Shown here one piece after another: positions 1-64,000 of a DNA stretch of 64,000 bases (the first letter of the stretch is position 1; each line of letters starts with the position of its first letter). The notes beneath the pieces were generated by a model. The model was given only the letters and a program-made list of their open reading frames with translations, ran no database searches and was not told where the DNA came from. The translations under genes were made by a program, and so were the position numbers. Source of the DNA: Nitrospira sp. (lineage in GTDB: Bacteria; Nitrospirota; Nitrospiria; Nitrospirales; Nitrospiraceae). The stretch is from NCBI GenBank assembly GCA_036984305.1, contig BQWY01000001.1:124001-188000 (forward strand), given 5' to 3'.

Positions 1-1
1 G

Positions 2-220
2 ACACGCCCATGGGCGTGGTGGGCGTACTTGGCGTATCTGTTGGTGGCCTGTACGAGTGAAATCGTCACGCAAATGGTTGAGGGAGTCCATCCTGTGCGT
101 CTTTCGATGATCGGGTTCAGTGTGGCGTTCGCGGGTTACATCGTGACGCGACGGCACGTGTTTCGCCCAGGGGTTCAGGGAGCGTCGGCGGAGACACGGT
201 TATGGCAGGATGTTAGATGA
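2..220 (+). CDS. C-terminal end of a membrane protein, cut by the window edge
   Basis: The frame is open from the left edge to a TGA at 218-220, so only about 72 C-terminal residues are visible. Two hydrophobic stretches, one rich in Trp/Ala/Leu at the very start and one around residues 37-53, suggest the last membrane helices of an integral membrane protein. A basic, polar tail follows. The stop overlaps an ATG at 217 (ATGA), which is an alternative start for the pyrE frame, so the two genes may be coupled. The family is not recognisable from the fragment. Confidence 0.45.
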   Translation, partial: TRPWAWWAYLAYLLVACTSEIVTQMVEGVHPVRLSMIGFSVAFAGYIVTRRHVFRPGVQGASAETRLWQDVR

Positions 221-294
221 CAACCTCTGCATGGCCCGGTATACTGCGCCTCGCCTTCCGGCCTGATAGGTCGGATCAACGGACGACCGCCCCG

Positions 295-888
295 ATGACA
301 GATCCAGCCTGGAAAGCGTCTCTCGTCAAAGCGTTCTTCGACACTCAGTCGTTTCGTTACGATCCAGGCAAAGGGTTCAGACTCGCCTCCGGCCTGACAA
401 GTCCGTTCTACGTGGATTGCCGGGTGCTAATGGCACATCCCGGTGCCCGACGCTTGGTCGCGCAGGCCGCGTGGGAGCGGCTGCAGGGGCGCCCGTTCGA
501 CTGTATCGGTGGGTTGGAAATCGGCGCGATTTCCATCGCAACGACGATTTCGGACTACGCGTTTGCCGCCGACTCAACGAAGGTCTGGCGCACCTTTGTC
601 GTGCGCAAACAAGCCAAGGATCATGGGACGGGCAAGCTGATCGAAGGCGAAGTACGAGCTGGAGAACGCGCGGTCATCGTCGACGACGTGCTAACCAGCG
701 GGGGCTCTCTGCTGAAAGCCGTGGCCGCAGCTCGTGACGCCGGACTCGAGGTGATCGATGCGCTCGTCATTGTCGATCGGAAGGAACAAGACGGGAGGGC
801 GCGCGTCGAGGCGGCGGGACTGACCGTGACCAGTCTGCTGGCTATCGACGATCTGGTGGCTAGGACGGCTGTGTCTCATCAACGGTAA
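295..888 (+). CDS. pyrE: Orotate phosphoribosyltransferase
   Basis: The enzyme converts orotate and PRPP to orotidine 5'-phosphate in cytosolic de novo pyrimidine synthesis. The PRPP-binding signature VIVDDVLTSGGS is clear in the second half, and the N-terminal GLTSPFYVDCR block is typical of PyrE. From the ATG at 295 the product is 197 residues, within the family range. A start at 217 would add 26 residues that do not look conserved. It overlaps the upstream stop as ATGA and has a weak AGGA upstream, so it cannot be excluded. No other pyrimidine genes are adjacent. Confidence 0.93.
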   Translation: MTDPAWKASLVKAFFDTQSFRYDPGKGFRLASGLTSPFYVDCRVLMAHPGARRLVAQAAWERLQGRPFDCIGGLEIGAISIATTISDYAFAADSTKVWRTFVVRKQAKDHGTGKLIEGEVRAGERAVIVDDVLTSGGSLLKAVAAARDAGLEVIDALVIVDRKEQDGRARVEAAGLTVTSLLAIDDLVARTAVSHQR

Positions 889-894
889 CCCTGT

Positions 895-1218
895 CTACCG
901 ACATTCGAATTGTACGCCCCATCGGTGGTCGCGCACGATCTCTTCCGCCCCTGGCACGACCGTCGAGACACGATCCCGTCCTTTGGTTTCGCCCTCTCGG
1001 ACGATCCGGTAGCGTCCGCCGCAGCGACGGTCGATCAAGCGCATGGCCTCGGCCCGAAAGGAGGAGGTCATCGCGCCGCGTTCCGGCACGTAGGGGTACA
1101 CCGCAATGCCACCCTTCTCTGTTTCCTGCACCAGCCGTGCCCCTTGCGCGCATCCCGTGAACAACCACATTCCCACGAGGACGGGCAGGAGCCAGTGGTG
1201 CCTTGACCACCTTTTCAT
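895..1218 (-). CDS. Small putative lipoprotein
   Basis: The 107-residue product starts with a basic N-terminus and a hydrophobic stretch ending in the lipobox-like LFTGC, with Cys23 as the probable lipidated residue. The mature part of about 85 residues is charged and contains one further Cys pair (RRCGG and the terminal FECR). No domain is recognised. It is convergent with pyrE, with only six bases between the two stops. An overlapping minus-strand frame in the same DNA lacks a signal sequence and was discarded. The call as an exported lipoprotein rests on the signal alone. Confidence 0.7.
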   Translation of the reverse strand: MKRWSRHHWLLPVLVGMWLFTGCAQGARLVQETEKGGIAVYPYVPERGAMTSSFRAEAMRLIDRRCGGRYRIVREGETKGRDRVSTVVPGAEEIVRDHRWGVQFECR

Positions 1219-1292
1219 AGGGTTCGTATCATAGGGATGAGTCTGATGCGGAACAAGGTCCGCACATGAACCACAGAGGGAGGGCGGATCCG

Positions 1293-1718
1293 ATGATACG
1301 ACACGGACGGCTATGGGCGATAGCGGTAATCCTGGGACTGATGTCGCTTGGAACGTCGGTGGGCTTTGCGGCGGAAACCTATGTGCTCACCGTTCAACAG
1401 CTCAGAGCGGGATTGATGAAGGCGGCGACGCCTTCGTCGAAAGGCTTTGTGCTCGTCGACGTGCGGACGCCTGAGGAGCATGCGGGTGGGTACATCCCGG
1501 GAACCGACAAGAACATCGAGTTTCGGCAAATGCAGAGCCGGCATCGCGAACTCGGCGCCAAACTGGATGATCATATCGTGGTGTATTGTCAGTCCGGGCA
1601 CCGGAGCGGCATCGCCGCCGAGACGCTCAGTGAACTGGGCTACCGATACGTGTACAACGTCGACGGCAGTATGAACGCGTGGCTGGAAGCCGGGTATCCC
1701 GTCGAGCGAGGAAAATGA
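1293..1718 (+). CDS. Periplasmic rhodanese-domain protein
   Basis: A single rhodanese domain of about 110 residues follows a signal peptide (hydrophobic core then GFAAE). The landmarks are LVDVRTPEEHAGGYIPG and the active-site loop CQSGHRSG, in which the Cys would carry the persulfide. The single-domain form suggests a sulfur-transfer or redox role in the periplasm; the substrate is not evident. The ATG at 1293 is preferred over 1266 because an AGGGAGG lies just upstream. Its stop lies four bases before the convergent downstream gene. Confidence 0.88.
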   Translation: MIRHGRLWAIAVILGLMSLGTSVGFAAETYVLTVQQLRAGLMKAATPSSKGFVLVDVRTPEEHAGGYIPGTDKNIEFRQMQSRHRELGAKLDDHIVVYCQSGHRSGIAAETLSELGYRYVYNVDGSMNAWLEAGYPVERGK

Positions 1719-1722
1719 CGGG

Positions 1723-2646
1723 CTACGGGCGACGCCCCGCTCGAGGCGCGGCCTGCGAACCGGCGCGTGGAACGACCCCGATTACGGCAGGGAGGGGGAT
1801 ATGCGTCGCCGGGGCTGTCCCATCGACAATCGATCGCCAGGGCACTCCCACTGCATGCTTGCCGGCTTCCTGTAGCGTGTTGGCACCGATGAGGAGATCC
1901 GAGGATGAGCCACCGTCCATCGCCATGATCTGTCGCAGCCACGGCAACGTGGCGCGTATGCACTCCGCCAGTCCATAGAGACTCGCCCCGGTCACTGTCT
2001 TCAGGACATAAATGTACCCTTTGGCATCCTCCGCCACGAGGGTCTGTTGCGCGCGCTTGCCGGAGTTTCTGACTCGCACCTGACCGCGTCGGTCCAGCAC
2101 CATCAGTGCCTGTGCGGCTTCACGGTAGGAAAGAGGCTCGTCCGGAAACGTATCGACGGATAAATCGAGGATTCGAGCTCGCCGCATACCGGCCTCCACA
2201 GGTTCCGCGACGAACAGACCCTGCCAGTGAGCATGCGGCCGCCGGCTCAATGCGCGCCCGTCTTTGTACAGCAGCCCCATATAGGAAAAGTCGTGGAGAA
2301 AGAGGCCGGCATTGAAGATGAGTGCGGCATTCGTGTGACGTTGCCAGTCGACCAACGGCAGCGGGGTTGAGAAGCCTTCGTCGCGAAAGTGGTAAACCGA
2401 GAAGGTGAAGAACTCCGGATCGACCCGTACGATCACCGTTGAAACGTCTTCGGCGCAGCCCACGTTGGTCGCCCAGGTGGTAATCGAGAGCCCATCCACG
2501 ATCGAATCCCACGTCAGGCCGTCTCCGGCATGGGCGGGGAAGACGACGAGCGACCAGAGTGCGACCAGCATCGCCGCAATGCGGCGTTCGGGTCGTTTCG
2601 ATGCGCGACCACGACCGATGGCTTGTGTGCGGGAGAAGGACGTCAT
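1723..2646 (-). CDS. Phosphodiester glycosidase-family (NAGPA-like) exported protein
   Basis: The 307-residue product has an N-terminal hydrophobic segment ending PAHAG, so it is probably secreted. The family core is visible as the FNAGLF block near residue 105 and the AMDGGSSSDL block near residue 240, which correspond to the NAGFF and LDGGGSS motifs of the NAGPA (PF09992) family. Members cleave sugar-1-phosphodiesters and often occur near exopolysaccharide or envelope genes. No polysaccharide genes are adjacent, so the substrate is unknown. The upstream-most ATG is used; an internal Met just before the hydrophobic core is also possible. Confidence 0.8.
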   Translation of the reverse strand: MTSFSRTQAIGRGRASKRPERRIAAMLVALWSLVVFPAHAGDGLTWDSIVDGLSITTWATNVGCAEDVSTVIVRVDPEFFTFSVYHFRDEGFSTPLPLVDWQRHTNAALIFNAGLFLHDFSYMGLLYKDGRALSRRPHAHWQGLFVAEPVEAGMRRARILDLSVDTFPDEPLSYREAAQALMVLDRRGQVRVRNSGKRAQQTLVAEDAKGYIYVLKTVTGASLYGLAECIRATLPWLRQIMAMDGGSSSDLLIGANTLQEAGKHAVGVPWRSIVDGTAPATHIPLPAVIGVVPRAGSQAAPRAGRRP

Positions 2647-2793
2647 ACCCCGTCTTGGGCGTGTTCGATACCGGGCCCAGCGATCGGAAGCGGCTTAGGC
2701 GGACAATCCGCAGAGCGCGGCGCCGGGTGGGATCCCGGGAGTATAGGAATCTTTTCCTTAGTGGTCAACGCGGGGTGCCACCGGCTCGCTTCA

Positions 2794-3252
2794 TCACGGA
2801 TCGACCTGGCAGCCGGGCGGCGGAGGTTCGTTGATCACGCCCCAAAATACGCCCAACTCCCTCACGGCTCTCACATAGTCCGGAAAATCGACGGGCTTGA
2901 CCACATACGCGTTCACCCCGGCTGCGTAGCATTGCGCGACGTCGAATTCCTCCTTGGACGACGTAAACATGACGACGGGAATCGGACTCAAGGCCGCGTC
3001 CTGCTTGATTATGCGCAGCACTTCCAGGCCGTCCACCCTGGGCATTTTGAGGTCGAGTACGATCAAAATGGGATTGCCTTCCGAGCGATTGGAATAGGCT
3101 CCACGTCGATACAGATAATCCAACACCTCGGTACCATCGCGGCAGACGGCCACCTTGTCGGCCAAATGGTCTTCATCCATGGCCGCCAGAGCGAGTTCCG
3201 CGTCATGCGGATTGTCGTCGGCCAGCAAAATCGGTTTATAGCTGCGCATCAT
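2794..3252 (-). CDS. Single-domain response regulator (Rcp1-like)
   Basis: This is a receiver domain without an output domain (152 residues). The acidic pocket is in LADDNPHD, the phospho-acceptor Asp is in IVLDLKMP, and the conserved Thr/Ser and Lys are in MFTSSKEE and YVVKPVD. The LDYLYRRG insert is typical of Rcp1-type regulators that work with phytochrome-like kinases. The ATG at 3252 overlaps the kinase stop as ATGA, which fixes the start and implies translational coupling. It most likely receives phosphate from the kinase next door; the downstream partner is unknown. Confidence 0.9.
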   Translation of the reverse strand: MMRSYKPILLADDNPHDAELALAAMDEDHLADKVAVCRDGTEVLDYLYRRGAYSNRSEGNPILIVLDLKMPRVDGLEVLRIIKQDAALSPIPVVMFTSSKEEFDVAQCYAAGVNAYVVKPVDFPDYVRAVRELGVFWGVINEPPPPGCQVDP

Positions 3253-4631
3253 GCTGCGTGCTTGAGGGCCACGTAAAATGTCGCGCCGTGATCCGGCTGT
3301 CCTTCCGCCCACGTCCGGCCGCCGTGACGATGCACGATGCGTCGTACATTGGCCAAGCCGATACCCGTTCCGTCGAACTCGTCTGTTCGGTGCAGGCGTT
3401 GGAACACCCCGAATAATTTGTCGACATATTTCATGTCGAATCCGACCCCGTTATCCTTTACATACAGGACCACTTCGCCCTGGGGGGATGTCTGGGCACC
3501 AATCTCTATCTTCGTGTCGGCTCTCGAGCCCGTGAACTTGATGGCGTTGGTGAGCAGATTCACAAAGACCTGGCGGAGCATGGAAGGATCCCCTTGCACG
3601 GTGGGGAGGGGCTGCACGGTCCACTCGATCTGTCGCCCCGCTGCGTCCTGCTGGACACGCTGCAGGACGTCTTTCATGAGCTCGTTCATATCGACGGTCG
3701 TCGACATCATCTCCGCGCGCCCCATGCGCGAGAAGCTGAGCAAATCATCGATGAGTTGCCCCATTTGTTTGGCGGACTGGGATATCGTCGAAAGGTAGCG
3801 TTGGGCCCTCTCGTTGAGGTCCTTGCCGGCCGCGCGCTCGAGCAGGGCCACGTATCCGTCAATGTGGCGCAACGGCGCGCGGAGATCGTGGGAGACCGAG
3901 TAGCTGAATGCCTCGAGTTCCTTGTTGGCCGCCTCCAGTTGCTCTCCTCGATGCGTGAGCTCGTGCGCGACGCGTTCTCGTTCGGCAATGTCGTGCCGAA
4001 TCAGAAGGTAGACGGAGCCGAGCAGAGCGAATTGCAGGAGGGTGGCGATACCAAGTAGCCAGACGCTCCACCGTGTATGCTGTGCGGACTCCTCCAGCCT
4101 GGCATACAAGATCGTGTTCTCCTCCTCGGCGATCGAGGCCATGAGCACTCGCGCGGTTTCCAACTCGCGATTGGCGTCCTTCCCGAAAATCAAGGGCCGA
4201 ACTCCCTGATACCCGTGCTTGATCCGCTGTGCGATTCCCGCCCGCTCGAGGTCGAACAGTCGTTGAATCTGTTTATCCAACTGCTGAACCCGCTCACGCT
4301 GCTTCGGGTGTGCCGAGGCAAAATCCGAAAAGGTGACGAGATAGGCCGGGATGAGTTCCATGGCTGCCTGCTGACTCTCGAGATAGCTCTGATCGCCCGT
4401 GACCAGGAACCGGCGGTAGGCTCGTTCGGCGTCCTCGAGCATGCCCAACAGTTCGTCGATGCCTTTGATCATGCGGTGGCTTTTCGCGTCCAGCTTCGTG
4501 TTGGCGATGAGGGCGGCGGTAGTCCGATACGCGACGATGCCGATGGCCATGACCATCACGAACACCAGACTGAATCCGACCAGCATCAGTCGATGAATGG
4601 ACCACTGGGCGAGAGGCGTAGGCAGTTGCAT
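3249..4631 (-). CDS. CHASE3-domain sensor histidine kinase
   Basis: The 460-residue protein has TM1 near residues 15-35, a periplasmic helical region of about 145 residues with CHASE3 character (LGMLEDAERAYRRFLVTGD), and TM2 near 190-212. A short coiled linker follows. The dimerisation/phosphoacceptor helix contains SVSHDLRAPLRH with the phospho-His. The HATPase domain shows NLLTNAIKFT, VKDNGVGFD and GTGIGLANV. It autophosphorylates and passes phosphate to the overlapping Rcp1-like regulator. The sensed signal is not known. Confidence 0.92.
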   Translation of the reverse strand: MQLPTPLAQWSIHRLMLVGFSLVFVMVMAIGIVAYRTTAALIANTKLDAKSHRMIKGIDELLGMLEDAERAYRRFLVTGDQSYLESQQAAMELIPAYLVTFSDFASAHPKQRERVQQLDKQIQRLFDLERAGIAQRIKHGYQGVRPLIFGKDANRELETARVLMASIAEEENTILYARLEESAQHTRWSVWLLGIATLLQFALLGSVYLLIRHDIAERERVAHELTHRGEQLEAANKELEAFSYSVSHDLRAPLRHIDGYVALLERAAGKDLNERAQRYLSTISQSAKQMGQLIDDLLSFSRMGRAEMMSTTVDMNELMKDVLQRVQQDAAGRQIEWTVQPLPTVQGDPSMLRQVFVNLLTNAIKFTGSRADTKIEIGAQTSPQGEVVLYVKDNGVGFDMKYVDKLFGVFQRLHRTDEFDGTGIGLANVRRIVHRHGGRTWAEGQPDHGATFYVALKHAA

Positions 4632-4770
4632 GCGTGTCGTTGCCGGCCGAAGCGGCGCAGATATCCCTGCGCGGCCTGCGAGGCGCCGCCCCTATCCTAG
4701 CAGAGGGGTCCCGAGTGGCAGATTGAATTTGCGTTTTGCGCGTATGGAATGGCGAGGATCGTCGTCGCCG

Positions 4771-6267
4771 TCAGCCACCGGGAAGAAGAGGCAACGCTGA
4801 TCCGGCAGCAACCGGTCCGGCCAGGTTGGAGAACATGAGGGTGGCCGCCACGACCCAATCCATCACAGGCTGAGGATAGATGCCCATGATCAGCGTTGCC
4901 GCCATGGTCACGCACAGGACGGCTTTCATCTGACCGGAGACCTGCAGCGGTCTCGGATCGGTCGGTTCGTTGATGTACATTTTTTTGACGACGATCAGAT
5001 AGTAGTAGAGTGAAATGACGATGTTAATCAATCCGACGGTAATGAGCGCGTACAGACCCTCCTTGATTGCGGCTACGAAAATATAGAGTTTCCCGATAAA
5101 GCCGGCCAGTGGAGGCACGCCGGCCAACGACAACAGGAAGATCAGCATGGAAAAAGCCAGAAGCGGAGACCGCCGGTTCAGACCGTTGTAGTCCTCGATT
5201 TCATCGCTGCCCAACAGCTGCCCCACGGCAATGACGACGGCAAAGGCGCCCAGGTTCGCGAACAGATAGGTGAGCAGATAAAACAGGATGGCATCCTCCC
5301 CCATCTTGGTTCCGGCCGCCAAGCCAATGAGGACGTTGCCGATTTGCGCGATGCCGGAATATGCCAGCAGGCGCTTGATGTTCCGCTGGGCGATCGCCAC
5401 GATGTTGGCGTAGGTCATGGACAGAATCGAGACCGCCACCAGCAACAACACCCACTGGGGTTTCAAGTTGGCCAGCGCCACGTAAAACATCCGGATCAAG
5501 ATCGCCAGCGCCGCCCCCTTCGGTGCAATCGAGAGGAACGCCGTCACGGGAGTCGGGGCTCCGTGATAAGTGTCCGGAATCCAGGAATGGAACGGCACGG
5601 CGCCGATTTTGAATCCGAGGGCAGCGAAAATCAGCAAGTAGCCGATGATCAAGCCGGGTGTTGGCTTCGTGCCGACCATGTCGGAAAATACGAGTTGGCC
5701 CGTCTCGCCGTACACCAGACTAATGCCATAGGCCAAAAGACCGGCCGCGAAGACCCCCAAGATAAAAAACTTGACGCCGGATTCGTTGGAAGCCAGATCC
5801 TCGCGCAAGTAGGCCACCAGGACGTAGAAGCCGAAGGTGGAAAACTCGAGCGTCACGAAGACGGATAGGAGATCGTTGGCCGAGGACATGAACATCATGC
5901 CCAGCGCGGACATCAGCACCAGAAAATAGTACTCGCCACGGAAGAATCTGAATTTCCCGATGTAATCGGCTGAAGCCAAAACGACGAGCGCGGTGGCGCC
6001 GACCACAAAGAACTTGAAGAAAATGGCCATGCGGTCCAGCACGAACATGTTGCGGAACAACGTGCCGGACACATGTGTCAGGTCGAGCCAAGCCAGACAC
6101 CCCAGCGTACCGAGCAACCCCACCAGGCTGAGCGTGGCAATGTGGGCTTTGGGAAGGCGGGGCAACGAGAAGTCGACGGCAAGCACCACGCACAACCAGA
6201 GCGTGAGGAAAATCTCCGGCAGCATGAGCAGCAGATCGGATGGGGCCAGCGAAAGCGAAAACGTCAT
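4771..6267 (-). CDS. nuoN: NADH-quinone oxidoreductase subunit N
   Basis: This is the antiporter-like membrane subunit NuoN of complex I (498 residues, about 14 membrane helices). The TM7 Lys is present in ALGFKIGAVPFHSW and the TM8 Lys in SIAPKGAALAI, with the discontinuous-helix motif LAGVPPLAGFIGK in the C-terminal half. It is the last gene of the operon. The ATG at 6267 overlaps the stop of the preceding nuoM copy as ATGA. The frame stays open well upstream into nuoM, but that extension is a shadow. No intrinsic terminator with a T-run was seen in the 139 bases downstream. Confidence 0.95.
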   Translation of the reverse strand: MTFSLSLAPSDLLLMLPEIFLTLWLCVVLAVDFSLPRLPKAHIATLSLVGLLGTLGCLAWLDLTHVSGTLFRNMFVLDRMAIFFKFFVVGATALVVLASADYIGKFRFFRGEYYFLVLMSALGMMFMSSANDLLSVFVTLEFSTFGFYVLVAYLREDLASNESGVKFFILGVFAAGLLAYGISLVYGETGQLVFSDMVGTKPTPGLIIGYLLIFAALGFKIGAVPFHSWIPDTYHGAPTPVTAFLSIAPKGAALAILIRMFYVALANLKPQWVLLLVAVSILSMTYANIVAIAQRNIKRLLAYSGIAQIGNVLIGLAAGTKMGEDAILFYLLTYLFANLGAFAVVIAVGQLLGSDEIEDYNGLNRRSPLLAFSMLIFLLSLAGVPPLAGFIGKLYIFVAAIKEGLYALITVGLINIVISLYYYLIVVKKMYINEPTDPRPLQVSGQMKAVLCVTMAATLIMGIYPQPVMDWVVAATLMFSNLAGPVAAGSALPLLPGG

Positions 6268-7919
6268 GGCCGGCTCACCCCCTCGGTGCTCACGCGGGTG
6301 ACCTGCGCCGGCTCCACGGCCTGGCGGGTCGCGGGAGGACCGTCCTGGTTTTCGACGACTGGAACCACTTTGGTAATTCGCGCGACAAGTGGATCCACCC
6401 CCGCCCGCACGACGGAATAGAAGTGTCCGGGTGACAAGAAGAACCAAATGCTGCACCCCATCATCAATACGAACGGAAGCCGATCGACGAACGAGACGGC
6501 ATCGCGCGCGTGAGCGTAATGCTGATCCATGGCGCCGTAAAAAATGCCCCGCATCATGCGGAACAGATACGCCATCGTGAGCACGATGCCGATGACGGCA
6601 ACGACGACTTGGACCGGATATTTGTTCCAGCTCCCGACGATGATCATCACCTCCGCGAGGAAGTTGACGGTGCCGGGCATGCCGATGGAGGCCATGCAGC
6701 CCACGATCGTACAGCCGGCAATGAACGGCATTCGATTCACGAGCCCGCCCAACGAGGGAATGTCTCGTGTATGCGTCTGGTCGTACACCCACCCCGCCAT
6801 GGCGAACAACATGGAGGTCGCGAGCGCATGGGCAAACATATACATCACGGCGCCGGTGAGGCTGATATAGTCGAGCGCCGCCATGCCGAGGAAGACGTAG
6901 CCCATGTGGCTGGAACTCGAGTATCCGATCACGTATTTGGTGTCCCTTGCGTAGAACGCCACGAAACCGCCGTACAGCATGCTGAATATACACAGGATTG
7001 CCGCGATGGGCATGAGTTCCCGCGTCGTCTCCGGAAGGATCTCAAAGGCCACCCGGATGATCGAGAAATGGCCCAGCTTCATCAGCACTCCGGCGTGCAG
7101 CATGCTTGTGGCGGCCGGGGCTGCGGCGTGACCGACCGGGGACCACGAATGGAGCGGCCAAATCGGTGCAATCGACGCGAATCCGAAGAAGATCAATAAC
7201 CAAATCAGTGTCGCCAACGGGCCGTCAAAATGAGCCTGCTCGCGCAGCACCAGAATGTCGAACGTATTCAATCCGGAAAACTTATAGATCAGCAGGATAC
7301 CCATGAGGCAGAGCACGGCGAACGCGGACAGAAAGAGGACGAGCTTCATGGCCGCGTACTCTTTGCTGTTCGAGCCGAAATTGAAAATGAAGCCGACGGA
7401 ATCGCGTTTCTTCAGACCTTCGGCATCGGTCATTTCCAGGTACGTTTTAGTATGGCTGCCCCACATCCCCAACAGGAGGTACATGGGGATGACCGACATC
7501 TCGTAAAAGAAATACAGGAAGAACAGGTCGAGCGACATGAAGACGCCGATCGTCGCTGCGGCCAGGATCAGGAGCCAGATGTAGAATTGTTTGGCCCGAT
7601 CCTTCGTATGCCACTGCACAAAAATTCCCGCGAACAGGAGAATGCAGGACGCCAACACCAGCGGCGTTCCGATCCCGTCCACCCCGAGATAGAGCGCGAT
7701 GCCCAATTGCTTGGACCATTCGTAGCGTTGCACGAACTGGAACCCGCCCTTGGCGGCGTCGAAGGCATAAAAGAGATAGAAGGAGGCCAGCAGGCTGATG
7801 CCGGCCGCGCTCGCCGCCGTGACGCGGACCATGAGCTTCTGCTTCTCCGGGATCACGATGAGCGCAGCGGCTCCAACGAATGGAGCGAAGAGAATGATGA
7901 GCAGCAGGTAGTCCGTCAT
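6264..7919 (-). CDS. nuoM2: Second NuoM-type subunit (NuoM') of a 2M complex I
   Basis: This 551-residue antiporter-like subunit keeps the TM5 Glu (YEMSVIPMY), a TM8 Lys (AGVLMKLG) and the TM12-type Glu (MPGTVNFLAEVM). At the TM7 position, where NuoM has FAxKxP, it reads FASIAP with Ile250 in place of Lys. It also carries a polar insertion after TM5 (residues about 160-185) and a soluble tail of about 45 residues. It lies six bases downstream of the other nuoM. Tandem nuoM genes define the '2M' complex I type, in which the extra subunit is thought to lengthen the proton-pumping arm. The function of this divergent copy is inferred. Confidence 0.93.
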   Translation of the reverse strand: MTDYLLLIILFAPFVGAAALIVIPEKQKLMVRVTAASAAGISLLASFYLFYAFDAAKGGFQFVQRYEWSKQLGIALYLGVDGIGTPLVLASCILLFAGIFVQWHTKDRAKQFYIWLLILAAATIGVFMSLDLFFLYFFYEMSVIPMYLLLGMWGSHTKTYLEMTDAEGLKKRDSVGFIFNFGSNSKEYAAMKLVLFLSAFAVLCLMGILLIYKFSGLNTFDILVLREQAHFDGPLATLIWLLIFFGFASIAPIWPLHSWSPVGHAAAPAATSMLHAGVLMKLGHFSIIRVAFEILPETTRELMPIAAILCIFSMLYGGFVAFYARDTKYVIGYSSSSHMGYVFLGMAALDYISLTGAVMYMFAHALATSMLFAMAGWVYDQTHTRDIPSLGGLVNRMPFIAGCTIVGCMASIGMPGTVNFLAEVMIIVGSWNKYPVQVVVAVIGIVLTMAYLFRMMRGIFYGAMDQHYAHARDAVSFVDRLPFVLMMGCSIWFFLSPGHFYSVVRAGVDPLVARITKVVPVVENQDGPPATRQAVEPAQVTRVSTEGVSRP

Positions 7920-7925
7920 GATGCT

Positions 7926-9485
7926 CTACTCGCGCGCCACCCGCGGCGTCGCGTCCACAGTGGTCAAGGTCCCACGGTCCAGCCGGTCGACCAGCGCCTG
8001 CACCGAGCCGTTCATCATGCGAAGGAACGGCGAGGGATACAAACCGATCCAGAGAATCATGATCGAGAGCGACACGCTGATGACCAACTCACCCATTTTT
8101 AAATCCGCCACGGCTTGGCTCAAGCCTTTTCCCAGCGGGCCCAGGATCGAGCGCTCGTAATACCAGAGGAAATACGCAGCGCCGAAGATGACGCCAAGCA
8201 CCGCAATCGAGCCGTACCACCACTTGGCCTTGAACGCGCCGAGCAGAATCAGGAATTCCCCCACGAATCCGTTCGTGCCGGGCAAACCGATCGAGGCCAA
8301 GCCGATGAGGAGTAAAAAGCTTGCGAGCAATGGCGCCTGCTTCGCCAAGCCTCCGAAAGAGGCAATATGCGTGCTCTGCCGTCGAGAATAGAGAAACCCG
8401 GCAATAAAGAAGAGCCCCGCCGTGCTGAAGCCCAGGTTGATCATCGTCAGCAAACCGCCCTGAAGGCCCTGGAAATTCAGGGCGAAGACGCCGACCACGA
8501 CGAATCCCAAGTGGCTGACGCTGCTAAAGGCAAGCAGCCTCCTGAAATCCGGCTGGATCAGCGCGACGAACGCACCATAGAGAATACCGGCCAGAGCCAT
8601 CACCATCATGATGGTCACGACGGTTTCGTTCTTCGATGCGTCGGGCAGCAAGGGTAGGCTGAATCGCATGAACCCGTAGGTGCCCATTTTGATCCCGGCT
8701 AACATGACGGCCATTCCGATGGGGCCCTCCATCAGGGCATCAGGCAGCCACGTATGGAAGGGAAAGACCGGCGCCTTGAAGGCAAATCCCAGAAATAGGA
8801 GCCAGAAGATGAGCAGTTGCTTATCCAGCGAAATCGGTGCCGTCAGAAGGTCTAAAAAATCGAACGAATACGTGGGCTCAATGTGATTGCGTACGGCCCA
8901 GGCGTGATAATTAATGTCGAGGAGTGCGATGCCGACCAGCATGAACACGCTGCCCAGCAGTGTGTACAACACGAACTTGAGCGCCGCGTACTGACGCTCG
9001 GCCCCTCCTCCCCAGAGCTTGATGAGAAAATAGCTGGGAAGCAGCATCAATTCCCAGAAGACGAAGAAGAGGACCAAATCCAGCGTTACGAACACCCCGA
9101 TGACCGTCGTTTCGAGCAACAACATGGCCATCATGTAGAGGCGGACTTTTTGCCGAACGGTGTCCCAGGAATACACCATGATCAGGGTGGTCAGAAACGC
9201 CGTGACGCCGACGAACAGCACACTGATCCCATCGACCCCAAGGTGGTAACTGATTCCCAGCGGCGGGACCCACGTGATCCGTTCTGCAAACTGCATCGAT
9301 GGCGAATCCGGCACGAAATGAGCCAGCACCACAATGGCCAGCGCGAGTTCTAGCAAGGAGACGCCCAGCGCCACCGCCTTGATCATTTCCTCGTCGTCCA
9401 GGAACCACAGGACGATGGCTCCCACGAAGGGCACGAGCAACAGGCACGAGAGGATTGGAAAGTGAAATGTGAGTTCTTCGAGCAT
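7926..9485 (-). CDS. nuoM: NADH-quinone oxidoreductase subunit M (first of two)
   Basis: The 519-residue proton-pumping membrane subunit keeps the TM5 Glu (FWELMLLPSY), the TM7 Lys (FAFKAPVFPFHTW) and the TM12 Glu (LPGTNGFVGEFL). The TM8 segment reads AGIKMGTYGF. Compared with the usual AGxLLKxGxYG it is two residues shorter, so Lys266 sits nearer the AG motif. It lies between nuoL and the second nuoM and is transcribed with both. Confidence 0.95.
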   Translation of the reverse strand: MLEELTFHFPILSCLLLVPFVGAIVLWFLDDEEMIKAVALGVSLLELALAIVVLAHFVPDSPSMQFAERITWVPPLGISYHLGVDGISVLFVGVTAFLTTLIMVYSWDTVRQKVRLYMMAMLLLETTVIGVFVTLDLVLFFVFWELMLLPSYFLIKLWGGGAERQYAALKFVLYTLLGSVFMLVGIALLDINYHAWAVRNHIEPTYSFDFLDLLTAPISLDKQLLIFWLLFLGFAFKAPVFPFHTWLPDALMEGPIGMAVMLAGIKMGTYGFMRFSLPLLPDASKNETVVTIMMVMALAGILYGAFVALIQPDFRRLLAFSSVSHLGFVVVGVFALNFQGLQGGLLTMINLGFSTAGLFFIAGFLYSRRQSTHIASFGGLAKQAPLLASFLLLIGLASIGLPGTNGFVGEFLILLGAFKAKWWYGSIAVLGVIFGAAYFLWYYERSILGPLGKGLSQAVADLKMGELVISVSLSIMILWIGLYPSPFLRMMNGSVQALVDRLDRGTLTTVDATPRVARE

Positions 9486-9503
9486 GGTGCCCGTCCGCCT
9501 CCG

Positions 9504-11474
9504 TTAGGAGGCACTCCACCAGATCAGAACCAAATGCACGAGCAAGAATAACCCTGCCACGATCACCGCCGCGTAATGATGCACCATGCCGCTCTGCAGG
9601 CGCCGCCAGGAGCGCGCCGCAAGATGATTGGCGTACCCGATGATGTTCAATCCGGCGTACACCACGTACTTCTCGAACCACGTGCTCGCAAGGGAGGTAA
9701 ACTCGGTCCCGCGTCCCACCATACGTACCGCGCCGTCGATAATCGTGCGGTCCACCCAATCGAGTACAAGGCCCAGTTTCTTCGTGGTTTCCACAAATAG
9801 GAAATCGTACAACTCGTCCACATACCACTTGTTCAAGAGCGTGGTATAGAGGGCGGGTTGCCTGTTTGCCCAGGCATCCGCAGTGCCCGGCTTGACCGTA
9901 TAGAGATAGTGGGCGATCAGCCACCCGGTCAGCGCGATGACCGTGGCAATCCCCATCAACATGAACGTCGCGCCGGCGCCGGCGGCGTGCTCTCCCTCCC
10001 CGCCTCCGACCACAGGCGCGAGGAAATGGTGGAACCAGCCGTTCTCGGGAGGAATGCCCGGTACGCCGCCCACGAGCGAGAGCCCGGCCAGTACCATCAA
10101 GGGCACCAGCATGACCGGGGGCGACTCATGGATGTGCTCGAGCGTATGGTGGTCGACCCGCGATTCCCCGTAAAACGTGAGATAGGTCAGTCGGAACATA
10201 TAAAACGAGGTCAACAGGGCGCCGAAGGCGGCCATGCCGTACAGTGCATAGTGATGATGGACGAACGCGTGCGCCATGATCTCGTCTTTGCTCCAAAACC
10301 CGGCGAATGGAAAGATCCCGGCGATCGCGAGCGTGCCGATCAGGAACACGCGATGCGTCCACGGGATCTTGTTGTGCAACGCGCCCATTTTTCGAATGTC
10401 CTGCTCTCCGTGCAGCGCATGAATGACCGATCCGGCCGAGAGGAACAAGAGTGCCTTGAAAAAAGCATGAGTCATGAGGTGGAAGACGGCGGCGGTATAG
10501 GCGCCGATCCCGCACCCCAGGAACATGTATCCGAGCTGACTGACGGTGGAGTAGGCCAGAACGCGCTTGATGTCGGTCTGCACTAACCCGATCGTCGCGG
10601 CAAAGAGCGCCGTGGCGCCGCCGATCCACCCCACGGTCTCCAGCGCCGCAGGTGCCATGTCGTAGATCACGTGGTTGCGAACCACCATGTAGACCCCGGC
10701 GGTCACCATGGTCGCGGCGTGAATGAGCGCGCTGACCGGTGTCGGACCTTCCATGGCGTCCGGCAACCAGGTGTAGAGCGGCAATTGGGCCGATTTTCCG
10801 ACGGCGCCGACCAACAGGCACAGCGCGATGGCCGTTGCCATTTCGGGTGAGAGTTGGCTGGCCTGACCAAAGACCTTCGTGTAATCCAAAGTTTTAAAGT
10901 TCACGAAGACGAGGAAGATGGCCAATAGAAAGCCCGCGTCTCCGATGCGATTGACGACGAAGGCCTTGGTGGCGGCCTTGGCGGCAGACACCTTCTCATA
11001 GTAGTAGCCGATCAACAGATACGAGCACAGACCGACTCCCTCCCATCCGATGAACAGCACCAGGTAGTTGTTGCCCATCACGAGCAGCAACATCGAGACC
11101 ATGAAGAGGTTCATGTACGTGAAGAAGCGGGTGAATCCATCCTCTCCATGCATGTACCCGATGGAATAGACGTGAATGAGGAAGCCCACGCCCGTCACGA
11201 CGAGCAGCATGATGCAGGTCAGTGGATCGATCAGGTAGGCGAGATTGATGGTCAGATCGCCGCCAAAAATCCACTGGTACGCGACGACTTCACGTGCCGC
11301 CCTCGTCCGCAGGGTGTCGGCAAAGACGAAGATGACGCACAGAAAGGACAAAAACACCGATCCGGCAGCCAAGCGGCCTGCCAGTTGATGGGAGTACCGG
11401 CTTCCCAGAAGGCCATTGCAGAGGACGGCGGCCAGCGGGAACAGCGGGATGAGCAAAACGACTAAATCGAACAC
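9504..11474 (-). CDS. nuoL: NADH-quinone oxidoreductase subunit L
   Basis: This is the distal antiporter-like subunit with the long lateral helix (656 residues; usual length about 610-660). Landmarks are the TM5 Glu in FIGWEGVGLCSY, the TM7 Lys in GAVGKSAQLPLYTWLPDAM, the TM8 His in ALIHAATMV and the broken-helix PFAGFWSKDEI. The C-terminal region of about 130 residues contains the amphipathic lateral helix and a last anchor helix. It lies one base downstream of nuoK. Confidence 0.96.
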   Translation of the reverse strand: MFDLVVLLIPLFPLAAVLCNGLLGSRYSHQLAGRLAAGSVFLSFLCVIFVFADTLRTRAAREVVAYQWIFGGDLTINLAYLIDPLTCIMLLVVTGVGFLIHVYSIGYMHGEDGFTRFFTYMNLFMVSMLLLVMGNNYLVLFIGWEGVGLCSYLLIGYYYEKVSAAKAATKAFVVNRIGDAGFLLAIFLVFVNFKTLDYTKVFGQASQLSPEMATAIALCLLVGAVGKSAQLPLYTWLPDAMEGPTPVSALIHAATMVTAGVYMVVRNHVIYDMAPAALETVGWIGGATALFAATIGLVQTDIKRVLAYSTVSQLGYMFLGCGIGAYTAAVFHLMTHAFFKALLFLSAGSVIHALHGEQDIRKMGALHNKIPWTHRVFLIGTLAIAGIFPFAGFWSKDEIMAHAFVHHHYALYGMAAFGALLTSFYMFRLTYLTFYGESRVDHHTLEHIHESPPVMLVPLMVLAGLSLVGGVPGIPPENGWFHHFLAPVVGGGEGEHAAGAGATFMLMGIATVIALTGWLIAHYLYTVKPGTADAWANRQPALYTTLLNKWYVDELYDFLFVETTKKLGLVLDWVDRTIIDGAVRMVGRGTEFTSLASTWFEKYVVYAGLNIIGYANHLAARSWRRLQSGMVHHYAAVIVAGLFLLVHLVLIWWSAS

Positions 11475-11475
11475 G

Positions 11476-11778
11476 TTACCACTTCAACAAATTCATCTCG
11501 TCGACATTGGTGGAAATTTTGCCTCGGAACACGACGATAATGATCGCGAGGCCTACGGCGGCTTCCCCTGCCGCGACGGCAATGATGAACAGCGCCACGA
11601 TTTGGCCCGCCATCGATTCCAAATGATGGGAAAAGGCGACCAGGTTGATATTGGCTGCATTCAGCATGATCTCGACCGCCATCAACACGATGATGAAGTT
11701 CCGTCGAATGAGGACCCCCAGCAACCCCGTCAAGAACAGGATCGTGCTCACGGTCACGTATGCGGATAAGGGCACCAT
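11476..11778 (-). CDS. nuoK: NADH-quinone oxidoreductase subunit K
   Basis: This 100-residue subunit has three membrane helices, the normal size for NuoK. The conserved Glu residues of the proton path are in LMAVEIMLNAANIN (TM2) and AAGEAAVGLAI (TM3). It interacts with NuoJ and NuoN/NuoL in the membrane arm. It sits between nuoJ (17-base gap) and nuoL (one-base gap). Confidence 0.95.
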   Translation of the reverse strand: MVPLSAYVTVSTILFLTGLLGVLIRRNFIIVLMAVEIMLNAANINLVAFSHHLESMAGQIVALFIIAVAAGEAAVGLAIIIVVFRGKISTNVDEMNLLKW

Positions 11779-11795
11779 GTTTTACTTGTTGGCGA

Positions 11796-12317
11796 TCAAC
11801 GCTCTTCGGCTTCCTGATTGGAAGGGGTCTTTGCGAGCACAATTGCTCCGATTACGGCTCCCAAGAGGAAGACTCCCACGATCTCGAATTGCAGGAGATA
11901 CTCGCTGAACATCTTCAAGCCGATCGCGGTCGTGTCGCCCGTCTGCAGGACCACATCCATCGGGGCATCGCCCTTGGCCCCTCCGAACGGAGAGCCGAAC
12001 AGGACGGCCACCAGGTACACGCTCCCGAGCAGGGCAGGGCCCAGAAACCAGTAGGCATGCCGATGGAAGTATTGTTCTTCCGTCTTGAGATTCATGAGCA
12101 TCAGGACGAAGAGATAGAGCACCAGGATGGCGCCGGCGTAGACGATGACCTGGACGGCCCAAAGGAACTCCGCATTGAGCAGGATGAAGAGCCCGGAGAC
12201 GTGGAGTAGAACGGCGAGCAGCGCCATGCCGCAATGCACGGGATTCTTCAAGGCCACGGTCATGGCGCCAGCCACGATCGAGGCGACCGCAAAATAGACA
12301 AAAAACAAGACGACCAT
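11796..12317 (-). CDS. nuoJ: NADH-quinone oxidoreductase subunit J
   Basis: This membrane subunit has about five helices in 173 residues, typical for NuoJ. The conserved TM3 segment with the pi-bulge region reads VQVIVYAGAILVLYLFVLMLMNL. A more divergent C-terminal half with two further helices follows. It is 42 bases downstream of nuoI. Confidence 0.94.
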   Translation of the reverse strand: MVVLFFVYFAVASIVAGAMTVALKNPVHCGMALLAVLLHVSGLFILLNAEFLWAVQVIVYAGAILVLYLFVLMLMNLKTEEQYFHRHAYWFLGPALLGSVYLVAVLFGSPFGGAKGDAPMDVVLQTGDTTAIGLKMFSEYLLQFEIVGVFLLGAVIGAIVLAKTPSNQEAEER

Positions 12318-12359
12318 CGGGCTCCGCTTTCGCGAGCTGTCGACGCCGGTTCCGCGCCG

Positions 12360-12947
12360 TTACGTGAGATGCTTCGGTGGAGGCTGCGTTCCCTTCACCA
12401 CGGACTGTGGGAAAAAGTACCGATATTCGCGGCTGTTGTCGGTATTCGCTTCCTGGCCATGGGCATACAAATAGCGTTTCCCATCCTCCAGGAACTTCTC
12501 GCCGATCTCGTACAACCGCCTTTTATCGAACATGAGCGTACGTTTGTCGTGGGTGGAGAACTCGTAGAGTTTCGTCATCGCGAGCGCGTTGACAGGGCAG
12601 GCCTCGACACAATACCCGCAGAACACGCACTTGGTGATATCGATATAAAACTCTTTGGCATAGCGTTGCAACGGCAAGGATTTATCCTCGGCGCTAATGA
12701 CTTTGATGCACCGGGACGGGCAGGCCGCCTCGCACAAGTCGCATCCCACACAACGTTCCTTCCCATCGTCATACCGGAGAAGCGCCAGCGCGCCACGGTG
12801 TGTGTCGGGAATGTGCCGCTGCTCACGCGGGTATTGGAAGGTGATGGGCTTATGAAACATGTGCTTGAAGGTCACCTTCATCGCGTCCCAGATCTCATCG
12901 AACAGGATCGCGTGCAGGATTTTCTTTGTCAGTGTGGCGACTCCCAT
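12360..12947 (-). CDS. nuoI: NADH-quinone oxidoreductase subunit I (2x[4Fe-4S])
   Basis: This 195-residue iron-sulfur subunit carries two 4Fe-4S motifs, CVGCDLCEAACP and CVFCGYCVEACP, which hold the clusters (N6a/N6b) that pass electrons towards NuoB. The ATG at 12947 gives a standard N-terminus; upstream codons in the same frame run into nuoG and were excluded. A GGAGG lies about 11 bases upstream. It starts only 29 bases after the nuoG stop, so there is no room for nuoH, which in the common gene order lies between nuoG and nuoI. Confidence 0.95.
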   Translation of the reverse strand: MGVATLTKKILHAILFDEIWDAMKVTFKHMFHKPITFQYPREQRHIPDTHRGALALLRYDDGKERCVGCDLCEAACPSRCIKVISAEDKSLPLQRYAKEFYIDITKCVFCGYCVEACPVNALAMTKLYEFSTHDKRTLMFDKRRLYEIGEKFLEDGKRYLYAHGQEANTDNSREYRYFFPQSVVKGTQPPPKHLT

Positions 12948-12976
12948 CGTAGCGATGTCCTCCGGGTTGCCCTCGT

Positions 12977-15685
12977 CTAGGCCTTCTCCACAAAGACGTG
13001 GGCCAGCTTGAACGTGGGAACCTTCGTAACTGGATCCACGTCGACCGCCATCAGGTCCTTCACCGGCGGCTCGTTGAAGTGTTCCGGAAAGAAGCACACG
13101 CCGGGCATGATCATGGCCTCGGGGAGCACACCTATCACCAGCGACCCCTTACCCGATGTCACGCGGACCAGCGCCCCCTCTTTGAGCCCCATACGCTCGC
13201 AGTCCTCAAGGCTCATGTGCAGCCGTCCGGAGTTGGGCGCGATGTTCATCAGTCCGGAAGCCTGAGTCGAGAGTTTTCCCGAGTGACAGAGGAGTTGTCC
13301 CATCACCAATCGGAACGGCTTGTCAGGTGCCGGATTCGTCGCGGCGACAGAATAACGTGTTGCGACGGAAGTGGCATAGCCGTTTCCAAGATAGGCATCC
13401 GGACTTCCCGGTGCTCGTTTGGGCTGGCCAAGATTATAGTACCCGGGCAACAACTTCATGATTTCGTTTTGTATATCTTGGGCGGTTTCATATTCCCAGA
13501 CGGTCCCCAGGCCGCTCGCCAGCGACGTCATGATGTGCCAATCCGGCAAGCTTTCCCCAATCGGATCGAGCGATGCGCGCACCCGTTGGACTTTGCCTTC
13601 CTGATTGGTGACGGTGCCGTCTTTTTCCGCGAACGTACAGGCCGGCAGCACGAAATGCGCGAGCTTGCCCGTCTCGGTGAGAAAGGGGTCCTGGCAAATC
13701 AGCAGGTCGAGTTTGTCGAGCGCCGACTTGACGTTGAACGAAGCCGGAAGCGTTTCGAGCGGGTTTTCACCGATGAGATACAGCGCCTTGATCTGGCCCG
13801 TCCGGCACCGATCCAGGATTTCTGTCAGCGTGGCCCCCTGCGTCGCGTCCGGAAGCCGTGCAGGAGCGTTCTCGGTACCCCAGGCTTTCGCAAACCGTGC
13901 CCGGGCGGTTTCGTCGGTGAAGGCGATCGGCCCAGGCAGGAATTCAGCGGCCGCCCCCATGTCCAAGGCGCCTTGTTCGTTGGCTTCTTCGACGACGGTC
14001 GCAAGACCGCATCCGGGACGACCAAGCTTCCCGGTGAGCCAGGCCAGATCCACGAGGTTCAACACGTCGCGATACCCGTGAGTTCGACGAACGATGCCCT
14101 CACCCGCGATGATCACGGCCCGAGGCGCCTCTGCAAACAACGTGGCGCAGTCGTGAATCTGTTCGGTCGTGACCCCGGTCAGCTCCGCGACGCGCGCGAG
14201 CGAGACGTTCACGACGGCCTGCTTGAGTGCCGCAAATGCCGCGGGGTGTCGGTCGACGGTCTCGGTATCAACCAAATCCTGCTCGATCACCGCCTTGATC
14301 AAACCCCGGACGAAGAGGCCCTCGGTGCCAGGTTTGACCAAGGTCGGGTGCGAGCACAGTTTCGCGATGTTGGTATTGGTGGAATCGACCACGATCACCT
14401 GGGCTCGGTAGACGCGAATGGCTTCTTTGACGCGCAGGGAAGCAATCGGATTCGTCTCTGTGATGTTCGACCCGATCACCAGGATCGCTTTCGCTTTGGT
14501 GATGTCCGCCGAATCAGCCGTCATGCGGCTGACCCCCAACGCCTGGCGGATCGCATAAACGAAATTCGCATGCCCATATCGAGCGCTGCTGTCCAGTTGA
14601 TTCGTGCCGACGACCATGCGCATGAGCTTTTGGAAGACGTAGAGTTCCTCGTTCGTGCATCGAGACGTGATGAGTCCCGCAATGGCCTGAGGTCCGTGTG
14701 CGTGCTTCACGGCCTCGACCCGCTCAACCAACTCGTGCATGGTTTCGAGCCACGGAGCCGGAACTAATTCCCGATCTTTTCGGATGAAGGGACGCGTCAG
14801 ACGGGTCTTGCTGTCGATGAACTGAAAGCCGAATCGCCCGCGGACACACAGGCCTCCATGTCCCTTGGCCGTCTCGGTTCGGTCGCCCCATTTGTTCTTC
14901 CAGGACAGCGGCGAGGTCACACGGACGACCTGGGAGTCCTTGGTCTCGATGTCCATCTGACAGCCGTCCCCGCAGTAGTTGCAGGTGGTCCGTGTCTTGC
15001 GCATTTGCCAAGGCTTGTACAAGTACTTCGAATACTTGTTGGTGATCGCCCCGACGGGGCAGACGGCTAAGCAGTCGCCGCAGAATTCACATTGAAGCGG
15101 CAGGTCCCCCTTGGCCACGACCTGGTTGAATCCGCCCTTCTTCATGAACTGGAGCGCGTCGATCATCTGCACGTCCTTGCAGATATTGATGCACTCGCCG
15201 CACGCGATGCAGCGGTTCATGTTGAAGTCCAACACCAGGCTTCGCGTATCCTCCGGGATCAACTTCTGCTTGGCGTTGGCCAGGTTGGTCACGCCGTGTT
15301 GGAAGGCCATGTCCTGCAATTCGCAGTGCCCATCGGCGTCACAGACTGGACAGTCGAGGGGATGCACCGACAGGTGTTTCTCGACCGCCTTCTTACGAGC
15401 CGCAAACAGGTCTTCGCCGGTCGTGCGGATGACCATTCCCGCCGCCGCCTTGGCGGTGCACGAACGTACCGGTGCCTTTTTGCCTTCTTGCATGACCAGG
15501 CACATGCCGCACGAGCCAAAGGGGTCGAAGGTATAGTGGTAGCACATCGCCGGGATGATTTTGCCGGTACTGGCGATCACGTCATAGAGCGACACGCCGC
15601 TGCGAGCAGTGACCGGCGTGCCATCGATATTCAGTTCGATGGTTTCCGTTTCGGCTTCCGGGTTTGTCGCGGGTTTCAACGCCAT
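12977..15685 (-). CDS. nuoG: NADH-quinone oxidoreductase subunit G
   Basis: This 902-residue molybdopterin-oxidoreductase-fold subunit of the peripheral arm has these domains in order: an N-terminal 2Fe-2S ferredoxin domain (CYHYTFDPFGSCGMC); a His-Cys 4Fe-4S segment (HPLDCPVCDADGHCELQD); two 4Fe-4S motifs (CIACGECINIC and CEFCGDCLAVCP); and a further CNYCGDGC...GGLC cluster at the start of the catalytic-like domain. The position used by a catalytic Cys/Sec in formate dehydrogenases reads SARYGHANF here, so formate activity is not expected. With nuoE and nuoF absent from this cluster, NuoG may accept electrons directly from another donor such as ferredoxin; this is inference. Confidence 0.94.
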   Translation of the reverse strand: MALKPATNPEAETETIELNIDGTPVTARSGVSLYDVIASTGKIIPAMCYHYTFDPFGSCGMCLVMQEGKKAPVRSCTAKAAAGMVIRTTGEDLFAARKKAVEKHLSVHPLDCPVCDADGHCELQDMAFQHGVTNLANAKQKLIPEDTRSLVLDFNMNRCIACGECINICKDVQMIDALQFMKKGGFNQVVAKGDLPLQCEFCGDCLAVCPVGAITNKYSKYLYKPWQMRKTRTTCNYCGDGCQMDIETKDSQVVRVTSPLSWKNKWGDRTETAKGHGGLCVRGRFGFQFIDSKTRLTRPFIRKDRELVPAPWLETMHELVERVEAVKHAHGPQAIAGLITSRCTNEELYVFQKLMRMVVGTNQLDSSARYGHANFVYAIRQALGVSRMTADSADITKAKAILVIGSNITETNPIASLRVKEAIRVYRAQVIVVDSTNTNIAKLCSHPTLVKPGTEGLFVRGLIKAVIEQDLVDTETVDRHPAAFAALKQAVVNVSLARVAELTGVTTEQIHDCATLFAEAPRAVIIAGEGIVRRTHGYRDVLNLVDLAWLTGKLGRPGCGLATVVEEANEQGALDMGAAAEFLPGPIAFTDETARARFAKAWGTENAPARLPDATQGATLTEILDRCRTGQIKALYLIGENPLETLPASFNVKSALDKLDLLICQDPFLTETGKLAHFVLPACTFAEKDGTVTNQEGKVQRVRASLDPIGESLPDWHIMTSLASGLGTVWEYETAQDIQNEIMKLLPGYYNLGQPKRAPGSPDAYLGNGYATSVATRYSVAATNPAPDKPFRLVMGQLLCHSGKLSTQASGLMNIAPNSGRLHMSLEDCERMGLKEGALVRVTSGKGSLVIGVLPEAMIMPGVCFFPEHFNEPPVKDLMAVDVDPVTKVPTFKLAHVFVEKA

Positions 15686-15716
15686 TGAATCAACTCCGTT
15701 TGGGTGAGGGATTTGG

Positions 15717-15763
15717 CGTGAGGCAGATGCCGTCTTCTCACCCCTTACCCCTGACGCCTCACG
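15717..15763. repeat. Inverted repeat in the nuoD-nuoG intergenic gap
   Basis: The arms CGTGAGGC (15717-15724) and GCCTCACG (15756-15763) are exact reverse complements separated by 31 bases. The 87-base gap is the longest within the otherwise tightly packed nuo operon. The loop contains related runs (CTCACCCC, TTACCCC). On the minus-strand transcript it could fold into a stem-loop between nuoD and nuoG. There is no T-run, so it is more likely an mRNA processing or stability element, or a dispersed repeat, than a terminator. Confidence 0.5.
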
Positions 15764-15772
15764 TCATACGTA

Positions 15773-17029
15773 CTATCGATCGCACTCGCCCATCACGATG
15801 TCATACGTCCCGAAGATCGTGACGGCATCGGCAATCATGTAACCTCTCGCCATGAAATCAAACGCGCCCATGTGAATGAACGAGGGGGAGCGGATTTTTA
15901 GCCGATAAGGTTTTCCGCCGCCCGTGCTGACGATATAAAAACCCAACTCCCCTTTGTGTGCCTCCGTGCCGCAATAAATCTCACCAGGGGGAGCATCGAA
16001 TCCCTGGGAGAAGAGCTTGAACTGCTGGATCATCGATTCGAGGTTCGTGAACACCCGATCCTTTGGTGGCAACGTGACGCTCGGCACAGCCGCCATCACG
16101 GGCCCCTCGGCGGGGATTTGCTCGAGGCACTGACGAACGATCTTGACGCTTTCGTGCATTTCGAGCACGCGAATCCAATACCGATCGTAGGTATCTCCGT
16201 TCTTGCCGACCGGCACGCTGAATTCGCACCGCGGATAGGCCCCGTAGGAGTCGTACTTGCGAAGATCGTAATCCACACCGGAGCCGCGCAGCGTCGGGCC
16301 ACTGAGGCCGAAGCTGACGGCATCTTCAGCGGAAATCACGGCGACACCTTTGGTCCTGGCCAGCCAGATCCGGTTCTTCTCGAGAAACACCACGTACTCC
16401 TCGATCTTCGGAGGGAAGTAATCGAGGAACTTGCGGATTTTCTCGAACAGCGCGGGCGTGAAATCCCGCTCGATGCCGCCGATCCGGTACCAACTCGTGG
16501 TCAGGCGAGCCCCGCACAGTTCGTCGAACCAGTCGAGAAGGATCTCGCGATCCCGAAAGGTATAAAAGAACACGGTCATGGCGCCGATATCCAGAGCCTG
16601 CGTACCCAGCCAAAACAGATGCCCGATGATACGCTGGACCTCCGCGACGATCGTCCGAAGATATTCGGCCCGCTCCGGCACCGTAATGTTCATCAGCTTT
16701 TCGACGGCCCGGCAGTAGGCATAGTTGTTGTACATGGCACAGACGTAGTCGAGCCGGTCGGTATGCGGGATGAACTGATGATAGGTCCCTTCCTCCGCCA
16801 GTTTTTCCACGCCGCGATGGAGATAGCCCATGACCGGAATGGATTTGACGATCCGTTCACCTTCGAGTTCAAGAATCACCTTCAACACACCATGGGTGCT
16901 CGGGTGCTGCGGCCCCATGTTGAGCAGCAGCTCCTCCGTACGCAGCGTCGGCAGCGTCTCGCTTTCCGGGTGCGCCGGGTCGACCTTATAAACGGTCGTG
17001 CGTTGGTCTTCGAAGGGACGCGTGGTCAT
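15773..17029 (-). CDS. nuoD: NADH-quinone oxidoreductase subunit D
   Basis: This is the 49-kDa-type subunit (418 residues) that forms the quinone pocket with NuoB and NuoH. The conserved His loop is present (GPQHPSTHGV), as is MGYLHRGVEKLAEEGTYHQ. The next block reads FIPHTDRLDY: His89 occupies the position of the almost invariant quinone-binding Tyr (Tyr87 in Thermus Nqo4, Tyr144 in Yarrowia). The C-terminus ends with the normal DIVMGECDR. It is a separate gene, not fused to nuoC, 11 bases downstream of it. Confidence 0.95.
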   Translation of the reverse strand: MTTRPFEDQRTTVYKVDPAHPESETLPTLRTEELLLNMGPQHPSTHGVLKVILELEGERIVKSIPVMGYLHRGVEKLAEEGTYHQFIPHTDRLDYVCAMYNNYAYCRAVEKLMNITVPERAEYLRTIVAEVQRIIGHLFWLGTQALDIGAMTVFFYTFRDREILLDWFDELCGARLTTSWYRIGGIERDFTPALFEKIRKFLDYFPPKIEEYVVFLEKNRIWLARTKGVAVISAEDAVSFGLSGPTLRGSGVDYDLRKYDSYGAYPRCEFSVPVGKNGDTYDRYWIRVLEMHESVKIVRQCLEQIPAEGPVMAAVPSVTLPPKDRVFTNLESMIQQFKLFSQGFDAPPGEIYCGTEAHKGELGFYIVSTGGGKPYRLKIRSPSFIHMGAFDFMARGYMIADAVTIFGTYDIVMGECDR

Positions 17030-17040
17030 CGTTCGTCTCG

Positions 17041-17553
17041 TCAGGACCCCGTCTCATTGAGAAAATCGAAGGTATCGCGCCAGCCCTTTCCGCGAAGCGG
17101 GAAATCCTTGCGCAACGGATAGCCCTCCGTGTAGTCGTCCGGCATCAGTATCCGACGCAAATCGGGGTGATTACGGAACCGGATCCCCATCATGTCGAAG
17201 ACCTCCCGCTCCATGAAATCGGCCCCGTGCCAAATGTCGACAAGCGAATCGACGATGCAATCGTGCTCGGGCACGCGGGTCTTGAGCCGAATGCGATGGC
17301 GCTTGCGGATCGAATAGAACTCGTAGACGACTTCGAAGCGCTCTTCATCATCCGGCCAATCCACCGAACTCACGTGCACGATATAGTCAAAATCCAGCGC
17401 CGGATCGTCGTGGAGAAACCTGGCCACATCGTGCAAGGAGTCCCGCGCCACGGTGACAGCCAGATCGCCGCGCCACTCCACGGCTTTCAGGAATCCGTTC
17501 GGAAAAGCCTCCTGGACTCGCCTGGCCAATATGGGAAGGGTCTCGGTCGTCAC
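17041..17553 (-). CDS. nuoC: NADH-quinone oxidoreductase subunit C
   Basis: This 30-kDa-type peripheral-arm subunit is 170 residues long from a GTG at 17553, two bases after the nuoB stop. The signature HDPALDFDYIVHVSSVDWPD and the C-terminal MMGIRFRNHPDLRRILMPDD with EGYPLRKDFP are typical. No ATG gives a sensible length, so GTG is the preferred start. It scaffolds NuoD and NuoB. Confidence 0.94.
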   Translation of the reverse strand: MTTETLPILARRVQEAFPNGFLKAVEWRGDLAVTVARDSLHDVARFLHDDPALDFDYIVHVSSVDWPDDEERFEVVYEFYSIRKRHRIRLKTRVPEHDCIVDSLVDIWHGADFMEREVFDMMGIRFRNHPDLRRILMPDDYTEGYPLRKDFPLRGKGWRDTFDFLNETGS

Positions 17554-17555
17554 GA

Positions 17556-18083
17556 CTACACCTTCAAGGCCGCCTTGATCCGTTCCGGCTGTTTCGTAAA
17601 CACCCGCTTCTGCATGATGCGTTCTTGCAGCTTCAAGATGCCGTCGAACAATGCCTCCGGGGTGGGAGGACAGCCGGGGACATAAATATCGACGGGGACG
17701 AAGCGGTCGACGCCCTGCACTACGCTGTAACTGTCGTAGATGTTGCCGGAGGTTGCGCAAGACCCCATCGCGATCACGTACTTGGGTTCGGGCATCTGGT
17801 CGTAAATTTTTCGAATCACCGGCGCCATGCGTCGGCACACGGTTCCAGCCACAATCATCAAGTCTGACTGCCGTGGCGAAGCGCGAAAGACGCCTGCACC
17901 GTACCGGTCCATGTCGTATCGTGACGATACCGCGGCGATCATCTCAATCGCGCAACAGGCCAATCCGAACGTCATCGGCCAGAGAGACCCCTTTCTGGCC
18001 CAGTTGACCGCCCTTTCCACCGTCGTGGTAATGACGTCGGCCTGCCCGTCCTTCTCGTGGCTGCCGATCTGAATCAGTCCCAT
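17556..18083 (-). CDS. nuoB: NADH-quinone oxidoreductase subunit B
   Basis: This PSST-type subunit of 175 residues carries the terminal 4Fe-4S cluster N2. All four ligands are visible: the tandem Cys pair in [10 protein letters not shown], the Cys of [17 protein letters not shown] and the Cys of [10 protein letters not shown]. It forms the quinone-reduction site with NuoD. Its ATG lies inside the end of nuoA, a 10-base overlap indicating coupled translation. Confidence 0.96.
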
Positions 18084-18457
18084 TCGAGGGCTCCCTTCCG
18101 CCAGGCATAAACATAAGCCACGACGAATAACCCAATGAAGATCATCATTTCGATGAGGCCGATCAATCCGATCTTGCTGAAGACCACGGCCCAGGGATAC
18201 AGGAAAATCACCTCAATATCGAAAATCACGAACAGCATGGCAAAGATATAGTAGCGAACCGGAAACGGCATCCGTGCGTCGGAAAATGGCTCGGAACCGC
18301 ACTCATAGGCGCTAAGCTTTTCGGGTTCTGGATACTTCGGCTGGACAAAATAGCTGATGACCAGCGTGACGACTCCGAAAGCCAACGCCACGAAGATAAA
18401 CAACAAAATCGGGAAATAATCCCCGAGATATTGAAGGAGTAGCTCTGACGGCACCAT
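18074..18457 (-). CDS. nuoA: NADH-quinone oxidoreductase subunit A
   Basis: This small membrane subunit has three helices and is 127 residues long from the ATG at 18457. The family motif [20 protein letters not shown] is present between TM1 and TM2, with its conserved Cys, followed by [16 protein letters not shown] at 18493 would extend it by 12 residues, but the ATG fits the family N-terminus better. It is the first gene of the operon, about 40 bases downstream of a plausible promoter. Confidence 0.95.
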
Positions 18458-18505
18458 CGGCAATCCCGAACAGGTGACGACTCGATTGGCCAAAAAAGAG
18501 CCGCA

Positions 18506-18535
18506 ATCTTAGTCACCGCTCGGAGCCAATAGCAA
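18506..18535 (-). promoter_or_regulatory. Predicted sigma70-type promoter of the nuo operon
   Basis: Reading the minus strand, a TTGCTA (18535-18530) is followed after 18 bases by TAAGAT (18511-18506). Transcription would start near 18499, leaving a leader of about 40 bases before the nuoA ATG. The assignment rests on motif match and position only. Confidence 0.4.
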
Positions 18536-19009
18536 GCGAACAAAGGACCTAGCCGTGCCCACCCCGAAAGTCCTAAATGGCCCTGTATATCGCCAGGATC
18601 GATATCGATTAGCAGATACGTCGGGACAATCATGATGCCCACGCATGATGTCTGTGATCGGGCGGAGGAGGGCGACTGCCTATGACCGATCAGCCGTGCT
18701 CTGACCGTCGCATGTGCGACGGCGGCGTTCGCAGGTTGGGCGGACCTGTGGCATCCACCTCATCCCATTCGGCCTCGAGCGGCGGAATGGGTTTTCCCTT
18801 CTTTCGCCGGTGGATCTGTGTATCGAGGCGACGGGATGGTTTCGCCGAGGCACCGCGTTTAGTCGGTTCGGGTAGCATTAGTTTCTATCTTATACCTCAC
18901 GGCATTGGAGGGGAAGGGGTCGATTGAGCTCGAATCGAATGCCATCTCCGGAGCCACCGATTTCTCGAAGGAGAATCGTCTGAGCGGCTGCTCCAACTCT
19001 GTCGATTGC
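18536..19009. other. Divergent intergenic region between nuoA and the OmpA-like gene
   Basis: About 470 bases lie between the two divergent promoters. A 62-codon minus-strand frame (18690-18878) is rich in basic residues and Pro and has no Shine-Dalgarno sequence. An overlapping 81-codon plus-strand frame is equally unsupported. I see no RNA gene, riboswitch or repeat. The minus-strand frame could be a small lineage-specific protein, but the sequence alone does not show it. Confidence 0.4.
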
Positions 19010-19037
19010 TTGACAGGTGACTGCGATCTGCTAAGGT
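19010..19037 (+). promoter_or_regulatory. Predicted sigma70-type promoter of the OmpA-like gene
   Basis: A perfect TTGACA (19010-19015) is followed after 16 bases by TAAGGT (19032-19037). A TAGGAGA ribosome-binding site precedes the ATG at 19059. The very short leader implied by this spacing is a reason for caution. Confidence 0.4.
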
Positions 19038-19058
19038 TCGTTGGTGTAGGAGAAATCC

Positions 19059-20738
19059 ATGAAAAACCTTACAAAGCTCGCATTTCGCACGGCGATGGTC
19101 CTGGGTCTGACGGTGCCGGGGCTCGCCCCCGATCTCCACGCGGGCTATATCACTGATCCCATCGTAGAAAGCGTGGTCCGCGGCGACCAGACCTACGCTT
19201 TTCCCGCTGGCGCCATTCGCACCGATCAGCCTCTCGATGGGGTCGTGAACCAGATCACGGGCGATAATCAGGTGACCGGTAATCGCATGATCAGTGGCGG
19301 GACCCATTCGATTTATCTGCGATTGGATCTCGATCAAGAGGCGACGGTGGGCTCGTTGTATACGGTCTATCGTCGGACCCATAAGGTCTATCACCCCGCC
19401 ACCCGTCAATACCTGGGAGAATTGATCCAGCGGTTAGGTGTGGTCAAGCTGACCGAGGTCGAAGGGCGCCTGGCGGTCGGCAAATTAGTGGCGTCATTCA
19501 ATTCTATTGGCCCAGGCGATCATCTCGTGCGATTCACGCCGCCCGAAGAGGCCGAAGTCGCTCAGCCGGTGTCGCGACCCGCGCCAGACGCGCAAGGCAT
19601 GGTGGTGGACTTTGTTGCCTACCGCACGCTGACCGGTCAGCGACAGGTTGTCTATATCGACCGGGGTCGTAATGACGGCTTTCGAACGGGAGATCGTCTG
19701 CAGCTCTTCCGTGTGGGCGGGGGATTGCCCCGGCGCGTTCTGGGCGAAGTCAAGGTGATCGCCACGGAAGACACGACCTCCACGGTGCTCGTGACGAAAA
19801 CGATTGCGCCTCTCCTGATCGGTGACCGCGTCGTGATGAAAACACCGGCGCCGGACCGTGCGGCCGAGTTGGAGTCGCTCCCGATCACCGAAAAGGAGCA
19901 GGTGCGGGAGCTTGCGAAAAAGATCGACGATCTTGCACGCGAGAGCGAGGGCAGGTCGAGCGCCCATGTCGACCAAAGCGGCAGGCGGGTTGTGGTGAAC
20001 CTGGACGAAAAAACCGATCAGCTCTATTTCGATTCTGGCGAGGCCGTCGTCAAAGCCGACGGCATCCCCCTCCTGAAGAAAATCGGTGACATGCTGAGAG
20101 AAATGCCGGACCAACTGATACGCGTGGAAGGCCACACGGACAGTCAGGAGATCGGCCCCAGCCTAAAAAGCAAATTTCCGACGAATTGGGAGTTGTCCAA
20201 GGCGCGTGCCGCCGGTGTCGCACATTATTTGACTCAGGAATCCGGGCTTGATGCTGATCGGCTGACTTCGGTGGGGTATGGGGCGACACAGCCTGTGGCT
20301 CCCAACACGACGGAAGAGGGGCGCCAGCGCAATCGCCGCGTCGAAATCATCATTCAGCCTGCGGATGCCGCAAAGCAGACCGAGCCCGAAGCCCCGACCT
20401 TTACGGAGCACTCCGTGCCCAGCAAGTCGGCCGGAACGACCCTCTCCACCGTTGCCACACCGTCTCTGAACGACGGTGGTTCGACCTCGCCGGTTCCGGA
20501 TGGCGCAATGTCGACGCTGCACTCCACAGCCGACGCGAATCCGCCCGCCACGGGTTCGGATCCCGTGACGGATTCGACGGCTGCGGGCGCTGGAGCAGCC
20601 CCGGACGTTCCCGGGCCAACCAGCCAGACCGATACTCCGGCTGCCGACTCATCGGTGACCGATCCGGTTCAGGGCGATGACAAGACATCAGGCTTGCCGT
20701 TGCCTGCCGACGCTCCTCCCCTCCACGGGAACATGTAA
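19059..20738 (+). CDS. OmpA-family peptidoglycan-binding envelope protein
   Basis: The 559-residue protein has a signal peptide (MKNLTKLAF..., cleavage likely after LHA). An N-terminal half of about 280 residues resembles the beta-rich LysM-adjacent regions of Nitrospira-type envelope proteins (VYRRTHKVYHP, DRLQLFRVG). The OmpA C-terminal domain is at about residues 320-435, with VEGHTDSQEIG, NWELSKARAAGVAHYL and GYGATQPVAPN...RQRNRRVEIII for binding diaminopimelate. A tail of about 120 residues rich in Pro/Ser/Thr/Ala follows, where the OmpA domain normally ends the protein. It probably links the outer membrane or periplasm to peptidoglycan. Confidence 0.88.
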   Translation: MKNLTKLAFRTAMVLGLTVPGLAPDLHAGYITDPIVESVVRGDQTYAFPAGAIRTDQPLDGVVNQITGDNQVTGNRMISGGTHSIYLRLDLDQEATVGSLYTVYRRTHKVYHPATRQYLGELIQRLGVVKLTEVEGRLAVGKLVASFNSIGPGDHLVRFTPPEEAEVAQPVSRPAPDAQGMVVDFVAYRTLTGQRQVVYIDRGRNDGFRTGDRLQLFRVGGGLPRRVLGEVKVIATEDTTSTVLVTKTIAPLLIGDRVVMKTPAPDRAAELESLPITEKEQVRELAKKIDDLARESEGRSSAHVDQSGRRVVVNLDEKTDQLYFDSGEAVVKADGIPLLKKIGDMLREMPDQLIRVEGHTDSQEIGPSLKSKFPTNWELSKARAAGVAHYLTQESGLDADRLTSVGYGATQPVAPNTTEEGRQRNRRVEIIIQPADAAKQTEPEAPTFTEHSVPSKSAGTTLSTVATPSLNDGGSTSPVPDGAMSTLHSTADANPPATGSDPVTDSTAAGAGAAPDVPGPTSQTDTPAADSSVTDPVQGDDKTSGLPLPADAPPLHGNM

Positions 20739-20886
20739 TCGAAGCCCCCTCCGTTTTCGCTCTATTTCCGCTCACGGACGGTGACGCTGGCGATTGTGCG
20801 ACCGGCCGTGGACTGCTAAGATCGTCACCGCGCTTCCCGGCTGGGCGCGCCGGTTCCCGAGCCCAATCCTATCATCGCGATTTCCA

Positions 20887-23121
20887 GTGTCACTGTACGC
20901 CGACGTCGTCGTTCCCCGACATTTCGCTCGCCCCTTTACTTATCTGGTGCCTGAAACCCTACGGGCAACCCTGCATGTGGGGGATGCCGTGTTAGTTCCC
21001 TTTGGGGCCGTGACGGTTCGCGGCCTCGTCGTCGACGTTCGTCCGACTGACGTCGGGGTGCCCGAATTGAGGCGAGTCCGGGCCATCATCGGACTCAGCT
21101 GTGATGAGGGTTCCGCACAGGTCGACGGTCGATTGTTGGACCTCGCCCGATGGATTGCCCAGCATTACCTGGCCTCGCTCGGACAGTGTCTACGCTTGAT
21201 TCTTCCTCCGGCTGGCGCCCCGGGCAGGGTGGAGCGCTATGTCGCCACGGAGAAGGGAATCGAGGCGCTGGCCGTCGGGAGGGCATTGTCGGAAATCGAT
21301 CGGCAGCTGGTACAACGACTTACCGCACGTCCAGGTGGAACCTTCAAAGAACTGAGAAAGGCCGTGCCGAATCTGAGCCGAGCCCGGGTCACCTCGGCGA
21401 TGGAGCAAGGATGGATCCGCACTTCCGTAGTTGCTCCCCCTGCCCCTTCCAACCAGATCGAGACCTCGGATAGTCCGGCAGATGTGCACGTGAGCGCGTG
21501 CCAGCTCCCCAAGGACGACCCCATCCCGAGATCCCGCATTGAACGGAAGACGTTCTCGGCTTCGCTGTTCGAAGCCCAAGCGGATCGACGTCTTGCCGTG
21601 ATGCTGGCAGGGCTCGAGGCGGCGGTCGCGGCGAGTCGCAATGCGATCGTGTTAGCGCCGGAGGTTCGACGCGCGGCAACTATTTGGGGGGAAGTGCGGG
21701 CGCGATGGGGGCCTTTAGCCGAGCTGTGGCACGGCGAACGCTCCCCGGCCGAACGCGCGGCGGCCTGGCAACGCATTCGTTCCGGAGCGGTGCGGATGGT
21801 CGTTGGGACCAGAGCCGCGATACTCGCCCCGCTGGACGAGATCGGCTTGATCGTCGTCGAGGAGGAAGATCATACGGCGTATAAGGATGAACAAGAGCCT
21901 CGATATCATGCCCGCGATGTCGCCTGGAAGCGGGCTGAGCTGGAGCATGCGGTGCTGCTGTTGTTGAGCGCGCATGCCTCGCTCGAAACGCGCGTGCGCA
22001 TCGAGGAGACCAGGGAGCAATCGCACGCCACCCTGACGCAGGTTACTCCGTCGGTTCCAGTCGAGGTGGTGTCGTTGCCGTATCCTCCGCAGGAAACCGT
22101 CCTCTCACCTGAGATGGAGCAGGCCATTCGAGAAACCGTCCAATCTGGCGGACGAGTTGCATTATATCTCAATCGTCGGGGCTATGCCCCGGCCCTCGTC
22201 TGCCGGGCATGCCGGGCGGTCCCGCGCTGCTCGCAGTGCCAGGTTGCGCTCGCCTACTCGCAGGAATCCCGGCGGGTGCGTTGTCGTGCGTGTGGGATGC
22301 AATCGCCGGCGCCTGATCGGTGCCCGGCATGTCAGGGTGCGCACTTTGATCTGGTTGGCTGCGGCACCGAGCGCTTGGAGGCCGAGGTCAGGACCTTGTT
22401 TCCAAATGCCTGCATCGTCCGGATGGATCGGGACACCGCGACGCCACGAGGGCGAATGACCCGAGTTCGTCGTGGGGCTGCCATGTCGCACCCCGTTCCA
22501 TGGCAGATTGCCGTAGGCACCAGGCTCATGATTCGCGAGCTTCCCGAACGCTCCTGTGTGTTCGTAGGCATCGCGTATGCCGAAGCCGGGTTGCAGGTTC
22601 CCGACTTTCGGGCATCGGAACGGACGTACCAGGAGCTGTCGGATGTCGTCTCGCTGGCGGATCCGACCGTTGGAGGACGTGTCCTGATGCAGACGTGCCT
22701 GCCGACGCATCCGGTCATTCGTGCGGTGGTCACTGGCGATCGAGATTTGTGGGAGCGTGAGGAAATAGTCTTGCGCCAAGCCCTGGAATATCCCCCCTAT
22801 GCGTGCATGGCGGCCTTGGACGTGAGCGGGCCGCGCGAAGAGGACGTCCGCATGCTTGCCGGGCACTGGGCAGGGTTGCTGCAAGGAGGATCCAGTCAAT
22901 CGAGTCGCAGTGGGCAGGATGGGGCTTGTGCCGTTCTGGGACCGGTAGCGGCATCGGCCACGCGCGCGCGAGGTCGATCAAGGTGGCGATTGATCGTCAA
23001 GGGACGCGACGGTGCGCGCGTACGTGCGCTGGTGCGAGAGACACGCGACACCTTGGCCGGGCAGGCCAGTCGCAAGGGGATCAGGTTGTCCGTGGACGTC
23101 GATCCTCTTGATCTGGCGTAG
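20887..23121 (+). CDS. priA: PriA-like primosomal protein with degenerate helicase motifs
   Basis: The product aligns with PriA (replication-restart protein) over its length. It has the N-terminal 3'-DNA-binding domain (ADVVVPRHFARPFTY), the VVEEEDHTAYKDEQEPRYHARDVA block, the eight zinc-binding Cys (CRAC, CSQC, CRAC, CPAC) and the PDFRASERTYQEL block. The ATPase motifs are lost. The P-loop expected before IVLAPEV is replaced by SASLFEAQADRR, the DEEH box reads EEEDH, motif V reads GTRLMIRELP and the QVAGRAGR motif VI reads DVVSLADP. Helicase activity is therefore unlikely, while DNA and partner binding may persist. A GTG at 20887 gives the family N-terminus (744 residues); an upstream TTG is less likely. 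Confidence 0.85.
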   Translation: MSLYADVVVPRHFARPFTYLVPETLRATLHVGDAVLVPFGAVTVRGLVVDVRPTDVGVPELRRVRAIIGLSCDEGSAQVDGRLLDLARWIAQHYLASLGQCLRLILPPAGAPGRVERYVATEKGIEALAVGRALSEIDRQLVQRLTARPGGTFKELRKAVPNLSRARVTSAMEQGWIRTSVVAPPAPSNQIETSDSPADVHVSACQLPKDDPIPRSRIERKTFSASLFEAQADRRLAVMLAGLEAAVAASRNAIVLAPEVRRAATIWGEVRARWGPLAELWHGERSPAERAAAWQRIRSGAVRMVVGTRAAILAPLDEIGLIVVEEEDHTAYKDEQEPRYHARDVAWKRAELEHAVLLLLSAHASLETRVRIEETREQSHATLTQVTPSVPVEVVSLPYPPQETVLSPEMEQAIRETVQSGGRVALYLNRRGYAPALVCRACRAVPRCSQCQVALAYSQESRRVRCRACGMQSPAPDRCPACQGAHFDLVGCGTERLEAEVRTLFPNACIVRMDRDTATPRGRMTRVRRGAAMSHPVPWQIAVGTRLMIRELPERSCVFVGIAYAEAGLQVPDFRASERTYQELSDVVSLADPTVGGRVLMQTCLPTHPVIRAVVTGDRDLWEREEIVLRQALEYPPYACMAALDVSGPREEDVRMLAGHWAGLLQGGSSQSSRSGQDGACAVLGPVAASATRARGRSRWRLIVKGRDGARVRALVRETRDTLAGQASRKGIRLSVDVDPLDLA

Positions 23122-23154
23122 TCAGGAGGAGTCGGGAAAAAGGAGCATACGGGT

Positions 23155-23604
23155 TCAGCGATGCCGCTTTTTCCTGCTTTTTTTGGCAGATCCTTCCAAG
23201 TGTGATTGCGCGGCTGAAGCCGCGAGTGCAGCAGAATTGGCGGAGGCCTTGGACCTGGCGGCCCATCGAAAGAGTCCGTATGAAAACGTGAGCCAAAAAA
23301 TCGACGAGAACAAGCCGAAAAGCATGGCCGTGAGGAGCGTGGTCATTTGCTCGTCCGTCGGTTCAATCCCCGATTGCTTGACCTGCACCATAAGGACAAC
23401 TGGCCAGGTAAGGCTCTCCAGGCCGAGCAACAGGGTGGCCCACGCCCAGATCGATAAGACCTGCGAGCCGACCCACAAGAGAAAGATCGCCACCGCGAGC
23501 GTCGCGAACAACGCGAACTCGAGCGACAGCTGTCCGGCCAGGACCCAGAGTCCTATCGTGACGACCAGGCTACCGAGGACAGCGTTGAGTTGAAGGATCC
23601 ACAT
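23155..23604 (-). CDS. Small integral membrane protein of unknown function
   Basis: The 149-residue protein has about four hydrophobic helices (residues 5-25, 30-50, 52-75 and 87-113). A cytoplasmic tail follows, first Ala/Ser-rich and then strongly basic (KKSRKKRHR at the end). No family is recognised. It is convergent with priA, with about 30 bases between stops, and lies downstream of the CheY-like gene on the same strand. The composition and clear topology support a real gene. Confidence 0.65.
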   Translation of the reverse strand: MWILQLNAVLGSLVVTIGLWVLAGQLSLEFALFATLAVAIFLLWVGSQVLSIWAWATLLLGLESLTWPVVLMVQVKQSGIEPTDEQMTTLLTAMLFGLFSSIFWLTFSYGLFRWAARSKASANSAALAASAAQSHLEGSAKKSRKKRHR

Positions 23605-23688
23605 GCGAGGCGGCGCGGCGCGGTTGTGAGGTGTGGGGGTACTTGGTGACGGGCGTTGAGCTCGCGACGGACGTTGGACGTGCAGGCG

Positions 23689-24060
23689 CTACTTGACCAG
23701 TTCGGCTTCGGCGGCCTCGACCAGTTCCTTTAACTCGAAGGGCTTGTGCAGGGTTCGACGAGCGCCCAGCATTTTGGCGACCTCGAGGTAGTTCAGCACG
23801 CCGATCATTTCGCTCCCCCCCGTGATCGCGATCACTTTGACGGTCGGAAACTCCCGGCGCAACTGGATAATGCTTTCGAGCCCGTCCTGTCCAGGCATCA
23901 AGATATCCATGATGACCAAATCAGTGGGATTTCGACGGTATTGCTCCAAGGCCTCTTTGCCGTCCTTCGCATCCTGCACTGCGAAATCGGCCTGTTCGAG
24001 TGCCTGCCGCATCAGAAGGCGGAGCTGCTCCTCGTCGTCGACTATGAGGACCGAAGCCAT
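23689..24060 (-). CDS. CheY-like single-domain response regulator
   Basis: This 123-residue receiver domain has no output domain. Landmarks are VLIVDDEEQLR (acidic pair), LVIMDILMPGQDG with the phospho-acceptor Asp, AITGG with the Thr, and LHKPFELKEL with the Lys. A GAGAGG seven bases before the ATG at 24060 decides the start; the frame extends further upstream without support. It lies 95 bases downstream of glgB on the same strand. No kinase is adjacent, so its partner is unknown. Confidence 0.9.
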   Translation of the reverse strand: MASVLIVDDEEQLRLLMRQALEQADFAVQDAKDGKEALEQYRRNPTDLVIMDILMPGQDGLESIIQLRREFPTVKVIAITGGSEMIGVLNYLEVAKMLGARRTLHKPFELKELVEAAEAELVK

Positions 24061-24155
24061 GGAATTCCTCTCGAATCTGGCGAACTGCGCGCACGGAGGG
24101 CAAATTCCATCATCTTCCGAGGTTCGATGCAAGCTTTTTCAGGGTGTGGCCTCGG

Positions 24156-26093
24156 TTACTGGGCCGGACCGGCCAGGAACACGATTCCCAAAGGTGGCAG
24201 TGTCAGGTCGACCGAGTAGGGTCGACCATGGTATGGCACGGGGTCGGCCGTGATCCGACCTACGTTACCGAGACCGCTTCCTCCATAGTCCCGTGCATTG
24301 CTATTGAGGACTTCGCGCCACGCGCCCGCGATCGGCACGCCGATCCGATAGTCGAACCGGGGAACGGGGGTGAAGTTACACACGACGGCGACGACCGACT
24401 CGGAGGCCGACCCTCGTCGCAGCCAACTGATGACGCTCGCTTCCGCATCGTGGCAGTCGATCCACTCAAATCCGTGAGGGTTGCAATCCGACCAATGCAG
24501 GGCCGGTGTCTCGCGGTACAGCCGGTTCAGATCCGCGACCCACCGGGCCACGCCCTGATGCGGCGCCGACTCGCAGAGATGCCAGTCCAAACTGCGCTCG
24601 TGGTTCCATTCCTGCCACTGTCCGAATTCTCCGCCCATGAACAGCATTTTCTTGCCAGGCTGCCCGTACATGGATCCAAAGAGCAGGCGAAGATTGGCGA
24701 ACTTCTGCCAGTCGTCGCCGGGCATTCTTCCCAGGAGCGATCCCTTGCCATGTACGACTTCGTCGTGGGAGAGCGCCAATACGAAGTTTTCATTGAACGC
24801 GTAGAGCATGCGGTCGGTGAGGTGGTCGTGGTGGTAACGGCGATAGATCGGATCCTTGGCGCAGTAGGTGAGGGTATCGTGCCTCCAGCCCATGTCCCAC
24901 TTAAATCCAAAACCAAGGCCGCCGATGTACGTTGGACGCGAAACCGCCGTCCAGGACGTCGACTCCTCCGCGATCATCTGGATGCCGGGAAAATGACGAT
25001 AGCACGTTTCGTTCAACTGCCGCAGAAACTGAATGGCGCCGAGGTTCTCCCGCCCGCCGAATTCGTTTGGTATCCATTCCCCGTCCCGGCGCGAGTAGTC
25101 GCGGTAGAGCATCGACGCGACCGCATCCACCCGGAGTCCGTCGGCGTGATAGCGGTCCAGCCAAAAGTGTGCACTGCTCAAGAGCAGGCTCCGGACCTCG
25201 TGCCGGTCGTAGTTGGGAATGGCACTCTGCCAGTCGGGATGGTAGCCCTGCCGGGGATCGGCGTGTTCGTACAGATGCGTGCCGTCGAAAAATGCCAGCC
25301 CGTGGGCGTCGGTCGGGAAATGGGATGGCACCCAATCGAGCAGCACGCCGATCCCATGCTGGTGGAGATAGTCGATGAGATACATGAAGTCTTGCGGTGT
25401 TCCATAGCGGCTGGTGGGTGCGAAATAGCCGGTCGTTTGATACCCCCATGATCCATAGAAGGGATGCTCCATGACCGGGAGCAGCTCTACGTGCGTGAAG
25501 CCCATCGTGGTGACATAATCCGCGAGGCGGGGAGCAAGTTCCCGATAGCTGAGCCAGCGATTGCTTTGCTCGGGGACGCGTTGCCAAGATCCGAGATGAA
25601 CCTCGTATATGGAGACAGGGGCGACGTGATCCTGCCGCTCTCCTCGCGAGGCCATCCACGCCTGATCCTGCCATCCGTATGTTAGGTCCCAGACGACCGA
25701 CGCCGTCTTGGGCACCTGCTCATGGAGCGTGCCGAAGGGGTCGGCTTTCTCAACGGCATAGCCGTGCAGATGCGACTCAACGTGGTACTTGTACAACGTA
25801 CCTTGTTTCACGCCCGCTACGAACCCTTCCCAGAGGCCGGAACGCTCGACCGGATGAAGTGTCTCCCCCGGGGTGGTCCACCCATTGAAGTCGCCGAATA
25901 CCGATACCCGGCGGGCATTGGGGGCCCAGACGGCAAACCACGTCCCGACCACGCCGTTGACGTTGCCAAGGTGGGCCCCCAGTTTGTCGTACAGGCGGAG
26001 GTGGGTGCCCTCGTTGAAGAAGTGCAGGTCATCGGCCGTCAGCCGTGACCAGGCGCGGGCGTGGGCGGTGTGGGAAGCAGGTCGGCGTACCAT
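24156..26093 (-). CDS. glgB: 1,4-alpha-glucan branching enzyme
   Basis: GlgB introduces alpha-1,6 branches into glycogen. The 645-residue protein has an N-terminal CBM48 domain ([20 protein letters not shown]), then the GH13 barrel. The barrel shows [10 protein letters not shown], the nucleophile Asp in [12 protein letters not shown], the acid/base Glu in MIAEESTSW and the stabilising region [12 protein letters not shown], plus a C-terminal beta domain. The length matches the shorter class of branching enzymes (630-730). No other glycogen genes are nearby, so it stands alone in the window. Confidence 0.95.
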
Positions 26094-26155
26094 GCGGTGG
26101 CCATTCTACCCCAGACCATGCGAGAACGTCAGCCACTTCTGCTCGCCAATCCATA

Positions 26156-29026
26156 TCAGACCGGTATTTTCGTGAGTGCTGTTTCCGTAGGGTCGACGAT
26201 GTCGGGTTCGGAGACGTGGTGCAATATCACAGCCCGCGCGTCGCGCCGTAGCGACAAGGCCGCCTTGAAGTCGTTCCCAACCGGCGCGATGGGTGGGCAG
26301 ATGACAATCGAGATCCGGCCCGGTCGGGGCAGCCAGTCTCCTTCAGGAAGAACCGTGCGGGTGCCCTGCAGGGCCATCGGCACAATTGGAGTCTGCGAGC
26401 GAACGGCGGCGGTGAAGGCGCCAAGTCGAAACGGCAGCAAGCCGGGCCGCCGCCGGAAGGTACCCTCGGGGAAGAACACGAGCGTCTCGTGTGCTTCCAG
26501 GCGCTTCGCGAGATGATCTGCGGCAGCCACGCTCTTTTCAACCGCAAACCGCTCGACAAACTGCACGCCGAGTTTCCTAAGAAACACGCGCATCACCCAT
26601 GCCCGCTCCAATTCGCCCTTCACCGTGAATATGGGCTGACCGGGCAGTACCGCGAAGAGGATCATGCCGTCGAGATAGCTCGAGTGATTGGATACGATGA
26701 TCCTGGACGTCTCGTCGGCCAGATAGGACAATCCGGTTACCTGCGGCGACAAACCGCACAATCGGATGAGAGTGCGAGCCATGAGTCGAGCGATGCCGTA
26801 GGCGGCCCTTTTAGACGGTGTGATCGCCACAAGGAGCCAAGCTATCACCAGGAGGAACCCACCAGCCGTCACACAATAGAAGCCGTATGCCCGCTCCCCA
26901 ACTGCGCGCAGCCGACGTCCAAGTTGTCCCGCAAGACCGGTGAGACCCAGTTTCGCCACTGACTGCCAGGACTGTGGGTGCTCCGTTCCGATCGTCCCCT
27001 GTTCATATCGTTCGCGCATGGTCGTGCGGCGGATTTTGCCGCTGGAGGTCTTGAGCACCGCATGCGGTGGGGCGAGTACGATGTCGTCCGGCGGCGATCC
27101 GACGATGTCGGTCGCAAGGCCCATGATCTGCCGGCGCAGGTCCTCCCGCTGAGCGGGATGTCGCTGCTTGGTTTCCGCCACCACGACGAGTTTCTCCGTC
27201 GCCGTCGCGCGATCGCGGCTGCCAAAGACTGCCACACATCCTTTGCGCATTCCCGGCAACTGGCCGATGGACAATTCCAATTCGTACGGATGGAGGTTGC
27301 GCCCGCCACGAATGATCAGGTCCTTCGTGCGCCCGGTGACATACACCTCGCCATTGGCCATATAAGCAAGATCGAACGAGTCCAGCCATGCTCCCAGTTT
27401 CATACGCTCGGTCTCCTCCGGATTACGGAGATATCCGCTCGTGGCCGATGGGCCCGTGAACTGAAGATGCCCTTCGACGCGTTCCGGTCGTACACCGCCC
27501 TGTTCATCTGCGATCCTGATCTGGTGCCCAGGGAGGGCCCCGCCGCAACTCACAAAGCGCAGCACATCCGTCTCGCCTGCCTCCGCTGGAATGGCCGCGC
27601 CCGTTGTCACAAAAGGCTCGCGCCGGATGCGATCGATCAACGGACCGCGAGCGGGAGGAGGAAACGCCACGCCGACAGTCGATTCGGCCAGGCCATACAC
27701 CGGCAACATCGCCTCCCGGCGAAATCCATGACGGGCGAACCGCGTAGCAAAACGGTCGAGCGTATCGGGGTTCACCGGCTCGGCACCGTTGAGGGCCAGG
27801 CGCCAAGAACTCAGGTCGACCCCTTCGAGGTCTTGGTCGGCGATGTGGGAGGCGCACAACTCGTAGGCAAAATTCGGTGCTGCCGAAATGGTCCCGCGAT
27901 GCATATGGATGGCCTTGAGCCAACGCACCGGTTTGGTAAGGAAACTCAGTGGGGACATGATCGCCAATGGATAGCCGCACACCAACGCACCAAGCCACGC
28001 GCCGATCAGTCCCATGTCGTGATACAGCGGCAACCAGCTGACGAAAACGTCCTCCTCCGTCACGTGGGTCACGTCTCGCATCGCCCGGATGTTGCTCAGC
28101 AAATTGGCATGCGTGAGGACGACTCCCTTAGGGCTTCCGGTGCTGCCGGATGTGTATTGGAGGAAGGCCGTGTCCTGTGCGGTCACGTAGGGTGTCTGGA
28201 ATGCCTCCGGGTCGCCGGCCGCTTCTACGGCCGTGGTCACATGCGTAATCGTCGGAACCTGGCCCTTGAGGAGGCGCGCCACGCGGGAGCCTTCCGGAAC
28301 CGTGATCAATGCGGTCACGTCTGCATTATTGAGAATGCTTGTCTGCCGCATCAGATGTTCTTCGAGCTGGGTCAATCGCGTCGGAGGGTAGATCGGGACC
28401 GGGATAGCACCGGCCAGTAGGATGCCGGAGAACGCGCTGAAAAAATCGCGCCCGGTGGGAAGCATCAACGCCACCGTTTGACCGGGCCTACATCCCGAAC
28501 GTCGGAGGCCCACTGCAATAGCCCGGGCTTCACGATACAGGGCTTGAAATGGGATCTGCTCAATCGTGCCTCCTTCACCGTGCACGTGAACATGGATGCG
28601 CTCACCGTGTACGGCGGCCTGCCAGGCCAGGGCATCGATCAGGGTGGGGATGGTGTCGGGGATACCGCCCGCCTTCTGGTGCGCTGGCAGCACCGTCTGG
28701 CTCGTGGCCTTCGCCCGGGCCACGCCCGCACGCGTCAGGATAGCGTTCAGAAAGTCGCCTGGGGTCCGGGCCTCGGCGACGAGACTCTCGGGAAGGTCGA
28801 CGTTGAATTCTCGCTCCAGTCTCGAGAACAACTCCACGCGGGAGAGGCTATCGAGGCCGAGATCGCGATCGAGCGCACTGTCCAAATTTGCCGAATGCGC
28901 TGCGGTGCTGCCGGGGTGGACTTCCTTCACGAGGGTTCGCACCACGGTCAGCAGCTGGTGAGGATATTCCGGTTGGGTGCCGGTCGTCGTGTTCGTCACG
29001 TTTGGCACTTCGCACGACTCACGCAC
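26156..29026 (-). CDS. ACP / acyl-adenylating enzyme / PlsC acyltransferase fusion
   Basis: This 956-residue three-domain protein begins with a carrier domain at about residues 25-95, with DRDLGLDSLSRVELF carrying the phosphopantetheine Ser60. The adenylate-forming domain, at about 120-670, has YTSGSTGSPKGVVLTHAN, LPLYHDMGLIG, VYGLAESTVG and the C-terminal TGRTKDLIIRGG with KTSSGKIRR; it resembles fatty-acyl-AMP ligases. A hydrophobic stretch near 700-725 leads to a PlsC-type acyltransferase domain (NHSSYLDG = HX4D, FPEGTFRR). The layout suggests activation of a free fatty acid, loading on the in-cis carrier and transfer to a lysolipid or glycerol phosphate. The acceptor is not known; the role in lipid recycling is inferred. 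Confidence 0.9.
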   Translation of the reverse strand: MRESCEVPNVTNTTTGTQPEYPHQLLTVVRTLVKEVHPGSTAAHSANLDSALDRDLGLDSLSRVELFSRLEREFNVDLPESLVAEARTPGDFLNAILTRAGVARAKATSQTVLPAHQKAGGIPDTIPTLIDALAWQAAVHGERIHVHVHGEGGTIEQIPFQALYREARAIAVGLRRSGCRPGQTVALMLPTGRDFFSAFSGILLAGAIPVPIYPPTRLTQLEEHLMRQTSILNNADVTALITVPEGSRVARLLKGQVPTITHVTTAVEAAGDPEAFQTPYVTAQDTAFLQYTSGSTGSPKGVVLTHANLLSNIRAMRDVTHVTEEDVFVSWLPLYHDMGLIGAWLGALVCGYPLAIMSPLSFLTKPVRWLKAIHMHRGTISAAPNFAYELCASHIADQDLEGVDLSSWRLALNGAEPVNPDTLDRFATRFARHGFRREAMLPVYGLAESTVGVAFPPPARGPLIDRIRREPFVTTGAAIPAEAGETDVLRFVSCGGALPGHQIRIADEQGGVRPERVEGHLQFTGPSATSGYLRNPEETERMKLGAWLDSFDLAYMANGEVYVTGRTKDLIIRGGRNLHPYELELSIGQLPGMRKGCVAVFGSRDRATATEKLVVVAETKQRHPAQREDLRRQIMGLATDIVGSPPDDIVLAPPHAVLKTSSGKIRRTTMRERYEQGTIGTEHPQSWQSVAKLGLTGLAGQLGRRLRAVGERAYGFYCVTAGGFLLVIAWLLVAITPSKRAAYGIARLMARTLIRLCGLSPQVTGLSYLADETSRIIVSNHSSYLDGMILFAVLPGQPIFTVKGELERAWVMRVFLRKLGVQFVERFAVEKSVAAADHLAKRLEAHETLVFFPEGTFRRRPGLLPFRLGAFTAAVRSQTPIVPMALQGTRTVLPEGDWLPRPGRISIVICPPIAPVGNDFKAALSLRRDARAVILHHVSEPDIVDPTETALTKIPV

Positions 29027-29221
29027 GCTGTCCTGATTCGGGAGGCCAGAACAGGAGGTGCTGAAGATGACAATGGCTTACCCTATCATGGGACGGCAGG
29101 AACACGAAAAACGGGGTATGCACAACCGAGGAAGATAGTCGATCGTATAGAACTAGCAATGCAGCAGTGGACAAGAGCTAGATATGAACTACTACGGGCG
29201 AGACCCGTGAAGGTAAAGATA

Positions 29222-29305
29222 TGGTGCCGAAGGCGGGACTTGAACCCGCACGGCTTGCGCCACACGCCCCTCAAACGTGCGTGTCTGCCATTCCACCACT
29301 TCGGC
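29222..29305 (-). tRNA. tRNA-Leu(GAG)
   Basis: On the minus strand the acceptor arms GCCGAAG and CTTCGGC close the molecule, with the encoded CCA end. The D arm (GTGGAATGGCAGAC), anticodon stem CACGT/GCGTG with loop TTGAGGG (anticodon GAG), a long variable arm (TGGCGCAAGCC) and the T arm GCGGGTTCAAGTCCCGC are all present. The long variable arm and anticodon fix it as a class II leucine tRNA. Confidence 0.95.
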
Positions 29306-29563
29306 CCAAACTACTTAGCGTCTTGCGGATATCCTGAATCTTCAAGGACTTCGCACAGGGACGGTGTTTTGTTAAGAGGGTCAATCGTGGCCAGGATCGT
29401 AGCCGTCACCGTGGCCGCTCGTCAAGAGTCTTCCCGTAGGGAGGCGATCACTAGGGTTGCCAGGATAACCCCGATCAGGTGGGAGACAGCCGCGTCGATT
29501 GAGCGGGAGCGATATACCTATCGTTGAGCTGGAACTCGTTGAGGGTTGGTAAGCCGTCTGCTG

Positions 29564-29890
29564 CTAGCGCTGGGAGTCATCAAGAATATTGGTCTGCACA
29601 TCGGCAACCGAGTTCAGGACGCTTTGTCGCTCATCTTCAGAGAGATCCTTCAAGTGCATCACGGCCTCGCTGGCGCTGGCGTACTCTTTCATGGTTTGCC
29701 GTTTCTGGGCTTCCTGCGGGTGGCGGTCTGGCGCTAGTCGATTGACGAGACTTGTCAACTCTCTCACATAGTACGCGATGCAGTCGATCTCGACAGACGA
29801 GAATGCAGTCGCGTTCTGAAGACCGGCTGCAGAGATGAGGCGTTCACACGAACGGGAGAGGTCCTTAAGCTCTTGGCGGAGAGGTAACAT
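29564..29890 (-). CDS. Hypothetical protein
   Basis: The 108-residue product is predicted to be soluble and mostly helical, starting MLPLRQELKDLSRSCERLI. It has amphipathic segments (VRELTSLVNRLAP, HLKDLSEDERQSVLNSVADVQ) and no signal sequence or known motif. It stands alone in a gene-poor stretch upstream of tRNA-Leu. Composition and length are compatible with a real small gene, but there is no strong Shine-Dalgarno sequence. Function unknown. Confidence 0.5.
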   Translation of the reverse strand: MLPLRQELKDLSRSCERLISAAGLQNATAFSSVEIDCIAYYVRELTSLVNRLAPDRHPQEAQKRQTMKEYASASEAVMHLKDLSEDERQSVLNSVADVQTNILDDSQR

Positions 29891-30531
29891 GGCTGTTCAG
29901 GTTTCCCCACAGAGTCGGAGGAACTGAACTTCCATCACCATCCCGACTTGCGAAGAAGGAGGGATGCTACGTGCGAGGTAGCCTGTTGTCAAGCTAGCTT
30001 CGGCTAGTGGAGTCAACCCCGACTTCGCCGCTCGAGCTAGGAGGTTGAACGGAATTGGTTCAGAATCTTTCAGCCCAAGCGCACAGTGAACAAGTCCCTT
30101 TTCCCCGTGCGGTCTTCAACGTTACACGCACGCGCCCCCCAGTGGTGGTGCGCGGACTGAGCATGTATCGGCTGGCCCCGAGTGCCGTATGCTGTAGAGA
30201 TACATAGCCAGATCGACCGCCAGACCGTCGAATCGCTTCGTTCAGAGACGATCCCTTCGAAGTCCAGAGATCACGATCCACGAAAGGGAGAGGCGAGGGG
30301 AGCCCTCCAAAGTCGCTCGACCGCTCCAAGGTGCCGTTGATCTCATTACGCACCAAAATCCGCACTGGCCACAGAGGTTTCTGAGAGTAGAGGGCGGGTT
30401 ATAGAAGTGGGCAAAAATCCTTGTCAATCAAGGACCCCTTGGTTAGAATTTCGTCCTGCGTCTCTTCCGCGCTCCTTCGCGCGGTCCTTCAGACCACCAT
30501 CGGGTGTGTCGCGACCCGTATTCGAGGCTGC
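29891..30531. other. Gene-poor stretch
   Basis: About 640 bases contain no gene I can support. A 101-codon minus-strand frame (30060-30365) has an ATG but no known motif and ends in Cys/Trp-rich residues that look random. The plus-strand frame that enters the next gene from 30421 begins with a TTG and has no conserved residues before about 30590. No RNA, repeat or mobile-element trace was seen. Confidence 0.4.
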
Positions 30532-31227
30532 GTGTCTCTGGACTTGGCTCATGATCCGGTCGATGTGCGACCCACGACCAGGATCGCCGCATTTTTTGAC
30601 GTCGACAACACGCTGTTGCCGGGGTCGGCCAGCGAACTCCGATTCTTTCGCTATCTGTGGCGGCATGACATCGTGGGCTGGCGTGAAACAGTACGAAGTG
30701 TGGCGCATCTGCTCCGGCACATGCCGCCGGTATCGTACCAGCCGTTGCGCGTGCGCAAGTTGTATCTCGAGGGAAAATCCCCCGAGGTCCTCGACGATCT
30801 TGCGGAACGATTCTCACGGGCCCATCTCATCCCGGCGCTGTCGAGACAAGCCCTGGCTCGGCTCGAGTCGCACCGGGAGGCAGGACACGAGGTCGTATTG
30901 GTGACGGGTTCGTTGGAGAATCTCATCCTGCCCCTTGCTCGCCATCTGGGAGTCGAGACCGTGATTGCTGCCAGACTGGTCCGAGACGCGTGCGGCTATA
31001 CCGGACACGTGTATCCCCCGCTCCCGTACGGAGAGGGCAAGCGTGCCTTGATTGAAGCGTGGTCCCAGGCTCGCAGCATTCATCTCCCGTCCAGCTATGC
31101 ATACGGAGATAGTCCCGGCGATGTTGCCCTTCTGGAAGTCGTCGGGAATCCATTGGTCGTGAACCCGATCCGCGGCATGGAGCAGGTCGCTCAGCGGCGG
31201 AATTGGTCGGTCATCCGGTGGGAGTAG
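30532..31227 (+). CDS. HAD-superfamily (subfamily IB, SerB-like) phosphatase
   Basis: The soluble hydrolase shows the three HAD motifs: AAFFDVDNTLLPGS with the nucleophile Asp and the second Asp, VLVTGSLEN with the Thr/Ser, and the Lys in YGEGKRAL followed by AYGDSPGDVALL with the metal-binding Asp. Subfamily IB members hydrolyse small phosphomonoesters such as phosphoserine or related lipid/sugar phosphates. A GTG at 30532 gives 231 residues with a short lead into motif I; a TTG at 30421 would add 37 unconserved residues. It ends seven bases before queE and is probably cotranscribed with it. Confidence 0.85.
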   Translation: MSLDLAHDPVDVRPTTRIAAFFDVDNTLLPGSASELRFFRYLWRHDIVGWRETVRSVAHLLRHMPPVSYQPLRVRKLYLEGKSPEVLDDLAERFSRAHLIPALSRQALARLESHREAGHEVVLVTGSLENLILPLARHLGVETVIAARLVRDACGYTGHVYPPLPYGEGKRALIEAWSQARSIHLPSSYAYGDSPGDVALLEVVGNPLVVNPIRGMEQVAQRRNWSVIRWE

Positions 31228-31234
31228 ACGCCTC

Positions 31235-31870
31235 ATGCGCGTGACGGAGATTTTTCACAGCATTCAAGGGGAGTCGACCTTTGCCGGGCAACCCTGCGTG
31301 TTCATCCGACTGACCGGGTGTCCGCTCCGATGCACCTGGTGCGATACCGCCTATAGTTTCCACGGGGGTGAGGAAATGAAACTGGAGGAGGTATCGGCAA
31401 GAGTCGAAGCCTATGGCTGTGGGCTGGTCGAAGTCACGGGGGGTGAACCGTTGGCTCAAGCTGAGGCGTTCCCGCTGTTGCAACGACTCTGCGATCAGGG
31501 GTTCACCGTCTTGCTCGAGACCAGCGGCGCCGTCGATGTCCGTGGTGTGGATCGACGCGTGCGCACGATTCTTGATATCAAATGTCCAGGGAGCGGCATG
31601 TCGCAGCACATGCGATGGGAGAATCTCGACTGTCTTCAGGCCACGGACGAGATCAAGTTCGTCTTGAGCGACCGCGCCGATTATGAATGGGCTCGCGCGA
31701 TCGTATTGGAACGCGGGTTGACCGCGCGCCACCCGGTTCATTTTAGCCCGGTGTTCGGACAACTGGAGTTTCGGACCCTGGCGGAATGGATCTTAGCGGA
31801 TCGATTGCCGGTTCGCTTACAGCCTCAGTTGCACAAATTTATTTGGTCTCCCGATATGCGGGGCGTGTAG
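31235..31870 (+). CDS. queE: 7-carboxy-7-deazaguanine synthase
   Basis: This radical-SAM enzyme of the queuosine/7-deazaguanine pathway converts 6-carboxytetrahydropterin to 7-carboxy-7-deazaguanine. The N-terminal EIFHSIQGES and the cluster motif CPLRCTWC (CX3CX2C) are diagnostic, with VTGGEPLAQ as the SAM-binding GGE block and DIKCPGSGM later. The 211-residue length is normal. No other que genes are in the window. Confidence 0.93.
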   Translation: MRVTEIFHSIQGESTFAGQPCVFIRLTGCPLRCTWCDTAYSFHGGEEMKLEEVSARVEAYGCGLVEVTGGEPLAQAEAFPLLQRLCDQGFTVLLETSGAVDVRGVDRRVRTILDIKCPGSGMSQHMRWENLDCLQATDEIKFVLSDRADYEWARAIVLERGLTARHPVHFSPVFGQLEFRTLAEWILADRLPVRLQPQLHKFIWSPDMRGV

Positions 31871-31950
31871 ACGACCGGGCAAGAACCCCCCATCGTCGCA
31901 CAACACAGACGGGCACTTCACGTGATTCAGACGAGAGGAGCGCAGACGCG

Positions 31951-33471
31951 ATGAACAAGCTGCAGGTGGAAGCGAAACTTGGGCGTGTTGAAGGGCAGTC
32001 GTCCGATATGGTCGTATTGTTTCTGTTCGAAGGAGAGACCACGCTCAAGCATGAGGCTGCCTGGTTCGATAAGGCTCTTCACGGCGCCATTATCGATACC
32101 ATCCGGACGGGAGAGTTCGACGGAAAGGCAGGGGACGTGTTGCCGATGCATGCGCAGGGCAAGGTACCGGCCAAGCGTGTGCTGCTCATCGGTCTGGGCA
32201 AGCGTAGGGAGTTCAAACTCGATGCCTTGCGGCAAGGGATGGGGCATGCAGTCAAGCGGGCCCGTCAGGCCAAGGTCTCGGGATTCATCGGCACGCTCCC
32301 ACCGGTATTCCCCAAGGGTTGCACGGCGGTGGATGTGGGGCAGGCCATGACCGAAGGGACCGTGCTGGGTAACTATCAGTTCACGGCGTATCGGAGCGAC
32401 GGAAATGGAACTCCACGGCACGAGGTCACGCAGTTCACTCTTCTGGTCCCGGACAAGGTTCGGCTCAAACAGGCGGCGGAAGGCGTGCGTCGAGGGACCG
32501 CCACCGGGGAGGCGGCGGTCTTTGCACGGGATCTGTGCAATCACCCGTCCAATGTGATGACGCCGTCGCGTATCGCCGACGAGGCCAAGGCGATCGCAAA
32601 GGAGACGGGAGTCTCGCTCAAGATACTCGAAAAAAAGGAGATTGAAGAATTAGGAATGGGTGCGCTGCTTGGCGTGGCGCGAGGGAGCCATGAGCCGCCG
32701 AAGTTCATCATTCTGGACTACAAAGGTCCCAAGACAGCGAAAGGCAGCAAGCCGACCGTATTCGTGGGGAAAACCATCACATTCGATACCGGCGGTATCT
32801 CGCTCAAGCCGTCAGAGAACATGGAGCAGATGAAGGCCGACATGACCGGCGGGGCTGAGGTCTTGGCGTCGGTGCGCGCGGCGGCGCGATTGAAATTGCC
32901 TATGCATCTCGTCGGCATCCTGCCGGTGGCGGAAAATATGCCCGGCGGACGAGCCATGAAACCCGGCGATATCGTGAAAACACTTTCGGGAAAGACGGTT
33001 GAAGTGCAAAATACAGATGCGGAAGGTCGATTGATCCTCGCTGATGGATTGGCCTACGCCGCCCGCCTCGACCCCGCTGCCGTGATCGATATTGCGACGT
33101 TGACCGGGGCCTGTGTCGTGGCCCTTGGCCAATTCGCCATTGGGATGCTCGGCACCAGTGATGCGCTAAAGCGTCGGCTGCAGGCCGCCGGACAGAAGGC
33201 CGGCGAGCGGGTCTGGGAAATGCCGCTCTGGGACGAGTATTTCGAGCAGCTCCGGAGCGACGTCGCGGATATGCGGAACATCGGGGGACGTGGCGGGGGG
33301 ATGATTACCGCGGCGGTGTTCCTGAGCAAGTTCGCCGAGGGGTATCCGTGGGTCCACCTGGACATTGCCAGCACGGATTGGAGCGAACGCGAACGCGCCT
33401 ATATTCCGAAAGGACCTACAGCAATCGGGACTCGGCTGTTGCTGCAATATCTGATCGACCACTCTTTGTAA
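31951..33471 (+). CDS. pepA: Leucyl aminopeptidase (M17)
   Basis: This cytosolic M17 metallo-aminopeptidase (506 residues) has a divergent N-terminal macro-like domain and a conserved catalytic domain. Metal and catalytic residues are visible in VGKTITFDTGGISLKP (Lys, Asp), MKADMTGGAE (Asp) and NTDAEGRLILADGL (Asp, Glu, Arg). The ATG at 31951 gives the standard length; the frame is open further upstream into queE, which was ignored. It is followed 12 bases later by nagZ. Confidence 0.95.
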   Translation: MNKLQVEAKLGRVEGQSSDMVVLFLFEGETTLKHEAAWFDKALHGAIIDTIRTGEFDGKAGDVLPMHAQGKVPAKRVLLIGLGKRREFKLDALRQGMGHAVKRARQAKVSGFIGTLPPVFPKGCTAVDVGQAMTEGTVLGNYQFTAYRSDGNGTPRHEVTQFTLLVPDKVRLKQAAEGVRRGTATGEAAVFARDLCNHPSNVMTPSRIADEAKAIAKETGVSLKILEKKEIEELGMGALLGVARGSHEPPKFIILDYKGPKTAKGSKPTVFVGKTITFDTGGISLKPSENMEQMKADMTGGAEVLASVRAAARLKLPMHLVGILPVAENMPGGRAMKPGDIVKTLSGKTVEVQNTDAEGRLILADGLAYAARLDPAAVIDIATLTGACVVALGQFAIGMLGTSDALKRRLQAAGQKAGERVWEMPLWDEYFEQLRSDVADMRNIGGRGGGMITAAVFLSKFAEGYPWVHLDIASTDWSERERAYIPKGPTAIGTRLLLQYLIDHSL

Positions 33472-33483
33472 CGAGCGAGGACC

Positions 33484-34578
33484 ATGACACTCAAAGAGAA
33501 GATCGGCCAGCTGTTCATGCTCGGATTCATGGGTACGACCGTGTCCAAAGACTGGTCGCGGGTCATGACCGAGTACCAACCGGGCGGGGTCATTCTCTTT
33601 TCGAGAAACCTCGTGTCCCGCGATCAAATCGTGCGCCTGACGAACGAGCTTCAGAAGCGCGTCGAGATTCCCCTCCTGATCTCGATCGATCAGGAGGGCG
33701 GTCGCGTCTCTCGCCTTCCGAAAGGGTTTACGATTTTTCCAGCCGCGGAGGTCGTGGGACATAGTCAGTCGACGCTGGCATATGGTGCGGCGGCCGCGAT
33801 CGCCAATGAGTTGCGCGCCGTCGGCGTGAATATGAACATGGCTCCGGTCCTGGACGTGAACAGCAATCCCGACAATCCCATCATCGGCGATCGCGCCTTC
33901 GGCGCGACGGCAACGGCCGTATGCGAATTCGGCTTGGCGACGATGGCGGGGCTCCAAGACCACCGCGTGGTGGCCTGCGGTAAGCACTTCCCGGGGCACG
34001 GCGATACGATCAAAGATTCACACAAGGAGCTCCCGGTCGTCTCCGCGCCGATCGAGCGACTGCGGGACATGGAACTGCGGCCCTTCCAGCATGCCATTGA
34101 AAACGGGCTGGCGAGCCTCATGACGGCCCATGTGGTCTATGAAGCAGTGGATCCGTCGCTGCCTGCCACCTTGTCTCCGATCGTCCTGCGATCGCTGCTT
34201 CGGGAGGAGTTCGGGTATGATGGGCTCGTGTTGACCGACGACTTGGAAATGCACGCTATCATCGATCACTACGGCATCGAAGAAGCGGCGGTGCGGGCCT
34301 TTTTAGCTGGGGTCGACATTTTGCTGATTTGCAAGGAGCATGATCGGGAGGTGGCTGCGATGGAAGCCATGCTGACGGCGGTGAAAGACGGCACGATCAG
34401 CGAGGCTCGCCTCGAGGCCTCGCTGCGACGAATCGCCCGAGTGAAAGATCGGTTCGTCCTTCCCTATGAGGCCGCTCGCATTCCGGATGCCAAATCCGTC
34501 GTCGGCTGCTCGGCGCATCAAGATGTGCTCTCGCGCGTGACTGAGGGCCGTGGACGAGGCGCCGGCGTCGCGGTATAG
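33484..34578 (+). CDS. nagZ: Beta-N-acetylhexosaminidase (GH3)
   Basis: NagZ removes N-acetylglucosamine from anhydro-muropeptides in cytosolic peptidoglycan recycling. The 364-residue protein has the GH3 barrel with SIDQEGGRVSRL, KHFPGHGDTIKDSH (the His/Asp catalytic dyad loop) and LTDDLEMHAI with the nucleophile Asp. There is no signal peptide. It follows pepA closely, and a small Cys protein follows 22 bases later. Confidence 0.94.
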   Translation: MTLKEKIGQLFMLGFMGTTVSKDWSRVMTEYQPGGVILFSRNLVSRDQIVRLTNELQKRVEIPLLISIDQEGGRVSRLPKGFTIFPAAEVVGHSQSTLAYGAAAAIANELRAVGVNMNMAPVLDVNSNPDNPIIGDRAFGATATAVCEFGLATMAGLQDHRVVACGKHFPGHGDTIKDSHKELPVVSAPIERLRDMELRPFQHAIENGLASLMTAHVVYEAVDPSLPATLSPIVLRSLLREEFGYDGLVLTDDLEMHAIIDHYGIEEAAVRAFLAGVDILLICKEHDREVAAMEAMLTAVKDGTISEARLEASLRRIARVKDRFVLPYEAARIPDAKSVVGCSAHQDVLSRVTEGRGRGAGVAV

Positions 34579-34600
34579 TCCTCCGTTGAAGGAGGACTCC

Positions 34601-34984
34601 ATGGCACTAAAAAGGGGCGACATTCTCGACGAGCGCAAGCGCTTCCCGGACAGTTGCGGGTTGGTGGTCAAGATCATGGGGGGTGGCGAAGGTTTCGAGA
34701 AGATCGTCTGCTGTGGCCATGAGTTGACCGAGGCCGATGTGGTCTCGGACATCCTTCCCTCGAAAGGTCGGAAGAAAGGCGCCCTACCTCCGGCTGCCAT
34801 GATCGAAGAGAAGCGGCAATTTCCTGATTCCTGCGGGCTGCGCGTGATGGTCTTGGACGGTGGCGCAGGATTTCAAGGTGTGCAGTGCTGCGGTCACACC
34901 ATCACGACTCGGGCCGTTCACGACCTGAAATTCGGACAGCGGAGCGAGCCGCCCAGCCCCACAGGTCCCGCAGGAAATGCCTAG
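34601..34984 (+). CDS. Small protein with two tandem FPDSCG...CCGH repeats
   Basis: This 127-residue soluble protein is an internal duplication. FPDSCGL occurs at residues 15-21 and 74-80, and CCGH at 37-40 and 96-99, a period of 59 residues. Each half has three Cys and one His, arranged like a metal or redox centre. A GAAGGAGG immediately before the ATG at 34601 decides the start; upstream codons overlap nagZ. The family is not recognised. Its place after pepA and nagZ gives no clear functional hint. Confidence 0.82.
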   Translation: MALKRGDILDERKRFPDSCGLVVKIMGGGEGFEKIVCCGHELTEADVVSDILPSKGRKKGALPPAAMIEEKRQFPDSCGLRVMVLDGGAGFQGVQCCGHTITTRAVHDLKFGQRSEPPSPTGPAGNA

Positions 34985-35184
34985 TCGATAACCAAGGACC
35001 TGTCGCACCTCGCTATCGGGTGTCTTCCTTTTGTAGCTTACCAGCGCGCGGTATTCGCGAATTCTCTCTCATGGGTCTCTCGTGCTAAGCGGTGCCGCTC
35101 CAAGGGGACCGACGGGAACGGCTGCTCAAGAACAAAGCTCTGAGTTCCGTCGAGAGGCAAGGTGAACTTGGGCGCTCGAATCAG

Positions 35185-35949
35185 ATGAAAGGGCGATTCC
35201 ATCCGTACTTGGCCGGATGCACTGCGGCTCTCGCAGCCATTCTCCTCGCACTTCATTTCGTCACGCCCCGCCCCGTTGCCGCGGAGGGCGTTGATACGTC
35301 GTCGACGACGGCGACCGACGCACCGATTCCCAAGACGGCCTTGGACCGGGAGCAATCAGTTCAGTCAAGCAAGAGCGGCGTGTATATCAGCGTCTTCGGG
35401 CTCGGCAGCAGTCCGATGGACGAGGATCTGAAGGTCGGCGGCGTGGGAGTATCAAATCCCGAGTTAAGGCGGTCCTTCGGTGGAGGCTTCAAGGTCGGTG
35501 TGTTTCCTTCAAGCGCGAAGGGGATTTTCGGGCTGGAAGGAGAGGTAAACGGATTTGGAGGAGACCTCCGAGTGCCCAATACGGGGTTCTCGAATGCGGA
35601 CGCGAACGTCGTGTCCCTGAATTGGATGGCCAACGTGTTGCTGCGGTACCCTGGGTCGGTGTTCCAACCCTATATTGGGGCCGGCGGAGGGCTATCGATT
35701 GGCTTCATCGACATCAACAGCCTCCAGACCGGATTTGTGGGCGTCACTGGCAAGTCAGCGGAATCGGCTTTGGCCTTCCAACTGTTCGGTGGGCTTCGGG
35801 CCTATGTGTCCGATCGCGTATATCTGTTCGGCGAGTATAAGTACTTCGGCACAAAGTATAAGTGGGAAGCGGAAGGTGCCGGCAACCCCGAAGTCTCGCT
35901 GTCCTTCCGCGCGCACATCGTCGCGGCCGGTGTGGGAGTTTCATTCTAA
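35185..35949 (+). CDS. Outer-membrane beta-barrel protein
   Basis: From the ATG at 35185 the protein has a basic N-terminus and a signal peptide ending PVAAEG. A Ser/Thr-rich linker follows, then an 8-strand-type barrel of about 180 residues. Barrel features include SGVYISVFGLGSS, FKVGVFP, FQPYIGAGGGLSIGF, FQLFGGLRAYVSDRVYLFGEYKYF and a final strand ending AAGVGVSF with the terminal Phe. It resembles OmpA-like/OMP_b-brl porins; transport function is unknown. Confidence 0.82.
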   Translation: MKGRFHPYLAGCTAALAAILLALHFVTPRPVAAEGVDTSSTTATDAPIPKTALDREQSVQSSKSGVYISVFGLGSSPMDEDLKVGGVGVSNPELRRSFGGGFKVGVFPSSAKGIFGLEGEVNGFGGDLRVPNTGFSNADANVVSLNWMANVLLRYPGSVFQPYIGAGGGLSIGFIDINSLQTGFVGVTGKSAESALAFQLFGGLRAYVSDRVYLFGEYKYFGTKYKWEAEGAGNPEVSLSFRAHIVAAGVGVSF

Positions 35950-36191
35950 GCTTCCCATCGCCTGGCGCCGGTTCTTGAAGGGCCAAAGTGGTTCAACTGT
36001 GCAGCCGTCGATCCCTGCGCGCCACCTCACTGGATATACCACGCTCCTAGTGGGCTCGTTGCTCGCCACCTGTTGTCTCCGCCTGATAGCCTCTTCCCTT
36101 ATCACTCTCTTCTCACCCCGACCTTCCAAGTCTCGCACTTGTCACTTCCCCCTTGCCTATGGCATCATCGCGCCCTTACACGAGGGGGCCT

Positions 36192-36725
36192 GTGTCCGTC
36201 ACGCCGCTTGAATACGTGGGCTCGATTCACATTTTCCTTGGTCCCTACCGAGGAAACCCCGTGGCGCTCTACCTCCGCCGCAATGGGGAGCGTGTGGCCA
36301 TCTCTCCCAAAGTCTATCCGTTCAGCAGCGTGGTCGGTGAGGCGGAAACCCCCAACAAGGCGGCGGCGGACTTCGAGGAAAAATGGAAGGCCAAGGGGCT
36401 TGTTGCCGCAGATATGTATGATGGTCCGAGCTGGGAAGGGGGGATCAAGCCGGAACGCCCGGCTCCACCAAAACCTGCCGCTCCACCGAAACCGGCCGGA
36501 GCAGGGGCGTCGCCGGCAGCCAAACCTGCCGCTCCTCCTGGCGGGACGACGACAACTGCACCGAAACCGTCGGCTGCGTCCTCAACCCCTGCGGCTTCTG
36601 CTGGGACACCGTCATCTCCGAAGCCGGCGCCACAGTCCCCGGCGCCAGCGGCCAAGACTGCTCCTCAGGCTCAGTCGGACGAACAACCCAAACCGGAGCC
36701 GTCGCAGTCCACTCCTGGCACCTAA
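36192..36725 (+). CDS. Hypothetical protein with Pro/Ala-rich C-terminal tail
   Basis: A compact N-terminal region of about 75 residues (VTPLEYVGSIHIFLGPYRGN ... MYDGPSWEGG) is followed by about 100 residues rich in Pro, Ala and Ser that are probably disordered. A GAGGGGG six bases upstream favours the GTG at 36192; an ATG at 36159 is the alternative. No signal peptide or known domain. Two other long frames in the same DNA reflect the repetitive GC-rich tail and were rejected. Convergent with the permease gene. Confidence 0.62.
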   Translation: MSVTPLEYVGSIHIFLGPYRGNPVALYLRRNGERVAISPKVYPFSSVVGEAETPNKAAADFEEKWKAKGLVAADMYDGPSWEGGIKPERPAPPKPAAPPKPAGAGASPAAKPAAPPGGTTTTAPKPSAASSTPAASAGTPSSPKPAPQSPAPAAKTAPQAQSDEQPKPEPSQSTPGT

Positions 36726-36743
36726 TCATCCCTTATTTTCCGC

Positions 36744-38189
36744 CTACTTGTTGAGGGTCTGCGCTGATGCTGGATGGAGGTCCGTCTCTGTCCCGTTCAA
36801 CTTGCTGTGTTTGGCGCTGTAGCCGAAGTACACCGCAATCCCAATCGCGGTCCAGACCACGAATCGAATCCAGGTGACTCCCGGGAGAAAAGCCATCAAG
36901 CCGAGACACGCCAAGGCGCCGAGAATGGGAACCACGGGCATGAAGGGAAGGCGAAAGGGTCGTGGATGATCAGGCCGCACGTTACGGAGTACGACTACCC
37001 CAATGCAGACGAGGACGAAGGCGAACAGTGTGCCGATGTTCGTCATGTCTGCGGCCTCTCCAATACCGATAAAGGCGGCCAAGAACGACACGCACACCCC
37101 GGTCAAAATGGTGGCGTGGTGCGGGGTCGCATACGTAGGGTGTACCTTGGCGAGCCAGGGCCCCAACAGCCGATCACGCGACATGGCGAAGAAGACACGA
37201 ATCTGTCCGAGCATCATCACCACGAGCACACTGCTGATTCCCGCCACCGCACCGACCGCCACCAAGGCAGCGCCCCATGTGTAGCCGACTCGTCTGAGCG
37301 CTTCGGCAACTGGGGCGTGAACGTCGATCTCCGGACTGGGGATGAGGCCGGTCAACACGGCCGCCACCGCCACATAAAGAAGCGTACAAATTCCCAGAGA
37401 GCCGAAGATGCCGACGGGCAGATCGCGTTGCGGATTCTGCGATTCCTCAGCCGTGGTCGACACGGCGTCGAATCCGATGTAGGCGAAGAAGACTAGGGCG
37501 GCTGCGGCGCCGATCCCGTGGAATCCTTCCGGTGCGAAGGGAGTCCAGTTCGCTGGATCAACGGAGCTCGTGCCGGTTGCGATGAAAAAGACGATCACCG
37601 CCAACTTGACCAACACGATAATGCCCGTCGCTCTGGCGCTTTCCTTGATACCGATGACGAGGAGCCAGGTCACCAGCAGAACAATGATTGCGGCTGGAAG
37701 ATTGGCGATCCCGCCGTCCGTCGGGGCGTGCGTCGCCCAGTACGGCAACTCGAACCCCAGAATCTTGAGCAGATTATTGAAATAGCCGGACCAGCCAATC
37801 GCGACCGCGACACAGGCTACCCCATACTCGAGAATCAGGTTCCAGCCCGTGATCCAGGCCATAAACTCGCCCAGTGTTGCGTAGGAGTAGGTATAGGCGC
37901 TGCCTGCGACCGGGATCATGGCGGCGAATTCGGCATAACAAAGGGCGGCGAGCGCACAGGTGATCCCGGACATGATGAACGAGATGATGATGCCGGGACC
38001 GGAGCCCGGCCGGTTGGCGTCGCCGACGATGGCGGTTCCAATCAAAACAAAAATACCCGTGCCGATGATGGCGCCGATGCCAAGCGCGGTGAGATCCCAA
38101 GCGGTGAGTGTGCGTTTCAACCGATGCTCGGGAGAATCCGCCTCGGCCATGATGCGCTCGATGGATTTAGTGCGGAATATCCACTTCAC
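36744..38189 (-). CDS. APC-family amino acid permease
   Basis: This 481-residue transporter has about 12 membrane helices, with the substrate-binding GIGAIIGTGIFVLIG in TM1 and FFAYIGFDAVSTTAEE in TM6, which match cationic amino acid (CAT/YfnA-type) transporters. The N-terminal cytosolic stretch and RDRLLGPWLAKVHP loop are typical. Substrate cannot be read from the sequence. It is not in an obvious operon. Confidence 0.92.
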   Translation of the reverse strand: MKWIFRTKSIERIMAEADSPEHRLKRTLTAWDLTALGIGAIIGTGIFVLIGTAIVGDANRPGSGPGIIISFIMSGITCALAALCYAEFAAMIPVAGSAYTYSYATLGEFMAWITGWNLILEYGVACVAVAIGWSGYFNNLLKILGFELPYWATHAPTDGGIANLPAAIIVLLVTWLLVIGIKESARATGIIVLVKLAVIVFFIATGTSSVDPANWTPFAPEGFHGIGAAAALVFFAYIGFDAVSTTAEESQNPQRDLPVGIFGSLGICTLLYVAVAAVLTGLIPSPEIDVHAPVAEALRRVGYTWGAALVAVGAVAGISSVLVVMMLGQIRVFFAMSRDRLLGPWLAKVHPTYATPHHATILTGVCVSFLAAFIGIGEAADMTNIGTLFAFVLVCIGVVVLRNVRPDHPRPFRLPFMPVVPILGALACLGLMAFLPGVTWIRFVVWTAIGIAVYFGYSAKHSKLNGTETDLHPASAQTLNK

Positions 38190-38351
38190 GGTCTGGTGCG
38201 CTCCATCGAGGTCTGCTGAATCTGATTCCTACCAGGGGGAAAACCCAGCCCACGCTGATCTCGCCAGTATAGCAGTCCGCCTCCGGAGACCAACTGAAAA
38301 GGGTGTTCCGCGAAGGCTGCCGAGCACGGCCGATCTGTTTGGGCGAGAGTG

Positions 38352-39098
38352 CTAGTCACGTGGGCTCGCGGATTTGGCGGCAGCAAGCAAGGCCTGGAAC
38401 AATCGGCGATGCGGTTCGAACCGTTCGTACAGGAATTCCGGATGCCACTGCACGGCAAGGAAAAACGGTTGGCGTGACGATTCGATCGCCTCGATAACCC
38501 CATCCGGGGCGATGCCGGTCACCATGAGCCCCGATGCCACCCGTTTAACAGATTGATGGTGCGAACTGTTGACCCGAATTTCGTTACGCTTGACGATACG
38601 GTGCAACAGGCTCCCGGGGGAAATCGAGATCGTATGCGAGAGTTCCGTCGCCGGCTGCCGCTGCCGGTGAGTCAGCGGTGAATCCAACTGTGCCGGAATG
38701 TCTTGATACAGATTCCCACCAAGGGCGACGTTCACGGTTTGCATCCCTCCGCAGATCCCGAGCGTGGGCAGCCGGCGCGCCAGTGCCAGCTTGGCCATCG
38801 CCAGCTCGAACGAGGATCGGCGGTCACTGACCAACTTGAACGGGTACCGTTGACGTTCACCGTAGAGCTTCGGAGGAAGGTCGGGGCCACTTCCGGTCAG
38901 CAGGAGCCCGTCCAGGCTGTCGAGGAGACCTCGACGATCGGTGGGTGATTCCGTGAGGGGCAGAATGACCGGCAACCCCCCGAGGTCTTCGATCGCTCGC
39001 ACATAGCGAGCACGCAAGAAATAGGTGGGTTCTTTCCCCCCCATGTCCTCGCGATCGCCTTGGTTGAAATCCGAGGTGACGCCGATGATCGGCTTCAT
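38352..39098 (-). CDS. Class I glutamine amidotransferase / peptidase C26-like hydrolase
   Basis: This soluble 248-residue enzyme resembles gamma-glutamyl-gamma-aminobutyrate hydrolase (PuuD). It has GITSDF-like start MKPIIGVTSDF, LLTGSGPDLPP, the nucleophile Cys in TLGICGGMQ, and the catalytic His/Glu in AVQWHPEF. It likely hydrolyses a gamma-glutamyl amide; the substrate is unknown. Its ATG follows the upstream gene's stop directly (TGAATG), so the two are translationally coupled. Confidence 0.9.
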   Translation of the reverse strand: MKPIIGVTSDFNQGDREDMGGKEPTYFLRARYVRAIEDLGGLPVILPLTESPTDRRGLLDSLDGLLLTGSGPDLPPKLYGERQRYPFKLVSDRRSSFELAMAKLALARRLPTLGICGGMQTVNVALGGNLYQDIPAQLDSPLTHRQRQPATELSHTISISPGSLLHRIVKRNEIRVNSSHHQSVKRVASGLMVTGIAPDGVIEAIESSRQPFFLAVQWHPEFLYERFEPHRRLFQALLAAAKSASPRD

Positions 39099-39557
39099 TC
39101 AGTTCGCAGGCATCGGCGCGGCGGCCGGTGAGGGAGACGAGAGCGACGAGGCGTCCTCTTCCTCCTGGGGGACGCCTAGGAACCGGACAGGCCTGTCCCC
39201 TCGCAGATGGTCCGGAGTGAGCACGTAGGTGCCGCGGAGGCTTGCGTCCCAAATGCGCTTGGCGACCTTGTCGTCCATTCCACTGAGAGGGTAGGCCAAG
39301 CCACCGACGACTCCACCCAGGATGGCGTACACGAACTTCGCCGGCATGTAGAGTAGATTCGAAAAGAAGACCGCCGCACCCATCCCCGCCTGCGAGCCTG
39401 TGCTCTCCGTGGCGCCCTCTTCCCGAGTCTCCGCCCAGGCTGCTGGTAGGAGGGCCACGTGAATGACTGCAACAATCATGACAATCGCGACGACGGTGTG
39501 AAGCACGGAATCACGTCGTCCCCACACCCTGCGCTCACCGAGCAGAAACACTTTCAC
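39099..39557 (-). CDS. Exported hypothetical protein
   Basis: A GTG at 39557 preceded by AGGAGGGG is the best start and gives 152 residues; the frame upstream has no support. A hydrophobic helix ending LLPAAWAE is a signal peptide or anchor. A second hydrophobic stretch (FVYAILGGVVGGLAYPLSG) contains Gly-rich small-residue packing. The C-terminal part has the WDASLRGTYVLTPDHLRG block, seen as a typical short conserved region, then an acidic/Ser tail. Function unknown. It is coupled to the amidotransferase gene. Confidence 0.7.
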   Translation of the reverse strand: MKVFLLGERRVWGRRDSVLHTVVAIVMIVAVIHVALLPAAWAETREEGATESTGSQAGMGAAVFFSNLLYMPAKFVYAILGGVVGGLAYPLSGMDDKVAKRIWDASLRGTYVLTPDHLRGDRPVRFLGVPQEEEDASSLSSPSPAAAPMPAN

Positions 39558-39673
39558 GAGTGCCCCTCCTGGTTCAGATGATCGTGCGTCCTTGTTCGTG
39601 GATCGACCGACGATTGTTGCAGATATAGCAAGTCCATTTCCAAGAAGCAAACCCCAATGGGGCGTCTGTTCGC

Positions 39674-40123
39674 TCAATCCACGGCTAGATCGAGTGCGGA
39701 CCGAAGACGAGCCTTGATCGACGCTTCGTCCCGGCCGACGAGGTCGAAGAGGAGCGTATCGCCGGCATCAACGGCAAGCGCATAATTCTCCTGAGGTAGG
39801 CCACGTTCGAGTGCCTGATCCAGCTTGACGCGAGCCAATTCGACGGTCAATGCCTCCTCCGCCCTCGTGCGCAGATCTGATCGGTCGGATTCCGGGACAG
39901 CCGTCCATGAGGATTCCAACCATGACCGGAAGTCCAGCTGATCTCGTAGTTGCCGAACCAGCATCACGGAGAGATGCACGGCCACTTGAATGCCGGCCTT
40001 CCAGCTTCGTTTCTTGACATTGAAGACGGCCTGCACCGTGTCGGAGTCGTTGTCGAGTGTCTCGGGCCCAAAGAACAAGGTGACGCGGTAGAGCGGCGTG
40101 CTTGGGGGAGTGAGTGACGACAT
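39674..40123 (-). CDS. Hypothetical soluble protein
   Basis: The 149-residue product from the ATG at 40123 begins MSSLTPPSTPLYRVTLFFGPE. It has beta-strand-like segments (LYRVTLFFGP, VQAVFNVKKRSW) and an acidic helical C-terminal half. No signal, membrane helix or known motif. An in-frame ATG at 40177 would extend it over the start region of the divergent peptidase gene. The overall composition looks coding; the function is not recognised. Confidence 0.62.
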   Translation of the reverse strand: MSSLTPPSTPLYRVTLFFGPETLDNDSDTVQAVFNVKKRSWKAGIQVAVHLSVMLVRQLRDQLDFRSWLESSWTAVPESDRSDLRTRAEEALTVELARVKLDQALERGLPQENYALAVDAGDTLLFDLVGRDEASIKARLRSALDLAVD

Positions 40124-40220
40124 GGTGCAGTGTATCACTGCCGGTGCAGATCCGTCAGGATTGAAGTGGTGAGTCATGGGCGATTTGACGAAGCGGACGG
40201 CGGTCGATAAGATCCGACTT

Positions 40221-41435
40221 ATGTCGGTTGCTGAATCTCATGACGAGCGTGTGACGCGATTGCAACGGACGCTGCAGACCATGGCCGACGTGGACGGCTG
40301 GCTGTTTTACGACTTTCGGCACAGCGATCCGCTCGCCTATCGCATTTTGTTGTTGGATCCCGAACGCCATGTGACCCGGCGATGGTACTATTGGGTGCCG
40401 GCGAAAGGCGATCCGGTCAAGCTGGTCCATCGCATCGAGCCGCGCGCGCTCGACCCACTGCCCGGTGAAGTCCGGCAGTATGTCTCCTGGGAATCTCTTC
40501 AGCAGGAGCTCCGCCGCCTCTTGACAGGCGCTCATCTGGTCGCCATGCAGTATTCGCCGATGAATGCCATTCCCTACGTCTCGCGCGTCGATGCCGGCAC
40601 GATCGATTTGATTCGCAGTTTCGGCGTGCGTGTCATCACCTCCGCGGACCTTGTGCAAAATTTCGAAGCTGTCTGGACGGAAGAGCAATTGGTGTCTCAC
40701 CAGGTGGCGGCTGAAATCCTGCGCCGCGTGGTGGATGAAACCTTTCGCGATGTTGCCGAGGCGCTGACGGCTGGACGGCCATTGACCGAACGTACGCTGC
40801 AACAATTCATGCTGGGACGGTTTCAGGTTCATGGGGTGATGACTGCGACGCCGCCGATCGTAGCGGTCAATGCGCACAGCGCCGATCCGCACTATGCACC
40901 GACGCCAGAGCGATCGTCCCCGATCGAGCAAGGCGATTTGGTCTTGATCGATCTCTGGGCCAAACAGCCCCATCATCCCGCAGCCGTCTATGCCGATATC
41001 ACGTGGACAGGGTTTGTGGGAAAGACCGTGCCCGCCCGCCAGGAAGAGGTTTTTCAGGCTGTCCGTCAGGCGCGGGATGCGGCGGTGGACTTTGTCCGTG
41101 AGCGTGCCCAATCAGGCAACCTGCCCTGCGGATGGGAAGTCGATGACGTGTGCCGTGGCGTGATCCGTGAGGCCGGATACGGAGATCAATTTGTCCACCG
41201 TACCGGCCATTCGATCGGGGAAGAGGTGCACGGTAACGGTGCCAACATCGACAACCTCGAAACGCAGGACGGTCGGCGGCTGCTCCCGCACACCTGTTTT
41301 TCTATCGAACCCGGCATCTATTTGACCGGGGAATTCGGCATTCGCAGCGAACTGGATGTCTATGTAGCAGAGCGGGATGCCGTCGTCTTCGGCCAACCGG
41401 TGCAGACGGCGATTGTACCCATGCTGGATCTCTAA
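40221..41435 (+). CDS. M24-family Xaa-Pro peptidase
   Basis: This 404-residue metallopeptidase has an N-terminal creatinase-like domain and the pita-bread catalytic domain. The five metal ligands are visible: Asp in VLIDLWA, Asp in YADITWTG, His in HRTGHSIGEE, Glu in SIEPGIY and Glu in RSELDVYV. It is predicted to be cytosolic and to cleave X-Pro bonds. The ATG at 40221 gives the family start; upstream codons overlap the divergent gene. Confidence 0.9.
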   Translation: MSVAESHDERVTRLQRTLQTMADVDGWLFYDFRHSDPLAYRILLLDPERHVTRRWYYWVPAKGDPVKLVHRIEPRALDPLPGEVRQYVSWESLQQELRRLLTGAHLVAMQYSPMNAIPYVSRVDAGTIDLIRSFGVRVITSADLVQNFEAVWTEEQLVSHQVAAEILRRVVDETFRDVAEALTAGRPLTERTLQQFMLGRFQVHGVMTATPPIVAVNAHSADPHYAPTPERSSPIEQGDLVLIDLWAKQPHHPAAVYADITWTGFVGKTVPARQEEVFQAVRQARDAAVDFVRERAQSGNLPCGWEVDDVCRGVIREAGYGDQFVHRTGHSIGEEVHGNGANIDNLETQDGRRLLPHTCFSIEPGIYLTGEFGIRSELDVYVAERDAVVFGQPVQTAIVPMLDL

Positions 41436-41583
41436 CCTCGGAGAACATCCGACCGCGTGACTCCGTGGACCTCACCCTCATCCGATCCCGCCTTGACACC
41501 CCAAAGAAACCCCAGCTAGAGTGACTGCAGTAACGGTCTCCGGGATCCTGTCATGACCACCTGTTTTAAAGGGGGAGCCGTCC

Positions 41584-42429
41584 ATGTTCGGGACCATGGG
41601 GTTTTCTGAGCTCATTATTATCCTTGTCATTATTTTGATTATTTTCGGCGCCGGGCGTCTTCCCCAGATCGGGGAAGGGGTCGGGAAGGCCTTGAGAGGG
41701 TTCAAGAAAGAGGTTCAGGAACCGCTCCCGGTGGAAGGGGCAACGTCTCAGCCAGCCGATGGGGCCGTGCCCCAGGCGCAGGCACCGACCACGGAAGCGG
41801 TACCGACCGGTGGTTCCGCAGCAGCGTCCAACCCAACGACCGCTCCCCCGCCGACCGCACCCTACACTCCTGGACCGGAACTGACACCTGGCACCACTGC
41901 CGCCCTCATGGCGGCGGCCGCTCCGCAGTCCTATCAGCCTCCGGTCAAATCGGCAAAAATTACCGTTTCTGCTCCCATCCAGCCAGGACAACCGGCCGCT
42001 GCGACAACGTCGTCGCAACAACCCCCAAGCATGGAGGATCGACTGGCGCAGCCAGCTCCGACCCGAGCCGCCTCGTATCCTCCGTTGCCGCCTTCAGCTC
42101 AAGCAAAACCGGCTGCCAAGCGCCCCTCCGCAGTGGTGAACAAGGAGGCGGTTGCACGCGTGCAGGCGCAACAGGCGGCGATGCTGAACAAGGCCGCTCA
42201 GGGAGGTGGCGGGCTTTCTCCGGATGATATGGGGAGTTTCGGTCAGGGGATTGGCGAAGTGTTTCGCATGGCGCGAGACGTGAGTGCCGAGGTGCGGGGC
42301 GCCATCGACCCTCAGGTGCGGACGCTTCGAACGGAGGTCGACTCGGCAACCAAAGAGATTGAGCAGTCGATTGAGGCGGCCAAGGAACTTCCCCAGGTCC
42401 AAGAAGAGCCGCCTGCCAAGTCCATGTAA
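41584..42429 (+). CDS. tatA: TatA/B-type twin-arginine translocase subunit with long C-terminal extension
   Basis: The first 45 residues are a standard TatA: MGFSELIIILVIILIIFG membrane helix, the FGAGRLP hinge and the amphipathic helix GEGVGKALRGFKKEV. The rest is unusual. About 140 residues are a Pro/Ala/Thr-rich linker, followed by a C-terminal helical segment (GIGEVFRMARDVSAEVRGA ... EVDSATKEIEQSIEAAKEL) that looks like a TatB-type amphipathic or coiled region. At 281 residues it is three to four times the usual TatA length. A GGGGGAGCC ribosome-binding site precedes the ATG. No tatC is in the window. Confidence 0.88.
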   Translation: MFGTMGFSELIIILVIILIIFGAGRLPQIGEGVGKALRGFKKEVQEPLPVEGATSQPADGAVPQAQAPTTEAVPTGGSAAASNPTTAPPPTAPYTPGPELTPGTTAALMAAAAPQSYQPPVKSAKITVSAPIQPGQPAAATTSSQQPPSMEDRLAQPAPTRAASYPPLPPSAQAKPAAKRPSAVVNKEAVARVQAQQAAMLNKAAQGGGGLSPDDMGSFGQGIGEVFRMARDVSAEVRGAIDPQVRTLRTEVDSATKEIEQSIEAAKELPQVQEEPPAKSM

Positions 42430-42495
42430 CGTAACGCACGCCTCTTCCTCTGATCGCACGTGTCGCTCCCACGTACTCTGTGCTTCGCCATCCGA

Positions 42496-43257
42496 ATGTG
42501 CCGATTGGCCTGGGTTTCTGCCCTGATTCTCGGAGTGGGTTGCTACGGTTCTCCGGAGAGCGGCGCCCCGGACGATATCGTACCGCAATTGGTCACGCTG
42601 CTTACTGATCCCAATCCCGACGTCCGCCGGACTGCCGCCGTTGCGTTGGGTCGAATAGGCGCGACTCAAGCCGTCGACGCGCTGCTATCCGCTCTTCGGG
42701 ATTCGGATCCCGCAGTTCGACAATGGGCCGCCTGGGCAGTGGGGGTCGTGGCTTCAGAACGTCCGCGCGACGTGGGACCTCCCCTGATCCGGCTGCTGGC
42801 CGACCCTTCCGCAATGGTTCGAAAGGCCGCGGCCCAGGCCCTTGGAGAACTGGACGAAGATTCGACGGTGAAGGAGCAGGTCTTTAAGCAGTTTCAATCC
42901 GGAGAGGGAAACGTTCGATCGGCGGCAGCCCTCGCGCTCGTCGGCCATGGTCGGATCGAATGGTTGGCTGACGTCCGCCGAGCATTTCCCCGACTCTCTG
43001 CGACCGGGCGCCAAGCGCTCGTGGCGATGCTGGGAGAGTTAGGAGATTCGCGCGTCATACCGATGCTGGAGGAGCGATTGCAGACGGACGAGAATGCGGG
43101 TGTTCGCGGTGAAGCTGCCTATAGGCTTGGGATCGTCGGGGGCCGAGATGCGCTTCCCGTGTTGCATCGTGCGGCTACGGACGATCCGAATGCGAATGTC
43201 AGACGGTGGGCGGAGCAGGCTGCGTTTGCGGTGGATTCGGCTGTCGTCCCCGATTGA
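42496..43257 (+). CDS. HEAT-repeat lipoprotein
   Basis: From the ATG at 42496 a short hydrophobic segment ends in the lipobox LGVGC. The mature protein is a solenoid of about six HEAT-like repeats, each about 31 residues, with the recurring DPNPDVRRTAAVALGRIG, DPAVRQWAAWAVG and NVRRWAEQAAFA signatures. It probably acts as a periplasmic protein-binding scaffold. Its 3' end overlaps the convergent PilZ gene by 59 bases. Confidence 0.85.
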   Translation: MCRLAWVSALILGVGCYGSPESGAPDDIVPQLVTLLTDPNPDVRRTAAVALGRIGATQAVDALLSALRDSDPAVRQWAAWAVGVVASERPRDVGPPLIRLLADPSAMVRKAAAQALGELDEDSTVKEQVFKQFQSGEGNVRSAAALALVGHGRIEWLADVRRAFPRLSATGRQALVAMLGELGDSRVIPMLEERLQTDENAGVRGEAAYRLGIVGGRDALPVLHRAATDDPNANVRRWAEQAAFAVDSAVVPD

Positions 43258-43750
43258 GCGCTTCCACCAAAGTGACGATTTGATCTCGCGCTTCGTCGCG
43301 GATGTCGGTGAATTGAAGTCCCATACCAGGAAACATCAAGAGTCGTTCGACCTTGTGGCGACGCCATACCACTTTGGCCTTCGCTGAAATGGTCCGCCCC
43401 GGGCTATCCGGGAGAGAGAATTCCAGGACGAGTTCGCTCCCGGGGGCCAATGGGCTGCTGCTTTCGATAAAAAGACCGCCACCACCAATCCCACCTGTAA
43501 GACTTTCAAAACGGTGACCGTCTTCCGTTTCGCAGGCCACTTTGATGGCCAGCGGGGCACGAGGATAGGCGCGGCAATGGGCAAAGGCGTCAACCTCATT
43601 ATTAGACAGAATCCGATCGATCACCCAGGCCCACGTCAGCGAACCCAAGGATTCGCCTTGGTGCCCCAGCAACGTCAGCGTTTCTCGATCACAGTCGATT
43701 TCCAAGGTCTTCCCCTGATGTGCGTCGGTCGAAAGGACGGGAAATTTCAT
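43199..43750 (-). CDS. PilZ-domain protein (second of a tandem pair)
   Basis: The 183-residue protein has a specific N-terminal region of about 65 residues and then a PilZ-like barrel with the Arg motif (RAYPR) and GGIGGGGLFIESSSPL. The usual D/NxSxxG box is replaced by the Gly-rich GGIGGGG. FPGMGLQF is the end of the barrel. It resembles the PilZ subfamily of delta-proteobacterial type (TIGR02266). It is closely similar to the upstream neighbour, 26 bases away. The C-terminus runs into the HEAT gene antisense. Confidence 0.8.
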   Translation of the reverse strand: MKFPVLSTDAHQGKTLEIDCDRETLTLLGHQGESLGSLTWAWVIDRILSNNEVDAFAHCRAYPRAPLAIKVACETEDGHRFESLTGGIGGGGLFIESSSPLAPGSELVLEFSLPDSPGRTISAKAKVVWRRHKVERLLMFPGMGLQFTDIRDEARDQIVTLVEALNRGRQPNPPQTQPAPPTV

Positions 43751-43776
43751 GGTCGAAACGGTCTCGTTGTGCGATG

Positions 43777-44310
43777 CTAGCGCCCGATTGACTTGATGGA
43801 TCGGACGAGGTCTACGACCTTGTTTCGGGCGTCGGATGCAATTTCGTTGAATTTGATGCCCATTCCAGGGGAACACGTATATTGGTCCGCCTTTGGGCAA
43901 ACCCAGGCGACGACCCCTCGGGCGGCCAGCCATTCAGCAGGTTTGTCCGGGAGCGTGAATTCCAGCGACAGGTGAGTCCCCGCGGGCAACGGTTCTGTGC
44001 TCTCGATGAAGATACCGCCTCCGCCGATCCCTCCGGCGCGACTCTCGAAGTTCTGTCCGTCCGGCGTCCGATAGCGAACGTGCAGAGCGAGGGATACGCG
44101 TGGCTCCCGCCGCGATTCTTGCGGCGGCTTGGCTTCGTGGTACGCCAGGACTTGGTCGATGATGGAGTCCCAGGAAATGCTGCCGATCAATTCGCCACTG
44201 ACTCCACGGAGAATGAGGACCTCATGCGCCTGATCGAGCTCGAGGGTCTTGCCCGAATGGCGTCGATTGGCCGGAACGGTCAACTTGGGATTCTCGCGAG
44301 AATTGGTCAT
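43777..44310 (-). CDS. PilZ-domain protein (first of a tandem pair)
   Basis: The 177-residue protein is a paralogue of the next gene: GKTLELDQAHEVLILRG matches GKTLEIDCDRETLTLLG, and the PilZ barrel has RREPR, GGIGGGGIFIESTEPL, GVVAWV and SPGMGIKF. PilZ domains bind cyclic di-GMP through RxxxR and D/NxSxxG; here the second box is Gly-rich, so c-di-GMP binding is uncertain. The pair is clearly a tandem duplication. Confidence 0.82.
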   Translation of the reverse strand: MTNSRENPKLTVPANRRHSGKTLELDQAHEVLILRGVSGELIGSISWDSIIDQVLAYHEAKPPQESRREPRVSLALHVRYRTPDGQNFESRAGGIGGGGIFIESTEPLPAGTHLSLEFTLPDKPAEWLAARGVVAWVCPKADQYTCSPGMGIKFNEIASDARNKVVDLVRSIKSIGR

Positions 44311-44401
44311 GTCGTCGTAGGCCAGTATAGCCTGGAGCCCGGGTTTGTCGAAGGAAAAGCGCAGTTTTGCCTCGACCGGTAGGGTCGGTTGAGCAGGGAC
44401 C

Positions 44402-44437
44402 GGGGAGCCTTATGGTTTGGAGGACCGGAGGCTCCCC
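44402..44437. other. Nine-base-pair hairpin between clpX and the PilZ gene
   Basis: GGGGAGCCT (44402-44410) and AGGCTCCCC (44429-44437) are exact reverse complements separated by 18 bases. It lies about 60 bases beyond the clpX stop, where a terminator would be expected. There is no T-run after it on the minus strand, so Rho-independent termination is not clear; it may be a terminator-like or mRNA-end-protecting stem. Confidence 0.45.
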
Positions 44438-44494
44438 CTTCTATCCTGGTTACGGGTGAAGGAGGGAGCCTCGACAGAGGGTGAGCAATGCGCG

Positions 44495-45745
44495 CTACGC
44501 GGTTTTGATGTCCTTGTCTTGTTCGTACAGTCTGATGGGGACGCTCTTCCCCTCGATGACTTCTTCCGTCACGATGACCTCTTTGATCTGCTTTTGCGAC
44601 GGGATGTCGTACATGACGTCGAGCATGGTCTCCTCGAGGATGGCCCGTAGGCCGCGAGCCCCCGTTTTCTGGGCGTAGGCACGTCTCGCGATGGCATTGA
44701 GGGCGCCGTCGGTGAATTTCAGCTTTACTTTCTCAAAGGAGAGCAGCTTTTCGTACTGCTTGGTCAAGGCGTTCCTCGGCTCGGTCAGAATGCGAATCAA
44801 CGCCCGCTCGTCGAGTTCCTCTAGGGTGGCGATCACGGGCAACCGACCGATGAATTCTGGGATGAGCCCATACTTAAGGAGATCTTCGGGCTGCACTTGT
44901 GCGAGGACTTCTCCGAGCCGCACGTCCTTTCGGCTTCGGATGTCCGCCCCGAACCCCATTTGTTTCCGGTTCAGCCGCTGCTCAATGATGTTTTCCAGAC
45001 CGACGAAGGCGCCTCCACAGATAAACAAAATGTTCGCCGTGTTGACCTGGATAAATTCCTGATGCGGGTGTTTGCGCCCTCCTTGCGGCGGCACGTTGGC
45101 AACTGTCCCCTCAATCAGTTTCAGCAATGCCTGTTGAACCCCTTCACCGGATACGTCTCGCGTAATCGAAGGACTGTCGCTTTTTCGGCTAATCTTGTCT
45201 ATTTCATCGATATAGACGATGCCGCGCTCGGCGCGTTCCACGTCGTAATCGGCTGCTTGCAGTAACTTCAAGATAATATTCTCGACGTCCTCGCCTACGT
45301 AACCGGCTTCTGTGAGCGTCGTGGCATCCGCCAGGGTAAATGGGACGTCCAGGTAACGCGCCAGGGTTTGGGCCAGCAGCGTCTTCCCGGTGCCCGTGGG
45401 GCCGATCATGAGGATGTTGCCCTTCTGAAGCTCCACCTCGTCGACGTCTTTGCTGGAGATGCGCTTGTAGTGATTGTGCACGGCGACCGAGAGGATGCGC
45501 TTGGCCCGATCTTGGCCCACGACGTACTGGTCGAGATGGTGCTTGATCTCTGCGGGCTTACGCAATTTTGAGCAGATCTCCTCCTTGGCCTCCTCCCAGT
45601 CTTCGGCGATGATATCGTTGCAGAGATTGACGCACTCGTCACAGATATAGACGGTGGGCCCCGCGATGAGTTTTCGCACTTCGTCGCGGCTCTTGCCGCA
45701 GAAGGAACACCGCAGATGACGATCGATCTTTTCTTGCTTCGCCAT
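44495..45745 (-). CDS. clpX: ATP-dependent Clp protease ATP-binding subunit ClpX
   Basis: ClpX unfolds substrates and feeds them to ClpP. The 416-residue protein has the N-terminal C4 zinc-binding domain (CSFCGKS ... CDECVNLC), the Walker A GPTGTGKT, Walker [10 protein letters not shown] and the AAA+ C-terminal domain. The ClpP-docking loop motif reads MGF (in QMGFGADI), a small change from the common IGF. It is the last gene of a tig-clpP-clpX cluster, 21 bases after clpP. Confidence 0.97.
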
Positions 45746-45766
45746 ACCGCCTCCTGAGAATCCGCG

Positions 45767-46402
45767 TTATCGTGTGCCGCCGTCCTTCGCCGTGCCAGTG
45801 CCGGTCACGTCCTTCGCTACCTTCGGCGGCCTCGTAATGACCTCGTCGATGAGTCCGTATCGTTTCGCCTCATCGCCGGACATGAAGTAGTCGCGCTCTG
45901 TATCCAGTGCGATTTTGTCCAGCGGTTGGCCGGTATGTTTGGCCATGATCTCATTCAGGCGCTCGCGAATTTTCAGAATCTCGCGCGCGTGAATATCGAT
46001 CTCCGTAGCTTGCCCTTGGAATCCGCCCATCGGTTGGTGAATCATGACCCTGGCGTTGGGAAGTGCGAACCGCTTGCCCTTCGTGCCCGCCGTGAGCAAG
46101 AGCGCTCCCATGCTCGCGGCTTGACCCAAGCAGATCGTATTGATCGGCGGTTTGACATACTGCATTGTATCGTAAATTCCCAACCCGGCCGTGACGCTGC
46201 CGCCTGGAGAATTGATGTACAGGTTGATATCCTTCTCAGGATCTTCCGCCTCGAGAAACAGGAGCTGTGCGATGATCAGGTTCGCGAACACGTCGTCGAT
46301 GGGTGCGCCGAGGAAAATGATGCGGTCTTTCAAGAGGCGGGAGTAGATGTCATAAGCGCGCTCACCGCGGTTGGTCTGCTCAATCACAATCGGTACAAGC
46401 AT
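45767..46402 (-). CDS. clpP: ATP-dependent Clp protease proteolytic subunit
   Basis: This serine peptidase of the ClpXP complex is 211 residues long. The catalytic Ser is in [10 protein letters not shown], the His in [12 protein letters not shown] and the Asp in [10 protein letters not shown]. The oxyanion-region Gly-rich segment [11 protein letters not shown] is present. It is 98 bases downstream of tig, in the widespread tig-clpP-clpX order. Confidence 0.97.
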
Positions 46403-46500
46403 GCACGCGTTCCTTTCGTTCTGTCCACGGGGCCGGTCCGTCTCTGTCTGTTCGTTCGGGAGATACCGCGCTTGCTCGGGTTCTCGGCCGACAAGTTTTC

Positions 46501-47820
46501 CTAACCCTGGATAACCGCATGGCGGTAGACAAAATCGAGCGCCTTATCTGCCAGTATTCGGCTCCGTAATTCGTTCAATGACTCTTGGCCGCCCGCCTGG
46601 ATGAGGCGGAGCAGCTCCTTCGGATCCAGCTTGAGTTCCGTCGCCATGCGCTGAAGCTCCAGTTGGATGTCTCCCTCCTCTACCTGGATGTGCTCTCGTT
46701 CGGCGATTGTGTCCAGGATGAGACCGAGCTTGACGCGGCGCGACGCTTCGGGAACCACGTCGTCGCGGAGCTTCTGCAGTTCCTCCGGTCGCACGGTGGG
46801 GGCCGCGCCGCCGTCAGAACCCGGTTTCTGGCGGGCGTGCAACTGATGGCGGACCATGGCCGATACCTCTCGTTCGACGAGTGTTTCCGGGAGATCGAAA
46901 TGATGCGTCTCGAGCAAGCGTTTCATGATCTGATCCTTGTACCCTTGCTCGACGTCCCGCTTCAGGGCTCGCTCCATTTCGGTGCGTAGCTTATCGCGGA
47001 GTGCGTCCAGCGTCTCGTACGGCCCGCAGTCCTTGGCGAATTCGTCATCCAAGGCTGGGAGCTGCTTCCGTTTGACAGACTGGATGGTCGCATGGAATCG
47101 AACGGTTTTCCCAGCTACTCGTTCGTCGGGGTGGGTCGCAGGGTAATCCTGCGAAATGTCCACCGCTGACCCTTCGGATTTTCCCATGAGCGCCTGATCG
47201 AGATCCAATCCAAGCACCGACACTTTCGATCCCATCCGATGTAAATGTCCTTGCTTATACGTGCCATCCAGAGGAGCCTGATCAAGGTAGCCCTGGATGT
47301 CGACCACGGCAAAGTCCCCATCCGATAGCGTGGCGTCGGCCGGGGCTGCGTGAAGCTGGGCGTGCTGCTCACGCATGACCTCGAGTGCCTTGTCGATCTG
47401 CTCGTCGGTCACGCTTCGTGTATCTGGCTTCAGCGAGATCGGGTTAGGAGGACGATAGTCTCGAAGCTCAATCTTGGGCCTGATTTCGACTGTCGCCGTA
47501 AAGCTAAAGGGAGCGTCCTTCTTGATCTTGACACGGTCGATGGCCGGAATGTCGACAACCAGAGGAACGATCCCGGCTTCCTTGACGGCACGATCGTAGT
47601 ATTCCGGCACGATGTTTCGCACCACGTCCTCTTCCACGTCTTTCGCGTATCGCTTCTCCAGCAACGCCAGTGGCGCTTTTCCGGGTCGAAATCCTGGGAC
47701 CTGTACTTGACGATTCAGCGCGGTATACGCGCGCTTAAACCGCTCATTCACTTCAGTTTCAGGCACTTCGATTTTTAAGGCCCGCTTCATGGGGCCCAGC
47801 TCGGTCATTTCAACCTTCAT
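46501..47820 (-). CDS. tig: Trigger factor
   Basis: This ribosome-associated chaperone and peptidyl-prolyl isomerase is 439 residues long. The ribosome-binding signature region is [18 protein letters not shown] near residue 40; the FKBP-type domain lies around 160-250; the C-terminal arms form the chaperone cavity. It is first in the tig-clpP-clpX cluster, downstream of tRNA-Leu. Confidence 0.95.
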
Positions 47821-47894
47821 AGTCGTACTCGTGCAGTCCTTGTTTGACGCCAGGGGATGCCAGATGTCCTATCGTGACGCAGCAGGATCCCAAG

Positions 47895-47977
47895 TGGTGC
47901 GAGAGGGGGGACTTGAACCCCCACGGTTGCCCACGAGATCCTAAGTCTCGCGCGTCTGCCAGTTCCGCCACTCTCGC
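47895..47977 (-). tRNA. tRNA-Leu(UAG)
   Basis: On the minus strand the acceptor arms GCGAGAG/CTCTCGC and the encoded CCA end are present. The anticodon stem CGAGA/TCTCG has loop CTTAGGA (anticodon TAG). A class II variable arm and the T arm GGGGGTTCAAGTCCCCC complete it. It lies 75 bases upstream of tig. Confidence 0.95.
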
Positions 47978-48015
47978 AGTGAGGTCTGCGTATGTGAGAG
48001 GCTTTGTTTGTCCTT

Positions 48016-48045
48016 GTTCTACCCCCGGTTACGCAGGTGTGTCAA
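48016..48045 (-). promoter_or_regulatory. Predicted promoter for tRNA-Leu(UAG)
   Basis: On the minus strand a perfect TTGACA (48045-48040) is followed after 18 bases by TAGAAC (48021-48016), about 38 bases before the tRNA 5' end. It could also drive tig. The rest of the 330-base gap up to 48307 holds no gene or repeat that I can support. Confidence 0.5.
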
Positions 48046-48307
48046 CCACCAGCATGGCTGGATGGGGACATTTGACCATGTCGCAGGACCGCGTTGCGGG
48101 ACTCCCCGCGTTGCGGGTAGCCTGGGGACAAAGGGAGGGGTATAATAAACGTATTCCTATCCGCCATACCACCGCATCGCCCGCGTAGATTGACGATCGA
48201 ATATCGGATGTTCCGATGAGACGTCGGTCCCCAGATCTCATGACCGGCTTCATCGCAGGTTCGGTCCAGGGACCCGGTGGATTGACGTGGGATCGGAGGG
48301 AGGACCC

Positions 48308-49387
48308 ATGAGATGGACCACGATCATAGTGGCGGTCGTGACGCTGGTGGCGTTCAACATTCAGCCTGGTTGGGCGCATCGAGACTCGTTTACTAAAGAA
48401 CAGAGAGAACAATTGGCGAATATCAAGACCGTGCTGGTTGAGGCGGTGGCCTTGACCGACAAGGGGGCCCAGGATGCCGGACCCTTTCGAGAGGTAGTAG
48501 AGAAACGGCTGGCGGAGCTAGGGTATGGCCATGTTGCGGATCCCAAGCAGCCGCACGACGCGGTTGTGAGGGTGAAGTGCGAGCAGCGAAAGACCTGGGA
48601 GGGAACGACGGCAGCTGGAGGGGATAACGACCTTCCCGGCGCTCCATCGCGTTTGTGGAAAGGGCCTGCCTGTCAATTGACCTACCGGCTCGGGGACCTG
48701 AAGGTTCAGTGGCAAAAAGAAGTACGGACCCCCTTTAGCGACGCGGTAGAGGCGGCCCAACGCGTGAATGCTGCGGATCCGGGAGCCTATGCACTCTCTG
48801 AACTTAAAACACTTTTGGAGGAATACGACTTCCCGGTGCTCCTGGCCGCAGAATGGGGGCAGGGTGACCGGCTCTTGAAGCTGCTCGATTCCTCTAGTAC
48901 GCCCCAACCACGAAAGCTTCTGGTGCTGTCCGTGTTGGGCGATATGATGGCATCCGAGGATGCGTTACCTCACTTGAAAGAGGCGCTGAAGGACAAGGAT
49001 CTGTCCAGGGAAGCGGCCGTCGCGCTTGGAAGTATCGGCTCTGACGGCATTCCCGTATTGGCAGAGATTCTGAAATCGTCCAATCAGCCTGAACTTCAAG
49101 CCGCCGCCGCGAAGGGGCTCGGACGAATTGGGGGGATCAGCGGTGATCCCCGAGTCGTCGATCCGCTGCTGTCCATGCTGGAAGCGCCGGGTATCGACAT
49201 CCGAGTGCAGACCGAGATTGTGTGGGCGCTGGGCAAGGTGCCGGATAAGCGGTCGCTGCCTCCGCTGAAAGCCCTATTCAAGAAAGTCTTGCACATACGG
49301 GATCCTGAGAACAAGGAGCTGAAAAACCTCAAGGAGGCCCTCAACTGGTCCACCAAGCAGTTGGACATGGACGAGCACTTGAGTTAG
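48308..49387 (+). CDS. Exported HEAT-repeat protein
   Basis: From the ATG at 48308, preceded by GGAGGGAGG, the protein is 359 residues. A signal peptide ends PGWAH. The first 170 residues are a distinct alpha/beta region with two Cys (VKCEQ, GPACQLTY). The second half is a HEAT solenoid with about four repeats (EDALPHLKEALKDKDLSREAAVALGSIG, PELQAAAAKGLGRIG, IRVQTEIVWALGKV). It is probably a periplasmic scaffold, and the second HEAT protein in this window. Confidence 0.83.
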   Translation: MRWTTIIVAVVTLVAFNIQPGWAHRDSFTKEQREQLANIKTVLVEAVALTDKGAQDAGPFREVVEKRLAELGYGHVADPKQPHDAVVRVKCEQRKTWEGTTAAGGDNDLPGAPSRLWKGPACQLTYRLGDLKVQWQKEVRTPFSDAVEAAQRVNAADPGAYALSELKTLLEEYDFPVLLAAEWGQGDRLLKLLDSSSTPQPRKLLVLSVLGDMMASEDALPHLKEALKDKDLSREAAVALGSIGSDGIPVLAEILKSSNQPELQAAAAKGLGRIGGISGDPRVVDPLLSMLEAPGIDIRVQTEIVWALGKVPDKRSLPPLKALFKKVLHIRDPENKELKNLKEALNWSTKQLDMDEHLS

Positions 49388-49779
49388 CCGTCTGAGGGCT
49401 CGGCCGTGGCCAATGGAGTGCTGTAGGTGGTTGGGCGGTCTTACTTCTGACGATGATTTGGATGTCCGGATCGAGTCTTGCCGGCGCAGGGCCATTTTCT
49501 CCGTGAGGCAACATCTCAGCCAACGCGTTTGCAAGTCCTGCCACGCTCCGTTCCGTATCGTGTATTCAACTTGATGAAAATCCAATCGATACGACGGTCG
49601 TATTGCATATCCTTTGATTGAGGCGGATGCAACGCTTTGATCGCGGGCTGTCCTATCAGTGAAACGCAAGTGGATAGGTTGATGGAGGCATCCCTAGAGA
49701 CGGTGGCGCGGACGTCGAACTCACAGTGGGGAATGTGGACCGTCGGGAATCCCGCGTTCATCTCTTCACAGAGGGTTGC
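49388..49779. other. Region without a supported gene
   Basis: About 390 bases between the HEAT gene and the tRNA-Ser promoter. Several short frames exist on both strands; the minus-strand ones change frame repeatedly and the longest crosses the tRNA-Ser gene in antisense. The stretch could hold a decayed small gene, but no motif or consistent frame supports it. Confidence 0.4.
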
Positions 49780-49808
49780 TTGCCGCTCCTGGGGACGCAT
49801 GCTAAGAT
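49780..49808 (+). promoter_or_regulatory. Predicted promoter for tRNA-Ser
   Basis: TTGCCG (49780-49785) is followed after exactly 17 bases by TAAGAT (49803-49808). The tRNA starts 26 bases after the -10 box. Confidence 0.5.
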
Positions 49809-49833
49809 GCCGCTTCTCCGAAAATCGTGCTGT

Positions 49834-49923
<90 letters not shown>

Positions 49924-50015
49924 AACGTGGCGCGATACTTCCTTTCGGTTCATCAACGAACAGGCAGTGGCGTGCCAGATGTACCTAGGGCAGCGACGAC
50001 ATACGCCGTAGAGCG

Positions 50016-50041
50016 GTGTCGCGCAGCGCGACGCTTTTTTT
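50016..50041 (+). terminator. Rho-independent terminator downstream of tRNA-Ser
   Basis: A GTCGCG/CGCGAC stem with a three-base loop (50018-50032) is extended by weaker pairs and followed by a run of seven T. It lies about 95 bases beyond the tRNA-Ser 3' end and separates it from the SRP RNA gene. Confidence 0.7.
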
Positions 50042-50163
50042 GTCGCGCCGTATCGCGTGGGCGACACACACAAATTCACCAACTATTGAGCCGGTGACCC
50101 GTGGGCGCGGGTGACGCGTTGTCGCCCAATGGATGAAAAGTCTTAGTATGTGCGCCAAGTGAC

Positions 50164-50264
50164 GGGGCTGGGCCCTGTGCAACAGAATCCTGTGAACCCC
50201 GCCAGGTCCGGAAGGAAGCAACGGTAAGCGGGCGAGTCTGTGTGCCGCAGGATCACCTGGCCCC
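50164..50264 (+). ncRNA. ffs: Signal recognition particle RNA (small bacterial type)
   Basis: The hallmark apical segment is CCAGGTCCGGAAGGAAGCA, followed by ACGGTAAGCGG, which matches the conserved Ffh-binding loop region of 4.5S RNA. The ends GGGGC and GCCCC pair to close a roughly 100-nt hairpin. A T-run follows immediately and a TAGTAT -10-like box lies at 50143-50148. It partners Ffh to target proteins to the membrane. Its position just before dnaX is common in bacteria. Confidence 0.93.
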
Positions 50265-50484
50265 ACTTTTTAGTCGGATGCTAAAAACGGGTTCCAAGCT
50301 TTGTTCTCGGTCGCTTTCCTCGCTCGACGTACCACGCCGCGGAGTACGCCTCGCGAGTCCCGCTCCCTGCGGCCGCGGTGGCCATCCGTTTTGAGCATCC
50401 GAAGCGGATGGGAGTCTCGAGGAGAGCTCTTAGACTGCTACGGAATTGGTTGCAGACGGGTCAGAGCAATAGCCTGGCGATGTG

Positions 50485-52368
50485 ATGGATTATCAGGTAT
50501 CAGCGAGAAAATATCGGCCGGGGACGTTCGATGACGTCATCGGCCAGCCCCAGGTCGTCCAGGCACTGACCAACGCAGTGTCGACTAAGCGGATTGCTCA
50601 CGCCTTTCTCTTCTCCGGCACACGCGGCGTCGGAAAGACCACCGTCGCCCGCATTTTGGCAAAAGCGCTCAATTGCGAGCAGGGGCCTAGTGGGCACCCG
50701 TGCGGCATTTGCATGAGTTGCCTTGAGATTGCTCAAGGGACATCGGTGGACGTGGTCGAAATCGACGGGGCGTCCAACACCAGCGTGGACGATGTGCGGG
50801 AAATTCGGGAGAATGCGAAGTTCACACCCTTTCGCGGCTCGCATCGGGTGTACATTATCGACGAAGTCCACATGCTCTCGAACTCGGCGTTCAATGCGCT
50901 CCTGAAGATCTTGGAGGAGCCGCCGGCGCATGTGGTCTTCATTTTCGCCACGACCGAGTTACACAAGATTCCAGCCACTATCCTCTCTCGCTGCCAACAC
51001 TACACGTTTCGACGCCTGTCGCGCGGGGAAATCATCGCTCGGCTGGAACAGGTGGCCGCGCACGATGGAATTCACATTGAGAGCCGTAGCCTGGCCGTGC
51101 TGGCGCGCGCGAGCGAAGGGAGTATGCGTGATGGGTTGAGCCTCTTCGACCAAGCCGTTGCCCTCTGCGGGGCGACCATCTCTCACGAAGATCTCGAGGC
51201 GTTACTCGGCGCTGTACCGCAGGAACACGTCCATGCCATGATCGAAGCCATTCGCGGGCAAGACAGCCGTCAGGCAGTGCACGTCATCGCTCAGCTCTTG
51301 GATCATGGTCAGGACCTCCGCGCCTACTGCGCGGAACTTGTCGAATATGTCAGGAATTTGCTTGTGGCGACGGTCGTCGCGGAACCGCATGATTTGCGCG
51401 GCCTCGTGGAGGGATCACTCGAAGACCTGGAGCAGCTCTTCGCTCTGGCGAGATCGTTTTCGCCGGAACACCTGCAAGAGGTGTTTCGCCTGCTTTCCCA
51501 GGCCGAAGACAACCTACGCCAAAGCTTGCACCCTCGATTTACGATGGAAGTATCGGCTATTCGGGCAACGCGGCTCACGCATAGTGAACGGATGCCTGCG
51601 AAGCCGGTCGCCCCAGCTCAGCCGCCGGCTAAAGTGCAGGTTCCGGTCAGTAACAACCCCGTGCGGCGCGGGTCGAGCGCACCGGCGTCTTCACCGCCGC
51701 CCCGTTCGCTCCCTCCGAAGCCGGCTTCTGCACGATCCGCCCGCACCGGCCCGGTCGGTGCTTCAACGACTCCTGCACAAGGGCATGCGTCGACGATGCG
51801 TCACAATGTGGCGAGCGTGGGGCGAGCATCCAGCCAGGCCCACGCGGCCGTGGAACCGAGTGCGCTCCGATCGCCAACCGTTCAGAGCGATCCGGGATCT
51901 CCACCTGCGGGCAGCACGCTGGATGTGACGTTGCGCCCGAGTCCGATCACGATCAATTGGGAGGAATGTCTCGCTCGAGTGGCGGAGGCTCATCCCAGCG
52001 TGGCTCCTTTTCTCGAAATGGGGCAATGCACGGGTATTGACGGCAACGAAGTTACGATCGGCTATACGCCGACCGCGAGCGTCGCACGAGCCAGAATGGA
52101 AAAGGAAGACAATTTGCAGGCGGTGCGGTCCGTCTGTGAATCGCTGGCGGGACAACCCGTGCGCGTGCGCGTGATCGAGTTAAGCGAGGCCGACGCGACC
52201 GGTCCTACGATGGCCGACATTCGCGTGGCGCGGGAGCGTGAAGAAAAGATGGTGCTGTTCGAGCAAATGCGCGCGCACCCGTTGATCAAACAAACCCTGG
52301 AGGCGTTCGGCGGGGAGGTGGTCGAGGTCCGCCGGGTGGTTCCAGAACAGGAGGCCCAGAGCGCATGA
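50485..52368 (+). CDS. dnaX: DNA polymerase III subunits gamma/tau
   Basis: This clamp-loader ATPase is 627 residues long. Domain I has Walker A SGTRGVGKTT, a zinc module (CEQG ... CGICMSC), Walker B IIDEVHML and the SRC arginine-finger motif (ILSRCQHY). Domain III follows, then a long Pro/Ser/Ala-rich linker (about 370-490) and a C-terminal tau-like domain that may contact the polymerase. The ATG at 50485 is preferred over the GTG one codon upstream. The stop overlaps the ybaB start. Confidence 0.95.
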   Translation: MDYQVSARKYRPGTFDDVIGQPQVVQALTNAVSTKRIAHAFLFSGTRGVGKTTVARILAKALNCEQGPSGHPCGICMSCLEIAQGTSVDVVEIDGASNTSVDDVREIRENAKFTPFRGSHRVYIIDEVHMLSNSAFNALLKILEEPPAHVVFIFATTELHKIPATILSRCQHYTFRRLSRGEIIARLEQVAAHDGIHIESRSLAVLARASEGSMRDGLSLFDQAVALCGATISHEDLEALLGAVPQEHVHAMIEAIRGQDSRQAVHVIAQLLDHGQDLRAYCAELVEYVRNLLVATVVAEPHDLRGLVEGSLEDLEQLFALARSFSPEHLQEVFRLLSQAEDNLRQSLHPRFTMEVSAIRATRLTHSERMPAKPVAPAQPPAKVQVPVSNNPVRRGSSAPASSPPPRSLPPKPASARSARTGPVGASTTPAQGHASTMRHNVASVGRASSQAHAAVEPSALRSPTVQSDPGSPPAGSTLDVTLRPSPITINWEECLARVAEAHPSVAPFLEMGQCTGIDGNEVTIGYTPTASVARARMEKEDNLQAVRSVCESLAGQPVRVRVIELSEADATGPTMADIRVAREREEKMVLFEQMRAHPLIKQTLEAFGGEVVEVRRVVPEQEAQSA

Positions 52369-52691
52369 GCAAGAATCCATTCGGCAATATGGCCGGTCTG
52401 ATGAAGCAAGCGCAGGCGATGCAGGAGCGAATGACCAAAATCCAGGAGGAGGCGGCGGGCAAGCAGGTCAGCGGATCGGCTGGAGGAGGCATTGTCACGG
52501 TCACGATCACCGGCGGGATGCAGGTGGTCTCGGTCAAGATCGATCCCGAGGTAGTGAAGTCAGGCGATGTCGACATGCTACAAGATCTGACATTGGCCGC
52601 TACGAACGAGGCCATCCGCAAAGCGCGCGAGATGATGGCTGATGAACTCAAATCGCTGACCGGCGGACTCAATCTGCCCGGCCTCATGTAG
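52365..52691 (+). CDS. ybaB: YbaB/EbfC-family nucleoid-associated protein
   Basis: This 108-residue DNA-binding protein has the family pattern: MAGLMKQAQAMQERMTKIQEE helix, GGGIVTVTITGGMQVVSVKIDPEV strands and a C-terminal helix. Its ATG overlaps the dnaX stop as ATGA. The dnaX-ybaB-recR order is widely conserved. Confidence 0.94.
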   Translation: MSKNPFGNMAGLMKQAQAMQERMTKIQEEAAGKQVSGSAGGGIVTVTITGGMQVVSVKIDPEVVKSGDVDMLQDLTLAATNEAIRKAREMMADELKSLTGGLNLPGLM

Positions 52692-52700
52692 GCAGCGGCC

Positions 52701-53315
52701 ATGCTGGGGGTCAGAACGGGTGATCAGGAAGGATTGCTGGGCGGTCTGATCCGCGAACTGGTCCGGCTCCCGGGAATCGGACAGAAAACGGCACAGCGGC
52801 TGGCGTTTCATTTACTCAAAGCGGAACGAGATGAAGCCTTGCGGCTAGCGGACGCCATTCGGGCCGTCAAAGATGGGCTGAGTTTTTGCCGCGACTGCCG
52901 GAACATTGCCGAGGGAGACCTGTGCGACCTCTGCCGCGATCCGAGGCGGGATCGAACGAAGATCCTGGTGGTTGAAGAACCCAGCACGCTCTATGCCATC
53001 GAGCGAACTCGCACCTACCGCGGCCTATATCACGTTCTCCTTGGGGTCCTGTCGCCGATCGATGGGATCGGCCCCGACGAAATCAAAGCCCAGGAGCTGA
53101 TCGATCGGGTCAAAGCCGGGGGCGTTCAGGAGGTGATTATCGCGACGAACCCTACCATCGAAGGTGAAGCCACGGCCCTCTATCTCACCAAGCAGCTCAA
53201 ACCCTCCGGTGTGCGGGTCTCGCGGATTGCCTATGGAATTCCGGTCGGCATGGACATCGAATACGCCGACGAGGTGACCCTGATCAAATCCCTGGAAGGA
53301 CGGCGGGATCTCTGA
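52701..53315 (+). CDS. recR: Recombination protein RecR
   Basis: RecR loads RecA with RecO (and RecF) at gaps. The 204-residue protein has the helix-hairpin-helix RLPGIGQKTAQRLAF, the C4 zinc finger CRDCRNIAEGDLCDLC, the Toprim domain (LVVEEPSTLYAIE ... ATNPTIEGEATALYL) and the C-terminal Walker-B-like segment. It lies nine bases after ybaB. Confidence 0.96.
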   Translation: MLGVRTGDQEGLLGGLIRELVRLPGIGQKTAQRLAFHLLKAERDEALRLADAIRAVKDGLSFCRDCRNIAEGDLCDLCRDPRRDRTKILVVEEPSTLYAIERTRTYRGLYHVLLGVLSPIDGIGPDEIKAQELIDRVKAGGVQEVIIATNPTIEGEATALYLTKQLKPSGVRVSRIAYGIPVGMDIEYADEVTLIKSLEGRRDL

Positions 53316-53420
53316 ACCCCGCAAAAGCAGCATTGGGGGAGTTACGGCATTGATCTGGGCGGTCCGGCATTGATATAGTTTGCATCTGTTCTAGTAGCGT
53401 CCACCGACGGAGTGCGGTAC

Positions 53421-53864
53421 ATGAACGGACGACGGACGACAGTGCAGAGCGACAAGACTCCCGGACGCGGTCGTTCGGCGATAGCAGCTCCCGTCGCGCC
53501 CGAAGAAACCCGCGAACTGCTCCTCCAGGAGATTCGGCGTGAATTGGAACACCAGCGACAAGCGCTGCTGGATGAAGCGGGAGTGGGCTTTATCCAAGAA
53601 GCGAAGACCCCATCCTTCCCCGATGTCAGCGATCAAGCCACGGCCGAGGCCGATCAACATTTTGCCTTGCGAATCCGTGAGCGCGAACGGAATCTGATCA
53701 AGAAGATCGACGAAGCGTTGAATCGGATGGCGACGAAGTCTTATGGAGTGTGCGAAAGTTGTGGCGAAGAAATTCCCATTCCACGATTGAAAGCCCGTCC
53801 GGTCACCACCCTCTGCATCGCCTGCAAGACCCAACAAGAAGAATCGGAAAACGGACGTCGGTAG
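53421..53864 (+). CDS. DksA/TraR-family zinc-finger regulator
   Basis: The 147-residue product has a basic, unstructured N-terminus, a coiled-coil helical hairpin (ELLLQEIRRELEHQRQALL ... LRIRERERNLIKKIDEALNRM) and a C4 zinc finger (CESCGEE ... CIACK). The domain order fits DksA-type RNA polymerase secondary-channel binders. The DxxDxA tip motif is not obvious (DVSDQATAEAD), so ppGpp-linked activity is uncertain. The ATG at 53421 is used; a GTG three codons upstream is possible. Confidence 0.86.
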   Translation: MNGRRTTVQSDKTPGRGRSAIAAPVAPEETRELLLQEIRRELEHQRQALLDEAGVGFIQEAKTPSFPDVSDQATAEADQHFALRIRERERNLIKKIDEALNRMATKSYGVCESCGEEIPIPRLKARPVTTLCIACKTQQEESENGRR

Positions 53865-53928
53865 CCGGTGGCTTCGGTGTGACTTCGTCGCGCCTCGTTT
53901 GGCGCGACCTGCGCATGCACCCCATCCC

Positions 53929-54633
53929 TTAGAAGTGCAACGCGACACCTCCGGTCAAATGATTGGCTACGATCGAGGGCGATTCGGTATATTCGGGGTC
54001 CAATCGAAACGTTGCAGTCGTTGCCGTGCGCTTCCATTCGGCAAAAATGGCCAGATTGGGAAACAAGAAGACCTTTGCACCAGCGAGAACCTGCCACTCC
54101 GGTGAATAGGCGGTATCGCTCACGCTGAAGCCCCCGTTCCAAGTCAGTTTAGTCCTCTGAACTCCTCCTCCAATACCGATATAGGGAGTAGATTCATGGC
54201 CACGATGTTGCTGCTGAAGTCCCTCTGCCCCAAGAAATCAAATTGAAAAATACGAAGTCCGTTGACGGGGTCCGTACCACTTCCTCCCGTTGTCTGCGCG
54301 TGAATGGACGAAGTAAATCTTGTCCAATCCACCTCCAGACCGACCTGCGGCTGCCAGTCGTAGTTCTTGCGCAAGTACCAGGCCGTGGCCTTGGCGCCCC
54401 AAACCGGCTCATTCGTTTGTTTCACTCCATGAGCAGTTCCCCAATATGGTTGGCCCGTACCCAAAACAAGTGCCGGTACAGCTTACATCGAGTCCTTCGT
54501 CCACGGTGAACGCCTTCCCCCCATAGCCTGACAACGAGAAGCTCCAGTTTCGTTCATCCGCACGCGAGATAGACGGAAGCGCCAGGCCTAGTCCCACGAT
54601 GAAAGCGGCGAGAATGCATAGGCGTCTCGACAT
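53929..54633 (-). pseudogene. Outer-membrane beta-barrel gene with two compensating frameshifts
   Basis: Reading the minus strand, the first part (54633 to about 54448) encodes a signal peptide (MSRRLCILAAFIVGLG ... ISRADE) and the first strands of a barrel. At a TTTT run near 54465 the frame shifts. The middle part (to 54144) continues as YLRKNYDWQPQVGLEVDWTRF and NIVAMNLLP. At a CCC run near 54190 it shifts back, giving YIGIGGGVQRTKLTW and the last part ending GGVALHF with a terminal Phe. One extra base and one missing base restore a 234-residue OmpA-like porin. This is either a decayed gene or two homopolymer errors in the sequence. Confidence 0.8.
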
Positions 54634-54821
54634 GTCCCGTCCCTCCGATTATTCCAGCCTACCGACGAACGGACATTGAGAAGCCTAGCGCAAAAACTCG
54701 GGACGTCAAGGAACCCTAAGAAAGTGATAATACCTAGTTGAGTATTGTTATGAATGGAGAGTCAACGGAAAGAATTGAGCTAAAAGGAGCAGGATGGACA
54801 GAAGGCGCGGCCTGGTCGGTC

Positions 54822-56006
54822 TTACCGTTTCAAGTCCTTGATTCGTTTCTTGGCGAGTTCGGATCGGCTGGCTTCCTCGGGGATGCCCTCGACCAGGGCC
54901 AGATAGGTTTCGTATTCGGACACGGCAAGTCTTCGATTCGTCGGCTCGATGGCCTCCGCCAAATTGAACCGGGCCAGGGGATAGTTGGGGCGAAGCGACA
55001 CGGCACGCTCGAACAGCTGAATGGCCCGATCCCGGTCCCCGAGCCGGAGATAGGTTGTTCCAAGATTATTGATCACTTCCGGAATGTTCGGGCGGACGAC
55101 GAGCGATTGCTCCATCTCGGCTTTAGCTTTCTCCAGATTTCCGCTGGCCTCCCACGCCAGGCCGAGCTTGTGGTGTGCCTCCGCGAGGCGCACATTGTCC
55201 TTCCCAAGCCCATCGGCGATGCTTTTTTGGTAGCCGTCAATGGCGACCGTTGGGTTACGCACGCCGCAGTAGCTCAGCAGTGCGGTTTCCCCGCGGGCGA
55301 AATGCAGGAGCGCCGAGTACGGAAGTTGATCGACGGCTCCCTGACTGGTCTTGGTGCTGTCCGGCCCACGTAGCCCGTCCAAAAATTCCTTCCGATAGGG
55401 GGAAAAGAGCGACACATAAGGGTCGATGGCAAAGGTTGCCATTAAGAGGATCGGGCGATTCTTCACGCCGGTCACCAGATACTGATGCGTCGTCTTTTCT
55501 TCCCCCGTTTGAAACAAGTGCGTCGTATCCATGCGAGCCTTCGTGGGCAGCTGCGCCACGTTCAAATAGAAATCCCGTGCCGACCGAAGCGACGACAGGG
55601 TTTCCCGCAGCACGGGATAATCGTCCAAAGGAAGACCTTTCGGGAAGATGAACACTGTCCCGACGAGATATCCCTCCGGGTCGAAATACCATGATTCTTG
55701 CGCGTGGAATTCGCTTCGGTCCTCAGGAACGCGTAGTTCGTGCCCCTCGCCCCATGTGGCCACCTGGATCGTGTCGGGCGGAAACTTCGATCGGACGGCG
55801 GTCTCGGGGTCACACAAGTGACCCTGCTTCATGAGCGTCAGGTCCGAGGCCGAGGGAGGAAGCGGTGGGCGGACCGGGGCCGGGGTACATCCAAATCCCC
55901 AACCCACTAGCGCCCAGAACAGCACGGCAACGGCCCCCTTCTGGAGCAGCCCCTGGCTGTGCTGTGTGATGTGATTGGTTGCCGTGGAGACTGTAGAGCG
56001 AGTCAC
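54822..56006 (-). CDS. TPR-repeat lipoprotein
   Basis: The 394-residue protein has an N-terminal hydrophobic segment with the lipobox WGFGC (Cys40). A domain of about 200 residues of unknown fold follows (ESWYFDPEGYLVGTVFIFP). The C-terminal third contains TPR repeats: AEAHHKLGLAWEASGNLEKAKAEMEQSL, PEVINNLGTTYLRLGDRDRAIQLFERAV and PLARFNLAEAI. It is probably anchored in a membrane and acts as an assembly platform. A shorter start inside the N-terminus is possible. Confidence 0.82.
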   Translation of the reverse strand: MTRSTVSTATNHITQHSQGLLQKGAVAVLFWALVGWGFGCTPAPVRPPLPPSASDLTLMKQGHLCDPETAVRSKFPPDTIQVATWGEGHELRVPEDRSEFHAQESWYFDPEGYLVGTVFIFPKGLPLDDYPVLRETLSSLRSARDFYLNVAQLPTKARMDTTHLFQTGEEKTTHQYLVTGVKNRPILLMATFAIDPYVSLFSPYRKEFLDGLRGPDSTKTSQGAVDQLPYSALLHFARGETALLSYCGVRNPTVAIDGYQKSIADGLGKDNVRLAEAHHKLGLAWEASGNLEKAKAEMEQSLVVRPNIPEVINNLGTTYLRLGDRDRAIQLFERAVSLRPNYPLARFNLAEAIEPTNRRLAVSEYETYLALVEGIPEEASRSELAKKRIKDLKR

Positions 56007-56099
56007 AGATCCTCCGGTGCAGCGCAGGCTGCACCAAAGGATTATGCCGTGCGTGAGGGAGAAATGTGAAGCGGTCCTCGCAGAAAAAGGTCGTCGCGC

Positions 56100-56447
56100 C
56101 TATTTCTGGCGGTACGAATCCAACATGGCGTCTTCCGCCGTGTAGCCCATGGCCCTCGGGAAATGAGATCCCAGTGTGTAGATGGGGCGATTGACCGCAT
56201 AGTCCAGCCCGACTCCGACCGGATGGAGCAAAAATCCAGCCCAGCGCCAGGGATTGTCATCCGCCGGCGATCCGGCTGCTGGCGCCGTGTAGACCAGTGC
56301 CGTACTGTCCAACGTGGAATAGACGCTGGTGCGGGTGTTGACATTGGCCTCGGTCATATCCACAGTCGGATTGGTGCTTGCACAGCCGGTCATGAATAGC
56401 CCGCCGACGAACAATGTGATCGCCCATGCCGCAGCCTCACTCCGCAT
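56100..56447 (-). CDS. Small lipoprotein
   Basis: The 115-residue product has a signal sequence and the lipobox FMTGC (Cys22). The mature part contains WRWAGFLLHPVGVGLDYAVNRPIY, a pattern seen in small outer-membrane-associated lipoproteins, and ends with YTAEDAMLDSYRQK. Function unknown. It is upstream of the TPR lipoprotein on the same strand and may form a unit with it. Confidence 0.75.
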   Translation of the reverse strand: MRSEAAAWAITLFVGGLFMTGCASTNPTVDMTEANVNTRTSVYSTLDSTALVYTAPAAGSPADDNPWRWAGFLLHPVGVGLDYAVNRPIYTLGSHFPRAMGYTAEDAMLDSYRQK

Positions 56448-56589
56448 ACGTCACCTCTTGTGGTGTGTCCGACGTGTAGCTCGAATTCATGTAGGGTTCC
56501 AACAAAGGAAAGTTTAGCTCAGGGGCGCCATTCTGTCCAGGAAGTCGAGAGTTTTTGCGGAGCGGGAATGGATGGCTAAGTGGGCGAAA

Positions 56590-56664
56590 TGGTGGGCGAT
56601 ACAGGTATCGAACCTGTGGCCTCTTCCGTGTGAAGGAAGCGCTCTGCCACTGAGCTAATCGCCC
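56590..56664 (-). tRNA. tRNA-Val(CAC)
   Basis: Minus strand. Acceptor arms GGGCGAT/ATCGCCC with an encoded CCA. The D arm reads GCTCAGTGGCAGAGC. The anticodon stem CTTCC/GGAAG has loop TTCACAC (anticodon CAC). The T arm CAGGTTCGATACCTG is complete. Confidence 0.95.
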
Positions 56665-56676
56665 GACCGGGGTGAA

Positions 56677-56705
56677 ACTCTAGCATGGGCCCCTGGGGCA
56701 GTCAA
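56677..56705 (-). promoter_or_regulatory. Predicted promoter for tRNA-Val
   Basis: On the minus strand TTGACT (56705-56700) is followed after exactly 17 bases by TAGAGT (56682-56677), about 13 bases before the tRNA 5' end. Motif and spacing are close to consensus. Confidence 0.5.
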
Positions 56706-56941
56706 CGCGGAGGCGGAGTGTTCGGTGAGCCGACATGACGATCGACCTCTCAACGGCCAGCTTGCGAGGTGCGGACCGGCTTACAACCATTCAGGGGACC
56801 GCGCCGTGGCAGCAGAGCATATCTCGCGTAACACGTTCTCCGTCCAGCCACACCCATCGCTTGCTTGACAGAGTGAAAAATCGATTCGTAGAATGCGGCA
56901 CTCACACTTTGTACTCACCAGTCTTCTAGCATTTCCATCAC

Positions 56942-58258
56942 ATGCGAGACGATGTCGTTATTATCGGAGGAGGCCTTGCCGGCTCGGAGGCAGCCTGGCA
57001 GGCAGCAAGCCGCGGCGCTCGGGTGACACTTCATGAGATGCGTCCGAAGGAGGGAACTCCTGCACATAAAACGGGGCATCTGGCCGAACTGGTCTGCTCG
57101 AATTCGCTCGGTTCCATCGATCCTGGGAGCGCCCCTGGCATCCTGAAAGAGGAAATGCGGCGGGTCAACTCGCTGGTGATACGCGCGGCCGAGCAAGCCC
57201 GTGTGCCGGCGGGGTCGGCACTTGCGGTCGATCGCACGATTTTTGCCGAAACGATCACGCAGTCGCTGGAAGGACATCCGAACGTTCGCATTGTTCGCGA
57301 GGAAGTCACCGCGATTCCCGACGATGCGGTGTGCATCGTGGCGACGGGGCCCCTGACCTCTGCGCGACTGTCAGCTGCCATTGCGACCCTGACGCATAGT
57401 AAGCACCTATTCTTCTACGATGCCATTTCACCGATTATCGATGCGGACTCCATTGACATGGGTAAAGTCTTTCGTGCCTCTCGGTACGATAAGGGCGGTG
57501 ACGATTACCTGAATTGTCCCATGGACGAGGCCGCCTATACGGCCTTCTACCATGCCCTGATGGCCGCGGAAAAAGTGCAACCAAAGGATTTTGAGAAGAC
57601 GCCGTATTTCGAAGGATGCATTCCGATCGAAGTCATGGCTGAGCGCGGAAAGCAGACCATGCAATTCGGGCCGATGAAGCCGGTTGGCCTGGAGGATCCG
57701 CGTACCGGTGCACGGCCATCGGCCGTCGTTCAGTTGCGTGCGGAAAACGTGCACCGCACGAGCTACAACCTGGTGGGATTTCAAACGAAGCTCACGTATC
57801 CTGAGCAGCGCAGGGTGTTCCGCATGATTCCCGGATTGGAACAGGCTGAGTTCCTGCGGTATGGCAGCTTGCACCGTAATACCTTCATCAATGCGCCGGC
57901 TCTGCTCCGGGACACGCTACAGCTGCGCAGCCGCGAGCATGTCCTTTTTGCCGGACAAATCGTCGGCGTAGAAGGCTATACGGAGTCGGCAGCCATGGGA
58001 GGCTTCGCCGGGATCAACGCGGTACGGAAGCTCTCCGGACAATCGTTGATGACTCCTCCACCAACGACCGCCCACGGCGCCCTGATCCACTATATTACGA
58101 CGACTCCCCCGGCCCATTTTCAGCCCATCAATACCAACTATGGACTCTTCCCTCCCCTCCCGGCACGTGTTCGGGACAAGGAGCAGAAGCGTCGGCAAAT
58201 CGGCGAACGTGCCATCAAGGACTGGGAGGAATGGAAGACGCGATTCGAGCTTTCCTGA
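56942..58258 (+). CDS. trmFO: Methylenetetrahydrofolate-tRNA-(uracil-5-)-methyltransferase
   Basis: TrmFO makes m5U54 in the T loop of tRNA using methylene-THF and FAD. The 438-residue flavoprotein has the N-terminal dinucleotide motif [18 protein letters not shown], the LHEMRP block, LVCSNSLGS and the C-terminal [19 protein letters not shown]. It starts a compact plus-strand cluster with xerC, hslV and hslU, an order also found around the codY locus of Firmicutes. Confidence 0.95.
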
Positions 58259-59190
58259 CGTTCATGGAAGTGCAACGTGGCGCGTCGCCCGAGACGATTC
58301 GCAACTACGGCTCCGACCTGCAACAAATCCTGAGGTTTCTTCGGGGTGATCAGGCCATTCCTGTCCCCCGTGTGGCCTCGCTGACTCTTGAGCGCATCCG
58401 GGCCTATCTGGCGTGGCTGGACCGCCGAGGCGAGAAGGCATCGACGCTGGCCAGAAAAGTCGCGACGCTGCGCAGCTTCTTCCGCTTTCTTGCGCACACG
58501 GGACGCCAGGTCGACAATCCCGCAGTCCTCGTACGCACACCGAAGCTTCCGCGTCCCCTTCCGAAAGTCCTGAGCAAAGACGACGCCACGGCCCTGATGG
58601 ATGGTCCTCAGGGCGTCGGCGTGGAGGCGCGGCGTGCCCGTGCCATTCTGGAGACGCTCTATTCGACGGGAGCGCGCGTCAGCGAACTGGTTGCCGTGGA
58701 TGTGGGCGATATCGATTGGCAGAACGGACTGATTCGTTTGTCCGGGAAGGGGCGACGTCAGCGGATCGTCCCGATCGGCGACATGGCCCTCGAGGCTTTG
58801 CGGATCTATCTCCGGCCGAGAGATGCTGGGGGTGGGGATCGAAGCAGACCAAGGGGTGTCGGCGCTCCCATCTTTTGCAATCAACGCGGCGGCCGATTGA
58901 CCGCTCGCTCCGTCGCGCGTATCGTGAGCCGGTATTCGGCAGCCTCATCCGGTGGCCGGATCAGTCCGCATACCTTGCGGCACTCGTTCGCGACGCATCT
59001 GCTGGACGAAGGCGCCGACCTGCGGGCCATTCAAGAGTTACTGGGACACGCCGCGCTCGCTACGACGCAGCGCTACACGCATGTGGCGACGGATCAATTG
59101 TTGGCGGTCTACGACCGGGCGCATCCGCGCGCCATCCGAGGATCGGGCGGCAGAGGTGCAGGGGCAAAGACGACGTCAGAGGAGACGTGA
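58231..59190 (+). CDS. xerC: Tyrosine recombinase XerC
   Basis: XerC resolves chromosome dimers at dif together with XerD. The 319-residue protein has the N-terminal SAM-like core-binding domain and the catalytic domain with Arg (TGARVSEL), Lys (SGKGRRQR), His-x-x-Arg ([12 protein letters not shown]), His ([10 protein letters not shown]) and the nucleophile Tyr (RYTHV). It overlaps trmFO by 28 bases. The C-terminal tail of about 20 residues is Gly/Arg-rich and looks unconserved. Confidence 0.93.
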
Positions 59191-59732
59191 TGATCATTCG
59201 CATTCGCTCGACGACTATTCTGTCCGTGCGCCGCGATGGGCGCGTCGCGATGGGCTCCGATGGCCAGGTGACTATGGGCACCACGGTGATGAAACAAAAT
59301 GCTCGCAAACTCCGGCGCGTGCATCACGATCAAGTGGTGGCGGGGTTCGCCGGCGCCACAGCCGACGCGTTCACGCTATTCGAAAAATTCGAGGCCAAGC
59401 TCGATGAGTATCGTGGTAACATGACGCGCGCGGCCGTCGAGTTGGCCAAGGATTGGCGCACCGATCGCGTCCTACGCAGGTTGGAAGCGCTGCTGGCGGT
59501 GGCGGATTTGGAACACTCGTTGATTATCTCGGGCACCGGCGACGTCATCGAACCGGAGGATGGGATTCTGGCCATTGGGTCCGGAGGGCCTTACGCGCTG
59601 GCGGCGGCTCGCGGCTTGATACAACATTCCACCTTGAACGCCCGGCGCATCGTCGAAGAATCCATGCGGATTGCCGGCGGAATCGATATCTATACCAACC
59701 AACAGATCGTTCTTGAAGAACTCTCACGGTAA
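59190..59732 (+). CDS. hslV: ATP-dependent protease peptidase subunit HslV
   Basis: HslV is the threonine peptidase of the HslUV complex. The core [23 protein letters not shown] is diagnostic. Seven residues (MIIRIRS) precede the TT, so the catalytic Thr is predicted to be freed by removing a short propeptide, as in the Bacillus CodW type rather than the E. coli type. The 180-residue size fits. The ATG overlaps the xerC stop by one base (TGATG). Confidence 0.95.
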
Positions 59733-59742
59733 TTCGACGACC

Positions 59743-61140
59743 ATGACTCCTCCTGTCACAACGCTTCAAAAGGGCGTCAATAGTCTCACGCCGCGACAGA
59801 TCGTCGAGGAACTGGATCGCTACGTCATCGGTCAGCGCGATGCGAAGCGCATGGTGGCCATCGCCCTGCGCAATCGTTGGCGCCGCCAACAGCTGCCGCC
59901 TGACCTGCGCGACGAAATCATGCCGAAGAACATCATCATGATCGGCCCCACCGGAGTGGGAAAGACGGAGATCGCCAGGCGTTTGGCTAAATTGGCGGAG
60001 GCGCCCTTCATCAAGGTCGAGGCATCCAAATTTACCGAAGTCGGGTACGTCGGACGCGACGTCGAATCGATCATTCGCGACCTGACGGAATCGGCCGTCG
60101 GAATGGTTAAGGCGAAGCACTTGGAGGAAGTGCGGCAAAAAGCCGAACACCTTGGGGAAGAGCGGTTGCTGGATCTGCTTCTGCCGCCGGTTCGATCAAC
60201 GACCGGATTCATGGCGGAAGCGGGTGAGACGGCGGACACGCCCCCATCCGGAGATTCGGCCGAGGCGACACGTTCCAAGCTCCGGCTTCAACTGCGCGAG
60301 GGAAAGCTCGATCACCGAACGGTCGAGGTGGAAGTCAAAGAGCGCGGTTTGCCCATCGGGATGATGTCGACCGCGGGCGGCATGGAGGACTTGGAGAGCA
60401 ACCTGCGTGACATGCTTGGGGGGATGTTCCCGGGCAAGAAGAAAAGGCGAACCATGAAGGTGCCGGAAGCCCTCAAGCATCTTACGCAAGAAGAGGCGCA
60501 GCGCATTATCGATATGGACGAAGTCACTCGGGAAGCGGTCGGAAAGGTCGAGCAGACCGGCATCGTGTTCATTGATGAGATCGACAAAATCGCCGTGCGG
60601 GAACGGAGTGGCGGGCCCGACGTCTCGCGCGAAGGCGTGCAGCGTGATCTACTGCCTATTGTCGAAGGCTCGACGGTCAATACGAAGTACGGGCCGGTGC
60701 ACACCGACCATGTATTGTTTATCGCGGCGGGTGCGTTTCACGTGGCGAAACCATCGGATTTGATTCCCGAGTTGCAAGGTCGGTTTCCAATCCGGGTCGA
60801 ATTGGCCGCTTTGACTAAGGATGACTTCGTTCGAATTCTGACGGAACCCCGCGGGTCGCTGGTGAAGCAGTATCAGGCCCTGTTGGAAACGGAAGGGCTT
60901 GTCCTTGAGTTTCGGGCCGAGGGTGTTGAGGAAATCGCCGCTACGGCCGTCCAGGTGAACGATCGTACCGAGAATATCGGCGCCCGCCGCTTGTTCACCA
61001 TCATGGAGCGTTTGTTGGAGCAGGTGTCCTTCGATGGGCCCGAAACCGCCGAACGGCGTATCGTCATCGACGCAGCCTATGTCGCCGACCGGTTGCAAGG
61101 CGTCGTCAAGGATCAGGATCTGAGTCGGTTCATACTCTGA
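59743..61140 (+). CDS. hslU: ATP-dependent protease ATPase subunit HslU
   Basis: This AAA+ unfoldase partner of HslV is 465 residues long from the ATG at 59743. Landmarks are [25 protein letters not shown], Walker [11 protein letters not shown], the pore motif GYVGRDV, a long intermediate domain (about 115-260), Walker [12 protein letters not shown] and the C-terminal tail DLSRFIL used to open HslV. The frame is open upstream over hslV, which was ignored. Confidence 0.96.
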
Positions 61141-61175
61141 CCGCAGGTCCCCGGTGACGTGCGAGGAGAGTTCCT

Positions 61176-62066
61176 ATGAATAGGCTGATCAAGAAGGCCA
61201 ATGTCCTTATCGAGGCACTGCCCTATATTCGGACGTTCAGGGGCAAAACCGTGGTCATCAAGTACGGCGGGAATGCCATGACGGAACACTCCCTCAAGGA
61301 GCGATTCGCCGAGGATATCGTTCTGCTCAAGTACGTCGGCATCAATCCTGTGATCATCCATGGAGGCGGTCCGCAGATCGACAGGATGCTCGATCGTTTG
61401 GGCATCGAGGCCAAGTTTCGACACGGCGTGCGGATCACCGATGCGGCCACGATGGAAATCGTGGAAATGGTCTTGGCCGGCAAGATCAACATGGAGATTA
61501 CTGATCTGATCAATCGGCACGGAGGCAAAGCCGTAGGGCTCAGTGGCAAAGATGGCGGGCTGATTCGCAGCAAGCCCTTGACCGCCAAGGCCTGGGCGGA
61601 GAGTCTGGAGAAAGACTTCGACGGCCAGGACGGTGACTTTGGGCTGGTCGGCGATATCGAGTTTATCGATCCCAGTCTGCTGCGGAATCTTCAAGACGAC
61701 CACTATATTCCCATCATCGCTCCCATCGGTACCGACTATGAGGGCAATACCTACAATATCAACGCGGACCTTGTCGCCGGGGCGATTGCCGGGGCGCTGC
61801 GAGCTGAAAAATTGCTGATGTTGACGGACGTGAAAGGCATCCGGGATGCGAACAGCCGACATCTGTCGACGGTGTCGAGGAAGGACGTCCAGCGGATGGT
61901 GAAGAAGGGCGTTATTGGTGAGGGCATGCTCCCGAAGGTTCACGCGTGTTTGGACGCGCTCGAAGGGGGGGTCAGCAAAGCGCACATCATCGACGGGCGC
62001 GTGCCGCACGCCGTGCTGTTGGAAATCTTCACGCACAAGGGTATCGGCACGGAAATTGTGAATTAG
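61176..62066 (+). CDS. argB: Acetylglutamate kinase
   Basis: ArgB phosphorylates N-acetylglutamate in arginine synthesis. The 296-residue amino-acid-kinase-fold protein has VVIKYGGNAM, VIIHGGGPQIDRML, NINADLVAGAIAGAL and LMLTDVKGI. The N-terminal helix ALPYIRTFRG matches the arginine-sensitive hexameric class. It lies 35 bases after hslU with a GAGGAG ribosome-binding site. No other arg genes are in the window. Confidence 0.96.
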   Translation: MNRLIKKANVLIEALPYIRTFRGKTVVIKYGGNAMTEHSLKERFAEDIVLLKYVGINPVIIHGGGPQIDRMLDRLGIEAKFRHGVRITDAATMEIVEMVLAGKINMEITDLINRHGGKAVGLSGKDGGLIRSKPLTAKAWAESLEKDFDGQDGDFGLVGDIEFIDPSLLRNLQDDHYIPIIAPIGTDYEGNTYNINADLVAGAIAGALRAEKLLMLTDVKGIRDANSRHLSTVSRKDVQRMVKKGVIGEGMLPKVHACLDALEGGVSKAHIIDGRVPHAVLLEIFTHKGIGTEIVN

Positions 62067-62073
62067 CGAGACC

Positions 62074-62943
62074 GTGGCTCCCACCTCCTCCGTCTCCACT
62101 CGCTTGCTCAAGCACCTTCGCCACCTGGCGGGGGAGCGGCATCCTCATCGAGCTCCCGCCGCACTGAAGTATGCCGAGCAGTACCTCACGAAGGCGTTCC
62201 GTGAAGCGGGTTGCCATGTGAAGGCGCATTCGTTTCGAGCGCTGGGCGGCACCTATCACAACGTCCTCGCATCCACGGCGCCGGTATCGACGGGGGCAGC
62301 CGCTGCCGCGCCGATTATCATCGGGGCCCACTACGATACGTACGAAGAATCGCCCGGCGCGGACGACAACGCCAGCGCGCTGGCTGTGCTGCTCGAAACG
62401 GCGCAGGCTATGAGAGGGATCTCGGCATCCCGGCCGATTATCTTCGTGGGCTTCTGCCTCGAAGAGTTCAATTTGCTCGGCAGCCGCGCCTACGCAGCCG
62501 CATTACGCAAGCAGGGTCAGCCGGTGCACGGGACGATCGTTCTCGAATGCGTCGGGTACGCGGATGAGCGAGACGGCACACAACAGCAGCCACCGATCCC
62601 CGTCACAGTCCCACCCGTGGGCGACTTCCTCGGCATCGTCGGGAACGAATCGGCAAAGGAACTCGTCACGGTCCTTGAACGTGCGGCCGCTCAGGGCTCA
62701 TTACCGCTCAAGACGATATCGATGATTGTACCGGGCAATGGGGACGCGTTTCCCGATACGAGGCGGAGCGACCATGCGGCATTCTGGGATTATGGATTTC
62801 CCGCCGTGATGTTGACCGATACGGCCAATTTTAGGAATCCGCACTACCACCGACCGACCGATACCCTGAACACGCTCAACCTGCCGTTTCTCGAACGGGT
62901 GACCGGCGCGGTCGTGCGAGCCGTCCAACGGTTGGCTCAGTAG
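62074..62943 (+). CDS. M28-family metallopeptidase
   Basis: This 289-residue aminopeptidase-like protein starts with a GTG seven bases after argB. The zinc ligands of the M28 fold are visible: His and Asp in GAHYDTY, Asp in PGADDNAS, Glu-Glu in CLEEFNL, Glu/Asp region VLECVGY and the last His in FRNPHYHRPTDT. No signal peptide is seen, so it may be cytosolic. Substrate unknown. Confidence 0.88.
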   Translation: MAPTSSVSTRLLKHLRHLAGERHPHRAPAALKYAEQYLTKAFREAGCHVKAHSFRALGGTYHNVLASTAPVSTGAAAAAPIIIGAHYDTYEESPGADDNASALAVLLETAQAMRGISASRPIIFVGFCLEEFNLLGSRAYAAALRKQGQPVHGTIVLECVGYADERDGTQQQPPIPVTVPPVGDFLGIVGNESAKELVTVLERAAAQGSLPLKTISMIVPGNGDAFPDTRRSDHAAFWDYGFPAVMLTDTANFRNPHYHRPTDTLNTLNLPFLERVTGAVVRAVQRLAQ

Positions 62944-62957
62944 CGGGAACAGCCGAC

Positions 62958-63659
62958 ATGTCCGCAAGACTACAACCTGGCACCAGACGGGCCATTGCCG
63001 AGGCCTTTGCTAAGCTGGACTATCGAGCCTTGGGGCCTATCTACTGCCACGAAGGCGGGGATGCGTTTTGGAAATCCAAGCGCCGTCTCTGCCAGCGACT
63101 GGGAAGTGCCTTGGCGGCGCGACTCCGGCGGCGGCTGAAGCGCAAAGGGCGCAGTCTGTACGTAGGCGCCGGGGTGGCGGAAATCCCCGCGTTGTCGATG
63201 GAAACGGTTGAGCGGGATCGACAGGTTGTCGTCTTCAATCTTCGCGCGGCCGAAGTGCGAATCCTCAATCAAGCATGCGCCGGGCTGCCCCTCCGATTTG
63301 AAACGCGGAATGCCGCCACGGTGCGCGGGATTTTTGATCACCTCTGGTTGGTCAGCGTGCTCAACGATCCGGAATGCTACCCCGAGTTGTCGGACTTATC
63401 GTACGGTCGGGCTAATCCAGCGACGTTCGATCCACGCCGGTTTGCTCGGGAGCGCCGGGACATGCTCCAGGTGCTGGACCGGTGCCTCAGGAGTCTCGCG
63501 CGCCCGGGTCTGGTCACGACTTCCACAGAAGAGGCCCACTGGATCGCCGATTGGTGCACGGCACGGAAAATTCCCTGGCACGTAGAGCGCGGCCGGTATC
63601 CCTCACCCACCGTCGGCGACCCGATTTGCTTCATGCGAATCGGCGAAAAAGGGAAGTAG
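62958..63659 (+). CDS. Hypothetical protein with a Rossmann-like segment
   Basis: The 233-residue soluble protein is rich in Arg and Leu. A GRSLYVGAGVAEIPAL segment near residue 70, followed by an acidic and then VVVFNLRAAEV segment, looks like the start of a nucleotide- or SAM-binding Rossmann fold. FDHLWLVSVLNDPECYP and the C-terminal GDPICFMRIGEKGK are further blocks that could be conserved. A methyltransferase-like role is possible but unproven. It follows the M28 gene by 14 bases, so it is likely cotranscribed. Confidence 0.7.
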   Translation: MSARLQPGTRRAIAEAFAKLDYRALGPIYCHEGGDAFWKSKRRLCQRLGSALAARLRRRLKRKGRSLYVGAGVAEIPALSMETVERDRQVVVFNLRAAEVRILNQACAGLPLRFETRNAATVRGIFDHLWLVSVLNDPECYPELSDLSYGRANPATFDPRRFARERRDMLQVLDRCLRSLARPGLVTTSTEEAHWIADWCTARKIPWHVERGRYPSPTVGDPICFMRIGEKGK

Positions 63660-63684
63660 ACAGCCAGAGCACTCAGCACTCAAT

Positions 63685-64000
63685 TCAGACCCAGAAGCCA
63701 AGCGGTTTCTCAGGATCGCTCAAATATTGGCGCGAATAGCGCACGTAGTTCTCGGCCGATTCGCGGATCCACGCCAGTTCTTGCTCCGACACGGGACGCT
63801 TCACCTTGGCAGGTGATCCGAGAACCAGGCTCTTCGGGGGGACGACCGTGCGCTCCGTGACGAGCGCGCCTGCTGCCACCACCGTGTCCTCTCCGATCAC
63901 CGCGCCATCCATGACGATGGCTCCCATGCCGATGAGCACGCGATCCTTCACCGTGCAACCATGGAGGACTACGTGGTGGCCGATGGTCACATCATCTCCA
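63685..64000 (-). CDS. Gamma-carbonic anhydrase-like hexapeptide-repeat protein, partial
   Basis: About 105 C-terminal residues are visible; the 5' end lies beyond the window. Left-handed beta-helix hexapeptides recur (VTIGHHVVLHGCTVKDRVLIGMGAIVMDGAVIGED), with the HHVVLHGC segment that carries metal-binding His in gamma-class enzymes. The C-terminal helix LAWIRESAENYVRYSRQY is typical of YrdA/PaaY-type proteins. Catalytic activity is uncertain. It is convergent with the hypothetical gene. Confidence 0.88.
   Translation of the reverse strand, partial: GDDVTIGHHVVLHGCTVKDRVLIGMGAIVMDGAVIGEDTVVAAGALVTERTVVPPKSLVLGSPAKVKRPVSEQELAWIRESAENYVRYSRQYLSDPEKPLGFWV

What the first reader, a model, noticed from the sequence alone, without database searches (positions are those of the whole stretch)
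6264..9485. Tandem nuoM genes: a 2M-type complex I
Two complete but divergent NuoM-type subunits lie side by side between nuoL and nuoN, so the membrane arm should hold four antiporter-like subunits (L, M, M', N). This '2M' architecture has been described for Nitrospira and some other lineages and proposed to couple more protons to transfer involving low-potential donors. The operon here is a clean example and the base for the next three observations.
Basis: partly seen in the sequence, partly recalled or inferred. Interest (0 to 1): 0.65.

Follow-up and report, generated by a model that had tools for sequence, protein, structure and literature searches.

The report
Nitrospira 2M complex I, atypical second NuoM
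The window carries the already described respiratory complex I of Nitrospira-type bacteria with a fourth pump-like subunit, but that extra subunit always lacks the lysine thought to gate proton uptake, which puts its assumed role as an ordinary fifth proton pump in doubt.

Summary
Confirmed: nuoM (7926-9485) and a second, divergent nuoM (6264-7919) lie in tandem between nuoL and nuoN, minus strand, in an operon nuoABCDGIJKL-M-M'-N without nuoE, nuoF or nuoH. NuoL's lateral helix is 25 residues longer than in the canonical NuoL of the same genome. This is the published clade-3 '2M' complex I of Nitrospira, present in nearly all Nitrospirales, so the architecture is known.

It forms an ancient NuoM subtype with the single NuoM of Bacteroidota complexes that lack NuoEFG. 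In 101 of 101 M' sequences the TM7 lysine (E. coli NuoM K234, the ion-pair lysine held to be essential for pumping) is isoleucine; Bacteroidota have leucine. A histidine is added in TM8. Glu-TM5, Lys-TM8 and Glu-TM12 stay. M' is the best conserved antiporter subunit, most of all in this altered TM7-TM8, so it is selected, not decaying. 'One more ordinary pump, hence a fifth proton' is therefore an assumption. The genome's single NuoH sits in the canonical operon and must be shared if the 2M complex has one. Whether Chadwick et al. 2018 noted the lost lysine could not be checked.

The parts
4771..6267 (-). nuoN, antiporter-like subunit with full residue set (E141, K220, K250, K393)
   Evidence: TIGR01770 405 bits; key residues invariant in 71 loci
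6264..7919 (-). second nuoM (M'), Lys-less NuoM subtype
   Evidence: TIGR01972 392 bits; tree; 101/101 relatives with Ile at the TM7 Lys position
7170..7172 (-). codon ATT, Ile250 of M', where NuoM has the TM7 lysine (E. coli K234)
7095..7097 (-). codon CAC, His275 of M', TM8 histidine absent from ordinary NuoM (E. coli L259)
   Evidence: 101/101 in relatives; also in three Bacteroidota NuoM
7368..7457 (-). M'-specific insert (about 28 aa) between TM5 and TM6, conserved in sequence, length varying by a few residues
7926..9485 (-). first nuoM (M), related to canonical Nitrospirota NuoM; TM7 Lys237 kept, two-residue deletion in TM8
   Evidence: TIGR01972 525 bits; Lys 95/95, deletion in 89 relatives
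9504..11474 (-). nuoL with lengthened lateral helix
   Evidence: NF005141 740 bits, above its cut-off of 556
9624..9698 (-). 25-residue insertion in the NuoL lateral helix (from residue 593)
   Evidence: 79 residues between anchors against 54 in the canonical NuoL of the same genome; coordinates
11476..11778 (-). nuoK
11796..12317 (-). nuoJ
12360..13097 (-). nuoI (true start probably inside this ORF, nearer 12950)
   Evidence: TIGR01971 134.5 bits
12977..15685 (-). enlarged nuoG with a molybdopterin-oxidoreductase-like part
   Evidence: TIGR01591 484 bits, TIGR01973 351 bits, both below their cut-offs
15773..17029 (-). nuoD, not fused to nuoC
   Evidence: TIGR01962 536 bits
17041..17838 (-). 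ORF with nuoC (true start inside this ORF)
17556..18083 (-). nuoB
18074..18493 (-). nuoA

Best explanation
The operon encodes the clade-3 2M complex I of Nitrospira. Four antiporter-like subunits (L, M, M', N) sit in one membrane arm held together by a NuoL lateral helix lengthened by about one subunit width. The complex lacks its own NADH module and most likely exchanges electrons between quinol and ferredoxin, in autotrophic nitrifiers against the gradient, using inflowing protons to make reduced ferredoxin for CO2 fixation. It most likely takes NuoH from the canonical complex I. M' is not a copy of M: it is an old NuoM subtype whose Lys/Glu gate has lost the lysine (Ile250) and whose TM8 carries an added histidine beside the usual lysine. 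M' most likely still carries or relays protons along the central axis, but by a rewired gate. Shown: gene content, helix length, phylogeny, residue changes, conservation, a single NuoH. Inferred: joint assembly, ferredoxin as partner, sharing of NuoH, proton stoichiometry, the rewired gate. The stated confidence is for the complex as described; for the rewired gate alone it is about 0.5.
For: Gene content and order. Lateral helix 79 residues between anchors in 71 relatives against 54 in canonical NuoL and 50 in E. coli. Of 236 Nitrospirales genomes searched only about nine lack a strong M' match. M' Ile250 101/101 and His275 101/101; M Lys 95/95. M+M' as one clade rejected, p-AU 1.8e-47; M' with Bacteroidota NuoM 100/97. 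M' is the most conserved antiporter subunit (84.3% mean pairwise identity against 81-82%), and its most conserved 45-residue window begins at residue 242, i.e. TM7-TM8. One NuoH in this genome; in four closed relatives it lies in a full canonical operon. Orphan nuoF beside a [2Fe-2S] ferredoxin and an IscA-like gene and two POR-type oxidoreductases, as described for N. moscoviensis (PMC6606698). Lysine roles: PMC10212512, PMC11496545, PMC5938582.
Against: No protein or activity data. Ferredoxin as partner and the reverse direction are hypotheses in the literature too. A NuoM without the TM7 lysine could be a silent spacer. The structure prediction of M' failed (pLDDT 41), so it is untested whether His275 can stand in for the lysine. 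Subunit order in the arm is not determined.
Confidence: 0.75

Rival explanations
1. M' is an ordinary extra pump: the complex moves five protons per two electrons by the standard mechanism in every antiporter-like subunit, as proposed in the literature.
For: Glu-TM5 (E140), Lys-TM8 (K281), His338 and Glu-TM12 (E423) are invariant in 79 relatives; lengthened lateral helix; published hypothesis (PMC6606698, PMC9040806).
Against: The TM7 lysine, partner of Glu-TM5 in the ion pair that gates each subunit (PMC10212512, PMC11496545), is Ile in 101/101 M'.
Confidence: 0.2
2. M' is a non-pumping spacer or relay that lengthens the arm, changes coupling or insulates M from N, without a proton uptake route of its own.
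For: Loss of the TM7 lysine with invariant replacement; E. coli NuoM charged residues are reported essential (Torres-Bacete 2007, Euro 2008, cited in PMC11496545).
Against: The central axis is otherwise kept and strongly conserved. Bacteroidota complexes use the same subtype as their only NuoM.
Confidence: 0.3
3. M and M' are alternative isoforms: each complex holds one NuoM, chosen by conditions.
For: The known set of antiporter-like subunits would be preserved.
Against: Both genes lie in one tightly packed operon, and the 25-residue helix extension is fixed in 2M NuoL, which fits a longer row and not a swap.
Confidence: 0.05
4. One of the copies belongs to another complex (Mrp antiporter, hydrogenase).
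For: M' is divergent, and this genome has other PF00361 proteins.
Against: Both are above the NuoM cut-off and score far lower with Mrp or hydrogenase models; both fall within NuoM in the trees.
Confidence: 0.02

Closest known systems
2M complex I, clade 3 (Nitrospira; Chadwick et al. 2018, as reported in PMC6606698)
   Same: Two NuoM, lengthened NuoL, separate NuoC and NuoD, enlarged NuoG, no nuoE, nuoF, nuoH; separate nuoF with ferredoxin elsewhere in the genome
   Different: No difference found; the loss of the TM7 lysine in M' was not found in the papers that could be read
Complex_I_3 of Ca. Manganitrophaceae (PMC9040806)
   Same: Two NuoM and a NuoN of the Nitrospira 2M type; lengthened lateral helix. 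Loci L138 and L139 look like this kind: their M' has the same Ile and His
   Different: NuoL replaced by two MrpD-like subunits, five antiporter-like subunits in all
Bacteroidota NUO without NuoEFG (PMC7002350)
   Same: Its single NuoM is the nearest relative of M' in the trees, lacks the TM7 lysine (Leu) and has the TM8 His and Lys
   Different: One NuoM only, own NuoH, no NuoG, no 28-residue TM5-TM6 insert; NuoL C-terminus shows no obvious extension
Canonical complex I of the same genome (L016)
   Same: Homologous core subunits; M is related to its NuoM
   Different: Has E, F, G, H; one NuoM with TM7 lysine; shorter NuoL lateral helix

Membership tests
2M-type complex I | Second NuoM in the operon | tested here: met
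2M-type complex I | Lengthened NuoL lateral helix (about 26 aa) | tested here: met
   +25 aa against canonical NuoL of the same genome
2M-type complex I, clade 3 | No nuoE, nuoF, nuoH; enlarged nuoG | tested here: met
   absence; nuoG 902 aa, but the canonical nuoG of this genome is 897 aa
2M-type complex I | Four antiporter-like subunits assembled in one complex | not testable with these tools
   needs a purified complex or structure
2M-type complex I | Five protons per two electrons | not testable with these tools
   hypothesis in the literature; weakened by the lost TM7 lysine
NuoM (TIGR01972) | Score above curated cut-off, M and M' | tested here: met
   525 and 392 bits against 263.8
Proton-pumping antiporter-like subunit, M' | Glu-TM5, Lys-TM8, Glu/Lys-TM12 | tested here: met
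   E140, K281, E423 invariant in 79 relatives
Proton-pumping antiporter-like subunit, M' | Lys-TM7 | tested here: not met
   Ile in 101/101
Mrp antiporter or hydrogenase subunit | Best score or tree position with those families | tested here: not met

The most novel reading that the evidence does not exclude
The extra subunit of Nitrospira-class 2M complexes belongs to an ancient Lys-less NuoM subtype, shared with Bacteroidota complexes without NuoEFG, in which the Lys-TM7/Glu-TM5 gate is replaced by a TM8 His/Lys arrangement. Such a subunit works as a differently gated pump or an electrostatic relay, so the '2M = fifth proton' rule does not hold as stated, and the subtype marks complexes that use donors other than NADH.
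Probability: 0.4. Interest if true: 0.7.

Novelty: already known. Interest (0 to 1): 0.42.

Why it matters
The 2M complex is invoked to explain how nitrifiers make ferredoxin for CO2 fixation from high-potential electrons, on the premise of one more proton per cycle. If the added subunit lacks the gating lysine in all of them, that energy budget needs a measurement. The subtype is also a natural experiment on whether the TM7 lysine, thought essential, can be replaced.

Tried and rejected
AlphaFold of M' from 52 close relatives gave pLDDT 41 and was discarded; the second job was not used, because coordinates cannot be read out and complexes cannot be modelled. Mrp or hydrogenase origin was rejected. 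Recent duplication of M was rejected. Pseudogene or decay of M' was rejected. Chadwick et al. 2018 is not held. A search of viral contigs for more Lys-less NuoM found nothing. Sampling Bacteroidota genomes through a plasmid locus was not accepted, so that subtype rests on three genera. 2M complexes of other phyla (Chadwick's other clades) could not be fetched, so whether their extra NuoM also lacks the lysine is unknown. Literature searches for a report of the lost lysine found none, but most subscription papers are not held.

Full report
Observation. Two intact NuoM-family genes lie in tandem on the minus strand at 7926-9485 (M, 519 aa) and 6264-7919 (M', 551 aa), between nuoL (9504-11474) and nuoN (4771-6267). 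NCBIfam TIGR01972 scores 525 bits for M and 392 bits for M' against a cut-off of 263.8, far above any Mrp or hydrogenase model. The operon runs nuoA, B, C, D, G, I, J, K, L, M, M', N with small gaps and overlaps. It has no nuoE, nuoF or nuoH. The genome holds one NuoH, in a separate canonical operon at C1:654-669 kb, and two NuoF, one in that operon and one alone.

Known system. PMC6606698 describes exactly this for N. moscoviensis: clade 3 of the 2M complex I of Chadwick et al. 2018, with duplicated NuoM, lengthened NuoL, enlarged NuoG and no NuoE, NuoF or NuoH. PMC8115632 and PMC12342949 report it across Nitrospira. Here M' was found in almost all of 236 Nitrospirales genomes and in several sister orders of the class; no listed genome outside the class matched at E 1e-80. 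The architecture is therefore already known.

Does it fit four subunits in series? Between two fixed anchors the NuoL C-terminus has 79 residues in 71 of 72 Nitrospirales 2M NuoL (the odd one is a short ORF) and in the sister orders, even where the carrier is an MrpD-like subunit. The canonical NuoL of this genome and of three relatives has 54, and E. coli has 50. An added 25 residues of helix is about 38 A at 1.5 A per residue, roughly one antiporter-like subunit (subunit width from general knowledge). Nothing here determines the order of M and M'.

M' is not a copy of M. In maximum-likelihood trees M groups with the canonical NuoM of Nitrospirota. M' forms one clade (100/100) whose sister is the NuoM of Bacteroidota (100/97). 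Holding M and M' together costs 85.7 log-likelihood units (p-AU 1.8e-47; first tree). Branches are long, so the exact sister of M' is less sure than its separation from M.

The missing lysine. Antiporter-like subunits carry Lys-TM7, paired with Glu-TM5; Lys or His-TM8; and Lys or Glu-TM12 (PMC10212512, PMC7419157). E. coli NuoM numbering is E144, K234, K265, E407 (checked). M has all four (E145, K237, K266, E410). M' has E140, K281 and E423, but Ile250 at the K234 position. All 101 M' sequences examined have Ile; all 95 M sequences in which the motif was found have Lys. All 101 M' carry His275 in TM8, at the place of E. coli L259. That is near the His-TM8 of NuoL and MrpA; the exact register is uncertain by one residue. 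PMC7419157 notes that MrpA has both a TM8 His and the Lys, so M' resembles MrpA there. The single NuoM of Phocaeicola, Bacteroides and Prevotella shows the same pattern, with Leu in place of Lys and the same SMLHAGVLMKLG motif. The Bacteroides and Prevotella operons were seen to lack nuoE, nuoF and nuoG, and in B. fragilis this NUO does not contribute to NADH oxidation (PMC7002350).

Selection. Over 62 loci M' has the highest mean pairwise identity of the four subunits (84.3% against 81.2, 81.0 and 82.0% for L, M and N). The most conserved 45-residue window of M' starts at residue 242, i.e. TM7-TM8 with the substituted lysine. The change is kept by selection. M' also has a conserved insert of about 28 residues between TM5 and TM6 that Bacteroidota NuoM lack; a role in docking the lengthened helix is a guess.

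NuoH. Of 154 good Nitrospirales genomes 153 have a NuoH. Four genomes with M' that are closed or nearly so (reported as one contig each) have exactly one, inside a complete canonical operon away from the 2M operon. NuoD of the 2M operon keeps the HPSTHGV and HTDRLDY motifs around the quinone-site residues. The simplest reading is that the 2M complex borrows NuoH from the canonical one. This is an inference.

Mechanism. The genome has a lone nuoF beside a [2Fe-2S] ferredoxin and an IscA-like gene, as in N. moscoviensis, and two POR-type oxidoreductases, consistent with a need for reduced ferredoxin. The published idea that the complex spends proton motive force to make ferredoxin from quinol remains the best guess. 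Whether M' contributes a proton is open. I put about 0.5 on a rewired but proton-conducting M', 0.3 on a relay or spacer, and 0.2 on standard pumping.

Limits. No structure (one search failed), no coordinates, no 2M sequences from other phyla, three Bacteroidota genera only, and the founding paper could not be read. The lost lysine may have been noted there.

Noticed in passing
window 8688-8690 and preceding TM8 codons of nuoM (M): M has a two-residue deletion in TM8 just before Lys266, seen in 89 M sequences but not in those of some sister families (L138, L139, L146-L149) or in L134. The pi-bulge region of TM8 is thus altered in both NuoM of the Nitrospira complex.
   Followed up: partly
window 12977-15685: NuoG of the 2M operon scores higher with the formate dehydrogenase alpha model (484 bits) than with NuoG (351 bits), both below cut-off; the molybdopterin-type part may be worth a look.
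   Followed up: no
L138, L139 (family f7 of the same class): Operons with two MrpD-like subunits in place of NuoL plus M, M', N, like Complex_I_3 of Manganitrophaceae; one MrpD-like subunit carries a lateral helix of the same fixed length (79) as 2M NuoL.
   Followed up: partly
G369 C16:131708-133225: A second, more divergent M'-like gene (46-52% identity to M' over most of its length) in a genome that already has an M' on C1.
   Followed up: no
L019 (G000 C1:4183000-4192000) and L018 (C1:3896000-3903000): Further PF00361 proteins outside complex I, including a tandem NuoL-like pair, possibly DabB-type or Mrp-like.
   Followed up: no
L017 1886-3937: Lone nuoF beside a [2Fe-2S] ferredoxin and an IscA-like gene, the arrangement reported for N. 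moscoviensis.
   Followed up: partly
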